Assembly: GCF_031323975.1 (NCBI RefSeq)
Contig: NZ_JAVIWS010000001.1
Location: 3,410,001-3,474,000 of the forward strand
Direction: 5' to 3'
DNA: 64,000 nt
Source of the DNA: Escherichia ruysiae
GTDB taxonomy: Bacteria > Pseudomonadota > Gammaproteobacteria > Enterobacterales > Enterobacteriaceae
Made by a program: the position numbers and the translations under genes. The notes under the pieces were generated by a model. The model ran no database searches, was not told the origin of the DNA, and saw only the letters and a program-made list of their open reading frames with translations. Positions 1 to 64,000 of this stretch are shown piece by piece. How positions within the stretch are numbered: the stretch's first letter is position 1; every line of letters begins with the position of its first letter.

Positions 1-864
<864 letters not shown>

Positions 865-890
865 CGACATTTATACTGTCGTATAAAATT

Positions 891-942
891 CGACTGGCAA
901 ATCTGGCACTCTCTCCGGCCAGGTGAACCAGTCGTTTTTTTT
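891..942 (+). terminator. Terminator after lpxC
   Basis: The outer arms CGACTGG (891-897) and CCAGTCG (928-934) pair, an inner CTGGC/GCCAG stem (903-907, 918-922) extends the hairpin, and a run of eight T follows. This separates lpxC from the secM-secA transcript. Confidence 0.8.
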
Positions 943-944
943 GA

Positions 945-1607
<663 letters not shown>

Positions 1608-1668
1608 CAACAATAAACCTTTATTTCATTTTATTAACTCCGCAACGCGGGGCGTTTGAGATTTTATT

Positions 1669-4374
1669 ATGCTAATCAAATTATTAACTAAAGTTTTCGG
1701 TAGTCGTAACGATCGTACCCTGCGCCGGATGCGCAAAGTGGTGAACATCATCAATGCCATGGAACCGGAGATGGAAAAACTCTCCGACGAAGAACTGAAA
1801 GGGAAAACCGCAGAGTTCCGCGCGCGCCTGGAAAAAGGCGAAGTGCTGGAAAATCTGATCCCGGAAGCCTTCGCCGTCGTGCGTGAAGCAAGTAAGCGCG
1901 TCTTTGGTATGCGTCACTTCGATGTACAGTTGCTCGGCGGTATGGTTCTTAATGAACGTTGCATCGCGGAAATGCGTACTGGTGAAGGTAAAACTCTGAC
2001 CGCAACGCTGCCTGCTTACCTGAACGCATTAACCGGTAAAGGTGTGCACGTTGTTACCGTCAACGACTACCTGGCGCAACGTGACGCCGAAAACAACCGT
2101 CCGCTGTTTGAATTTCTCGGCCTGACCGTCGGCGTCAACCTGCCGGGAATGCCTGCGCCGGCAAAGCGTGAGGCTTACGCGGCTGACATCACTTACGGTA
2201 CGAACAATGAATACGGCTTTGACTACCTGCGCGACAACATGGCGTTCAGCCCTGAAGAACGTGTACAGCGTAAACTGCACTATGCGCTGGTGGACGAAGT
2301 GGACTCCATCCTGATCGATGAAGCGCGTACACCGCTAATTATTTCCGGCCCGGCTGAAGACAGCTCGGAAATGTATAAACGTGTGAATAAAATCATTCCG
2401 CACCTGATCCGTCAGGAAAAAGAAGACTCCGAAACCTTCCAGGGTGAAGGCCACTTCTCGGTTGATGAAAAATCTCGCCAGGTGAACCTGACCGAACGTG
2501 GTCTGGTGCTGATTGAAGAACTGCTGGTGAAAGAAGGCATCATGGATGAAGGGGAGTCGCTGTACTCTCCGGCCAACATCATGCTGATGCATCACGTAAC
2601 GGCGGCGCTGCGCGCTCATGCGCTGTTTACTCGCGACGTCGATTACATCGTTAAAGATGGCGAAGTTATCATCGTTGACGAACACACCGGTCGTACCATG
2701 CAGGGGCGTCGCTGGTCCGATGGTCTGCACCAGGCTGTTGAAGCTAAAGAAGGTGTGCAGATCCAGAACGAAAACCAGACGCTGGCTTCTATCACCTTCC
2801 AGAACTACTTCCGTTTGTATGAAAAACTGGCGGGGATGACCGGTACTGCTGATACCGAAGCATTCGAATTCAGCTCAATTTACAAGCTGGATACCGTCGT
2901 CGTTCCGACCAACCGTCCGATGATTCGTAAAGATTTGCCAGACCTGGTCTACATGACCGAAGCAGAAAAAATTCAGGCGATCATTGAAGATATCAAAGAA
3001 CGTACTGCGAAAGGTCAGCCGGTGCTGGTGGGTACTATCTCCATCGAAAAATCGGAGCTGGTGTCAAATGAGCTGACCAAAGCCGGTATCAAACACAACG
3101 TCCTCAACGCCAAATTCCACGCCAACGAAGCGGCGATTGTTGCTCAGGCAGGTTATCCGGCAGCGGTGACCATCGCGACCAACATGGCGGGTCGTGGTAC
3201 TGACATTGTGCTTGGTGGTAGCTGGCAGGCAGAAGTTGCCGCGCTGGAAAATCCGACCGCAGAGCAAATTGAAAAAATTAAAGCCGACTGGCAGGTACGT
3301 CACGATGCGGTACTGGCAGCAGGTGGCCTGCATATCATCGGCACCGAACGTCACGAATCTCGTCGTATCGATAATCAGTTGCGCGGTCGTTCTGGTCGTC
3401 AGGGGGATGCTGGTTCTTCCCGTTTCTACCTGTCGATGGAAGATGCGCTGATGCGTATTTTTGCTTCCGACCGAGTATCCGGCATGATGCGTAAACTGGG
3501 TATGAAACCAGGCGAAGCCATTGAGCACCCGTGGGTGACCAAAGCGATTGCCAACGCCCAGCGTAAAGTTGAAAGCCGTAACTTCGATATTCGTAAGCAA
3601 CTGCTGGAATATGATGACGTGGCTAACGACCAGCGTCGCGCCATTTACTCCCAGCGTAACGAACTGCTGGATGTTAGCGATGTGAGCGAAACCATCAACA
3701 GCATTCGTGAAGATGTGTTCAAAGCGACCATCGATGCCTACATTCCGCCACAGTCACTGGAAGAAATGTGGGATATTCCGGGTCTGCAGGAACGTCTGAA
3801 AAACGATTTCGACCTCGATTTGCCGATTGCCGAGTGGCTGGACAAAGAGCCTGAACTGCATGAAGAGACGCTGCGTGAGCGTATTCTGGCGCAGTCCATC
3901 GAAGTGTATCAGCGTAAAGAAGAAGTGGTTGGTGCTGAGATGATGCGTCACTTCGAGAAAGGCGTCATGCTGCAAACGCTTGACTCCCTGTGGAAAGAGC
4001 ACCTGGCAGCGATGGACTATCTGCGTCAGGGTATCCACCTGCGTGGCTATGCACAGAAAGATCCGAAGCAGGAATACAAACGTGAATCGTTCTCCATGTT
4101 TGCAGCGATGCTGGAGTCGTTGAAATATGAAGTTATCAGCACGCTGAGCAAAGTCCAGGTACGTATGCCTGAAGAGGTTGAGGAGCTGGAACAACAGCGT
4201 CGTATGGAAGCCGAGCGTTTAGCGCAAATGCAGCAGCTTAGCCATCAGGATGACGACTCTGCAGCCGCAGCGGCACTGGCGGCGCAAACCGGTGAGCGCA
4301 AAGTAGGACGTAACGATCCTTGCCCGTGCGGTTCTGGTAAAAAATACAAGCAGTGCCATGGTCGCCTGCAATAA
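1669..4374 (+). CDS. secA: Protein translocase ATPase SecA
   Basis: SecA is the motor that drives unfolded preproteins through SecYEG at the inner membrane. The 901-residue length is that of the E. coli protein. Visible parts are Walker A (MRTGEGKT, residues 102-109), the DEVD box with following LIDEART, the second motor domain with a GRGTDI and a [11 protein letters not shown] motif, and the C-terminal zinc finger [13 protein letters not shown] that binds SecB. It is translationally coupled to secM upstream and shares its transcript. A terminator-like hairpin lies between it and mutT. Confidence 0.99.
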
Positions 4375-4392
4375 AAGCTAACTGTTGAAATA

Positions 4393-4419
4393 AAAGGCGC
4401 AGGATTCTGCGCCTTTTTT
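4393..4419 (+). terminator. Hairpin with T-run between secA and mutT
   Basis: The arms AAAGGCGCAG (4393-4402) and CTGCGCCTTT (4407-4416) pair perfectly around GATT and run into T residues. Since mutT starts only 15 bases later, it probably attenuates rather than ends the secM-secA-mutT transcript. Confidence 0.8.
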
Positions 4420-4433
4420 ATAGGTTTAAGACA

Positions 4434-4823
4434 ATGAAAAAACTGCAAATTGCGGTGGGTATTATTCGCAACGAGAACAATGAAATTTTTATTACTCGTC
4501 GTGCCGCAGATGCGCACATGGCGAATAAACTGGAGTTTCCAGGCGGTAAAATTGAAATGGGCGAAACACCGGAACGAGCGGTGGTGCGTGAACTTCAGGA
4601 AGAAGTCGGGATTACCCCGCAACATTTTTATCTATTTGAAAAGCTGGAATATGAATTCCCGGACAGGCATATAACTCTGTGGTTCTGGCTGGTCGAAAGC
4701 TGGGAAGGGGAGCCGTGGGGTAAAGAAGGGCAACCCGGTAAGTGGATGTCGCTGGTCGGTCTGAATGCCGATGATTTTCCGCCAGCCAATGAACCGGTAA
4801 TTGCGAAGCTTAAGCGTCTGTAG
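4434..4823 (+). CDS. mutT: 8-oxo-dGTP diphosphatase MutT
   Basis: MutT hydrolyses 8-oxo-dGTP to the monophosphate and so prevents A:T to C:G transversions. The 129-residue protein carries the full Nudix box: Gly38, Glu44, then REL-QEEVG with Arg52, Glu53, Glu56 and Glu57 coordinating metal. The start ATG lies just past the secA hairpin. A few substitutions relative to the K-12 protein as I recall it are outside the Nudix box. A REP cluster follows. Confidence 0.98.
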   Translation: MKKLQIAVGIIRNENNEIFITRRAADAHMANKLEFPGGKIEMGETPERAVVRELQEEVGITPQHFYLFEKLEYEFPDRHITLWFWLVESWEGEPWGKEGQPGKWMSLVGLNADDFPPANEPVIAKLKRL

Positions 4824-4905
4824 GTCGGACAAGGCGTTTACGCCGCATCCGACATTTGCGCAAGATGCCTGATGCGACGCTGACCGCGTCTAATCAGGCC
4901 TACGT
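4824..4905. repeat. REP/BIME cluster between mutT and yacG
   Basis: Two imperfect palindromes of the REP type lie in tandem. The first (4824-4853) contains the typical GGCGTTTACGCC core; the second starts GCCTGATGCG and ends in CAGGCCTAC. It sits between convergent genes, a usual REP position. Confidence 0.85.
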
Positions 4906-4923
4906 GCGGCATCAGACAAAATG

Positions 4924-5121
4924 TCACTGCTTTGGCTCTTCGCTCCAGTCATCACTCTCAGAAAGATCACCGCTGCTGGGGATTCGTTTTTCTTCAGCAG
5001 CCCATTCTCCGAGGTCGATCAGTTGACAACGTTTGCAACAAAATGGCCGAAACGGGCTGACTTCACCCCAAACCACCGTTTTCCCGCAGGTAGGGCAATT
5101 CACCGTAATAGTTTCTGACAT
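4924..5121 (-). CDS. yacG: DNA gyrase inhibitor YacG (zinc protein)
   Basis: YacG is a 65-residue zinc-finger protein reported to bind GyrB and inhibit gyrase. The four ligands are visible: Cys9 and Cys12 in NCPTC, then Cys28 and Cys32 in the CCKRC stretch; the extra Cys29 replaces the serine I recall in K-12. The C-terminal half is acidic and probably unstructured. It lies nine bases downstream of zapD in the coaE-zapD-yacG operon. Confidence 0.95.
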
Positions 5122-5130
5122 TTTTACTCC

Positions 5131-5874
5131 TTAGCAACAGGCCAGTTCGAAATCCAGACGTTCCGGTACTTGTCCATTTTCACTGTCCAGCGGCATAAAA
5201 CGAATCGCAAAACGGCTTTTATGACCGGAAATTTGCGGATAAAGCTGTGAATCGAGCGCCAGATTCAGGCGCAGCAAATCGGCATCGTCACCATTATCCT
5301 GATAAAAACCATTCAGGCTGGTTTGTTTGCGGAAGGGGGCAGACTGGCGAATTAAATCAAGCACCATGGTAAGTGCCTGGGTGAGCGGGTTCAGGCTGGC
5401 AATCCAGGTTTCTACCTGGCTGTCGCGTTGTGACTGGGGTAAATGCAGCCAGATATGCAAAGTGGGCAAATCAAAGCTACAACAGCCGCCAGGGATGCTC
5501 AGACGCTGACGCACTAAGGCAATCAGCCTGTCTTCACGTAGAAATTGCCCGATACGCGGCGCGGAAATCAACACGCTACCCGCTGTTTTTAACTGCTGAA
5601 TTAATGCTTCAATACGGCTCTGATCAACGCCTGGCACGCCAATCCAGGTCTGGAGTTTACGTTGCTGGCGGTCAAGCTCTTTCAACAGCTCAGTGCGCAC
5701 TTCTCCGCGCTCGAAAACATCCAGCAATTCGCTGACATTACGGAAGAAATGCAGGGCGCCAGCGTAGTCAACGATGGGTAAATTTACGGTGAGTTGTTGA
5801 ATTAAAAACTCAATGCGCAGCCATGTACGCATTTTTTCATTTAGTGGATGTTCAAAAAGGACCTGGGTCTGCAT
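5131..5874 (-). CDS. zapD: Cell division protein ZapD
   Basis: ZapD binds the C-terminal tail of FtsZ and bundles its filaments at the division ring. The 247-residue length matches the E. coli protein, formerly YacF. The sequence is soluble, mostly helical in its first half, with no membrane segment. Its ATG overlaps the coaE stop by one base (TAATG), so the two are probably translationally coupled. Confidence 0.96.
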
Positions 5875-6494
5875 TACGGTTTTTCCTGTGAGACAAACTG
5901 CGACGCAAGCTGCAAATAGTGTGCGTGCAGGCGGGCAACATCCGATGCAATAGCATCCGGTGCGCCGTTATTATCAATGACGTCATCTGCCACGGCAAGA
6001 CGGGCTTCGCGCGTTGCCTGGGCAGCAAGAATTTGTTCGACATGCTCGCGAGTAACATCATCGCGCTGCATGGTGCGCTTAAGTTGCGTTTCTGGGCTGA
6101 CATCCACCACCAGCACACGATTCGCTTTTTTATACAGTGAGTTTTCTACCAGCAATGGCACAACCCACAGTATATAGGGAGAAGTTGCCTGCTGGATCTG
6201 ACGTTGCGTCTCCTGCTGAATCAGCGGATGCAGCAGGGCGTTAAGCCAGTTTTTCTCTTCCGGGTTAGCGAAGATCCGCTCGCGCAAGACCCTGCGCTGC
6301 AATGACCCATCAGCAGCAATCATGTCAGCGCCAAAGTGTTCAGCAATGGCACGTAGCGCAGGTGCACCTGGTTCAACCACCTGACGCGCAATAATATCGG
6401 CATCAATGACGTTAATTCCGAGGTCTGCAAACGCATTTGCAACGGTACTCTTGCCACTGCCAATGCCTCCCGTTAAGGCAACTATATACCTCAT
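5874..6494 (-). CDS. coaE: Dephospho-CoA kinase CoaE
   Basis: CoaE phosphorylates dephospho-CoA in the last step of coenzyme A synthesis. The P-loop GGIGSGKST is at residues 9-17 and the length (206) is that of the E. coli enzyme. It is the first gene of the coaE-zapD-yacG operon and is transcribed away from guaC; the 224-base gap holds both promoters. Confidence 0.98.
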
Positions 6495-6718
6495 AATTTA
6501 TATTCCCGGGAATTCATCATGATTATCAAAATGTTAAAAATGAGCGTACAAAAGCGAAATTGATGGAACATTCGCTCATTATTTACCAGGTAAATTTATG
6601 GGATTGTAGCGTAAAAAAAGACAATTTCGCAGTCTTGCGCCACATCGATTAGTGCGTATGATAGCGTCACTGGAGTTGCGCTCTTATCCTTATAGCCATT
6701 AACCCCAGGAATCCGCAC

Positions 6719-7762
6719 ATGCGTATTGAAGAAGATCTGAAGTTAGGTTTTAAAGACGTCCTCATCCGTCCTAAACGTTCTACTCTTAAAAGTCGTTCCG
6801 ATGTTGAACTGGAACGTCAATTCACCTTCAAACATTCAGGTCAGAGCTGGTCCGGCGTGCCGATTATCGCCGCGAATATGGACACCGTAGGCACTTTTTC
6901 CATGGCCTCTGCGCTGGCTTCTTTTGATATTCTGACTGCTGTGCATAAACACTATTCTGTCGAAGAGTGGCAAGCGTTTATCAACAATTCTTCCGCTGAT
7001 GTGCTGAAACATGTGATGGTTTCTACCGGCACGTCTGATGCGGATTTCGAAAAAACCAAACAAATTCTCGACCTGAACCCGGCATTAAACTTCGTTTGTA
7101 TTGATGTGGCAAATGGTTATTCCGAACACTTCGTGCAGTTCGTTGCGAAAGCGCGTGAAGCGTGGCCGACCAAAACCATTTGTGCTGGCAACGTAGTGAC
7201 TGGTGAAATGTGTGAGGAGCTTATCCTCTCCGGTGCTGATATCGTTAAAGTTGGTATTGGCCCAGGTTCTGTCTGTACAACTCGCGTCAAAACAGGCGTC
7301 GGTTATCCGCAACTTTCTGCGGTAATCGAATGTGCCGATGCCGCGCACGGTCTGGGCGGGATGATCGTCAGCGATGGTGGCTGCACCACACCGGGCGATG
7401 TCGCGAAAGCCTTTGGCGGCGGTGCTGATTTCGTGATGCTCGGTGGTATGCTGGCAGGCCACGAAGAGAGCGGTGGTCGCATTGTTGAAGAGAACGGCGA
7501 GAAATTTATGCTGTTCTACGGCATGAGCTCCGAGTCTGCGATGAAACGCCACGTTGGCGGCGTTGCGGAATATCGCGCTGCAGAAGGTAAAACCGTTAAG
7601 CTGCCGCTGCGTGGCCCGGTTGAAAATACCGCGCGTGATATTTTAGGCGGTCTGCGTTCAGCTTGTACATACGTTGGGGCTTCACGCCTGAAAGAGCTGA
7701 CCAAGCGCACCACGTTTATCCGTGTGCAGGAACAAGAAAACCGCATCTTCAATAACCTGTAA
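6719..7762 (+). CDS. guaC: GMP reductase GuaC
   Basis: GuaC converts GMP to IMP with NADPH, returning guanine nucleotides to the purine pool. The protein has 347 residues with an IMPDH-like TIM barrel. The catalytic cysteine is Cys186 in [11 protein letters not shown], and the glycine-rich phosphate site [10 protein letters not shown] follows. There is no CBS domain, which separates it from IMP dehydrogenase. It stands alone between divergent coaE and convergent hofC. Confidence 0.98.
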
Positions 7763-7771
7763 TCTCCCAAT

Positions 7772-7795
7772 GCTGGCGTGGATCACCACGCCAGC
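7772..7795. terminator. Stem-loop between convergent guaC and hofC
   Basis: A perfect ten-base stem, GCTGGCGTGG with CCACGCCAGC around an ATCA loop, lies exactly between the two stop codons. It could serve both strands, although no long T-run follows on either. Confidence 0.6.
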
Positions 7796-7796
7796 G

Positions 7797-8999
7797 TTAT
7801 CCCATCCCACTCATCGCATCGCCTAAATGGAAAATTGGCAGATACATTGCCACCACCAGTGTACCGATAATTCCTCCTGAAATAACCAGCAACGCCGGTT
7901 CCAGTAAGGCTGCAAGATTATCTGCCAGCGCCAGCGTGTTATCCCGATGATGGTGAGCGAGGTTATCTAACATGAGATCCAGCGAGCCGGATGCCTCTCC
8001 TGTTCTCACTAATTGCAAACAGAGTGGGCTAAACTCACCGGCATTTTTTAGCGCCAGCCAGATAGGCTGACCGTTACTGATATCGTGCTGGATTTGTGTC
8101 AGAAGTTGCGCCCAGTACGGACAGCGCATTGTTTCTCTGACGCTCTCAATCCCTTGTAAAAAAGTAATCCCTGCACTTTGTGTCAGCGCCAGAATCGTAA
8201 AAATCTGCGTGAGTTTTTGTCCCCGCATCAGGGAACCCATAATTGGGATGCGTAACAGCAATTTCTGTCGCACGATAAGCCAGGTCGGGCGGCGTATCAG
8301 CAACTTATTAGCTATTGCCAGCAGAAAGCCGAACAACACCAGCAGCCAGCCCCATTCACCACTAAAATCTGCCAGCGTCATGATCCCCTGCGTTAGCGCC
8401 GGTAACGGGGTGTTAAAGGTCCTATAGATAGCGGCAAACTCCGGCAGAACAAAATGCAGCATTGCCACAACCACCATGATTGCCATCGCTAAGATGATGA
8501 TGGGATAACGCAATGCTGATTTCACTTTGTCGGCCAGCTGACGCTGGGCTTTTTGCTGACGAGCCAGTTCAAAACAGCATTCATCCAGCTTACCGGTCAG
8601 TTCACCCGTGCGGATCATCGCCTGGTAGAGTGGTGGAAATACCTCTGACCAGGGTAATAAAGCATTGGAAAAGGTAACGCCCTGCTCGAGATCGTGCGCC
8701 AGTGATTGCAGCAACACTTGCCATTGCTTACTGGGATGCTGTTCCGCCAACAGTGCCAGCCCTTCAGAAAGCGTCAACCCGGCTTTGAGTAGCGTCGCCA
8801 GTTGATGAATGACTTCCGCGCTTTTATCTCCTCGCCACTGCGCAGAATTGATGGCGATTCGCTTCAGGCTTAGTGGAGTAACCATCTGTTGCTGTAGTGC
8901 CATAAGCAGCAAAGCACGGCTCTCTGCCCATAGCATCCCATCTTGCGTATTGCCGTCGCCGGTTATGCCATGCCAGCGCCAGAGTTGCTTACTCGCCAT
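7797..8999 (-). CDS. hofC: Inner-membrane platform protein HofC (type IV pilus/T2SS GspF-like)
   Basis: HofC belongs to the GspF/PilC family that forms the inner-membrane base of type IV pili and type II secretion systems. The 400 residues show two GspF-like halves and hydrophobic segments near residues 165-200, 215-230 and at the C-terminus, ending GDAMSGMG. It overlaps hofB by 11 bases and ends the ppdD-hofB-hofC operon. In K-12 this set is poorly expressed and pilus assembly is seen only under special conditions. Confidence 0.95.
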   Translation of the reverse strand: MASKQLWRWHGITGDGNTQDGMLWAESRALLLMALQQQMVTPLSLKRIAINSAQWRGDKSAEVIHQLATLLKAGLTLSEGLALLAEQHPSKQWQVLLQSLAHDLEQGVTFSNALLPWSEVFPPLYQAMIRTGELTGKLDECCFELARQQKAQRQLADKVKSALRYPIIILAMAIMVVVAMLHFVLPEFAAIYRTFNTPLPALTQGIMTLADFSGEWGWLLVLFGFLLAIANKLLIRRPTWLIVRQKLLLRIPIMGSLMRGQKLTQIFTILALTQSAGITFLQGIESVRETMRCPYWAQLLTQIQHDISNGQPIWLALKNAGEFSPLCLQLVRTGEASGSLDLMLDNLAHHHRDNTLALADNLAALLEPALLVISGGIIGTLVVAMYLPIFHLGDAMSGMG

Positions 9000-10374
9000 G
9001 CGGCATCCCCAATACGCGGATTAACTCTTCAAAGGTGGTTAAGCCTTGCTCCACGGCCAGGCAGCCGTTTTCAAAAAGCGTGCGCATTCCCGCCTGTCGG
9101 GCGTGCGTTTCCAGCGATTCAACGTCGGTATTAGCGGCAATAAGCTGACGTATAATCGGTGTTATGGGCAAAACTTCAAACAAGGCCGTGCGACCATAAA
9201 AACCGAGGTAGCAATGTTCACAACCGGGTGCTTGCCAGCGGGGCAGCGGCGATAGCCATACATTGTCGGGAATATGGATAGGCTCCCCTTGCTGCCGGCG
9301 ACAATGTGGGCAAAGTTTGCGTACCAGACGCTGGGCTATTACCAGCGTGAGCGCCGACGAGAGCATCCAGCGGGCGACCCCCATTTGCTGTAAACGCACC
9401 AGCGTTTCGCAGGTGGAATTAGTGTGTAGCGTGGACAATACCAGATGACCCGTTTGCGCGGCTTTAATAGCGATTTCTGCCGTTTCGCCATCGCGGATCT
9501 CTCCGATCATGATGACGTCAGGATCCTGGCGCAATAACGCACGCAAAACGCCCTGAAAGGTGAGCCCGGCACGCGGATGTATTTGCGTCTGGTTTAGCCC
9601 GGCGATGGGGATCTCAACCGGATCTTCGACGCTACAAATATTAATGTCAGCGGTATTCAGCGTTTGCAGGGCACTATAAAGCGTGACCGTTTTGCCGCTT
9701 CCGGTAGGGCCAGTTACCAGCACCAGTCCCTGTGGTTGCTGTAGGGCATGAGCAAAGTCCGCCAGTTGTAACGGCTGCATTCCCAGCGTGTTGACATCCA
9801 GCGCCTGGTTCACCTGCTGTAACAACCGTAATACCACCTTTTCACCGCCCCGACATGGCAAGGTCGCAATACGAAATGAGACGGTGTTCCCTGCCAGTTC
9901 GACAGTGAATTGCCCGTCCTGCGGCAGGCGATGTTCCGCAATATCCAGGCTTCCCAGCACTTTTAATCTGGCGGTTAATGCCACTCCGATATCCAGCGGA
10001 ATGTCCGGCAAAGGATGCAGTACACCGTCGATACGCAGGCGGATACGGTATCCATTGTCTGCTGGTTCGATATGAATATCAGACGCGCGTTGTTCCAGCG
10101 CAGATTGTAACGTTTGGGCCAGCAACTCTGCTCTGGGCTGATGCTTCTCCTGAACGGCTAAGGGCAACGTTTGTTGTACGCGACTGGCGTGACCTTCCAT
10201 CTGCTGGCGCGTCCAGCAGGTGATCTCAATGCGTTTAGTGGTGGCAAAATGTAAGGCGTCGAGGAATTCATGCGAAGGCGCATCGACCACCGCCACATGA
10301 ACCACCTCTTCGCTGGCATCCAGCAAGACTCCCTGATAACGCAGACACAGGGCGGTGAGCTGTGAAATATTCAT
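8989..10374 (-). CDS. hofB: Type IV pilus assembly ATPase HofB (GspE/PilB-like)
   Basis: HofB is a GspE/PilB-family ATPase expected to power pilin assembly from the cytoplasmic face. Walker A is TGPTGSGKT at about residues 221-229, followed by the Asp box (EDPVE), Walker B with MIGEIRDGETAE and the His box (STLHTNS). A four-cysteine zinc site (CPHC and CEHC) is near residue 370. It has 461 residues, shorter at the N-terminus than classical PilB. It lies nine bases after ppdD and overlaps hofC. Confidence 0.95.
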   Translation of the reverse strand: MNISQLTALCLRYQGVLLDASEEVVHVAVVDAPSHEFLDALHFATTKRIEITCWTRQQMEGHASRVQQTLPLAVQEKHQPRAELLAQTLQSALEQRASDIHIEPADNGYRIRLRIDGVLHPLPDIPLDIGVALTARLKVLGSLDIAEHRLPQDGQFTVELAGNTVSFRIATLPCRGGEKVVLRLLQQVNQALDVNTLGMQPLQLADFAHALQQPQGLVLVTGPTGSGKTVTLYSALQTLNTADINICSVEDPVEIPIAGLNQTQIHPRAGLTFQGVLRALLRQDPDVIMIGEIRDGETAEIAIKAAQTGHLVLSTLHTNSTCETLVRLQQMGVARWMLSSALTLVIAQRLVRKLCPHCRRQQGEPIHIPDNVWLSPLPRWQAPGCEHCYLGFYGRTALFEVLPITPIIRQLIAANTDVESLETHARQAGMRTLFENGCLAVEQGLTTFEELIRVLGMPHGE

Positions 10375-10383
10375 GGCCGCTCC

Positions 10384-10824
10384 TTAGTTAGCGTCATCAA
10401 AGCGGAAGACATCTTCGCAGGCTTGCTGCAACGCGCTGTCACTTTGAATATTGCAGTTGCGCGTCCAGCCGGTGACGCCGTTTGCGTTATTCCAACCCGG
10501 TGTCATGACGACGCTTAGCCCATTGAGACTTTCTTGCCCGGTCAGCGACACCACGCCCTTTGCCACACTCATGGCTGAAACATAGCGAGTGGTGGTGGGC
10601 GAGGGGATGCCATTGCTACCGCCGTCACAGGTATCTAATCCACCATGTTCCAGCGCGCACAACTCTACGGCAGTACGGTAAGGCACAAAGGTTTGTAGCA
10701 TGTCGGTGAGTGCGGCTTTGCGCAGGTAGTTCTGATAAGCGGGAATGCCGATGGCGCTTAAAATGGCAATGATGCCAATAACCACCATCAGTTCGATAAG
10801 TGTAAAACCGCGTTGCTTGTCCAT
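10384..10824 (-). CDS. ppdD: Prepilin peptidase-dependent type IV pilin PpdD
   Basis: PpdD is a type IVa major pilin precursor. The leader MDKQRG is cut before Phe7, and the mature start FTLIELMVV has the invariant Glu at position 5 and the long hydrophobic helix. Several C-terminal cysteines (CALEHGG, CDGG, RNCNIQ, QACED) could form disulphides. The 146-residue length equals the K-12 protein. It is the promoter-proximal gene of the hof set; the prepilin peptidase must be encoded elsewhere. Confidence 0.97.
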   Translation of the reverse strand: MDKQRGFTLIELMVVIGIIAILSAIGIPAYQNYLRKAALTDMLQTFVPYRTAVELCALEHGGLDTCDGGSNGIPSPTTTRYVSAMSVAKGVVSLTGQESLNGLSVVMTPGWNNANGVTGWTRNCNIQSDSALQQACEDVFRFDDAN

Positions 10825-11027
10825 CTGTTTTGCTCCTTGATTTCGTTGGCGCTACTTTGGCAAACGCCATCGGCACAGGCGAGGGGCAAAAAACAAAACG
10901 GGAAAGCAGCTTCCGGGGTTTTTTATTACGTTGCAGTGAAAGACAAGAAATTTGCGAGGCGTTACGAAGAAAGATGGGGGAAGGGAAGATTATCCGCCCG
11001 CTACGGAGCGGATAAATCTGTCAGCAA

Positions 11028-11981
<954 letters not shown>

Positions 11982-12008
11982 TTAGCACCACATATAAGGA
12001 GATCCTGC

Positions 12009-12560
12009 ATGTTGTTAGAACAGGGGTGGCTGGTCGGCGCGCGCCGCGTTCCCTCACCACATTACGATTGTCGCCCGGATGACGAAACACCCACCCTGCT
12101 GGTGGTGCACAATATTAGCCTGCCGCCAGGCGAGTTTGGCGGTCCGTGGATCGACGCATTATTCACCGGAACTATTGATCCGCAGGCACATCCTTTCTTT
12201 GCTGAGATCGCCCATTTGCGCGTTTCCGCTCATTGTTTGATTCACCGTGATGGTGAAATTGTCCAGTATGTTCCTTTCGATAAACGCGCCTGGCACGCGG
12301 GAGTCTCTCAGTATCAAGGTCGCGAACGCTGTAATGATTTTTCTATTGGGATTGAGCTGGAAGGTACTGACACGCTGGCGTACACCGATGCGCAGTATCA
12401 ACAGCTTGCGGCGGTTACGCGGGCGCTGATTGATCGCTATCCAGATATCGCTAAAAACATGACGGGGCATTGCGATATTGCGCCGGAGCGGAAAACCGAT
12501 CCCGGTCCTGCATTTGATTGGGCACGGTTTCGTGCGCTGGTTAGCAAGGAGACAACATGA
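12009..12560 (+). CDS. ampD: 1,6-anhydro-N-acetylmuramyl-L-alanine amidase AmpD
   Basis: AmpD is the cytoplasmic zinc amidase that removes peptides from recycled anhydro-muropeptides; its loss raises the signal that induces AmpC beta-lactamase where ampR is present. The zinc ligands are His34 (VVHN), His154 (TGHCD) and Asp164 ([10 protein letters not shown]). Length is 183, as in K-12. A clear AAGGAG precedes the ATG, and the stop overlaps the ampE start (ATGA). Confidence 0.98.
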
Positions 12561-13411
12561 CGCTATTTACAACCTTACTGGTGCTAATTTTTGAGCGCCT
12601 GTTTAAGTTGGGCGAGCACTGGCAGCTTGATCACCGTCTTGAAGCGTTCTTTCGGGGGGTGAAACATTTTTCGCTGGGGCGCACGTTAGGTATGACCATT
12701 ATTGCGATGGGGGTGACTTTTTTGCTGTTGCGCGCGTTGCATGGGTTATTGTTCAACGTCCCTACGCTGCTGGTATGGCTGTTGCTTGGTTTACTGTGTA
12801 TTGGCGCGGGTAAAGTGCGTCTCCATTATCATGCATATCTGACAGCCGCTTCACGTAACGATAACCATGCCCGTTCCACGATGGCTGGCGAATTAACCAT
12901 GATTCACGGTGTTCCTGCAGGTTGTGATGAACGTGAGTTCTTGCGTGAGCTGCAAAATGCACTGCTGTGGATCAATTTCCGTTTTTACCTGGCGCCTCTG
13001 TTCTGGTTGATTGTAGGGGGAACCTGGGGGCCAGTTACGCTGATGGGGTATGCGTTTTTGCGAGCATGGCAATACTGGCTGGCGCGTTACCAGACGCCGC
13101 ATCATCGTTTACAGTCCGGCATTGATGCCGTGCTTCATGTGCTGGATTGGGTGCCGGTTCGTCTTGCGGGTGTGGTATATGCCTTGATCGGTCACGGTGA
13201 GAAAGCATTACCTGCCTGGTTTGCTTCGCTGGGTGATTTCCATACTTCGCAATATCAGGTGTTAACGCGTCTGGCGCAGTTCTCTCTGGCGCGTGAACCG
13301 CATGTTGATAAGGTGGAGACGCCGAAAGCAGCGGTTTCAATGGCGAAGAAAACTTCGTTCGTGGTTGTGGTGGTGATTGCGCTACTGACGATTTACGGAG
13401 CGTTGGTGTAA
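12557..13411 (+). CDS. ampE: Inner-membrane protein AmpE
   Basis: AmpE is an integral membrane protein whose gene is always paired with ampD; its biochemical role is not settled. The 284 residues contain hydrophobic segments at about 40-60, 65-85, 145-165 and at the C-terminal end, plus a conserved polar stretch around residues 100-130. Overlap with ampD implies coupled translation. A hairpin separates it from convergent aroP. Confidence 0.95.
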
Positions 13412-13420
13412 AAGATTGTA

Positions 13421-13445
13421 GCCCTCACCCAGCGCGGGTGAGGGC
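13421..13445. terminator. Stem-loop between convergent ampE and aroP
   Basis: GCCCTCACCC and GGGTGAGGGC form a perfect ten-base stem around AGCGC. The CCCTCACCC core is shared with the larger palindrome between hrpB and mrcB. Confidence 0.6.
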
Positions 13446-13454
13446 GTAGAGAAA

Positions 13455-14828
13455 TTAATGCGCTTTTACGGCTTTTGCGGTTTTCTCTTTAAACAGATAG
13501 CCGATGCCTAACACGAGCAGCCATACCGGGATCAGGTAAACCGAAATCGCCATTCCCGGCGTCATCAGCATAATCACCAGTACCGCCGCCATAAATAGCA
13601 GGCAGATCCAGTTACCCAGTGGATAGAGCAGGGCAGGGAAACGAGTTATCACACCTTGTTCTTGCTTAGCGCGGCGGAACTTCATATGTGCCAGGCTAAT
13701 CATCGCCCAGTTGATCACCAGAGCGGAAACCACCAGCGCCATTAACAGTCCGAATGCGGACTCTGGGGCAAGGTAGTTAATCAGTACGCACAATGCCGTA
13801 ACCAACGCAGAGACCAGAATGGTGTTTACCGGTACGCCGCGTTTATCGACGGAAGCGAGCATTTTCGGTGCGTTTCCTTGTTGTGCCAGACCGAAAAGCA
13901 TACGGCTGTTGCAGTAGACGCAACTGTTGTAAACCGAAAGCGCCGCCGTCAACACCACGATATTCAGGGCGTTAGCTACAAAAGTATCGCCCAACTCGTG
14001 GAAGATAAGCACAAACGGACTGGTATCGGCGGTAACGCGTGTCCACGGCATCAGGGAGAGCAGAACGGCTAACGAACCAATATAGAAAATCAGGATGCGG
14101 TAGATAACCTGGTTAGTCGCTTTGGGAATACTTTGCTCCGGGTTATCTGCTTCTGCTGCGGTGATGCCCACCAGTTCCAGACCGCCGAACGAGAACATGA
14201 TAATCGCCATCATCATCACCAGCCCGGTGAAGCCGTGCGGCAGGAAGCCACCTTGATCCCACAGGTTGCTAACGCTCGCCTGCGGGCCGCCGTTGCCGCT
14301 AAACAGCAGCCAGCCACCGAAGATGATCATCGCCACCACCGCGATAACTTTGATAATGGCAAACCAGAACTCCATCTCGCCAAACACTTTAACGTTGGTC
14401 AGGTTGATGGCGTTGATCACCACAAAGAATACGGCGGCCGAAGCCCAGGTGGGGATTTCCGGATACCAGAACTGAATATATTTACCCACGGCAGTAAGCT
14501 CTGCCATGGCAACTAAAACGTACAGTACCCAGTAGTTCCAGCCAGAGGCGAAACCGGCAAAGCTGCCCCAGTATTTATAAGCAAAGTGGCTGAAGGAGCC
14601 AGCGACCGGTTCTTCGACCACCATTTCACCTAACTGACGCATGATCAGAAAGGCGATAAAACCGGCAATAGCGTAACCCAGGATAATCCCTGGCCCTGCG
14701 GACTGTATTACGGAGGCGCTTCCCAGGAATAGCCCGGTTCCTATCGCGCCACCCAGCGCGATAAGCTGGATATGGCGGTTTTTAAGGCCGCGCTTTAGCT
14801 GCTCGCCGTGCTGTTGACCTTCCATCAT
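13455..14828 (-). CDS. aroP: Aromatic amino acid transporter AroP
   Basis: AroP is the general proton symporter for Phe, Tyr and Trp in the inner membrane. The 457 residues belong to the amino acid-polyamine-organocation family: about 12 hydrophobic segments, the first with the substrate-backbone motif GGAIGTGLFLGS. The start is the double Met MMEGQQ at 14828. Two TyrR boxes lie upstream, in line with the known repression of aroP by TyrR. Confidence 0.98.
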   Translation of the reverse strand: MMEGQQHGEQLKRGLKNRHIQLIALGGAIGTGLFLGSASVIQSAGPGIILGYAIAGFIAFLIMRQLGEMVVEEPVAGSFSHFAYKYWGSFAGFASGWNYWVLYVLVAMAELTAVGKYIQFWYPEIPTWASAAVFFVVINAINLTNVKVFGEMEFWFAIIKVIAVVAMIIFGGWLLFSGNGGPQASVSNLWDQGGFLPHGFTGLVMMMAIIMFSFGGLELVGITAAEADNPEQSIPKATNQVIYRILIFYIGSLAVLLSLMPWTRVTADTSPFVLIFHELGDTFVANALNIVVLTAALSVYNSCVYCNSRMLFGLAQQGNAPKMLASVDKRGVPVNTILVSALVTALCVLINYLAPESAFGLLMALVVSALVINWAMISLAHMKFRRAKQEQGVITRFPALLYPLGNWICLLFMAAVLVIMLMTPGMAISVYLIPVWLLVLGIGYLFKEKTAKAVKAH

Positions 14829-14875
14829 GAAACCTCGTGCGGTGATTGTTTTTTTGATCTACGCAGTAATGCGTG

Positions 14876-14916
14876 TGTAAGTTTGCAATTCCGTTTGTTG
14901 TATTAATTTGTTTACA
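14876..14916 (-). promoter_or_regulatory. Pair of TyrR boxes upstream of aroP
   Basis: The 18-base segment at 14899-14916 fits the TyrR consensus TGTA-N-TTTACA. A weaker box (TGTAAGTTTGC and following bases) starts at 14876, 23 bases away, the spacing known for cooperative strong/weak pairs. TyrR acting on aroP is established in K-12; the box match is read here. Confidence 0.7.
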
Positions 14917-15321
14917 TCAAAGGCGTTTGAATTGTTACAAAGGGACTTCCGTCAGATCAAGAATAATGGTATGCGGCAGCGAATGCACTCGCTTTATGCC
15001 AGGTTGAAGATGAGTTGCCTAAAAAGAAATCGTTTGTAAAGGGAAGCCCCGAAACACCCCCACCGCAATAAATGAATATAAATTCATTTTAATGGCATTA
15101 AAAATCGAAAAATTGGTAAGTGAATCGGTTCAATTCGGATTTTTATAGTTTAATAAACGTTAAAAAAACCATTGCTCACGTAAAGTCTACATTTGTGCAT
15201 AGTTACAACTTTGAAACGTCATATGTGTCAAGTTGTTAAAATGTGCACAGTTTCATGATTTCAATCAAAACCTGTATGGACATGAGGTGAATACTTTGTT
15301 ACTTTAGCGTCACAGACATGA

Positions 15322-15338
15322 AATTGGTAAGACCAATT
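15322..15338. promoter_or_regulatory. PdhR operator
   Basis: AATTGGT-AAG-ACCAATT is a perfect inverted repeat and matches the known PdhR site (ATTGGTnnnACCAAT). It lies about 30 bases before the pdhR start codon. PdhR bound here represses the pdhR-aceEF-lpd transcript until pyruvate accumulates. Confidence 0.92.
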
Positions 15339-15369
15339 GACTTCGGCAAGTGGCTTAAGACAGGAACTC

Positions 15370-16134
15370 ATGGCCTACAGCAAAATCCGCCAACCAAAAC
15401 TCTCCGATGTGATTGAGCAGCAACTGGAGTTTTTGATCCTCGAAGGCACACTTCGTCCGGGCGAAAAACTCCCACCGGAACGCGAACTGGCGAAACAGTT
15501 CGACGTCTCCCGTCCCTCCTTGCGTGAGGCGATTCAACGTCTCGAAGCGAAGGGCTTGTTGCTTCGTCGCCAGGGTGGCGGCACTTTTGTCCAGAGCAGC
15601 CTCTGGCAAAGTTTCAGCGATCCGCTGGTGGAGCTGCTCTCCGACCATCCTGAATCACAGTATGACTTGCTCGAAACACGACACGCCCTGGAAGGTATCG
15701 CCGCTTATTACGCCGCGCTGCGTAGTACCGATGAAGACAAGGAACGCATCCGTGAACTCCATCACGCCATAGAGCTGGCGCAGCAGTCTGGCGATCTGGA
15801 CGCGGAATCAAACGCCGTACTCCAGTATCAGATTGCCGTCACCGAAGCGGCCCACAATGTGGTTTTGCTTCATCTGCTAAGGTGTATGGAGCCGATGTTG
15901 GCTCAGAATGTCCGTCAGAACTTCGAATTGCTCTATTCGCGTCGCGAGATGCTGCCGCTGGTGAGTAGTCACCGCACCCGCATATTCGAAGCGATTATGG
16001 CCGGTAAGCCGGAAGAAGCGCGCGAAGCATCACATCGCCATCTGGCCTTTATCGAAGAAATTTTGCTCGACAGAAGCCGTGAAGAGAGTCGCCGTGAGCG
16101 TTCTCTGCGCCGTCTGGAGCAACGAAAGAATTAG
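15370..16134 (+). CDS. pdhR: Pyruvate-responsive repressor PdhR
   Basis: PdhR is a GntR-family repressor (FadR/FCD subgroup) that senses pyruvate and controls the pyruvate dehydrogenase operon and respiratory genes. The start MAYSKIRQP at 15370 gives the standard 254 residues; the frame is open 11 codons upstream but that start would lie inside the operator. The N-terminal winged helix includes [16 protein letters not shown]; the C-terminal all-helical domain binds the effector. aceE follows after 160 bases, which may contain a further promoter. Confidence 0.97.
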
Positions 16135-16294
16135 TGATTTTTCTGGTGAAAATTAGCCAGAAGATGTTGTAAATCAAGCGCATATAAAAGCGCGGCAACT
16201 AAACGTAGAACCTGTCTTATTGAGCTTTCCGGCGAGAGTTCAATGGGACAGGTTCCAGAAAACTCAACGTTATTAGATAGATAAGGAATAACCC

Positions 16295-18958
16295 ATGTCA
16301 GAACGTTTCCCAAATGACGTGGATCCGATCGAAACTCGCGACTGGCTCCAGGCGATCGAATCGGTCATCCGTGAAGAAGGTGTTGAGCGTGCTCAGTATC
16401 TGATCGACCAACTGCTTGCTGAAGCCCGCAAAGGCGGAGTCAACGTAGCCGCAGGCACCGGCGTCAGCAACTACATCAACACCATCCCCGTTGAAGAACA
16501 ACCGGAGTATCCGGGTAATCTGGAACTGGAACGCCGTATTCGTTCAGCTATCCGCTGGAACGCCATCATGACGGTTCTGCGTGCATCCAAAAAAGATCTG
16601 GAACTGGGCGGCCACATGGCATCCTTCCAGTCTTCCGCAACCATTTATGATGTGTGCTTTAACCACTTCTTCCGTGCACGCAACGAGCAGGATGGCGGCG
16701 ACCTGGTTTACTTCCAGGGTCACATATCCCCGGGCGTTTACGCTCGTGCTTTCCTGGAAGGTCGTCTGACTCAGGAGCAGCTCGATAACTTCCGTCAGGA
16801 AGTTCACGGCAATGGCCTCTCTTCCTATCCGCACCCGAAATTGATGCCGGAATTCTGGCAGTTCCCGACCGTATCTATGGGTCTGGGTCCGATTGGTGCT
16901 ATTTACCAGGCTAAATTCCTGAAATATCTGGAACACCGTGGCCTGAAAGATACCTCTAAACAGACCGTTTACGCGTTCCTCGGCGACGGTGAAATGGACG
17001 AACCGGAATCCAAAGGTGCGATTACCATCGCTACCCGTGAAAAACTGGATAACCTGGTCTTCGTTATCAACTGTAACCTGCAGCGTCTTGACGGCCCGGT
17101 AACTGGTAACGGCAAGATCATCAACGAACTGGAAGGCATCTTCGAAGGTGCTGGCTGGAACGTGATCAAAGTGATGTGGGGTAGCCGTTGGGATGAACTG
17201 CTGCGTAAAGATACCAGCGGTAAACTGATCCAGCTGATGAACGAAACCGTTGACGGCGACTACCAGACCTTCAAATCGAAAGATGGTGCGTATGTTCGTG
17301 AACACTTCTTCGGTAAATATCCGGAAACCGCAGCACTGGTTGCAGACTGGACTGACGAGCAGATCTGGGCTCTGAACCGTGGCGGTCACGATCCGAAGAA
17401 AATCTACGCTGCATTCAAGAAAGCGCAGGAAACCAAAGGCAAAGCGACTGTAATCCTTGCTCATACCATTAAAGGTTACGGCATGGGCGACGCGGCTGAA
17501 GGTAAAAACATCGCGCACCAGGTTAAGAAAATGAACATGGACGGCGTGCGTCACATCCGCGACCGTTTCAATGTGCCGGTGTCTGATGCAGATATCGAAA
17601 AACTGCCGTACATCACCTTCCCGGAAGGTTCTGAAGAGCATACCTATCTGCACGCTCAGCGTCAGAAACTGCACGGTTATCTGCCAAGCCGCCAGCCGAA
17701 CTTCACCGAGAAGCTGGAGCTGCCGAGCCTGCAAGACTTCGGCGCGCTGCTGGAAGAGCAGAGCAAAGAGATCTCTACCACTATCGCTTTCGTTCGTGCC
17801 CTGAACGTGATGCTGAAGAACAAGTCGATCAAAGATCGTCTGGTACCGATCATCGCCGACGAAGCGCGTACTTTCGGTATGGAAGGTCTGTTCCGTCAGA
17901 TTGGTATTTACAGCCCGAACGGTCAGCAGTACACCCCGCAGGACCGCGAGCAGGTTGCTTACTATAAAGAAGACGAGAAAGGTCAGATTCTGCAGGAAGG
18001 GATCAACGAGCTGGGCGCAGGTTGTTCCTGGCTGGCAGCGGCGACCTCTTACAGCACCAACAACCTGCCGATGATTCCGTTCTACATCTATTACTCGATG
18101 TTCGGCTTCCAGCGTATCGGCGATCTGTGCTGGGCGGCTGGCGACCAGCAAGCGCGTGGCTTCCTGATCGGCGGTACTTCCGGTCGTACCACCCTGAACG
18201 GTGAAGGTCTGCAGCACGAAGATGGTCACAGCCACATTCAGTCGCTGACTATCCCGAACTGTATCTCTTACGACCCGGCTTACGCTTACGAAGTTGCTGT
18301 CATTATGCATGACGGTCTGGAGCGTATGTACGGTGAAAAACAAGAGAACGTTTACTACTACATCACTACGCTGAACGAAAACTACCACATGCCGGCAATG
18401 CCGGAAGGTGCTGAGGAAGGTATCCGTAAAGGTATCTACAAACTCGAAACCATTGAAGGTAGCAAAGGTAAAGTTCAGCTGCTGGGCTCCGGTTCTATTC
18501 TGCGTCACGTCCGTGAAGCGGCAGAGATCCTGGCGAAAGATTACGGCGTAGGTTCTGACGTTTATAGCGTGACCTCCTTCACCGAGCTGGCGCGTGATGG
18601 TCAGGATTGTGAACGCTGGAACATGCTGCACCCGCTGGAAACACCGCGCGTTCCGTATATCGCTCAGGTGATGAATGACGCTCCGGCAGTGGCATCTACC
18701 GACTATATGAAACTGTTCGCTGAGCAGGTCCGTACTTACGTACCGGCTGACGACTATCGCGTACTGGGTACTGATGGCTTCGGTCGTTCCGACAGCCGTG
18801 AGAACCTGCGTCACCACTTCGAAGTTGATGCTTCCTACGTAGTGGTTGCGGCGCTGGGCGAACTGGCTAAACGTGGCGAAATCGATAAGAAAGTGGTTGC
18901 TGACGCAATCGCCAAATTCAACATCGATGCAGAAAAAGTTAACCCGCGTCTGGCGTAA
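16295..18958 (+). CDS. aceE: Pyruvate dehydrogenase E1 component AceE
   Basis: AceE is the homodimeric thiamine-diphosphate E1 subunit that decarboxylates pyruvate and acetylates the lipoyl groups of AceF. Its 887 residues match K-12. The thiamine-binding motif begins [10 protein letters not shown] near residue 230 and ends with an NCN element (VFVINCNLQ). The transketolase-like second domain follows. A good GATAAGGAAT Shine-Dalgarno region precedes the ATG. aceF follows after 14 bases. Confidence 0.99.
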
Positions 18959-18972
18959 GAGGTAAAAGAATA

Positions 18973-20871
18973 ATGGCTATCGAAATCAAAGTACCGGACA
19001 TCGGGGCTGATGAAGTTGAAATCACCGAGATCCTGGTCAAAGTGGGCGACAAAGTTGAAGCCGAACAGTCGCTGATCACCGTAGAAGGCGACAAAGCCTC
19101 TATGGAAGTACCGTCTCCGCAGGCGGGTATCGTTAAAGAGATCAAAGTCTCTGTTGGCGACAAAACCCAGACCGGCGCACTGATTATGATTTTCGATTCC
19201 GCCGACGGTGCAGCTGACGCTGCACCTGCTCAGGCAGAAGAGAAGAAAGAAGCCGCTCCGGCAGCAGCACCAGCGGCAGCGGCGGCAAAAGACGTTAACG
19301 TTCCGGATATCGGCAGCGACGAAGTCGAAGTGACCGAAATCCTGGTGAAAGTGGGCGATAAAGTTGAAGCTGAACAGTCGCTTATCACCGTAGAAGGCGA
19401 CAAGGCTTCTATGGAAGTTCCGGCGCCGTTTGCAGGCACCGTGAAAGAGATCAAAGTGAACGTTGGCGACAAAGTGTCTACCGGCTCGCTGATTATGATC
19501 TTCGAAGTTGCGGGTGAAGCAGGTGCGGCAGCTCCGGCTCCGGCGGCTAAACAGGAAGCAGCTCCGGCAGCAGCACCTGCGCCAGCGGCTGGCGTGAAAG
19601 AAGTTAACGTTCCGGATATCGGCGGTGACGAAGTTGAAGTGACCGAAGTGATGGTGAAAGTGGGCGACAAAGTTGCCGCTGAACAGTCACTGATCACCGT
19701 AGAAGGCGACAAAGCCTCTATGGAAGTTCCGGCTCCGTTCGCGGGCGTCGTGAAGGAACTGAAAGTCAACGTTGGCGATAAAGTGAAAACTGGCTCGCTG
19801 ATTATGATCTTCGAAGTTGAAGGCGCAGCGCCTGCGGCAGCTCCGGCGAAACAGGAAGCGGCAGCGCCGGCTCCGGCAGCAAAAGCTGAAGCCCCGGCAG
19901 CAGCACCGGCTGCGAAAGCGGAAGGCAAATCTGAATTTGCTGAAAATGACGCTTACGTTCACGCGACTCCGCTGATCCGCCGTCTGGCACGCGAGTTTGG
20001 CGTTAACCTGGCGAAAGTGAAGGGCACTGGCCGTAAAGGTCGTATCCTGCGCGAAGACGTTCAGGCTTACGTGAAAGAAGCTATCAAACGTGCAGAAGCA
20101 GCTCCGGCGGCGACTGGCGGTGGTATCCCTGGCATGTTGCCGTGGCCGAAGGTGGACTTCAGCAAGTTTGGTGAAATCGAAGAAGTGGAACTGGGCCGTA
20201 TCCAGAAAATCTCTGGTGCTAACCTGAGCCGTAACTGGGTGATGATCCCGCATGTTACCCACTTCGACAAAACCGATATCACCGAGCTGGAAGCGTTCCG
20301 TAAACAGCAGAACGAAGAAGCAGCGAAACGTAAGCTGGATGTGAAGATAACCCCAGTTGTCTTCATCATGAAAGCCGTTGCTGCGGCACTTGAGCAGATG
20401 CCTCGCTTCAACAGTTCGCTGTCGGAGGACGGTCAGCGTCTGACCCTGAAGAAATACATCAACATCGGTGTGGCGGTGGATACCCCGAACGGTCTGGTTG
20501 TTCCGGTATTCAAAGACGTCAACAAGAAAGGCATCATCGAGCTGTCTCGCGAGCTGATGACTATTTCTAAGAAAGCGCGTGACGGTAAGCTGACTGCGGG
20601 CGAAATGCAGGGCGGTTGCTTCACCATCTCCAGCATCGGCGGCCTGGGTACTACCCACTTCGCGCCGATTGTGAACGCGCCGGAAGTGGCTATCCTCGGC
20701 GTTTCTAAGTCCGCGATGGAGCCGGTGTGGAATGGTAAAGAGTTCGTGCCGCGTCTGATGCTGCCGATCTCTCTCTCCTTCGACCACCGCGTGATCGACG
20801 GTGCTGATGGTGCCCGTTTCATTACCATCATTAACAACACGCTGTCTGACATTCGCCGTCTGGTGATGTAA
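18973..20871 (+). CDS. aceF: Dihydrolipoamide acetyltransferase AceF (E2)
   Basis: AceF forms the cubic core of pyruvate dehydrogenase and transfers acetyl to CoA. Three lipoyl domains repeat with a period of 103 residues, each with a modified lysine in GDKASMEVP, joined by mobile Ala-Pro-rich linkers. A peripheral-subunit-binding domain follows ([13 protein letters not shown]), then the catalytic domain with the His-Asp motif [15 protein letters not shown] near the end. The length is 632, two more than I recall for K-12, as expected from linker variation. A strong terminator follows. Confidence 0.99.
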
Positions 20872-20878
20872 ATAAAAG

Positions 20879-20903
20879 AGCCGGCCCATCGGCCGGCTTT
20901 TTT
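20879..20903 (+). terminator. Terminator after aceF
   Basis: AGCCGGCC and GGCCGGCT pair perfectly around CATC and run into six T. It ends part of the pdhR-aceEF transcript before lpd, which also has its own promoter. Confidence 0.93.
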
Positions 20904-21195
20904 CTGGTAATCTCATGAATATATTGAGATTATTAGCGAATAGACAAATCGGTTGCCGTTTGTTGTTTAAAAATTGTTAACAATTTTGTAAAATACCGAC
21001 GGATAGAACGACCCGGTGGTGGTTAGGGTATTACTTCACATACCCTATGGATTTCTGGGTGCAGCAAGGTAGCAAGCGCCAGAATCCCCTGGAGCTTACA
21101 TAAGTAAGTGACTGGGGTGAGGGCGTGAAGCTAACGCCGCTGCGGCCTGAAAGACGACGGGTATGACCGCCGGAGATAAATAAATAGAGGTCATG
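20904..21195 (+). promoter_or_regulatory. lpd promoter region and long leader
   Basis: This non-coding stretch holds an AT-rich zone around 20960-20995 with a TTGTTAACAA palindrome, a plausible place for the lpd promoter and ArcA binding, both of which are known for lpd. The rest is an ERIC element lying in the lpd leader. The AGAGG ribosome-binding site is just before the ATG. Confidence 0.6.
21039..21165. repeat. ERIC (intergenic repeat unit) upstream of lpd
   Basis: The element is 127 bases long, the canonical ERIC size, bounded by inverted CATACCC and GGGTATG. Its centre carries GGAGCTTACATAAGTAAG and GACTGGGGTGAG, the conserved palindromic core used by the standard ERIC primers. It lies within the transcribed leader of lpd. 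Confidence 0.93.
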
Positions 21196-22620
21196 ATGAG
21201 TACTGAAATCAAAACTCAGGTCGTGGTACTTGGGGCAGGCCCCGCAGGTTATTCTGCTGCCTTCCGTTGCGCTGATTTAGGTCTGGAAACCGTAATCGTA
21301 GAACGCTACAACACCCTCGGCGGTGTTTGCCTGAACGTCGGCTGTATCCCTTCTAAAGCACTGCTGCACGTAGCGAAAGTTATCGAAGAAGCCAAAGCTC
21401 TGGCTGAACACGGTATCGTCTTCGGTGAACCGAAAACCGATATCGACAAGATTCGTACCTGGAAAGAGAAAGTGATCAATCAGCTGACCGGTGGGCTGGC
21501 TGGTATGGCGAAAGGCCGCAAAGTCAAAGTGGTCAACGGTCTGGGTAAATTCACCGGGGCGAACACCCTGGAAGTTGAAGGTGAGAACGGTAAAACCGTG
21601 ATCAACTTCGATAACGCGATCATCGCAGCGGGTTCTCGCCCGATCCAACTGCCGTTTATTCCGCATGAAGATCCGCGTATCTGGGACTCCACTGACGCGC
21701 TGGAACTGAAAGAAGTACCAGAACGTCTGCTGGTTATGGGTGGTGGTATCATCGGTCTGGAAATGGGAACCGTATACCACGCGCTGGGTTCACAGATTGA
21801 CGTGGTTGAAATGTTCGACCAGGTTATCCCTGCGGCTGACAAAGACATCGTTAAAGTCTTCACCAAGCGTATCAGCAAGAAATTCAACCTGATGCTGGAA
21901 ACCAAAGTTACTGCCGTTGAAGCGAAAGAAGACGGTATTTATGTGACGATGGAAGGCAAAAAAGCACCGGCTGAACCGCAGCGTTACGATGCCGTGCTGG
22001 TAGCGATTGGTCGTGTGCCGAACGGTAAAAACCTCGACGCAGGTAAAGCAGGCGTGGAAGTGGACGACCGTGGCTTCATCCGCGTTGATAAACAACTGCG
22101 TACTAACGTACCGCACATCTTTGCTATCGGCGATATCGTCGGTCAGCCGATGCTGGCACACAAAGGTGTTCACGAAGGTCACGTTGCTGCTGAAGTTATC
22201 GCAGGTAAGAAACACTACTTCGATCCGAAAGTTATCCCGTCCATCGCTTATACCGAACCAGAAGTTGCATGGGTAGGTCTGACTGAGAAAGAAGCGAAAG
22301 AGAAAGGCATCAGCTACGAAACCGCCACCTTCCCGTGGGCTGCTTCTGGTCGTGCTATCGCTTCCGACTGCGCAGACGGTATGACCAAACTGATTTTCGA
22401 CAAAGAATCTCACCGTGTGATCGGTGGTGCAATTGTCGGTACTAACGGCGGTGAGCTGCTGGGTGAAATCGGTCTGGCAATCGAAATGGGTTGTGACGCG
22501 GAAGACATCGCGCTGACCATCCACGCGCACCCGACTCTGCATGAGTCTGTGGGTCTGGCGGCAGAAATATTCGAAGGTAGCATCACTGACCTGCCGAACC
22601 CGAAAGCGAAGAAGAAGTAA
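21196..22620 (+). CDS. lpd: Dihydrolipoamide dehydrogenase Lpd (E3)
   Basis: Lpd reoxidises dihydrolipoyl groups with NAD+ and is shared by pyruvate dehydrogenase, 2-oxoglutarate dehydrogenase and the glycine cleavage system. I start at the second ATG of a tandem pair (MSTEIK), giving 474 residues. The FAD motif GAGPAGYSAA, the redox disulphide in GGVCLNVGCIPSK, the NAD motif GGGIIGLEMG and the C-terminal His-Glu region HAHPTLHE are all present. Confidence 0.99.
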   Translation: MSTEIKTQVVVLGAGPAGYSAAFRCADLGLETVIVERYNTLGGVCLNVGCIPSKALLHVAKVIEEAKALAEHGIVFGEPKTDIDKIRTWKEKVINQLTGGLAGMAKGRKVKVVNGLGKFTGANTLEVEGENGKTVINFDNAIIAAGSRPIQLPFIPHEDPRIWDSTDALELKEVPERLLVMGGGIIGLEMGTVYHALGSQIDVVEMFDQVIPAADKDIVKVFTKRISKKFNLMLETKVTAVEAKEDGIYVTMEGKKAPAEPQRYDAVLVAIGRVPNGKNLDAGKAGVEVDDRGFIRVDKQLRTNVPHIFAIGDIVGQPMLAHKGVHEGHVAAEVIAGKKHYFDPKVIPSIAYTEPEVAWVGLTEKEAKEKGISYETATFPWAASGRAIASDCADGMTKLIFDKESHRVIGGAIVGTNGGELLGEIGLAIEMGCDAEDIALTIHAHPTLHESVGLAAEIFEGSITDLPNPKAKKK

Positions 22621-22652
22621 TTCTTCGTGTGCCGGAACATCCGGCAAATTAA

Positions 22653-22677
22653 GAAGCGGCTATTCTGGCCGCTTCAG
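22653..22677 (+). terminator. Stem-loop after lpd
   Basis: GAAGCGGC and GCCGCTTC pair around TATTCTG just after the lpd stop. A smaller GCCGG/CCGGC hairpin precedes it. There is no strong T-run, so it may mainly protect the 3' end. Confidence 0.55.
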
Positions 22678-22704
22678 ATTGTTGACAAAGTGCTCGTTGT
22701 TGAT

Positions 22705-22802
22705 GCCGGATGCGGCGTAAACGCCTTATCTGGCCTACAAAATCATGCAAATTCAATATATTGCAGGTGTCGTGTAGGCCCGATAAACTTGCGCATCGGG
22801 CG
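22705..22802. repeat. BIME (two REP units) between lpd and yacH
   Basis: The first REP (22705-22738) starts GCCGGATGCGGCG and ends CTGGCCTAC. The second, inverted, runs from GTAGGCCCGATAA at about 22773 to GCATCGGGC at 22801. The head-to-head arrangement is that of a BIME. Confidence 0.88.
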
Positions 22803-22825
22803 ATTCGATGTTTGTCATCAGTCTT

Positions 22826-22851
22826 AAGCGGCTAACAACGCCGCTTTTTTT
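22826..22851 (+). terminator. T-rich terminator before yacH 3' end
   Basis: AAGCGGC and GCCGCTT pair around TAACAAC and are followed by a run of T on the plus strand. It would end transcription reading through from lpd before it enters yacH from its 3' side. Confidence 0.75.
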
Positions 22852-22862
22852 ACGCCTGCAAT

Positions 22863-24671
22863 TTATCTTTCCAGTCTTCTTGCTCCACGCTCAGACAACC
22901 GTTCACGTACCGCAGACCGTTGCTCGTTATTCAGCCTGGCAGTACGGTTACTGTCGTTTAGACGTTGCGGGCGGTTCTCCTGAACTTTCTCCCGAAAAAC
23001 CTGACGTTGTTCAGGAGATGCCGATTGAATACGCTGGCGGGCGTTATCACGTTGCTGTTGGTTGAGTGGGTGCTGCTCTGGTGATGCGGACTGAATACGC
23101 TCACGCGCTGCATCTCTTCGCTGCTGGTTCTTCGGGTTAGTCTGCATTTTCTCGCGGACTGCCTGGCGCTGCTCAGGTGAAGCGGACTGAATACGCTGAC
23201 GCGCTGCATCTCTTCGCTGCTGGTTCTGCGGGTTAGTTTGCATTCTCTCACGGAACGCCTGGCGCTGTTCAGGTGAGGCCGACTGATAACGCTGACGAGC
23301 GGCATCCTTTTGCTGCTGGGTCAGTGGTTGGCGACGGCTGAACTCGCGAAAATCTTCATAATTGCCATCGTGTTCCGCTTCATTAAACCGTTGTGCCGCA
23401 GCCTGACGTTGCGTATCTCGCGTAATGGCTGGTGCGGCGTGTGTTCGTTGCTGAAACTGGCTTGCCGCCGCCTGACGCTGACTGTCGCGCGACGGTGCAG
23501 GAAGCGGCGTGGCGCTCATGCCGCCACTGACATCGGTTTGATGAAACCGCTTTGCCATATCCTGATCATGATAAGGCAAACCATTACGGTAGTTTGGATT
23601 GTGCCGCCATGCCATATTCTTATCAGTAAGATGCTCACCGGTGATGCGGTTGAAATTGTTGACGTCAATATTGATGTTGTCACCGTTGTGTTGCCAGCCG
23701 TTGCCGTCACGATGACCGCCATCGTGGTGATGATAATCATCATCGTCATGATGATGGTCATGATCGTCGTCATCCCAGTCGATGCTGCTGAATAACGCGT
23801 ATGTAGTAGCAACGCCCATGCTGTAGCCGAAACCGCGCACAAAGCTGTCAACAAACGGCTCTCCGGCTGGCGGCGGCAGGTAAACCGGCGGATACGCGGA
23901 ATTGGCCCAGTTCCCGTAAACCACGGTTGGGTTATAGTTGGGAATATAAACCACATCCGGATTGGTTGGCTCAATGGTTATTACGGTTGGCGCAGGTTCT
24001 GTAATGACGGGGCTGGCTGTTGAAACGGTATTGGATTGTATGGCGGAAGGCGCGACAGCCGGTTTTACCGGTACAGCTTTCTTCGTTGTCGTAATGACTT
24101 TCTGTTCGGTTGATGACTTCAGCGACCCGGTTTGTTGCGCCAGTTGACGCAAACGCTGTACCGAGTCCATCACGTCCTGCGGCTGTGCCAGAAACGCATC
24201 GCCCAGGTTTTGCACCCATTGCGGGTTTTCGCCCATCAATGCCATCAACTGTGGAAACGCCACCAGTGATTTGACGCTGGCATCCCACGGCTGGTCAGCT
24301 ACTGCCTGAATAGCAGCGTCACCTTGTTTAAGTGGATTATCGTGCGACCATTGCACTGCTTGCGCAACGTTTGCCGGATAGGTTGATGCCATTAACACTT
24401 GTGAAAGCAGAGAATCGGGGTACAGTGCGACAGGCGCGACCCATTGATCAATTTGCGCAGTACTGAAGGTAGATTTGACGACGGCAGGTACTACTGGCGG
24501 CGCGGAAACCGTTGCTGGAAGCGTAGCTGTAGTGACAACAGGCACAGTTTGCGCTTCTACAGGCGTTTCCACAGTGCGGCTTTTTACATACAAAGCACCG
24601 GAAGCGGCACAAAGCCCGGCACTGCAAATTAGCGCCAGCACATGGGGTTTAAACGGCAAAGTCATTTTCAT
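22863..24671 (-). CDS. yacH: DUF3300 exported protein YacH with His-rich and tandem-repeat regions
   Basis: YacH has no proven function. The N-terminus is a signal peptide or anchor (MKMTLPFKPHVLALICSAGLC). A DUF3300-type domain follows, with QIDQWVAPVALYPDSLLSQVL and PDVVYIPNYNPTVVYGNW. Around residue 300 is an Asp/His-rich stretch (DDDDHDHHHDDDDYHHHDGG) that could bind metal. The C-terminal third consists of 32-residue repeats (96 bases) with the phrase IQSASPEQRQ, rich in Gln and Arg and probably helical. The length here is 602 against 617 that I recall in K-12, consistent with repeat loss, and one repeat junction is shortened (SASPEQHPLNQQQ). Confidence 0.93.
   Translation of the reverse strand: MKMTLPFKPHVLALICSAGLCAASGALYVKSRTVETPVEAQTVPVVTTATLPATVSAPPVVPAVVKSTFSTAQIDQWVAPVALYPDSLLSQVLMASTYPANVAQAVQWSHDNPLKQGDAAIQAVADQPWDASVKSLVAFPQLMALMGENPQWVQNLGDAFLAQPQDVMDSVQRLRQLAQQTGSLKSSTEQKVITTTKKAVPVKPAVAPSAIQSNTVSTASPVITEPAPTVITIEPTNPDVVYIPNYNPTVVYGNWANSAYPPVYLPPPAGEPFVDSFVRGFGYSMGVATTYALFSSIDWDDDDHDHHHDDDDYHHHDGGHRDGNGWQHNGDNINIDVNNFNRITGEHLTDKNMAWRHNPNYRNGLPYHDQDMAKRFHQTDVSGGMSATPLPAPSRDSQRQAAASQFQQRTHAAPAITRDTQRQAAAQRFNEAEHDGNYEDFREFSRRQPLTQQQKDAARQRYQSASPEQRQAFRERMQTNPQNQQRRDAARQRIQSASPEQRQAVREKMQTNPKNQQRRDAARERIQSASPEQHPLNQQQRDNARQRIQSASPEQRQVFREKVQENRPQRLNDSNRTARLNNEQRSAVRERLSERGARRLER
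22958..23330 (-). repeat. 96-base tandem repeats inside yacH
   Basis: Near-identical blocks such as GCTGCATCTCTTCGCTGCTG recur exactly 96 bases apart on the plus strand (for example near 23110 and 23206). They encode the 32-residue SASPEQRQ repeats and are prone to expansion or loss. Confidence 0.85.
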
Positions 24672-25025
24672 AATTCGGATCTCAAGGAAATCGCAATGGT
24701 CGGCGAACTGCCACCCGCAGGTGCTGTGAATCCGAGTATAAAGAGGCGGTAGTTTAAATTTTGACTAATCTTGGGATTCGTTGATAAAGGTGATTATCAC
24801 TCTGCGAATTAACGAAGTTTTTACGAAGGGAAACAATCTCTAGACCATCCTTAACGATTCAGCCACTTTTTTATGTTGCTTTTTTGTAAACAGATTAACA
24901 CATCGTCAAAATCCTGCTATTCTGCCCGTTGCGGTACTGGGCATTTACCCTACAAACTGCTGTCTCACAGGAGCGTGAAGAGAATCGCCTGCCGCACTAT
25001 GACAATGAGAGCGAGGAGAACCGTC
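24672..25025. promoter_or_regulatory. yacH-acnB divergent region with acnB promoter
   Basis: This 354-base gap contains a good sigma70 promoter for acnB: TTAACA at 24895-24900, 17 bases, then TATTCT at 24918-24923 with an extended TG. The acnB leader is about 100 bases long and ends in GAGGAG. A GTGATTATCAC palindrome at about 24789 is of unknown meaning. I see no gene in the gap. Confidence 0.65.
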
Positions 25026-27623
25026 GTGCTAGAAGAATACCGTAAGCACGTAGCTGAGCGTGCCGCTGAGGGGATTGCGCCCAAGCCCCTGGATGCAAAC
25101 CAAATGGCCGCGCTCGTAGAGCTGCTGAAAAACCCGCCTGCGGGCGAAGAAGAATTCCTGTTAGATCTGTTAACCAACCGTGTTCCCCCTGGCGTCGATG
25201 AAGCCGCCTATGTAAAAGCTGGTTTCCTTGCTGCTATCGCGAAAGGCGAAGCCAAATCCCCACTGTTGACTCCAGAAAAAGCCATTGAACTGCTGGGCAC
25301 CATGCAGGGTGGTTACAACATTCATCCGCTGATCGATGCGCTGGACGATGCCAAACTGGCGCCAATTGCCGCCAAAGCACTGTCTCATACGCTGCTGATG
25401 TTCGATAACTTCTATGACGTAGAAGAGAAAGCCAAAGCCGGCAACAAATATGCGAAGCAGGTTATGCAGTCCTGGGCAGATGCCGAATGGTTCCTGAATC
25501 GCCCGGCGCTGGCTGAAAAACTGACCGTTACCGTCTTCAAAGTGACCGGTGAAACCAACACCGATGACCTCTCTCCGGCACCGGATGCATGGTCGCGTCC
25601 GGATATCCCACTGCACGCCCTGGCGATGTTGAAAAACGCCCGTGAAGGCATCGAGCCAGACCAGCCAGGCGTTGTTGGACCGATCAAACAGATCGAAGCT
25701 CTGCAACAAAAAGGTTTCCCGCTGGCCTACGTGGGTGACGTTGTAGGGACTGGTTCTTCGCGTAAATCCGCCACTAACTCCGTACTGTGGTTTATGGGCG
25801 ATGATATTCCACATGTGCCGAACAAACGCGGCGGTGGTTTGTGCCTCGGCGGTAAAATTGCACCAATCTTCTTTAACACGATGGAAGATGCCGGTGCGTT
25901 GCCAATTGAAGTGGACGTTTCCAGCCTGAACATGGGCGACGTGATTGACGTTTATCCGTACAAAGGTGAAGTGCGTAACCACGAAACCAACGAACTGCTG
26001 GCGACCTTCGAACTGAAAACCGACGTGCTGATTGATGAAGTGCGTGCTGGCGGCCGTATTCCGCTGATTATCGGTCGTGGCCTGACCACCAAAGCGCGTG
26101 AAGCACTTGGCCTGCCGCACAGCGATGTTTTCCGTCAGGCGAAAGATGTCGCTGAGAGCGATCGCGGCTTCTCGCTGGCGCAGAAAATGGTGGGGCGTGC
26201 CTGTGGCGTTAAAGGCATTCGTCCGGGCGCTTACTGTGAGCCGAAAATGACTTCGGTCGGTTCTCAGGACACCACCGGCCCAATGACTCGTGATGAACTG
26301 AAAGACCTGGCGTGCCTGGGCTTCTCGGCTGACCTGGTGATGCAGTCTTTCTGTCACACTGCGGCTTATCCGAAGCCGGTTGACGTTAACACACACCACA
26401 CGCTGCCGGACTTCATTATGAACCGTGGCGGTGTGTCGCTGCGTCCGGGTGACGGCGTAATCCACTCCTGGCTGAACCGTATGCTGCTTCCGGATACCGT
26501 CGGTACTGGCGGTGACTCCCATACCCGTTTCCCGATCGGTATCTCTTTCCCGGCGGGTTCTGGTCTGGTGGCATTTGCTGCCGCAACTGGCGTCATGCCG
26601 CTGGACATGCCGGAATCTGTTCTGGTGCGCTTCAAAGGCAAGATGCAGCCGGGAATCACCCTGCGCGATCTGGTACACGCCATTCCGCTGTATGCGATCA
26701 AACAAGGTCTGCTGACCGTTGAGAAGAAAGGCAAGAAAAACATCTTCTCTGGTCGCATCCTGGAAATTGAAGGTCTGCCGGATCTGAAAGTTGAGCAGGC
26801 ATTTGAACTGACCGATGCGTCTGCCGAGCGTTCTGCTGCCGGTTGTACCATCAAGCTGAACAAAGAACCGATCATCGAATACCTGAACTCCAACATCGTC
26901 CTGCTGAAGTGGATGATCGCGGAAGGTTACGGCGATCGTCGTACCCTGGAACGTCGTATTCAGGGCATGGAAAAATGGCTGGCGAATCCTGAGCTGCTGG
27001 AAGCCGATGCGGATGCGGAATATGCAGCGGTGATTGACATCGATCTGGCTGATATCAAAGAACCTATCCTCTGTGCACCGAACGACCCGGATGACGCACG
27101 TCCGCTGTCTGCGGTACAGGGCGAGAAGATCGACGAAGTGTTTATCGGTTCTTGCATGACTAACATCGGTCACTTCCGTGCCGCTGGTAAACTGCTGGAT
27201 GCGCATAAAGGCCAGCTGCCGACCCGCCTGTGGGTGGCACCGCCAACCCGTATGGACGCCGCGCAGTTGACCGAAGAAGGCTACTACAGCGTCTTCGGTA
27301 AGAGCGGTGCGCGTATCGAGATACCTGGCTGTTCCCTGTGTATGGGTAACCAGGCGCGTGTGGCAGACGGTGCGACGGTGGTTTCCACCTCTACCCGTAA
27401 CTTCCCGAACCGTCTGGGTACTGGCGCGAACGTCTTCCTGGCTTCTGCGGAACTGGCGGCTGTCGCGGCACTTCTTGGCAAACTGCCAACGCCGGAAGAG
27501 TACCAGACCTATGTTGCGCAGGTAGATAAAACAGCCGTTGATACTTACCGTTATCTGAACTTCAACCAGCTTTCTCAGTACACCGAAAAAGCGGACGGGG
27601 TGATTTTCCAGACTGCGGTTTAA
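25026..27623 (+). CDS. acnB: Bifunctional aconitate hydratase 2 / 2-methylisocitrate dehydratase AcnB
   Basis: AcnB is the main vegetative aconitase of the citric acid cycle. I place the start at GTG 25026 (reading LEEYRKH next), behind a GAGGAG site; this gives the usual 865 residues although the frame is open 51 codons further up. The HEAT-like N-terminal domain is followed by the swivel and catalytic domains; iron-sulphur ligands are Cys710 (IGSCMTNIG), Cys769 and Cys772 (PGCSLCMG). In E. coli the mRNA is a target of the RyhB small RNA. A terminator follows. Confidence 0.98.
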
Positions 27624-27656
27624 TAAGTAAGCGCACGCGCTGCGCATAAACAACAC

Positions 27657-27690
27657 AATGCCCGGTGAATGAGATTCCCGGGCATTTTTT
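27657..27690 (+). terminator. Terminator after acnB
   Basis: AATGCCCGG and CCGGGCATT pair and are followed by a run of six T. It ends the acnB transcript. Confidence 0.92.
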
Positions 27691-27797
27691 ATTTCTAAAC
27701 CATCGCCGTTCCGCTGTTTTTCTCCGGTAAGGCTGCGATAATTACATCAATGGCGCAATGCGATTTCGGCGCATTGCCGGGAGCAGAGGAACACACT

Positions 27798-28160
27798 ATG
27801 GATTACGAATTTCTGCGCGATATTACCGGAGTGGTAAAGGTGCGTATGTCCATGGGGCATGAAGTGGTCGGGCACTGGTTTAATGAAGAGGTGAAAGAAA
27901 ACCTGGCCTTGCTTGATGAAGTGGAAGACGCCGCGCGCACGCTCAAAGGTAGCGAACGTTCCTGGCAGCGGGCAGGGCATGAGTACACGCTATGGATGGA
28001 CGGCGAAGAGGTGATGATTCGCGCCAATCAACTGGAATTTGCTGGCGATGAAATGGAAGAGGGGATGAACTACTACGACGAAGAAAGCCTGTCGCTGTGC
28101 GGCGTTGAGGATTTTCTTCAGGTGGTGGCGGCGTACCGTAAATTCGTACAGCAGAAGTAA
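27798..28160 (+). CDS. yacL: UPF0231 family protein YacL
   Basis: YacL is a small soluble protein of unknown function, conserved next to acnB in enterobacteria. The start at 27798 (MDYEFLRDI) gives 120 residues as in K-12 and has GAGGA upstream. The sequence is strongly acidic ([16 protein letters not shown]) and has no signal or membrane segment. It may share the acnB neighbourhood by chance; no motif indicates a reaction. Confidence 0.93.
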
Positions 28161-28166
28161 ATAAAG

Positions 28167-28192
28167 CAGGCGGAGCCTCTGTGCTCCGCCTG
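28167..28192. terminator. Stem-loop between convergent yacL and speD
   Basis: A perfect ten-base stem, CAGGCGGAGC with GCTCCGCCTG around CTCTGT, lies between the two stop codons and could end both transcripts. No long T-run is seen. Confidence 0.6.
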
Positions 28193-28197
28193 AGCCG

Positions 28198-28992
28198 TTA
28201 AACAGCTGGCATATTGCGCCCGTAATAAATCTCGCGCATCTCTTTCCACAGCGCAGCGGTAATTTCTTTGCGCTCGCTGTCGGTTAAATCTTCCGGTTTG
28301 GTGTGGAACATGTAGTGCTTAAGGTCGAACTCTTTAAGCAACATCTTGGTATGGAAGATATTTTCCTGATAGACGTTTACATCCACCATGTCATACAGCG
28401 CCTTCATATCCTCGGACATAAAGTTCTGAATCGAATTAATCTCATGGTCGATAAAGTGCTTCATACCGTTGATGTCACGCGTAAAGCCACGCACGCGATA
28501 ATCAATGGTTACGATATCGGACTCAAGCTGATGGATCAGGTAATTCAGCGCCTTCAGCGGGGAAATCACGCCGCAGGTGGAGACTTCTATGTCGGCGCGG
28601 AAGGTACATAAACCGCCTTCAGGATGGCTTTCCGGGTAGGTATGTACGCAAATATGACTTTTATCGAGATGGGCAACCACGGCTTCTGGCAGCGGGCCGG
28701 GGTGTTCTGTTTTGTCGATAAGTTTCGGATCAACCGGCTCTTCGCTCACCAGAATAGTGACGCTGGCACCCTGTGGTTCGTAATCCTGGCGGGCGATGTT
28801 AAGAATATTGGCTCCGATAATGGAACAGGTTTCTGACAGGATTTCGGTCAGACGATTGGCATTATAGAGTTCATCGATATAAGCAATATAACCGTCGCGC
28901 TCTTCGGCAGTTTTGGCGTAGCAGATATCGTAAATACAAAAACTCAGACTTTTGGTCAGATTATTAAAGCCATGTAGTTTCAGTTTTTTCAA
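28198..28992 (-). CDS. speD: S-adenosylmethionine decarboxylase proenzyme SpeD
   Basis: SpeD provides decarboxylated AdoMet, the aminopropyl donor for spermidine. The proenzyme cuts itself between Lys111 and Ser112 ([13 protein letters not shown]), and Ser112 becomes the pyruvoyl cofactor. The 264-residue length matches the E. coli enzyme. It lies 15 bases downstream of speE in the speED operon. Confidence 0.98.
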
Positions 28993-29007
28993 TTTCTTAT
29001 CTTCTCC

Positions 29008-29874
29008 TTAGGACGGCTGTGAAGCCAGTGCGTCTTGCAGATACTGAGGTAAGGCAAAAGCTGCTGTATGGACTGCCGGATTGTAATAACGGCATTTCAG
29101 GCCAGAGGCGAGAAAACGCGCCTGAATAATTTCGGTTGAGAGATGGCGTAAGGCGTCGTTATCTGTCGCCCATGCAAAAGTCATGATACCGCCGTAATAG
29201 GTCGGGATCGCCGCCTGATAAAAGCCAACGTCGCTGAAGTAATGGCTGAGTTTGCGATGGCTGTCGATGGCCTCTTCCTGCTGTAAAAAGCAGACACCGT
29301 TCTGCGCGACGAAAATACCGCCAGGATTCAGGCAACGTTTGCAACCTTCATAAAATGCTGAGGTAAACAGGCTTTCGCCGGGACCGATAGGATCGGTGCA
29401 GTCGGAGATAATTACGTCGAAGGTCTGGCTGGTTTGATTAACGAAATTGACACCATCATCGATCACCAGTTTAAAGCGTAGATCATCGTAGCTACCGGCA
29501 TTATGGTTGGGCAGATACTGACGGCAGAACGACACGACACCCGCATCGATTTCCACCATCGTGATTGACTCAACGTTTTTATGTCGGGTCACTTCACGCA
29601 GCATGGCACCGTCGCCGCCGCCGATGATCAGCACATGTTTCGCGTGACCGTGAGCCAGTAGAGGAACGTGGGTCATCATCTCATGATAGATAAACTCGTC
29701 GCGCTCGGTGGTTTGTACTACGCCATCCAGCGCCATTACGCGACCAAATGCAGCGTTCTCAAAAATGATCAGATCCTGGTGATCGGTCTTTTCATGATAC
29801 AGAACGTTATCTACCGCAAAGTACTGCCCAAACTGGTCGTGTAGCGTTTCATGCCACCGTTTTTTTTCGGCCAT
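29008..29874 (-). CDS. speE: Spermidine synthase SpeE
   Basis: SpeE transfers the aminopropyl group from decarboxylated AdoMet to putrescine. The Rossmann-fold binding motif [13 protein letters not shown], the acidic VEIDAGVV and the catalytic [11 protein letters not shown] are visible. Length is 288, as in K-12. A strong AAGGAGGT site precedes the ATG. speE and speD form one operon. Confidence 0.99.
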
Positions 29875-29931
29875 GGGTTGATACCTCCTTTGTTAACACC
29901 CGTAAAAAAAGGGCGCAACATAATAGCTAAC

Positions 29932-29955
29932 ATTGACCGCAGATGCACGGTCAAT
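29932..29955 (-). terminator. Stem-loop between yacC and speE
   Basis: ATTGACCG and CGGTCAAT form a perfect eight-base stem with an eight-base loop just after the yacC stop on the minus strand. There is no T-run, so termination is only possible. Confidence 0.45.
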
Positions 29956-29979
29956 ATTTCTACAAAAAGGTATCAGGGA

Positions 29980-30327
29980 TTATTTGACGTAGGCAAGCAG
30001 GCTTAAGGAATCGCGAGCCAGGGCTTTGCACTTTTTAGCGACGGGAATGCCAATACCGCTGAGATCGCGATAGCTATCTTCACCGAGAGATTTCATATCG
30101 AAGGTGTCGTAATTGCTGAGATCCCACTGGTTTTGCTGGGCGAAAAAGACCAGTGCGCGACGAATTTGCCCGTTAGGTAAGTTCTGGTAACCGCAATCGT
30201 TCTTCAGAAAAACAAACACTGCCGTTAAATCGGCCATATCTTCGGCTTCAGACTCGCTGAGCGCGTAACTGTTTGCGCATACAGCCATCAGGCTGCCGAA
30301 TAATACTGTTCTGAAAAACGTCTTCAT
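29980..30327 (-). CDS. yacC: Exported protein YacC (PulS/OutS-like)
   Basis: YacC is a 115-residue protein of unproven function, resembling the small pilotin-like PulS/OutS family of type II secretion. It begins with a cleavable signal peptide (MKTFFRTVLFGSLMAVCANSYA). The mature part has two cysteines (NDCGYQN and KKCKAL) that could form a disulphide. The upstream gap of 164 bases is shared with the divergent cueO promoter. Confidence 0.88.
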   Translation of the reverse strand: MKTFFRTVLFGSLMAVCANSYALSESEAEDMADLTAVFVFLKNDCGYQNLPNGQIRRALVFFAQQNQWDLSNYDTFDMKSLGEDSYRDLSGIGIPVAKKCKALARDSLSLLAYVK

Positions 30328-30415
30328 TGCTTCTACCAGGACTTAAAGATGATAAACGTTAGCACACTGCGAGCGAGGCGACGACCATTATTGTGGATTA
30401 AATTGTGTCTGTGGC

Positions 30416-30446
30416 TTGACCTTCCTGTAAGGGGAAGGACTATGCT
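30416..30446 (+). promoter_or_regulatory. CueR-controlled promoter of cueO
   Basis: TTGACC (-35) and TATGCT (-10) are 19 bases apart, the long spacer typical of MerR-family promoters. CCTTCC-N7-GGAAGG, a perfect dyad, lies at the start of the spacer. This is the expected copper-sensing CueR operator; CueR control of cueO is established in E. coli. Confidence 0.88.
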
Positions 30447-30491
30447 CAACGTTTGATTTTGTTTCGCCTGCTTAAGAATAAGGAAATAACT

Positions 30492-32042
30492 ATGCAACGT
30501 CGTGATTTCTTAAAATATTCCGTCGCGCTGGGCGTGGCTTCGGCTTTGCCACTGTGGAGCCGCGCAGTATTTGCGGCGGATCGTCCAACGTTACCGATCC
30601 CTGATTTGCTCACGACCGATGCCCGTAATCGTATTCAGTTAACTATTGGTGAAGGCCAGTCCAGCTTTGCCGGGAAAACGGCGACCACCTGGGGTTACAA
30701 CGGCAATCTGCTGGGGCCGGCGGTGAAATTACAGCGCGGCAAAGCGGTAACGGTTGATATCTATAACCAACTGGCGGAAGAGACGACGTTGCACTGGCAC
30801 GGGCTGGAAGTGCCGGGTGAAGTGGACGGCGGCCCGCAGGGGATTATTCCGCCTGGCGGTAAACGCACGGTGACGCTGAACGTTGATCAACCTGCCGCCA
30901 CTTGCTGGTTCCATCCGCATCAACACGGCAAAACCGGGCGTCAGGTGGCGATGGGGCTGGCAGGACTGGTAGTGATTGAAGATGACGAGATCCTGAAATT
31001 AATGCTGCCGAAACAGTGGGGTATCGATGATGTCCCGGTGATCGTTCAGGATAAAAAATTTAACGCCGACGGGCAGATTGATTATCAACTGGATGTGATG
31101 ACTGCCGCCGTGGGCTGGTTTGGCGATACGCTGCTGACCAACGGCGCTATTTACCCGCAACACGCTGCACCGCGTGGCTGGCTGCGCCTGCGTTTGCTTA
31201 ATGGCTGTAATGCCCGCTCGCTCAATTTCGCCACCAGCGACAATCGCCCGCTGTATGTGATTGCCAGCGATGGTGGTCTGCTGCCTGAACCGGTGAAGGT
31301 GAGCGAACTGCCGGTGCTGATGGGCGAGCGTTTTGAAGTGCTGGTGGAGGTTAACGACAACAAACCGTTTGATCTGGTGACGCTACCGGTCAGCCAGATG
31401 GGAATGGCGATTGCGCCGTTTGATAAGCCGCATCCGGTAATGCGTATTCAGCCGATTGCCATTAGTGCTTCAGGTGCCTTACCTGACACATTAAGTAGCC
31501 TGCCTGCTTTACCTTCGCTGGACGGATTAACGGTACGCAATCTGCAACTCTCTATGGATCCGATGCTCGATATGATGGGGATGCAGATGCTGATGGAGAA
31601 ATATGGCGATCAGGCGATGGCCGGGATGGATCACAGCCAGATGATGGGGCATATGGGGCACGGTAATATGAATCATATGAGCCACGGCGGGAAGTTCGAT
31701 TTCCACCATGCCAATAAAATCAACGGTCAGGCGTTTGATATGAACAAGCCGATGTTTGCGGCGGCGAAAGGACAGTACGAACGTTGGGTTATTTCTGGCG
31801 TGGGTGACATGATGCTGCATCCGTTCCATATCCACGGTACGCAGTTCCGTATCTTGTCAGAAAATGGCAAACCGCCAGCGACGCATCGCGCAGGCTGGAA
31901 AGATACCGTTAAAGTAGAAGGCAATGTCAGTGAAGTGCTGGTGAAGTTTAATCACGACGCACCGAAAGAACATGCTTATATGGCGCACTGCCATCTGCTG
32001 GAGCATGAAGATACGGGGATGATGTTAGGGTTTACGGTGTAA
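30492..32042 (+). CDS. cueO: Periplasmic multicopper oxidase CueO
   Basis: CueO oxidises Cu(I) in the periplasm and protects against copper. The start at 30492 gives 516 residues and a twin-arginine signal ([11 protein letters not shown], ending SRAVFA). Copper ligands are in [21 protein letters not shown] and the C-terminal [13 protein letters not shown]. The methionine-rich insert (about residues 355-400, with [18 protein letters not shown]) is the known substrate-copper region. The CueR promoter lies directly upstream. Confidence 0.98.
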
Positions 32043-32062
32043 AAATACGTATTCGGAAATAT

Positions 32063-32083
32063 GCCCGGATCTCTCCGGGCTTT
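32063..32083 (+). terminator. Terminator after cueO
   Basis: GCCCGGA and TCCGGGC pair around TCTC, followed by TTT. It is placed 20 bases after the cueO stop. Confidence 0.75.
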
Positions 32084-32106
32084 AAATTGATGACAAACGC
32101 AAAATT

Positions 32107-32184
32107 GCCTGATGCGCTACACTTATCAGGCCTACGCACCATACGATTTTGTAGGCCGAATAAGGCGTTTACGCCGCATCCGGC
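32107..32184. repeat. BIME (two REP units) between cueO and gcd
   Basis: One REP runs from GCCTGATGCGC to CAGGCCTAC (32107-32135); the other, inverted, from GTAGGCCGAATAAGGCG to GCATCCGGC (32151-32184). The pair lies between convergent genes. Confidence 0.88.
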
Positions 32185-32222
32185 ATGAACAAAGCGCACT
32201 TTGTCAGTAATCTGAGCGAATC

Positions 32223-42205: not shown

Positions 42206-42997
42206 TTAATGGAAACTGTGTTCTTCGCCCGGATAAGCGCCGGACTCCACTTCAGCCATATACTGCCGTACAGCAGCGCGGATGTCGCCCGCTTCGGCAA
42301 GGAAATTTTTGGCGAATTTAGGTATGTGACCACCGGTTATGCCGAATGCGTCGTGCATCACGAGGATTTGTCCGTCGGTTACATTCCCCGCGCCAATACC
42401 GATAACCGGAATCGCCAGCGCCTCGGTAATACGTTTTGCCAGCTCAACCGGTACGCATTCCAGCACCAGCAACTGTGCCCCAGCGGCTTCTAAGGCTAAG
42501 GCGTCATTAAGTAAACGGTCGCCTGCATCGCCACGCCCTTGCACTTTATAACCACCGAAAATATTCACTGACTGTGGCGTTAAGCCCAAATGCCCACAAA
42601 CAGGAACTGCGCGTTCGGTCAGCATTTGAACTGTTTCTACCAGCCAGGCACCGCCTTCGATTTTGACCATATTCGCACCCGCGCGCATGACAGTTGCGGC
42701 GTTTTCAAATGCTTGTTCAGGAGTGGCATAAGCCATAAATGGCAGGTCAGCCAGCAGCAGACAGTTTGGCGCACCGCGACGAACGGCGGCAGTGTGGTAG
42801 GCGATATCTTCCACAGTGACAGGGAGGGTGGAGTCATGGCCCTGAACCGTCATTCCAAGGGAATCCCCCACCAGCATGACGTTAATTCCTTCGTCGGCAA
42901 ACAATTTTGCAAAGCTATAGTCGTAAGCAGTGATGGTGGCGAAGCGTTTTTTTTCCTGTTTACATTTTTGCAGCAGGGAAATGGTAGTTGGTTTCAT
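42206..42997 (-). CDS. panB: Ketopantoate hydroxymethyltransferase PanB
   Basis: PanB makes ketopantoate from 2-oxoisovalerate and methylene-tetrahydrofolate. The 263 residues include [15 protein letters not shown] and the C-terminal [10 protein letters not shown] typical of the family. Near residue 156 the sequence reads [13 protein letters not shown], one residue shorter than the K-12 form I remember (264), an in-frame loss in a surface loop. It is first in the panBC operon. Confidence 0.97.
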
Positions 42998-43074
42998 AAC
43001 GTGTCCTGATGGCTAATGTCAGATCTGTTGGCATTCTATCAGTCGTATTAAGGGGGGCAATCGTTTTAGTGGGT

Positions 43075-43100
43075 CACATCGTCAGTTGCCTGACGATGTG
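43075..43100. terminator. Stem-loop after the yad fimbrial operon
   Basis: CACATCGTCAG and CTGACGATGTG pair perfectly over 11 bases around TTGC, just after the yadC stop on the minus strand. There is no T-run in that direction, so it could be a Rho-independent-like or mRNA-protecting hairpin. Confidence 0.55.
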
Positions 43101-43109
43101 TTTGGCTTG

Positions 43110-44321
43110 TCAAGGGTAGGTAATCTGGAATCTGCCGGTGGCTTCGAAATCGCCTGCTTTTATCGTACTATTCCCGTCTTGCTTCAATGTCGCCTGAAAT
43201 TCAAGGGGCTGTGTTGTGCCTTGACCTTTTCCGGGGTAAATCCCCCCTGATGAATCAATCTCGCTTTCATACGCTTTATAAACAGACGTTCCTACATTAG
43301 GCTCAAGAACCATTTTTCCATTAACACTGTTTTTTAAGCCTTCAATAAGTACGCCGACGCCCTCTGCTGCACCGTTACCTTGCAGGGTATTGGCGAGTAA
43401 CTTTTTATTCTGTTGCCCTATTTTTGCAGAGGTCATTTTGGTTTCAATATTTTGTACTCGAATACAGTTTTGCAATGTTATCTGAAAAGGCACAGGCGTT
43501 GCGCCATTTTTAATTTGACTGACTTCGTAGCTCCCCAATGCGACAGTTGAGTTCTGGACGGTATCTCCTGTTACAACTGAAGAAAAACATGTAGGAAGCG
43601 ATAGTTTTACATTACTTAAATTAAAGTTGATATAGATAGGCCCGCTGTATCCCTGGATCGCTGAGCCGGCGTCTTCGGCTTTAAAACGATAAATATAATC
43701 ACTTGTGCTCAGTAATGTGATATTTTGGGTTGCTGTAGGCGCAAACGTGGCATCTGTATAAAATTCAACGGTAAAAGTCTGGAATATTCCTCCTAATCCC
43801 CAAAATTGTGGATAGTTATTATCCATGTCTTTACATCTTCTTTCCATATCGGCGTCATGGAATACAAAGTGAAATTTTTGCGCTTCTGTATCCCCGATAT
43901 ATATTTCAGAAACATCTGCTCTTGTATTATAAGCTGACCATATAGCTGAAATTTTTAATGTGTAATAAAGTCCGGTAACAGATGTTTTGAATAATTTATG
44001 TCCGCCATAAGAGAGTCCGGAGTCGACCATTGCATTTCGTATCGTCATCGGGCCACCAGAGGCGCTCTTATGTGCTGTACAATAAAGAACACCATTAGAA
44101 GCTGTATCCTGACCCTCCCAGTATAATTGTACCCCAGTAGGACCCAACGATTTCGGGCGATAAAACACCAGACTATTATTTCCAGGATACATAAAATTTA
44201 CGCGACCATCTCTGTCTGGTGGAGTCGCGCCGGCACCCACAATAAAATCAATTTTTGCGTAACAAACAGAACTAAACAAAAAAAGAATACTAAAAAAAAT
44301 AATATGTGAAGATGTTTTCAT
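43110..44321 (-). CDS. yadC: Fimbrial tip adhesin-like protein YadC
   Basis: YadC is the last gene of the chaperone-usher operon and has the length of a two-domain adhesin. I start at ATG 44321 with AGGAG six bases upstream; a GTG two codons earlier would sit on the ribosome site. The 403 residues begin with a signal peptide (MKTSSHIIFFSILFLFSSVCYA). An N-terminal receptor-binding-type domain (to about residue 240) is followed by a pilin domain ending with the donor-strand-type RFQITYP. K-12 YadC as I recall it is about 461 residues, so the adhesin domain differs. The ligand is unknown. Confidence 0.85.
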   Translation of the reverse strand: MKTSSHIIFFSILFLFSSVCYAKIDFIVGAGATPPDRDGRVNFMYPGNNSLVFYRPKSLGPTGVQLYWEGQDTASNGVLYCTAHKSASGGPMTIRNAMVDSGLSYGGHKLFKTSVTGLYYTLKISAIWSAYNTRADVSEIYIGDTEAQKFHFVFHDADMERRCKDMDNNYPQFWGLGGIFQTFTVEFYTDATFAPTATQNITLLSTSDYIYRFKAEDAGSAIQGYSGPIYINFNLSNVKLSLPTCFSSVVTGDTVQNSTVALGSYEVSQIKNGATPVPFQITLQNCIRVQNIETKMTSAKIGQQNKKLLANTLQGNGAAEGVGVLIEGLKNSVNGKMVLEPNVGTSVYKAYESEIDSSGGIYPGKGQGTTQPLEFQATLKQDGNSTIKAGDFEATGRFQITYP

Positions 44322-44517
44322 ATTCACTCCTTTAAATATGTTTGTTGTATGAGTGCATAATAAATTGTCTTACTAAAGAATAGCTGGCATAGCTAACCTG
44401 AGGCGTTCGTCCAGGCGATAATGAAATTGTGCTTGTCAATTGCACCTGCTCATTGAGAATTTCTAATTGTGTTAAAATCATAGGTTCCATCCTGATTTTT
44501 CCATTTCCTTACGCTGG

Positions 44518-45096
44518 TTATTCGTACCATGCATCGACCAGTACGCTGGTTGTCACTTTGCCACTACCAACGCTGGCAGCGTTATTGACTTTTTGCATTC
44601 TGGTATAAAAATTCCAGCGTGAGTCATTCATTTTATCGGCGTCGATAGCGTATACAGACCGGGAAACTCCTGCAGGAGACCAGACATTAAACTTATTATT
44701 ACTGTCATTAACCGAAAAAATGACTATTCCGATATTACTGGCTCCGTTGATGTCCTCGTTTGGGAATATCTGCGATGAGCCAGGTGCAAAAGAGCCCGTT
44801 CTGGGTTTAAAGTCCAAGTGCAACTGTTTTGTTCCGGTTAATGCTGTACCGGAACAACCAGATAACAGAATGGAGAAGTTTTTGCCGCCCGTATAATATT
44901 GTTCCGCTGTCGTGCTGTTGGCGAAATAATCCAGCCCTACAGTGGCTAAATTAATGATACCGTTATTGTCGATTTCCATTTTGCAAGTTGAGCTGAGAAC
45001 TTTAGCATTAAAATCAACATTAAGCTCCGCATAGGCGGCGGAACACATCAAGGCTATGTTTATCGTTAAAGCGGCAAATAAATTATGTCTTTTCAT
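44518..45096 (-). CDS. yadK: Fimbrial minor subunit, yadK position
   Basis: A 192-residue pilin with a signal peptide (MKRHNLFAALTINIALMCSAAYA). It has the paired cysteines of chaperone-usher pilins (SSTCKMEI and LSGCSGTA) and ends in an alternating beta-strand (LVDAWYE) that would be donor-strand complemented. It is the gene before yadC, where yadK lies in K-12; I name it by position and type, and homology should be checked. The ribosome site is weak. Confidence 0.75.
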   Translation of the reverse strand: MKRHNLFAALTINIALMCSAAYAELNVDFNAKVLSSTCKMEIDNNGIINLATVGLDYFANSTTAEQYYTGGKNFSILLSGCSGTALTGTKQLHLDFKPRTGSFAPGSSQIFPNEDINGASNIGIVIFSVNDSNNKFNVWSPAGVSRSVYAIDADKMNDSRWNFYTRMQKVNNAASVGSGKVTTSVLVDAWYE

Positions 45097-45127
45097 AACA
45101 TCACTTTTGCACTGGCTACGTCAAAAT

Positions 45128-45712
45128 TTACTGGTAAGTGATGTTAAACACCGCAGGGGTGTTAAAATCACCGGCTCTGACGTCAGTATCTGCTTTGCCA
45201 CTGTCGCGTACCAACCGTGCGCTAAGCGGAAACACTTTGGCATTATTCGTCATGTTCACAGTGGTCGAGTTTTTAGCTTTACACTCGATTTGCTTACCAC
45301 TGTCTGGTGTCGCAGAGTCCCAAACTTCGACGGCTACCGCTTCCGCTTTGTTGGTCGATGCGGCGTTAGCAAATGCTTTCCCATTGCCGTTGCCATCACA
45401 AGTTGCGCCATTTCCCGGGCTTAGGGTAAATACCGCCTGATTCTGTGGCAGACCATCACAGCCGCTAAATGCCAACTGGAATTTTTGCACCTTTGCTTTG
45501 CTGATCACTTCGGGAATATAGACGTTCTGGAAATTGACGGTGTCAATCTTTGCACTACCCGTGTCCTGCAACTCAACTTTACAGGTCCCGGCGGTGATAT
45601 TGGTAACAATAGTCAAATCTAATGCGTCAACGGTCGCTTGCACCGGGTTGATACCAAGAGTAGCGCAGGTCAAAACACTCGCGACACACCAGGCTAATTT
45701 TACTCTTTTCAT
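45128..45712 (-). CDS. yadL: Fimbrial minor subunit, yadL position
   Basis: A 194-residue pilin with a signal peptide (start MKRVKLAWCVASVLTCATL, cleaved near VQA). The cysteine pair is in AGTCKVEL and FSGCDGLP, with two further cysteines (GATCDGNG and IECKAKN) that may form a second disulphide. The C-terminus PAVFNITYQ has the usual pilin strand. It starts 12 bases after yadM, so it belongs to the same operon. The name follows position. Confidence 0.75.
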   Translation of the reverse strand: MKRVKLAWCVASVLTCATLGINPVQATVDALDLTIVTNITAGTCKVELQDTGSAKIDTVNFQNVYIPEVISKAKVQKFQLAFSGCDGLPQNQAVFTLSPGNGATCDGNGNGKAFANAASTNKAEAVAVEVWDSATPDSGKQIECKAKNSTTVNMTNNAKVFPLSARLVRDSGKADTDVRAGDFNTPAVFNITYQ

Positions 45713-45724
45713 TAGATTACCCCG

Positions 45725-46285
45725 TTACTCATAGGTGAAATTAAACGTGACTTTGGCATCAAATGGGCCGATCGTGCCAGTATTTGGCGTAACTTCACGC
45801 ATGGCTGCGCTTAAGTTTAATCCTTTACTCATTTCATCGGCCGTCCATACAATGGTGGTGTTATTATTTAAGCCAAAGTAGACATCGTCCGATGATGACT
45901 GGCGGCGGAAAGCAACGCCAATGTTTGAGGCCTTGCCAGTGGCTGAAGACGGTATGGCTAACACGGGTTGTTCGGTAGATGTTTTTTCCGCTTTTATTGT
46001 CGTTTTCAGTCCTGTAAGCCCATTACAGTTAGCAGGCTTCAATGTAAAGTTTGCCTGGCTCTCGGCACCTTTAGCACGCAATTGATCGAGACGAATATCG
46101 GGAATAGTTAGCTTATAGGCGTTCGTTCCTGCATTACTGATGTTTGAACCGCCATAGGGGATCACCGACATATCACAGGTTGGCTGTACGATTGTGGCGA
46201 TGAACTTTACATCGACATCAACAGCGAACACCGGAGCGGTTAGCATAAGTGCGCCTAAAGCAAAGGGAATACTTTTCCGTCTCAT
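45725..46285 (-). CDS. yadM: Fimbrial minor subunit, yadM position
   Basis: A 186-residue pilin with a signal peptide (MRRKSIPFALGALMLTAPVFA). The paired cysteines are in QPTCDMSV and PANCNGLT, and it ends VTFNFTYE, a typical donor-strand-complemented pilin end. It follows the usher by 22 bases. The name is by position in the yad operon. Confidence 0.78.
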   Translation of the reverse strand: MRRKSIPFALGALMLTAPVFAVDVDVKFIATIVQPTCDMSVIPYGGSNISNAGTNAYKLTIPDIRLDQLRAKGAESQANFTLKPANCNGLTGLKTTIKAEKTSTEQPVLAIPSSATGKASNIGVAFRRQSSSDDVYFGLNNNTTIVWTADEMSKGLNLSAAMREVTPNTGTIGPFDAKVTFNFTYE

Positions 46286-46307
46286 AGCTTTTCCAAAATT
46301 TGCGGAT

Positions 46308-48935
46308 TTAGCGAGTCACAGATACCGTACACAGTACGTTATCCAACAACAGGGACCGGTTGCCACTTTCTTCAGTAGCTGTCATCGGAACCTGATAATG
46401 AGCAAGGCAATGCTGAGCTTGTCTGTTCTCATCGAACCAGTTCACCCGCAACACCCCTTTATCTTCTATACCTCTGATAAAGGCCCGGTTACCCTGGCCG
46501 ATATAACCAAGGACATTACCTTGTTCATCGGTGACATCTGCGGCAAACGGCAATGGCTGGCCGTCATTGCGGTGTAGGGTCACCATTGCTGAGCGCCCCT
46601 GGTCAGTTTCAAAGTTGGTCAGTGTGATAGCACCGTAGCGCGGTACGGTGCGGGAACTGGTACTTTTTAGCTCGACATCGTTTTCCAGCCCTTTAATATC
46701 CAGGCTGATGTTATTTTCCTTGTAAGGCGATGCGGATGAGGAGATGCCATATCCCCAGCGATCGATGGTATTGTTACCATAGTTTATTCGTGCGCCTGCA
46801 GCGCCAGGGGCTTTTACCAGAACCAATGTATCGCTGTCGCTGAAGCTGTCGCCAGAAAACGTAACCCCTCCCTGATGCAGAACAAAACCGCCGTCAGTGC
46901 TTAATGACATCTGACGGTTACTGTCAGTATCTGCACTTGCGGAAGCAGACAACGTTCCCCAGGGAGATTCGTAACTTATGTAGCCCCCGATATCAGCCAG
47001 ATCGGTACTGTTTTTATTGATGATGTAATCAGTACTCACGCTGTAGCTGTATTTACCATCACCGCTGGCACCGTTGGTGCTGGCGCTGAAAGCGTGGCTG
47101 CCGTTAAAGTCGGTGTTCATTCGTGCGTCAACGTACTGGAAGCCACTTTCACGTCGTTTACCACCAAACAATTTTTCGATAGGAAGGCTGACGCTCAGAT
47201 AGAAACTATCATCCTGCTCGCCATCTTCATTCCAGGTACGCTGAATGGAAGCACTCCAGGAGCCCCAATCCGTCCCTTTGCTGTAGCCCATTGAGTAGTA
47301 GCTCCGGCTGCTGCTTCCGCCCCAGTAATCTGTCCAGCTACCGTTCAGATAAAAAGAACCATAATCTATCTCTTTAAATTTCAACGGTTGGTTGAGGCTG
47401 ATCGTAAACTGGTTGCGTAGACGCTGGTAAGTGTTCATCGTCTGCCGTTCATTGGCGGGTAGATGTTTGGCATCATCCTGTAGATTCAGTGCGTCATTGA
47501 GCCCCAGGTAGTTGCTGGTGGAGTAGCGATAAGCGGCAAGATTTAAAGACGTATTGGTTTCATTAAACATTTTGTTCCATGAAACACGGTAGCTCTGCCC
47601 TGTGTAGGTCTTGTCCTCATATATCCTGGCCTGAGATTGCGTCACATCAAACGACACGGCGCCAATTGACGTGTTTACCCCGACCCCTAACAGGAAGGCC
47701 TGGTAGTCAGCATCGGTGAGTTGAATGCCGGTGTAGCCAGTAAAGGTGTTGTTAATGCCGTAATACCATGTACCTTGTAGAAGATTGTAATCATCGCGAA
47801 GATCGTCGCGATCAATCTGCCCGCCGCTGATATCCCAGCGACCCACGCCAGGGCGCAGCATCTGAATAACGGACGAGAAGGGTTGAGAGAAAGTGCGACG
47901 CGAACCATCTGCTTCCTCGATAGTGACTAACAGGTCGTTGCCGTAGCCGGAAGGGGAAATATCGTCGATGGCGAACTCACCCGGAGGAACGGTGCCTTCA
48001 TAAATTTTGTAGCCGCCCTGTGTTACGGTAACCTTAGCGTTGCTGTTAGCAACACCACGGATAACAGGCGCAAATCCGGTCATTGACGGTGGCAACATGC
48101 GGTCGTCGCTATACAGGCGTACCCCTTTTATACTAACGGAGTCGAAAGTTTCCCCGGTTGTATAGGTTTCCCCGACCACTAATTGTGAGCGAATAAATGG
48201 CAGTTCACGCTGAAGATAGCTGTTCTGGAAATCCAGATTGCTGCCAATATCCTGCTGCCAACTGTAGTTACCGTTGCTTCTCAGATGCCAGTTTCCGAGG
48301 TTAATACCGGTATTGAAGGCGGTATAAAAAGTCTGGTTTTCGTCGTTATGCTGCGTGTTGCGCCAGGCATTCATACGATAGGAGAGCATGGCTGCATTTA
48401 TACCATCCTCCCATAGTGAAGGATCAACATAGCCCTGGTAATTACGCATGATCCAGACTTGCGGAACTGTCAGTTCCAGTTTTTGATCGTTAGTATCGAA
48501 ATAAACCTGTGACTGTGGAATAGCTTTTGCGATATCAAGGCAATCATCTGCGCTTTCATTGCGTTTTTGTAATACTGCTTCTCCGTCCCGGAGATCAGGT
48601 TGTTTTATATGAAGCTGACTCAGTATTTTTCGCGAAATACAGGCTTCGGCGTTTCTCTTGCCCACATCAATCATTTCGATGTTCAGGCTGCTGGCGGAAA
48701 TATTATTGACGTAAACCTTTACGTCATAATTTCCAGGCATTGCCGGGTTGCCATCAGAATAGCGCGATAAGTCTATTCCTCTGGCGGAAGAGCCCATGAG
48801 AAAGCTTGGGTCGTACTCAATCGTCTCTGTTGCATTCGTGCTTTGGGCATAAATGCAGGAGAAGATAATAGCGATCCTTGTTAATTTACAATGAGCCATC
48901 TTTTTTTTATACTCGCATCGCAAAAAAATCATCAA
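46308..48935 (-). CDS. htrE: Fimbrial outer-membrane usher HtrE
   Basis: HtrE is the outer-membrane usher through which chaperone-bound subunits are assembled. The 875 residues show a signal sequence ending TNA-TE, an N-terminal chaperone-binding domain (DPSFLMGSSARGIDLSRY), a beta-barrel with the plug (ANSNAKVTVTQGGYKIYEGT) and C-terminal domains with a cysteine pair. A start at 48899 (MAHCKLT) is also possible; neither start has a strong ribosome site. The family core (RPGVGRWDISGGQ) is conserved but many residues differ from the K-12 HtrE I remember, so this is probably a distinct allele. Confidence 0.92.
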   Translation of the reverse strand: MMIFLRCEYKKKMAHCKLTRIAIIFSCIYAQSTNATETIEYDPSFLMGSSARGIDLSRYSDGNPAMPGNYDVKVYVNNISASSLNIEMIDVGKRNAEACISRKILSQLHIKQPDLRDGEAVLQKRNESADDCLDIAKAIPQSQVYFDTNDQKLELTVPQVWIMRNYQGYVDPSLWEDGINAAMLSYRMNAWRNTQHNDENQTFYTAFNTGINLGNWHLRSNGNYSWQQDIGSNLDFQNSYLQRELPFIRSQLVVGETYTTGETFDSVSIKGVRLYSDDRMLPPSMTGFAPVIRGVANSNAKVTVTQGGYKIYEGTVPPGEFAIDDISPSGYGNDLLVTIEEADGSRRTFSQPFSSVIQMLRPGVGRWDISGGQIDRDDLRDDYNLLQGTWYYGINNTFTGYTGIQLTDADYQAFLLGVGVNTSIGAVSFDVTQSQARIYEDKTYTGQSYRVSWNKMFNETNTSLNLAAYRYSTSNYLGLNDALNLQDDAKHLPANERQTMNTYQRLRNQFTISLNQPLKFKEIDYGSFYLNGSWTDYWGGSSSRSYYSMGYSKGTDWGSWSASIQRTWNEDGEQDDSFYLSVSLPIEKLFGGKRRESGFQYVDARMNTDFNGSHAFSASTNGASGDGKYSYSVSTDYIINKNSTDLADIGGYISYESPWGTLSASASADTDSNRQMSLSTDGGFVLHQGGVTFSGDSFSDSDTLVLVKAPGAAGARINYGNNTIDRWGYGISSSASPYKENNISLDIKGLENDVELKSTSSRTVPRYGAITLTNFETDQGRSAMVTLHRNDGQPLPFAADVTDEQGNVLGYIGQGNRAFIRGIEDKGVLRVNWFDENRQAQHCLAHYQVPMTATEESGNRSLLLDNVLCTVSVTR

Positions 48936-48946
48936 TAAAATCAGGT

Positions 48947-49675
48947 TTAAAGATTGCTTTCACCTTTAATTTCACTGCCATAATCACTAATTGCTGAATA
49001 GCGTAATTTTGCGCCGCCTATAGATGTTTGTAGCCCTTGCACACTAAAATCGCTATTGCTATTTGGAGCTATCATAGAAGTATTTACAACATAAGACTTT
49101 GTGCCTGATACAACATCAACGGCTGAAAATGAGACATAGTATGGAGTAGGGTTAGTTACTTTGATTTTATTACCGCTCCATTGCCATTTTAATTGGGATG
49201 GCGCCGTAAACGGATCACCACTTAACCCCTCCGGTCGGTAAAATAATTTAATGCGCGTACGGAAAGCCAGTTGCAGAAGATTTTTATTTTCAGCTTCTTT
49301 ATCTTTTACTTTAGGCGGTACTTCCAGCACATTAAACCAAAAGACACTTTCGCGATCTTTTGGTAACGTCTGGCTATTCGTATAGGTGATTGTCACTGTC
49401 TGACCGCGTTTCGGGTCGATGCGTGAAACCGGGGGGGTAGCGTTAAACGGAACTTTAATGGTCGCCGGATCGGCATTATCGTCACCCGTATCCAGCCATG
49501 ACTGAACCAGTAATGGGCGCGAGCCTTTATTTTCCAGGCGCATAGTGACATTCTTGTCTTTTTCTTTATAAATAACACGTGTTCCGTTAATGACAATATC
49601 AGCCTGCGCAACTGATGCGAAAACAGATAAAGTACTTGCAAGTAATAGCGGAATAATTTTCTGATAAATCTGCAT
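48947..49675 (-). CDS. ecpD: Periplasmic fimbrial chaperone EcpD (YadV)
   Basis: EcpD is the PapD-type chaperone of the Yad operon. I start at ATG 49675, which has AAGGAGAG six bases upstream, giving 242 residues; the frame is open ten codons further. A signal peptide ends at AQA-DIV. The G1-strand and chaperone motifs are visible: GTRVIYKEKDKNV, RPLLVQSWLDTGDD, PPVSRIDPKRGQ, and LFYRPEGL. The C-terminal half differs from the K-12 protein as I recall it. It is between yadN and htrE. Confidence 0.92.
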   Translation of the reverse strand: MQIYQKIIPLLLASTLSVFASVAQADIVINGTRVIYKEKDKNVTMRLENKGSRPLLVQSWLDTGDDNADPATIKVPFNATPPVSRIDPKRGQTVTITYTNSQTLPKDRESVFWFNVLEVPPKVKDKEAENKNLLQLAFRTRIKLFYRPEGLSGDPFTAPSQLKWQWSGNKIKVTNPTPYYVSFSAVDVVSGTKSYVVNTSMIAPNSNSDFSVQGLQTSIGGAKLRYSAISDYGSEIKGESNL

Positions 49676-49761
49676 CTCTTCTCTCCTTGAAAAACGCAAA
49701 ATCATAAATAAGAGGCTGCAAGCACAGCCTCTTAATACAATTAATTCAACTCCAATAAAAA

Positions 49762-50340
49762 TTAATTGTAAGTTAAGGTATAGGTGCTGTTAGTTTTCAC
49801 ATGACCAGAGGTCACGGTGGCATTAGCATCAGACTTCACATAAGATGCTTTTAAATGGAAGTTCGCAACATGAGTGGTGGTGTCGAATGCTTCAGTGATC
49901 TGGTTGCTCGGGTTATTCACTTCGACCAGATTCAGTGCTCCAGTATTATTTACATGGTGCAGAGCGATATCGACATTACCTGCTGGATCCTGAACTGAGC
50001 CGTCATTACTCAAAGTACCCTGGTTAGAGTTATGGTACATAGAACTGAAACTCATGACTGCGTTTTGAGCCGTTGCATTACCTGTCGCACAATCAACTTT
50101 AATATTAATATCTTCCGGGAACCCACCTGCAGCAGTTTTGCTCATTGCCGGGACATCAGCAATTTGTGCAGTCTGTAGCATAACCGTAACGTCTTTACCG
50201 CCACCATTTATTGTCGTTACACAAGTACCAGCGGTAACAAAACCACCGATATTCAACTGCCCACCGTCAACACCAGCCATTACTGAACCGGCTGAAAGGG
50301 AAGATGCTGCTAATACGATGGCAAGTAGCTTTTTGTTCAT
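49762..50340 (-). CDS. yadN: Yad fimbrial major subunit YadN
   Basis: YadN is the promoter-proximal pilin and the likely major subunit. It has 192 residues: a signal peptide (MNKKLLAIVLAASSLSAGSVMA), the cysteine pair AGTCVTTI and KVDCATGN, and the pilin end STYTLTYN. GGAGA precedes the ATG. Being first in the operon with a good ribosome site fits high expression relative to the minor subunits. Confidence 0.9.
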   Translation of the reverse strand: MNKKLLAIVLAASSLSAGSVMAGVDGGQLNIGGFVTAGTCVTTINGGGKDVTVMLQTAQIADVPAMSKTAAGGFPEDINIKVDCATGNATAQNAVMSFSSMYHNSNQGTLSNDGSVQDPAGNVDIALHHVNNTGALNLVEVNNPSNQITEAFDTTTHVANFHLKASYVKSDANATVTSGHVKTNSTYTLTYN

Positions 50341-50941
50341 TAAAATTCTCCATAAAAAAAGAGAGACGAATCAATAACAAATATTAATTTATTGTTATTC
50401 TACGTCTTCCAAAAACGCGGCAGAGACTAGCAATATAAGGATGAAAATAAAAATTGATGGTGTGAATGATTTGGGGTGATTTATTGATTTACCTTCCCTT
50501 GCATTCATCATTTGAATAGCTATTTATTTTAGAGCAAGCGGTTAGGTGAGTATAAGAGTGTTTATAAGGGTGGTTTGATTGGTAACTTATTGATTTTTTT
50601 AATTTTATTATTTTTCTTGTGATTGATTGTGGTGTGTCATTTTTATTATATATATATTTTAGTGTGTCATTTTGTATGCATTAGTTTTTCTGTATTTACA
50701 TATTAGATTATCTTAATATAAAGTTTAATATTATTAATATGTACGTTAATTTTCATGTGTTTTTTTTGCCCATTTGTGCCTTTCTTGGGGGGATCTCACT
50801 TTTTTTTGATCTTAATTATCTAAAAGAAGAAAGGAATTTTAACCATAAAGATTATGACTGGCATATCAGAGGCAAGAACCAGATTACTGATGCGTATTTC
50901 ACTACGCATACTAGCTTGAATAATTAGAAAGGGGAGGGTGA
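50341..50941. promoter_or_regulatory. AT-rich yad promoter region
   Basis: This 601-base gap upstream of yadN is strongly AT-rich with long T-runs and TATATATATT at about 50648, a composition typical of H-NS-bound fimbrial promoters. It should hold the yadN promoter, but I cannot fix its elements. A 62-codon plus-strand frame (50739-50927) lies in it without a ribosome site; I do not call it a gene. Confidence 0.6.
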
Positions 50942-51421
50942 TTACCAGCGTGGTAAGGGACAAGAAGCATTGCTCGTTAATAAACTTTGCAATGTCTCTC
51001 CATCAGGGAAAATTAATTCCGGCGCAATCTCAAACAGCGGCCACAGCATAAATCCACGATTTTTCATATCGTAGTGCGGAACGGTCAGGCGCTCGGTGTT
51101 AATCACCTGATTGCCAAACAACATAATGTCTAAATCGAGCGTGCGCGGCCCCCAGCGTTCGGCTTTACGGACGCGACCTTGCTGCAATTCAATACGCTGT
51201 GTGTGATTGAGTAACTCTTCGGGCGCGAGTGCGGTTTCCAGCGCCACGGCGGCGTTGAGGTAATCAGGTTGATCCTGCGGCCCCAGCGGTGGGGTGCGGT
51301 AAAACGAAGAAACGGCAAGAATGCAGCTTTCAGGGATATCACCGATTGCTTTCACGGCAGCATTGACCTGCTCCAGTGGAGAGGCCAGATTGCTGCCTAT
51401 GGCAATATACGCCACTGTCAT
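50942..51421 (-). CDS. folK: HPPK folate enzyme FolK
   Basis: FolK pyrophosphorylates 6-hydroxymethyl-dihydropterin in folate synthesis. The 159 residues include [20 protein letters not shown] and the catalytic [15 protein letters not shown]. The last 15 residues ([17 protein letters not shown]) differ from the K-12 tail I remember. Its ATG overlaps the pcnB stop (ATGA). Confidence 0.97.
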
Positions 51422-52815
51422 ACGGTGCCCTCACGACGCGGCGCGCGTTTGCGTGGGCGACGAGTACGACGACGCGTTGACGGTTCCTCGTCCAGTTCGT
51501 TAAGCATCCCTTTTTGATCTGGTGGCGCGGAAACCTGGAACTCACCCCACCATTTCACCAGACGTTGCAGTTCAGCGTTACGCTCAACTTCAGCTCGCAA
51601 GGCCAACAGGTCGTAAGCCGCACGGAACTTAGGATGCTCCAGCAGCTTCCACGCACGTTTACCCTGACGACGAGACATACGCAACTGTAGCTGCCAGATG
51701 TCGCGCGTTAAGGTAGTAAGACGTTTCGGGATCGCCAGTGAACGGCAGGCTTCGTCCAGCACATCGTTCATCGCCAGTGCGAAAGCGTCGTGATAGGTCA
51801 GGCCACTCTCCTGAGCGATCTTCTGTGCCGTCTCCAGCAGCGGATACCAGAACATGGCGGCAAACAAGAACGCCGGGTTCACACGCATATCGTTATGGAT
51901 ACGCGTGTCGGTATTCTTCAGTACCTGCTCAATAATGCGCTCCATCGGACTGTCGCCATTTTCCGTGAAGTAACGGGTAATGGTCGGGAACAGCGGCTGG
52001 AACAGATGATATTCACACAGCAGTTTATAGGTTTCGTAACCGTATCCCGCTTGTAGCAGTTTAAGAGACTCTTCAAACAGGCGTGCCGGAGGAATATCGT
52101 TCAATAAGGTAGCGAGGCGGGGGATCGGTTCTGCGGTTTCTGGGCTGATGCGCATCCCCAGTTTTGCAGCAAAACGTACCGCGCGCAGCATCCGTACCGG
52201 ATCTTCACGGTAGCGCGTTTCCGGATTACCAATCAGACGGATAACGCCGTCTTTCAGATCCTTCATGCCGCCAACGTAATCGCGAACAGTAAAATCCGCG
52301 ACGCTGTAATACAGGCTGTTGATAGTGAAATCGCGGCGCTGGGCGTCTTCTTCGATGGAACCGAAAATGTTGTCGCGTAGCAACATGCCGTTTTGCCCGC
52401 GTTGGGAGGTTGTGCGGTCGCTGACGTTACCTTCGTGGTGTCCACGGAAGGTTGCGACTTCGATAATCTCCGGGCCAAACATCACATGAGCAAGACGGAA
52501 ACGGCGACCCACCAGGCGGCAGTTACGGAATAGTTTACGCACCTGCTCAGGCGTAGCGTTGGTGGTCACGTCAAAATCTTTCGGCTTTTTGCCAAGTAAC
52601 AGGTCGCGCACGCCGCCGCCAACCAGCCAGGCTTCGTATCCCGCTTTATTGAGCCTGTACATTACCTTCAGGGCATTTTCACTGATATCTTTGCGGGAGA
52701 TAGCATGTTGCTCACGCGGGATCACCGTTACCTGGGGACGGGCGGCAGCCTGTTCAGCTTCGCTTTCCTCGCGGCTTAGCACCTTGCGGCAAAAATTAGC
52801 GACTCGGGTAAAAAT
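51418..52815 (-). CDS. pcnB: Poly(A) polymerase I PcnB
   Basis: PcnB adds poly(A) tails to RNA 3' ends and so promotes decay; it also controls ColE1 copy number. The start is the rare ATT (AUU) at 52815, read as Met before [10 protein letters not shown], with GAGGTG a few bases upstream; this gives 465 residues, as in K-12, where AUU initiation is established. The nucleotidyl-transferase motif [20 protein letters not shown] with catalytic Asp residues is at about 75-95. A basic C-terminus ([14 protein letters not shown]) binds RNA. folK is coupled by overlap. Confidence 0.97.
52813..52815 (-). promoter_or_regulatory. AUU start codon of pcnB
   Basis: On the minus strand, GAGGTGTACT is followed by ATT and then the codons for FTRVANF. 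AUU initiation is inefficient and keeps poly(A) polymerase levels low in K-12. The same context is kept here. Confidence 0.88.
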
Positions 52816-52874
52816 AGTACACCTCGGTAGTGTCAAACATCATTCAGGACAAAAAAATAGCGGCTAATCATAGC

Positions 52875-53801
52875 TCAGCATGACGCATTTGAGAATGTTG
52901 AATTTACAATTGCCGACTCAGGCACGGCGGTCAGCGTCCAGTTTTTGACGGCAGACTGAAGGATTTGCTCGACGCTGAAATCCTGCCAGTGTGTTTCTGT
53001 CTGCTGACCCAAAAATTGAAGCGCGGCGATTAACACCGGGCGCGGATCGCCTTTCGGTAACGCAGGCGCATGATTCTGCTTGGAAAGTTTAGCGCCTTGT
53101 GCGTTAAGTGCCAGCGGCAAATGAATGTAATCTGGCACTTGCCAGTCAAAAAGCTGGTACAGCGAGATTTGTCGCACCGTCGGTTCGATCAAATCTGCGC
53201 CACGGACAATTTCGCTCACGCCCTGGAAGTGATCGTCAACCACCACCGCCAGGTTATAGGCGAACAAACCATCACGGCGATGAATAATAAAATCTTCCCG
53301 CGCCAGTTTTTCGTCGGCGTGAATAATACCGCGCAACTGATCGGTAAACTGGGTGACCGGATGCTGCTGGCGGATGCGTACTGCGGCGTTTTCTGAACCA
53401 TGATGTAATTCACGGCAATGACCGTCGTAAATACCGCCAATGCTGTGAATACGCGCACGCGTACAGGTGCAGTAATAACTTAGCCCTTGCTCACGTAACC
53501 AGGCGAGTGCTTCGCGATAGGCGTCATGACGTTGCGATTGCCAGAGAACATCGCCGTCCCAGTGCAGACCGTAATGTTCCAGCTGGCGCAGGATTGTCTC
53601 TGCGGCACCGGGAACTTCACGAGGCGGGTCGATATCTTCAATGCGTACCAGCCAGCGACCTTGCCGGGCGCGTGCCTGTAGATAGCTACCAAGCGCGGCA
53701 ATCAGAGAGCCAAAATGAAGCTCGCCGGAAGGAGAGGGGGCGAAGCGACCAATATAGTGTGTGTCTGTCATCTCGTTGAACAAAAAATAAGGCGGGAGCA
53801 T
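52875..53801 (-). CDS. gluQ: Glutamyl-Q tRNA(Asp) synthetase GluQ
   Basis: GluQ activates glutamate and attaches it to the queuosine base at position 34 of tRNA(Asp). It is a truncated glutamyl-tRNA synthetase of up to 308 residues without an anticodon domain: class I motif HFGS ([12 protein letters not shown]), zinc site [10 protein letters not shown]...DGHC, and KLSKQNH near the end. The first ATG (53801) lies inside the dksA terminator; ATG 53771 ([10 protein letters not shown]) gives 298 residues and may be the real start. It follows dksA closely. Confidence 0.95.
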
Positions 53802-53810
53802 TTCCCGCCT
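53784..53810 (-). terminator. dksA terminator overlapping the first gluQ start
   Basis: On the minus strand AGGCGGGA and TCCCGCCT pair around AATGC, followed by TTATTTTTTG. The ATG at 53801 falls in the loop and descending arm. In Shigella a terminator at this place links gluQ expression to dksA. Confidence 0.85.
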
Positions 53811-53837
53811 GTGGTAAACGTGATGGAACGGCTGTAA

Positions 53838-54293
53838 TTAGCCAGCCATCTGTTTTTCGCGAATTTCAGCCAGCGTTTTGCAGTCGATGCACAGATCGGC
53901 TGTCGGGCGCGCTTCCAGACGACGAATACCAATTTCAACACCGCAGGATTCGCAGTAGCCGAAATCTTCGTCTTCCACTTTTTTCAGCGTCTTCTCGATC
54001 TTTTTGATCAGCTTACGCTCGCGATCGCGGTTACGCAGTTCGAGGCTGAACTCTTCTTCCTGGGCTGCACGGTCTACCGGATCCGGGAAGTTGGCTGCTT
54101 CATCCTGCATATGTGTAACGGTGCGATCGACTTCATCCCTGAGTTGATTACGCCATGCTTCCAGAATACGACGGAAGTGCGCCAGCTGGGCTTCATTCAT
54201 ATACTCTTCGCCCGGCTTCTCCTGATATGGTTCCACCCCAGCGATGGCGAGAATACTCAGGGACGATGTTTTACGGTTTTGCCCTTCTTGCAT
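53838..54293 (-). CDS. dksA: RNA polymerase-binding factor DksA
   Basis: DksA enters the RNA polymerase secondary channel and, with ppGpp, sets the stringent response. The 151 residues start at 54293 (MQEGQNRK). A coiled coil spans about residues 33-108 with the tip acidic pair in [11 protein letters not shown] (Asp71, Asp74); the zinc finger is CESCG and CIDC near the end. The leader contains a GGAGAAGC site. Confidence 0.98.
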
Positions 54294-54470
54294 GTTGCTT
54301 CTCCTTAACACGCACTATCGATCCCCATGTTCGGGGGAAAAATGAGGCCGCTATAAATAGCAGATGCTTTTCCGGATAGCAATTATCTAAACGTAACACT
54401 TGACAACTGTGTGAGGAAAAGCGTATTTGCGCACGCGACCAGAATGTAAATTAACCAGTTACTTACTTTA

Positions 54471-55720
<1,250 letters not shown>

Positions 55721-55793
55721 GTGAGGTACTCGGTTATGAATTACCGCGATGCTACAATGTGGCGCGAAGAATGTTAACCCTCAGGAGCGTTTT

Positions 55794-58223
55794 GTGTCGT
55801 CGTTGCCCGTTGCTGCCGTCTTACCTGAATTACTTGCTGCTCTCGATACCGCACCGCAGGTGTTATTAAGCGCGCCGACCGGAGCCGGGAAATCGACCTG
55901 GTTGCCGCTGCAACTGCTGGCGCATCCAGGCATTAACGGAAAAATTATCCTGCTGGAGCCACGGCGTCTGGCGGCACGTAACGTTGCGCAACGACTGGCG
56001 GAGCTGCTTAACGAAAAGCCTGGTGACACGGTTGGCTACCGGATGCGTGCGCAAAACTGCGTGGGGCCGAATACCCGACTGGAAGTGGTTACGGAAGGCG
56101 TGCTGACGCGCATGATCCAACGCGACCCAGAGCTGAGCGGCGTCGGTATGGTGATCCTCGATGAATTTCACGAGCGTAGCTTGCAGGCGGATTTGGCGCT
56201 GGCACTATTGCTGGACGTGCAACAAGGGCTGCGCGATGACTTAAAACTGCTCATTATGTCGGCCACGCTGGATAACGATCGTTTGCAACAAATGCTGCCG
56301 CAAGCGCCGGTTATTGTTTCCGAAGGACGTTCGTATCCAGTAGAACGTCGCTATTTGCCGTTGTCCACACATCAACGCTTTGACGAGGCTGTCGCGGTTG
56401 CTACCGCCGAATTGCTGCGTCAGGAAAGCGGATCATTACTCTTATTTTTACCCGGCGTCGGAGAAATTCAGCGCGTTCAGGAACAACTGTCTTCGCGCAT
56501 CGGCAGTGATGTGTTGCTCTGCCCGCTGTATGGCGCGTTGTCGCTGAACGATCAGCGAAAAGCGATCCTTCCGGCACCGCAAGGAATGCGTAAAGTGGTG
56601 CTGGCAACCAATATCGCTGAAACCAGTTTAACCATCGAAGGTATTCGCCTGGTGGTGGATTGTGCCCAGGAGCGTGTAGCGCGCTTTGATCCGCGCACGG
56701 GGCTTACGCGATTGATTACTCAACGCGTTAGTCAGGCATCAATGACGCAACGCGCCGGGCGTGCCGGGCGTCTGGAACCGGGTATTTGTCTGCATTTAAT
56801 CGCCAAAGAACAAGCAGAACGCGCTGCCGCGCAAAGTGAACCGGAGATCTTACAAAGCGATCTCTCCGGTTTGCTGATGGAATTACTGCAATGGGGATGC
56901 AGCGATCCGGCGCAGATGAGTTGGCTTGATCAACCGCCAGCGGTGAATCTACAGGCCGCGAAACGCCTGTTAGGGATGCTGGGGGCACTGGACGGCGAAC
57001 GGCTTAGTGCGCAAGGGCAAAAAATGGCGACACTGGGTAACGATCCACGTTTAGCGGCAATGCTGGTGAGCGCGAAGAGCGACGACGAAGCCGCAACCGC
57101 CGCAAAAATTGCTGCCATTCTCGAAGAGCCGCCACGGATGGGGAATAGCGATCTGGGTGTGGCGTTTTCGCGTAATCAACCGGCCTGGCAGCAACGCAGT
57201 CAACAGCTATTAAAACGCTTAAATGTGCGTGGCGGCGAGGCAGACAGTTCGCTTATCGCGCCGTTACTTGCTGAGGCGTTTGCCGATCGCATTGCTCGTC
57301 GTCGTGGGCAAGAAGGGCGCTATCAGCTGGCGAACGGCATGGGAGCGATGCTGGACACCGATGATGCCTTAAGCCGCCATGAATGGCTGGTCGCACCGTT
57401 ATTATTGCAGGGCAGCGCCTCGCCGGATGCGCGAATTTTACTGGCGCTACCGGTCGATATCGATGAGTTAATACAGCGTTGTCCGCAGCTATTACGGCAG
57501 TCTGATACCGTTGAATGGGACGATGTGCAAGGCACACTAAAAGCCTGGCGTCGGTTGCAGATTGGTCAGCTCACAGTAAAAGTACAGCCGCTGGCGAAAC
57601 CGTCGGAAGATGAATTACATCATGCAATGCTCAACGGTATTCGCGATAAAGGTCTCAGTGTACTTAACTGGACACCGGAAGCGGAACAGCTACGTTTGCG
57701 TTTGCTGTGTGCTGCGAAGTGGCTACCGGAATATGACTGGCCAGCGGTTGATGAGGCAAATTTGCTGGCGACGCTGGAAGCGTGGTTGTTGCCACATATG
57801 AGCGGTGTACATTCACTGCGTGGCCTGAAATCACTCGATATTTACCAGGCGCTGCGCGGGTTACTTGATTGGGGAATGCAGCAACGGCTGGATAGTGAAC
57901 TTCCTGCGCATTACACTGTGCCGACGGGAAGCCGGATCGCCATTCGTTATCATGAAGATAACCCGCCCGCGCTGGCGGTGAGAATGCAGGAGATGTTTGG
58001 CGAGGCCACCAATCCGACGATCGCCCAGGGGCGCGTGCCGCTGGTGCTGGAGTTGCTTTCACCCGCCCAAAGGCCGCTGCAAATCACGCGTGATTTAAGC
58101 GCCTTCTGGCAGGGGGCGTATCGCGAAGTGCAAAAAGAGATGAAAGGGCGTTATCCCAAACATGTCTGGCCGGACGACCCCGCCAACACCGCGCCGACGC
58201 GCCGGACGAAAAAGTATTCGTAA
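55794..58223 (+). CDS. hrpB: DEAH-box ATP-dependent helicase HrpB
   Basis: HrpB is a DEAH/RHA-family helicase of unknown target. I start at GTG 55794, which has AGGAG eight bases upstream, giving 809 residues; an upstream ATG in the frame at 55749 has no such site. Motifs are GAGKST (residues 30-35), DEFH (123-126), SAT, and QRAGRAGR. The C-terminal half is the HrpB-specific domain ending RRTKKYS. A palindrome cluster separates it from mrcB. Confidence 0.95.
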   Translation: MSSLPVAAVLPELLAALDTAPQVLLSAPTGAGKSTWLPLQLLAHPGINGKIILLEPRRLAARNVAQRLAELLNEKPGDTVGYRMRAQNCVGPNTRLEVVTEGVLTRMIQRDPELSGVGMVILDEFHERSLQADLALALLLDVQQGLRDDLKLLIMSATLDNDRLQQMLPQAPVIVSEGRSYPVERRYLPLSTHQRFDEAVAVATAELLRQESGSLLLFLPGVGEIQRVQEQLSSRIGSDVLLCPLYGALSLNDQRKAILPAPQGMRKVVLATNIAETSLTIEGIRLVVDCAQERVARFDPRTGLTRLITQRVSQASMTQRAGRAGRLEPGICLHLIAKEQAERAAAQSEPEILQSDLSGLLMELLQWGCSDPAQMSWLDQPPAVNLQAAKRLLGMLGALDGERLSAQGQKMATLGNDPRLAAMLVSAKSDDEAATAAKIAAILEEPPRMGNSDLGVAFSRNQPAWQQRSQQLLKRLNVRGGEADSSLIAPLLAEAFADRIARRRGQEGRYQLANGMGAMLDTDDALSRHEWLVAPLLLQGSASPDARILLALPVDIDELIQRCPQLLRQSDTVEWDDVQGTLKAWRRLQIGQLTVKVQPLAKPSEDELHHAMLNGIRDKGLSVLNWTPEAEQLRLRLLCAAKWLPEYDWPAVDEANLLATLEAWLLPHMSGVHSLRGLKSLDIYQALRGLLDWGMQQRLDSELPAHYTVPTGSRIAIRYHEDNPPALAVRMQEMFGEATNPTIAQGRVPLVLELLSPAQRPLQITRDLSAFWQGAYREVQKEMKGRYPKHVWPDDPANTAPTRRTKKYS

Positions 58224-58235
58224 AACGGGTATGGG

Positions 58236-58330
58236 CAGTCCCCTCGCCCCTATGGGGAGAGGGATAGGGTGAGGGGTAATGTGCGCGCTGATGCCCTCAC
58301 CCCGGCCCTCTCCCACAGGGAGAGGGAGAA
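58236..58330. repeat. CTCTCCC-type palindrome cluster (Box C-like)
   Basis: GGGAGAGGG-ATA-GGGTGAGGG (58255-58275) is repeated inverted as CCCTCACCC-CGG-CCCTCTCCC (58294-58314), and the second arm can also pair with GGGAGAGGG at 58318-58326. The first arm has another partner, CCCCTCGCCCC. This resembles the GC-rich Box C intergenic repeats of E. coli; the family name is a guess. Confidence 0.75.
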
Positions 58331-58417
58331 AAGCAATTTTGAGAGATATCTTCTTCTGTCTTGCAACGGAAGAACAGAAAATCGGGCTTTTGCGCCTGAA
58401 TATTGCGGAGAAAAAGT

Positions 58418-60922
58418 ATGGCCGGGAATGACCGCGAGCCAATTGGACGCAAAGGGAAACCGACGCGTCCTGTCAAACAAAAGGTAAGCCGTCGTCGTTA
58501 CGAAGATGACGATGATTATGATGACTATGAGGATGAAGAACCGATGCCGCGCAAAGGTAAGGGCAAAGGGCGTAAGCCTCGTGGTAAACGCGGCTGGCTC
58601 TGGCTGCTACTGAAACTGGGCATCGTATTTGCGGTGTTAATCGCCGTTTACGGGGTTTATCTCGATCAAAAAATTCGCAGCCGTATTGATGGCAAGGTCT
58701 GGCAATTGCCAGCGGCAGTTTATGGTCGGATGGTAAACCTTGAGCCAGACATGACTATCAGCAAGAACGAGATGGTGAAACTGTTAGAGGCGACCCAATA
58801 TCGTCAGGTGTCGAAGATGACCCGTCCTGGCGAATTTACCGTGCAGGCTAACAGCATTGAGATGATCCGCCGTCCGTTTGATTTCCCGGATAGTAAAGAA
58901 GGGCAGGTGCGTGCGCGCCTGACCTTTGATGGCGATCATCTGGCGACCATCGTCAATATGGAGAACAACCGTCAGTTCGGCTTCTTCCGTCTTGATCCGC
59001 GCCTGATCACCATGATCTCCTCGCCAAACGGTGAGCAGCGTCTGTTTGTGCCGCGCAGTGGATTCCCGGATCTGCTGGTGGATACCTTGCTGGCGACGGA
59101 AGACCGTCATTTCTATGAGCATGATGGGATCAGCCTCTACTCAATTGGGCGTGCGGTGCTGGCAAACCTGACCGCCGGTCGCACGGTGCAGGGGGCGAGT
59201 ACGCTGACGCAACAGTTGGTGAAAAACTTGTTCCTTTCCAGTGAGCGTTCTTACTGGCGTAAAGCGAACGAAGCTTATATGGCGCTGATCATGGATGCGC
59301 GTTACAGCAAAGACCGCATTCTTGAGCTGTATATGAACGAGGTGTATCTCGGTCAGAGCGGTGACAACGAAATCCGTGGTTTCCCGCTGGCGAGCCTGTA
59401 CTACTTTGGTCGTCCGGTGGAAGAGTTGAGCCTTGACCAGCAGGCGCTGTTAGTCGGTATGGTGAAAGGCGCGTCAATTTACAACCCGTGGCGTAACCCA
59501 AAACTGGCACTGGAGCGACGTAATCTGGTGCTGCGATTGCTGCAACAACAGCAGATTATTGATCAAGAACTCTACGACATGTTGAGCGCGCGTCCGCTGG
59601 GCGTTCAGCCGCGCGGTGGGGTAATCTCTCCACAGCCTGCTTTTATGCAACTGGTACGTCAGGAGCTGCAGGCGAAACTGGGCGATAAAGTGAAAGATCT
59701 CTCCGGCGTGAAGATCTTCACTACCTTTGACTCGGTGGCTCAGGACGCGGCAGAAAAAGCTGCCGTGGAAGGTATTCCGGCACTGAAGAAACAGCGTAAG
59801 TTGAGCGATCTGGAAACGGCTATTGTGGTTGTTGACCGCTTTAGCGGTGAGGTTCGTGCCATGGTCGGTGGTTCGGAACCGCAGTTTGCGGGTTATAACC
59901 GTGCGATGCAGGCGCGTCGTTCGATTGGTTCACTGGCAAAACCAGCGACTTATCTGACGGCCTTAAGCCAGCCGAAAATCTATCGTCTGAACACGTGGAT
60001 TGCCGACGCCCCCATCGCGCTGCGTCAGCCGAACGGTCAGGTCTGGTCACCGCAGAACGATGATCGTCGCTATAGCGAAAGCGGCAGAGTGATGCTGGTG
60101 GATGCGTTGACCCGTTCTATGAACGTGCCAACGGTAAATCTGGGGATGGCGCTGGGGCTGCCTGCGGTTACGGACACCTGGATTAAGCTGGGCGTGCCGA
60201 AAGATCAGCTGAATCCGGTTCCGGCTATGTTACTGGGGGCGTTGAACTTAACGCCAATCGAAGTGGCGCAGGCATTCCAGACTATCGCCAGCGGAGGTAA
60301 CCGCGCACCGCTTTCTGCACTGCGTTCAGTGATTGCTGAAGATGGTAAAGTGCTCTATCAGAGTTTCCCGCAGGCGGAACGCGCTGTTCCGGCGCAGGCG
60401 GCGTATCTGACATTGTGGACCATGCAGCAGGTTGTACAACGCGGTACGGGTCGTCAGCTTGGGGCGAAATATCCAAATCTGCATCTGGCAGGGAAAACAG
60501 GGACTACCAACAACAACGTTGATACCTGGTTTGCGGGCATTGACGGCAGCACGGTGACCATCACCTGGGTTGGCCGCGATAACAACCAGCCAACTAAACT
60601 GTATGGCGCCAGTGGGGCGATGTCGATTTACCAGCGTTATCTGGCGAACCAGACGCCAACGCCGCTGAATCTTGTACCGCCGGAAGATATTGTGGATATG
60701 GGCGTGGACTACGACGGTAACTTTGTTTGCAGCGGTGGTATGAGAACCTTGCCAGTATGGACCAGCGATCCTGATTCGTTGTGCCAGCAAAGCGAGATTC
60801 AACAGCAGCCGTCGGGCAATCCGTTTGATCAGTCTTCTCAGCCGCAGCAACCTGCGCAACAGGAGCAGAAAGACAGCGACGGCGTAGCAGGCTGGATCAA
60901 GGACATGTTTGGCAGTAATTAA
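58418..60922 (+). CDS. mrcB: Penicillin-binding protein 1B MrcB
   Basis: MrcB polymerises and crosslinks peptidoglycan and is activated by the lipoprotein LpoB. The start MAGNDREP at 58418 gives 834 residues. A cytoplasmic acidic tail with [11 protein letters not shown] and a Lys-rich stretch precedes one membrane segment (about 60-82). The UB2H domain, the glycosyltransferase Glu228 ([12 protein letters not shown]) and the transpeptidase with SLAK near 505 and KTGTT follow. The tail repeats and the C-terminal Gln-Pro stretch are shorter than in K-12 (844). Confidence 0.98.
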
Positions 60923-60954
60923 CGTTCTCAGGCAGTAATGCGTTGATACTAATG

Positions 60955-60984
60955 GCAGGTTCTCTGTTGATACAGGGAACCTGC
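60955..60984 (+). terminator. Stem-loop after mrcB
   Basis: GCAGGTTCTCTG and CAGGGAACCTGC form a 12-base stem with one G-T pair around TTGATA. No T-run follows. It marks the end of the core segment before the accessory genes. Confidence 0.65.
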
Positions 60985-61248
60985 TAAATTTAGTGGGATG
61001 CAAATATCAGAAGAAATTGACCTGTTTAATATTCAACGCAATGAATTTAAATATTTTTTGCGTGAAACATTCTTCCTTTGATGCCAACAGACATCCTCTC
61101 AGAATAGTCGATGAAAGCGTATCGACACAGCCTTTGCCGGACTTAATGAGAAAGCGAATCAAAAAGGTAAATAGTGAATGACTATAGCAGTGCACGCTAA
61201 TGAGGTATCTCTCAACGTTGTTATTGGTATTAATGAGGGGGGCAAAAG
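60985..61248 (+). promoter_or_regulatory. AT-rich leader of the accessory operon
   Basis: This gap between the mrcB hairpin and the methyltransferase gene is AT-rich and I see no convincing gene; a 62-codon frame (60993-61181) has no ribosome site. It contains the inverted repeat GTCGAT-N8-ATCGAC at 61107-61126, a possible operator. GAGGGGGG just before the ATG at 61249 is the ribosome site. Confidence 0.6.
61107..61126. promoter_or_regulatory. Possible operator palindrome (GTCGAT-N8-ATCGAC)
   Basis: Two perfect six-base arms face each other across eight bases, 123 bases before the start of a gene for a helix-turn-helix methyltransferase. XRE-type methyltransferases often repress their own operon at such sites; this is inference. 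Confidence 0.35.
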
Positions 61249-63405
61249 ATGATGCGCTCTGGTCAGCAAGTATCACATCCTGAGAATCACTATCAGGCAT
61301 TATTGCAGGAAATTATGGCATTAAGTGGCCTGGATCCGAAAGGCGTGGCGCAGTATCTCGGCACTTCTTACATTTCAGTTGCTCGCTGGATTCGCGGGGA
61401 TATTGAACCCAGTGCCGATACGATAAAAGAATTGCATGAGCTACTTGCGAAGCTCAATGCGGGTCTGGCGATCGATCTTGCGAATCTGAATACGACACGA
61501 ACATTCGCCTCTCGTGGGATACGTAAAAAAACGACAGCCGACAAATATGAAGGCACGATTGTGCTGCGCGATGAGCCGGGGCTGCCTCTGCTCTCCCGAC
61601 TTAAAAAAGGAGAACTTTGGGGCAATGGTGAATACCTGTTGGCTGAAATTCTTTCATCGCATTCTGAAGCTGCGCAGACCGTGAAAGAGGCTGTGGCGGA
61701 GGGCGTTTCAGCAGGAAAGAATACGTATACTTATGACGCGCATACATATCACACCAAAGTTCCGCCTCAAGGGATTGCCCAGGTGCTGCAAAAATATTTG
61801 CCCGAAGGCGGACTGGTGCTTGATCCCTTTGCGGGAAGCGGTATGACAGGGGTCGCGGCACTGACGACCGGTCATGATGTCATTCTCAATGAACTGTCAC
61901 CTGCAGCCAGTTTTATCGCTAATCGATTTACATCGCAATGCGATCCCGCTGCGCTCGCGGCGGCGGTAAAAGTAGTTACTGAGAGTCTGGAGGATCTGCG
62001 TAAAACCCTTTACACAACGCAATGCCGTACCTGTGGAAAAGAGGCAGAGTTGCTCTTTACTGTCTGGTCATACAAAGTCATTTGCAGCGAGTGTAGTAAG
62101 GAGTTTGTGCTTTGGGACGAATGCCGTAGCTACGGTAACACTGTGCGCGAACATAAATTTTTGCGCGAGTTCCCGTGCCCTTATTGTCATCATCAGGTCA
62201 AAAAATCGCGCCTTGCCCGAACGACGCCAGTGCCGGTTCTCGTGGGGTATAAATGCTGCGGTAAAGCTCAGTCCGAGGTGCCGCCTGTGGAGGCCGATCT
62301 CAAGCTCATTGCCGCAATTGACGCAGGCAAATATCTTGCTGAGGGGTTCATCCCGGATTTCGATCTACCAGATGGAGTGAATCTGGCACAGCCCAAGCGT
62401 CATGGCCTGACTAACATAAAGCATTTTTATACTGCCAGAAATCTGGCGGCGATGAGCCAGTTGTGGAAAGCGATTCATCGCGTTGAAGATACCAATATTG
62501 CCGCATTTCTCGGCTTTGTTTTCACTTCGCTCTATCAGCGTGTGACCCGGCTTTCTGAGTACCGTTTTTGGGGCGGCAGCGGTAATACGGCAAATTTTAA
62601 TGTCCCGTATATTTTCAATGAAGCGAATATCTTTTTGACCTTCGAACGCAAGGCCAGATCAATTATTGATCACCTTGAAACCACGGCTAAAGCCTACGTT
62701 GGTCGTTGTCAGGTTAAAACGGGTTCTGCGACCGATCTTTCGTTTCTGCCGGATAATAGTGTTGATCTGATTTTCACCGATCCGCCGTTTGGAGCCAACA
62801 TTAACTATAGCGAAATGAATATGTTGTGGGAGTCCTGGTTAATGTCCTATACGGATGCCACGGATGAAGCCATAGTTAATCGCGTACAAAAAAAGGATGC
62901 CAACAGATATCAGGAATTAATGACGCAGAGTCTGGCTGAAAGTTATCGTGTGCTAAGACCAGGACACTGGATGGTGTTGGTATTTATGAACTCTTCGGAG
63001 GACATCTGGAATCGTCTGCGTAATGCAGTGCTGGATGCTGGTTTTACCATTGAAAGGATCGATATTTTCGACAAGCAGCATGGTACGTTTAAGCAATTTG
63101 TTAGCGATAACACCGCAGGTGCTGATCTCATGCTGCATTGTCGTAAAGTTGAAAATGGCAACAAGCAGGAAGTGTCAACGGCGGAGGCGAAAACCATTTC
63201 AGTTAAGGAATTCCTGAGCCAGCGAAATGGTACGATCCCCGTGCTTCCTTATCTGCACGTTAAACGTGAGGCTGATATTGATTATCGCACTCTCTACAGC
63301 GAATATCTGGCTGAAAGTCTTTTACTGCATGGGAAAATGTTGGACTTCGCGACCTTCAGGTCTCAGGCAATTGCTCTTTTGGAAGGTAATAAGGATCCGT
63401 TGTAA
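61249..63405 (+). CDS. HTH-containing DNA amino-methyltransferase with zinc ribbons
   Basis: I do not recognise a named gene. The 718 residues begin with an XRE-like helix-turn-helix (about 25-66: VAQYLGTSYISVARWIRG). The AdoMet site is LDPFAGSGMTG (191-201) and the catalytic DPPF lies at 511-514, so the order motif I then motif IV fits an N6-adenine or N4-cytosine methyltransferase. Between them are cysteines in CxxC-type pairs (259/262, 279/282, 310/313) and a CC at 336-337, likely zinc ribbons in the target-recognition part. It may act as a modification enzyme and autoregulator. Its stop overlaps the next gene (TAATG). Fhu genes are expected here in K-12. Confidence 0.82.
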   Translation: MMRSGQQVSHPENHYQALLQEIMALSGLDPKGVAQYLGTSYISVARWIRGDIEPSADTIKELHELLAKLNAGLAIDLANLNTTRTFASRGIRKKTTADKYEGTIVLRDEPGLPLLSRLKKGELWGNGEYLLAEILSSHSEAAQTVKEAVAEGVSAGKNTYTYDAHTYHTKVPPQGIAQVLQKYLPEGGLVLDPFAGSGMTGVAALTTGHDVILNELSPAASFIANRFTSQCDPAALAAAVKVVTESLEDLRKTLYTTQCRTCGKEAELLFTVWSYKVICSECSKEFVLWDECRSYGNTVREHKFLREFPCPYCHHQVKKSRLARTTPVPVLVGYKCCGKAQSEVPPVEADLKLIAAIDAGKYLAEGFIPDFDLPDGVNLAQPKRHGLTNIKHFYTARNLAAMSQLWKAIHRVEDTNIAAFLGFVFTSLYQRVTRLSEYRFWGGSGNTANFNVPYIFNEANIFLTFERKARSIIDHLETTAKAYVGRCQVKTGSATDLSFLPDNSVDLIFTDPPFGANINYSEMNMLWESWLMSYTDATDEAIVNRVQKKDANRYQELMTQSLAESYRVLRPGHWMVLVFMNSSEDIWNRLRNAVLDAGFTIERIDIFDKQHGTFKQFVSDNTAGADLMLHCRKVENGNKQEVSTAEAKTISVKEFLSQRNGTIPVLPYLHVKREADIDYRTLYSEYLAESLLLHGKMLDFATFRSQAIALLEGNKDPL

Positions 63406-64000
63406 TGGCATACTTACAAGCATTTACTGATACTGAAAAGGTATTTGCTAAACGGTGGTTGGCAACTCAGGTTGCCGCCATGATGGGCAGAAAGCTGGAG
63501 GAAGGTGACTGGAGTCGCGTTTACTGCCTGGCAAAAAATATTCCTGATGGTGGCTGGAGCAATTTACATATTGATGTCAATTATCAGGGATTGGGGCTGG
63601 AGATGAAACTCTTGCGCATAGCAGGCCTGCGTGACAGACCGATCAAGTCAGTCTGCGGCACTACGCTTATGCACCCGGCTGCAACGCGTTCGATCCGTAT
63701 TGATGATACCACTCGTGATGCTAACGACGTGATGCATGACGTCTTCCAGCAATACGCAGAGCTTATAGAACGTCGAACGCAAACGGTAAGAGATGCCGCA
63801 CCTCATAAGACCCCTGATATGCGTACAGGCTGGCTACTATGGGAGGATAGTCTGACGGAATTCCTCTATTTTGAAGAGCGGATGATCCCGCCAAATCCGG
63901 AGCAGTACACAGCGGTATGGAATGTTACTCCAGCTAAAGGGGCACGTAAGGCCAGCAAAAGTTTGTGGATATATGACCGGGATACAAAGCAGAAACGCTA
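63405..64000 (+). CDS. Candidate restriction endonuclease, 3' end outside window
   Basis: The frame is open to the window edge (198 codons seen). Its ATG shares the A of the methyltransferase TAA stop, so translation is coupled. The N-terminal part reads IDVNYQGLGLEMKLLR: Asp57, then Glu66-x-Lys68, spaced as in PD-(D/E)xK nucleases. The following part (LMHPAATRSIRI, about residues 88-99) is not a motif I recognise. No membrane segment or signal is seen. The gene looks like the nuclease partner of the methyltransferase, but I cannot name its family and the C-terminus is missing. Confidence 0.65.
   Translation, partial: MAYLQAFTDTEKVFAKRWLATQVAAMMGRKLEEGDWSRVYCLAKNIPDGGWSNLHIDVNYQGLGLEMKLLRIAGLRDRPIKSVCGTTLMHPAATRSIRIDDTTRDANDVMHDVFQQYAELIERRTQTVRDAAPHKTPDMRTGWLLWEDSLTEFLYFEERMIPPNPEQYTAVWNVTPAKGARKASKSLWIYDRDTKQKR

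Follow-up and report, generated by a model that had tools for sequence, protein, structure and literature searches.

The two genes lying between mrcB and fhuA in this Escherichia ruysiae genome very probably constitute a type II restriction-modification system, in which a methyltransferase (M) would methylate a particular sequence and an endonuclease (R) would cut that same sequence when it is unmethylated. An endonuclease family unnamed in the libraries searched, its ribbon-helix-helix (RHH) tail and a methylase of BREX-3 type that stands apart from BREX are the unusual parts of an ordinary system. The two genes are separate and adjacent, R has a nuclease site and fold predicted at the level of sequence and structure model, and the two-gene locus shows no translocase domain by Pfam.

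The cassette and its position

The window is the whole stretch of 64,000 nucleotides that was analysed (G000:C1:3410001-3474000), taken from a contig of 4.54 Mb. The cassette consists of M (718 aa) and R (321 aa), which overlap by 1 nt. The stop codon of M and the ATG of R share one base, and translation of the two genes is likely coupled as a result of this overlap. The names mrcB and fhu follow the preliminary description and the E. coli annotation. The features of the cassette, in window coordinates, are:

60923..61248, + strand, A+T-rich spacer from the mrcB stop to M, 326 bases, GC 0.39, no match in E. coli genomes
61249..63405, + strand, M, DNA methyltransferase gene, 718 aa, related to BREX-3 BrxXI/PglXI (open reading frame, Pfam, PADLOC, alignment)
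61306..61446, + strand, N-terminal helix-turn-helix (HTH) of M, residues 20-66 (Pfam HTH_3, E 1.8e-4, 21.9 bits)
61822..61842, + strand, motif I of M, DPFAGSG, residues 192-198, predicted AdoMet binding (conservation in 21 M rows)
62023..62259, + strand, Cys-rich part of the M target-recognition insert, residues 259-337, predicted zinc-binding (conserved Cys)
62779..62790, + strand, motif IV of M, DPPF, residues 511-514, predicted catalytic loop of an amino-methyltransferase (conserved in the M rows)
63405..64000 in the window and on to 64370 (L002:6406-7371), + strand, R, predicted PD-(D/E)XK restriction endonuclease, 321 aa (open reading frame, model)
63573..63608, + strand, predicted active site of R, D57 ... 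E66-x-K68 (invariant in the alignment)

The preliminary description had placed two overlapping genes after mrcB, had expected an operon continuing past the window and had proposed extending the sequence beyond position 64000. The two genes lie as described, and the whole-genome sequence supplies the rest of R, which is 321 codons in full and ends at window-equivalent position 64370, 370 bases beyond the window. The larger operon did not hold up, as there is no third gene: fhuA comes directly after R, with its ATG at window-equivalent position 64625, and is followed by the genes of the fhu operon. At one related locus (L024) a gene overlapping the end of R was considered as a third member of the cassette; it encodes an M20 peptidase and was judged not to be part of it.

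From the mrcB stop to the fhuA start the distance is 3,702 bases in this genome, compared with 218-225 bases in seven of the 10 other Escherichia species and 219 in the E. coli comparison. Among the other three species, the contig of G006 ends just past mrcB, and in G001 and G010 the gap is occupied by other genes. The cassette is thus an insertion bounded by core genes on both sides, as had been suspected, and by eye it has taken the place of about 45 bases that are normally there. Likewise as described earlier, no integrase-like gene occurs between mrcB and fhuA; no tRNA was found in the stretch fetched around the cassette, and none of the direct repeats listed flanks it on both edges. Without a tRNA or a listed repeat at both edges, a mobile-element route of insertion was set aside. 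By eye, the gap genes of the other species include a fimbrial subunit in G001 and G010 and a chaperone in G001 (L043, positions 1-1500, for G001; L039, positions 1916-2723, for G010). The presence of fimbrial-looking genes in two other species suggests that insertions into this gap may have recurred within Escherichia. A promoter for the cassette is expected within the 326-base spacer upstream of M; no consensus promoter or terminator was found in that spacer.

The cassette is rare among close relatives. A megablast of positions 61249-64000 returned no matches in 5,426 complete E. coli genomes, a set from which records very close to this genome may be missing. For the core genes on either side, the best match listed in E. 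coli reaches 94.3%, and one of 5,374 matching E. coli records falls in the 95-99% band. R was present in only one of 99 genomes searched, the window's own, and was not found in the 10 other Escherichia species among them. Within the species, genome G099 has a 3.4-kb locus in which codons 1-391 of M are present at 99.5%, and a record named 'E. coli strain E69' (CP089930.1, locus L004), which belongs to the window's own species, matches R at 100% and M at 99.7%; judging from matching positions, G099 is probably the same strain as CP089930.1. The cassette looks recently acquired. Both M and R are conserved across phyla, which argues that they are more than chance open reading frames. Sampling of one family yielded a match in one of 299 genomes, and that genome was already among the known loci.

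The methyltransferase and the predicted endonuclease

M matches the Pfam family N6_N4_Mtase (E 1.6e-17), and its diagnostic motifs are retained across the 21 aligned M rows (the window's M and 20 loci). Motif I serves in AdoMet binding and motif IV is the catalytic loop of amino-methyltransferases. The product of M would be N6-methyladenine or N4-methylcytosine, with DPPF favouring adenine. The stretch PPFG.NINYSEMN occurs in all 21 rows, as do seven invariant cysteines of the target-recognition insert (Cys 259, 262, 279, 282, 310, 313 and 337). The N-terminal HTH_3 match falls just below the Pfam cut-off of 23 bits; a motif of HTH type is present in 15 of the 21 rows and absent from six, and this domain could possibly act as an autoregulator.

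The best PADLOC model for M is PglXI, the BREX-3 methyltransferase (E 6.1e-114, 380 bits; profile matched up to position 656 of 919), followed by type II methyltransferases at 277, 249 and 102 bits. The same order is seen when the target-recognition insert is searched alone (61936-62730), with E 3.6e-30 for PglXI and 2.3e-20 and 1.5e-16 for two type II models. In PHROGs, M matches DNA methyltransferase and unnamed families, in addition to one weak helicase-family match to the region of the AdoMet motif. At E <= 1e-20, 15 of 72,556 plasmid records have an M-like match, in each case over less than 80% of M; of two such records examined, one is BREX-3 and the other is without BREX annotation. On the Pseudarthrobacter plasmid pASPHE301 (L056, 5870-9617), a BREX-3-type methyltransferase lies between a small separate HTH gene and a second methyltransferase gene, and this locus is possibly another non-BREX setting for such a methylase.

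R has 1,249 homologues and no family match in Pfam, NCBIfam, PADLOC or PHROGs. The preliminary description had found no obvious name for the pair, which remains true of R and fails for M, given its close kin among BREX-3 methyltransferases. The structure model of R (pLDDT 90.2) divides into two parts. Residues 4-229 give fold matches to restriction endonucleases, with SfiI among the better ones by Z, and residues 229-321, outside the window, form a tandem RHH domain that resembles TraY (Foldseek probability 1.00, E 0.011) and DndE (0.92, E 0.043). The fold and the D...E-x-K triad are shared with the PD-(D/E)XK type II endonucleases 3ndh (presumably ThaI), SfiI, MvaI and HincII, whereas R has no sequence match to any of them and carries the additional C-terminal domain. 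All 87 of the sequences aligned retain D57, E66 and K68. No credible sequence relative of R was found in the PDB; matches to VP8* (E 0.077, or 0.0085 with a profile) and to a glycosyltransferase were weak and judged to be chance. Some observations speak against the restriction-modification reading: R is broken or split at four related loci (L020, L023, L027 and L030) and is matched in two frames at L016, six M rows have no HTH motif, and PglZ occurs in two of the other genomes discussed below. The earlier reading of a methyltransferase beside a nuclease is supported by the domain matches, the structure model, the invariant triad and the conserved pairing described below, and the second gene does possess a predicted nuclease site.

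Partner exchange and alternative readings

Related loci were collected from genome contigs (25), from plasmids (one of 72,556 records, L030) and from phages (one of 50,697, L031), giving 27 distinct loci that include L004 from the window's own species; the viral contig L029 is identical to L013 and was not counted. L016 starts inside R and was left out of the pairing count, so that 26 loci were judged. M is directly upstream of R in 21 of these, and a C5-cytosine methyltransferase takes its place in four (L022, L026, L030 and L025, the last represented on its contig by the C-terminal part of the enzyme). A methyltransferase of one type or the other therefore lies just upstream of R at 25 of 26 loci; at the phage locus L031, the 6.8 kb fetched contained neither type. 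Identity among the three complete C5 enzymes is 61-64%, and BLAST at E <= 1e-3 gives no match between them and M. When 20 R sequences were placed in a tree, those with a C5 partner fell at two positions, with the fork around L022 moderately supported (87/87); the tree omits nine broken, partial, duplicate or distant copies (L004, L016, L020, L023 and L027-L031) and labels L025 as unknown.

Exchange of unrelated methylases beside R would be expected if either one protects the sequence that R cuts, and it is hard to reconcile with an R that acts on one particular methyl mark. The swap also narrows the recognition site, which should contain a cytosine as well as the base methylated by M. One C5 partner has M.HaeIII as its closest solved relative, which is too distant for its specificity to be transferred.

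Several of the related loci have features of their own. By eye, the C5 partners contain CxxC pairs like those of the M recognition insert (L022, 6598-7989; L026, 1552-2934; L030, 1779-3233). The Komagataeibacter xylinus plasmid pGX1 (L030, 1779-4312) is a 5.5-kb mobilizable plasmid with the C5-methylase version of the pair, and its R is annotated as two overlapping hypothetical open reading frames, so that the gene is split in the record. The Sinorhizobium phage Phosso (PV764938.1, 469 kb; L031, 2005-2805) encodes a shorter R homologue, 34% identical over 82%, which adjoins tRNA genes; its D and E-x-K residues line up with those of R, and it might attack host or rival DNA.

Under the proposed mechanism, M would methylate a short recognition sequence in host DNA, and R, likely as a dimer, would cut that sequence wherever it is unmethylated, so that unmarked foreign DNA would be destroyed. 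The HTH of M may regulate expression of the operon, and the tandem RHH tail of R may provide a further contact with DNA or act as a repressor of the operon. The cassette may act against phages.

Two other readings keep both genes and alter the role of R. In one, R would be a modification-dependent (type IV-like) nuclease, or the genes a pair like that of phage growth limitation, with M marking the invading DNA and R cutting what has been marked. We regard this as improbable, as a type IV-like R beside an intact M would expose the host's own DNA and a C5 methyltransferase with a chemically different mark can stand in for M; further, SfiI, among the better fold matches of R by Z, cuts GGCCNNNN|NGGCC (PMC4081073). 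The likeness of the C-terminal domain to TraY and DndE would also suit an R that is mainly a DNA-binding regulator or scanner, with a dead nuclease domain, and that controls M as an epigenetic methyltransferase. If the domain were dead, its active-site residues should have been lost, yet all three are invariant and align even in the shorter phage homologue, and neither M nor R has an ATPase or helicase domain by Pfam, an absence of ATPase that also counts against a DndE/TraY-like role; this reading seems very improbable.

The least probable reading sees in the cassette a BREX-3 remnant or satellite, with M working alongside BREX parts and not with R. The likeness is considerable: motif I, the Cys-containing target-recognition insert and motif IV (DPPFGANI-YSE in BrxXI) all align, and M residues 143-666 are 30.5% identical by BLAST to a BrxXI on an Enterococcus faecium plasmid, where it stands beside annotated brxF and a BREX-3 pglZ. 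A PglZ gene was also found in two of the 14 other genomes searched (13 known R carriers and G099, a known M carrier). In both of these, however, PglZ is on a different contig from R, and it was not found in the remaining 12 or in the window's genome, the ground on which BREX or a BREX remnant was rejected. On both sides the cassette adjoins core genes, mrcB and fhuA, and M pairs with R across phyla. The alignment with BrxXI stops at its residue 669 of 936 with 52 residues of M left, and M is without the last ~265 residues of BrxXI; the C-terminal HTH region of ~280-300 residues that a recent BREX survey ascribes to BrxXI (PMC12839542) is thus missing from M, which unlike BrxXI has an N-terminal HTH and R, not BREX genes, as its partner.

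Known systems and significance

A type II restriction-modification system with these parts has partial precedents. An HTH-fused methyltransferase is represented by M.SsoII (PMC3978073), XRE-type HTH domains occur on C5 methylases (PMC3346939), and C-protein/endonuclease fusions have been described (PMC3850674). M.SsoII, M.ScrFI and the fusion NsoJS138I resemble the cassette in joining a regulatory DNA-binding domain to a restriction-modification enzyme. The first two are C5-cytosine enzymes and NsoJS138I is a fusion of an endonuclease with a C protein, whereas here the methylase is of the BREX-3 type and it is the endonuclease that carries the RHH. TraY and DndE have a tandem RHH in a single chain, as the tail of R does; in R it follows a nuclease domain, and the locus, of two genes, has neither a relaxase nor a DndD ATPase. 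In Dnd/Pbe the tandem RHH protein is paired with a DndD/CxC ABC ATPase (PMC10853773), and of these only the RHH fold is present in the cassette.

According to the DefensePredictor report, PD-(D/E)XK and RHH are two of the three commonest domain families in uncharacterized predicted E. coli defence clusters (PMC13092281). In the open-access literature searched, we found no account of the M-R pair, of a PD-(D/E)XK-RHH restriction enzyme or other pairing of a nuclease with a TraY/DndE-like tandem RHH, or of a restriction-modification locus between mrcB and fhuA. A BREX survey (2026) states that searches with the insert gave no homologues outside BREX (PMC12839542); such homologues do exist in M and its kin, and apparently in the type II models of PADLOC.

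A bolder proposal, which we consider speculative and rather unlikely, is that R represents a new class of restriction endonuclease whose RHH tail is a second DNA-reading head or a built-in repressor, and that BREX-3 recruited its methyltransferase from M-R, its free-living relative. If true, BREX-3 would be a restriction-modification system in which the PglZ machinery has replaced the endonuclease. Short of this, a candidate endonuclease family that is nameless in four libraries gains a likely function as well as a likely active site. A BREX-3-type methyltransferase with its target-recognition insert is found here beside a plain predicted endonuclease, which offers a minimal two-gene system for learning what a methyltransferase of this type modifies.
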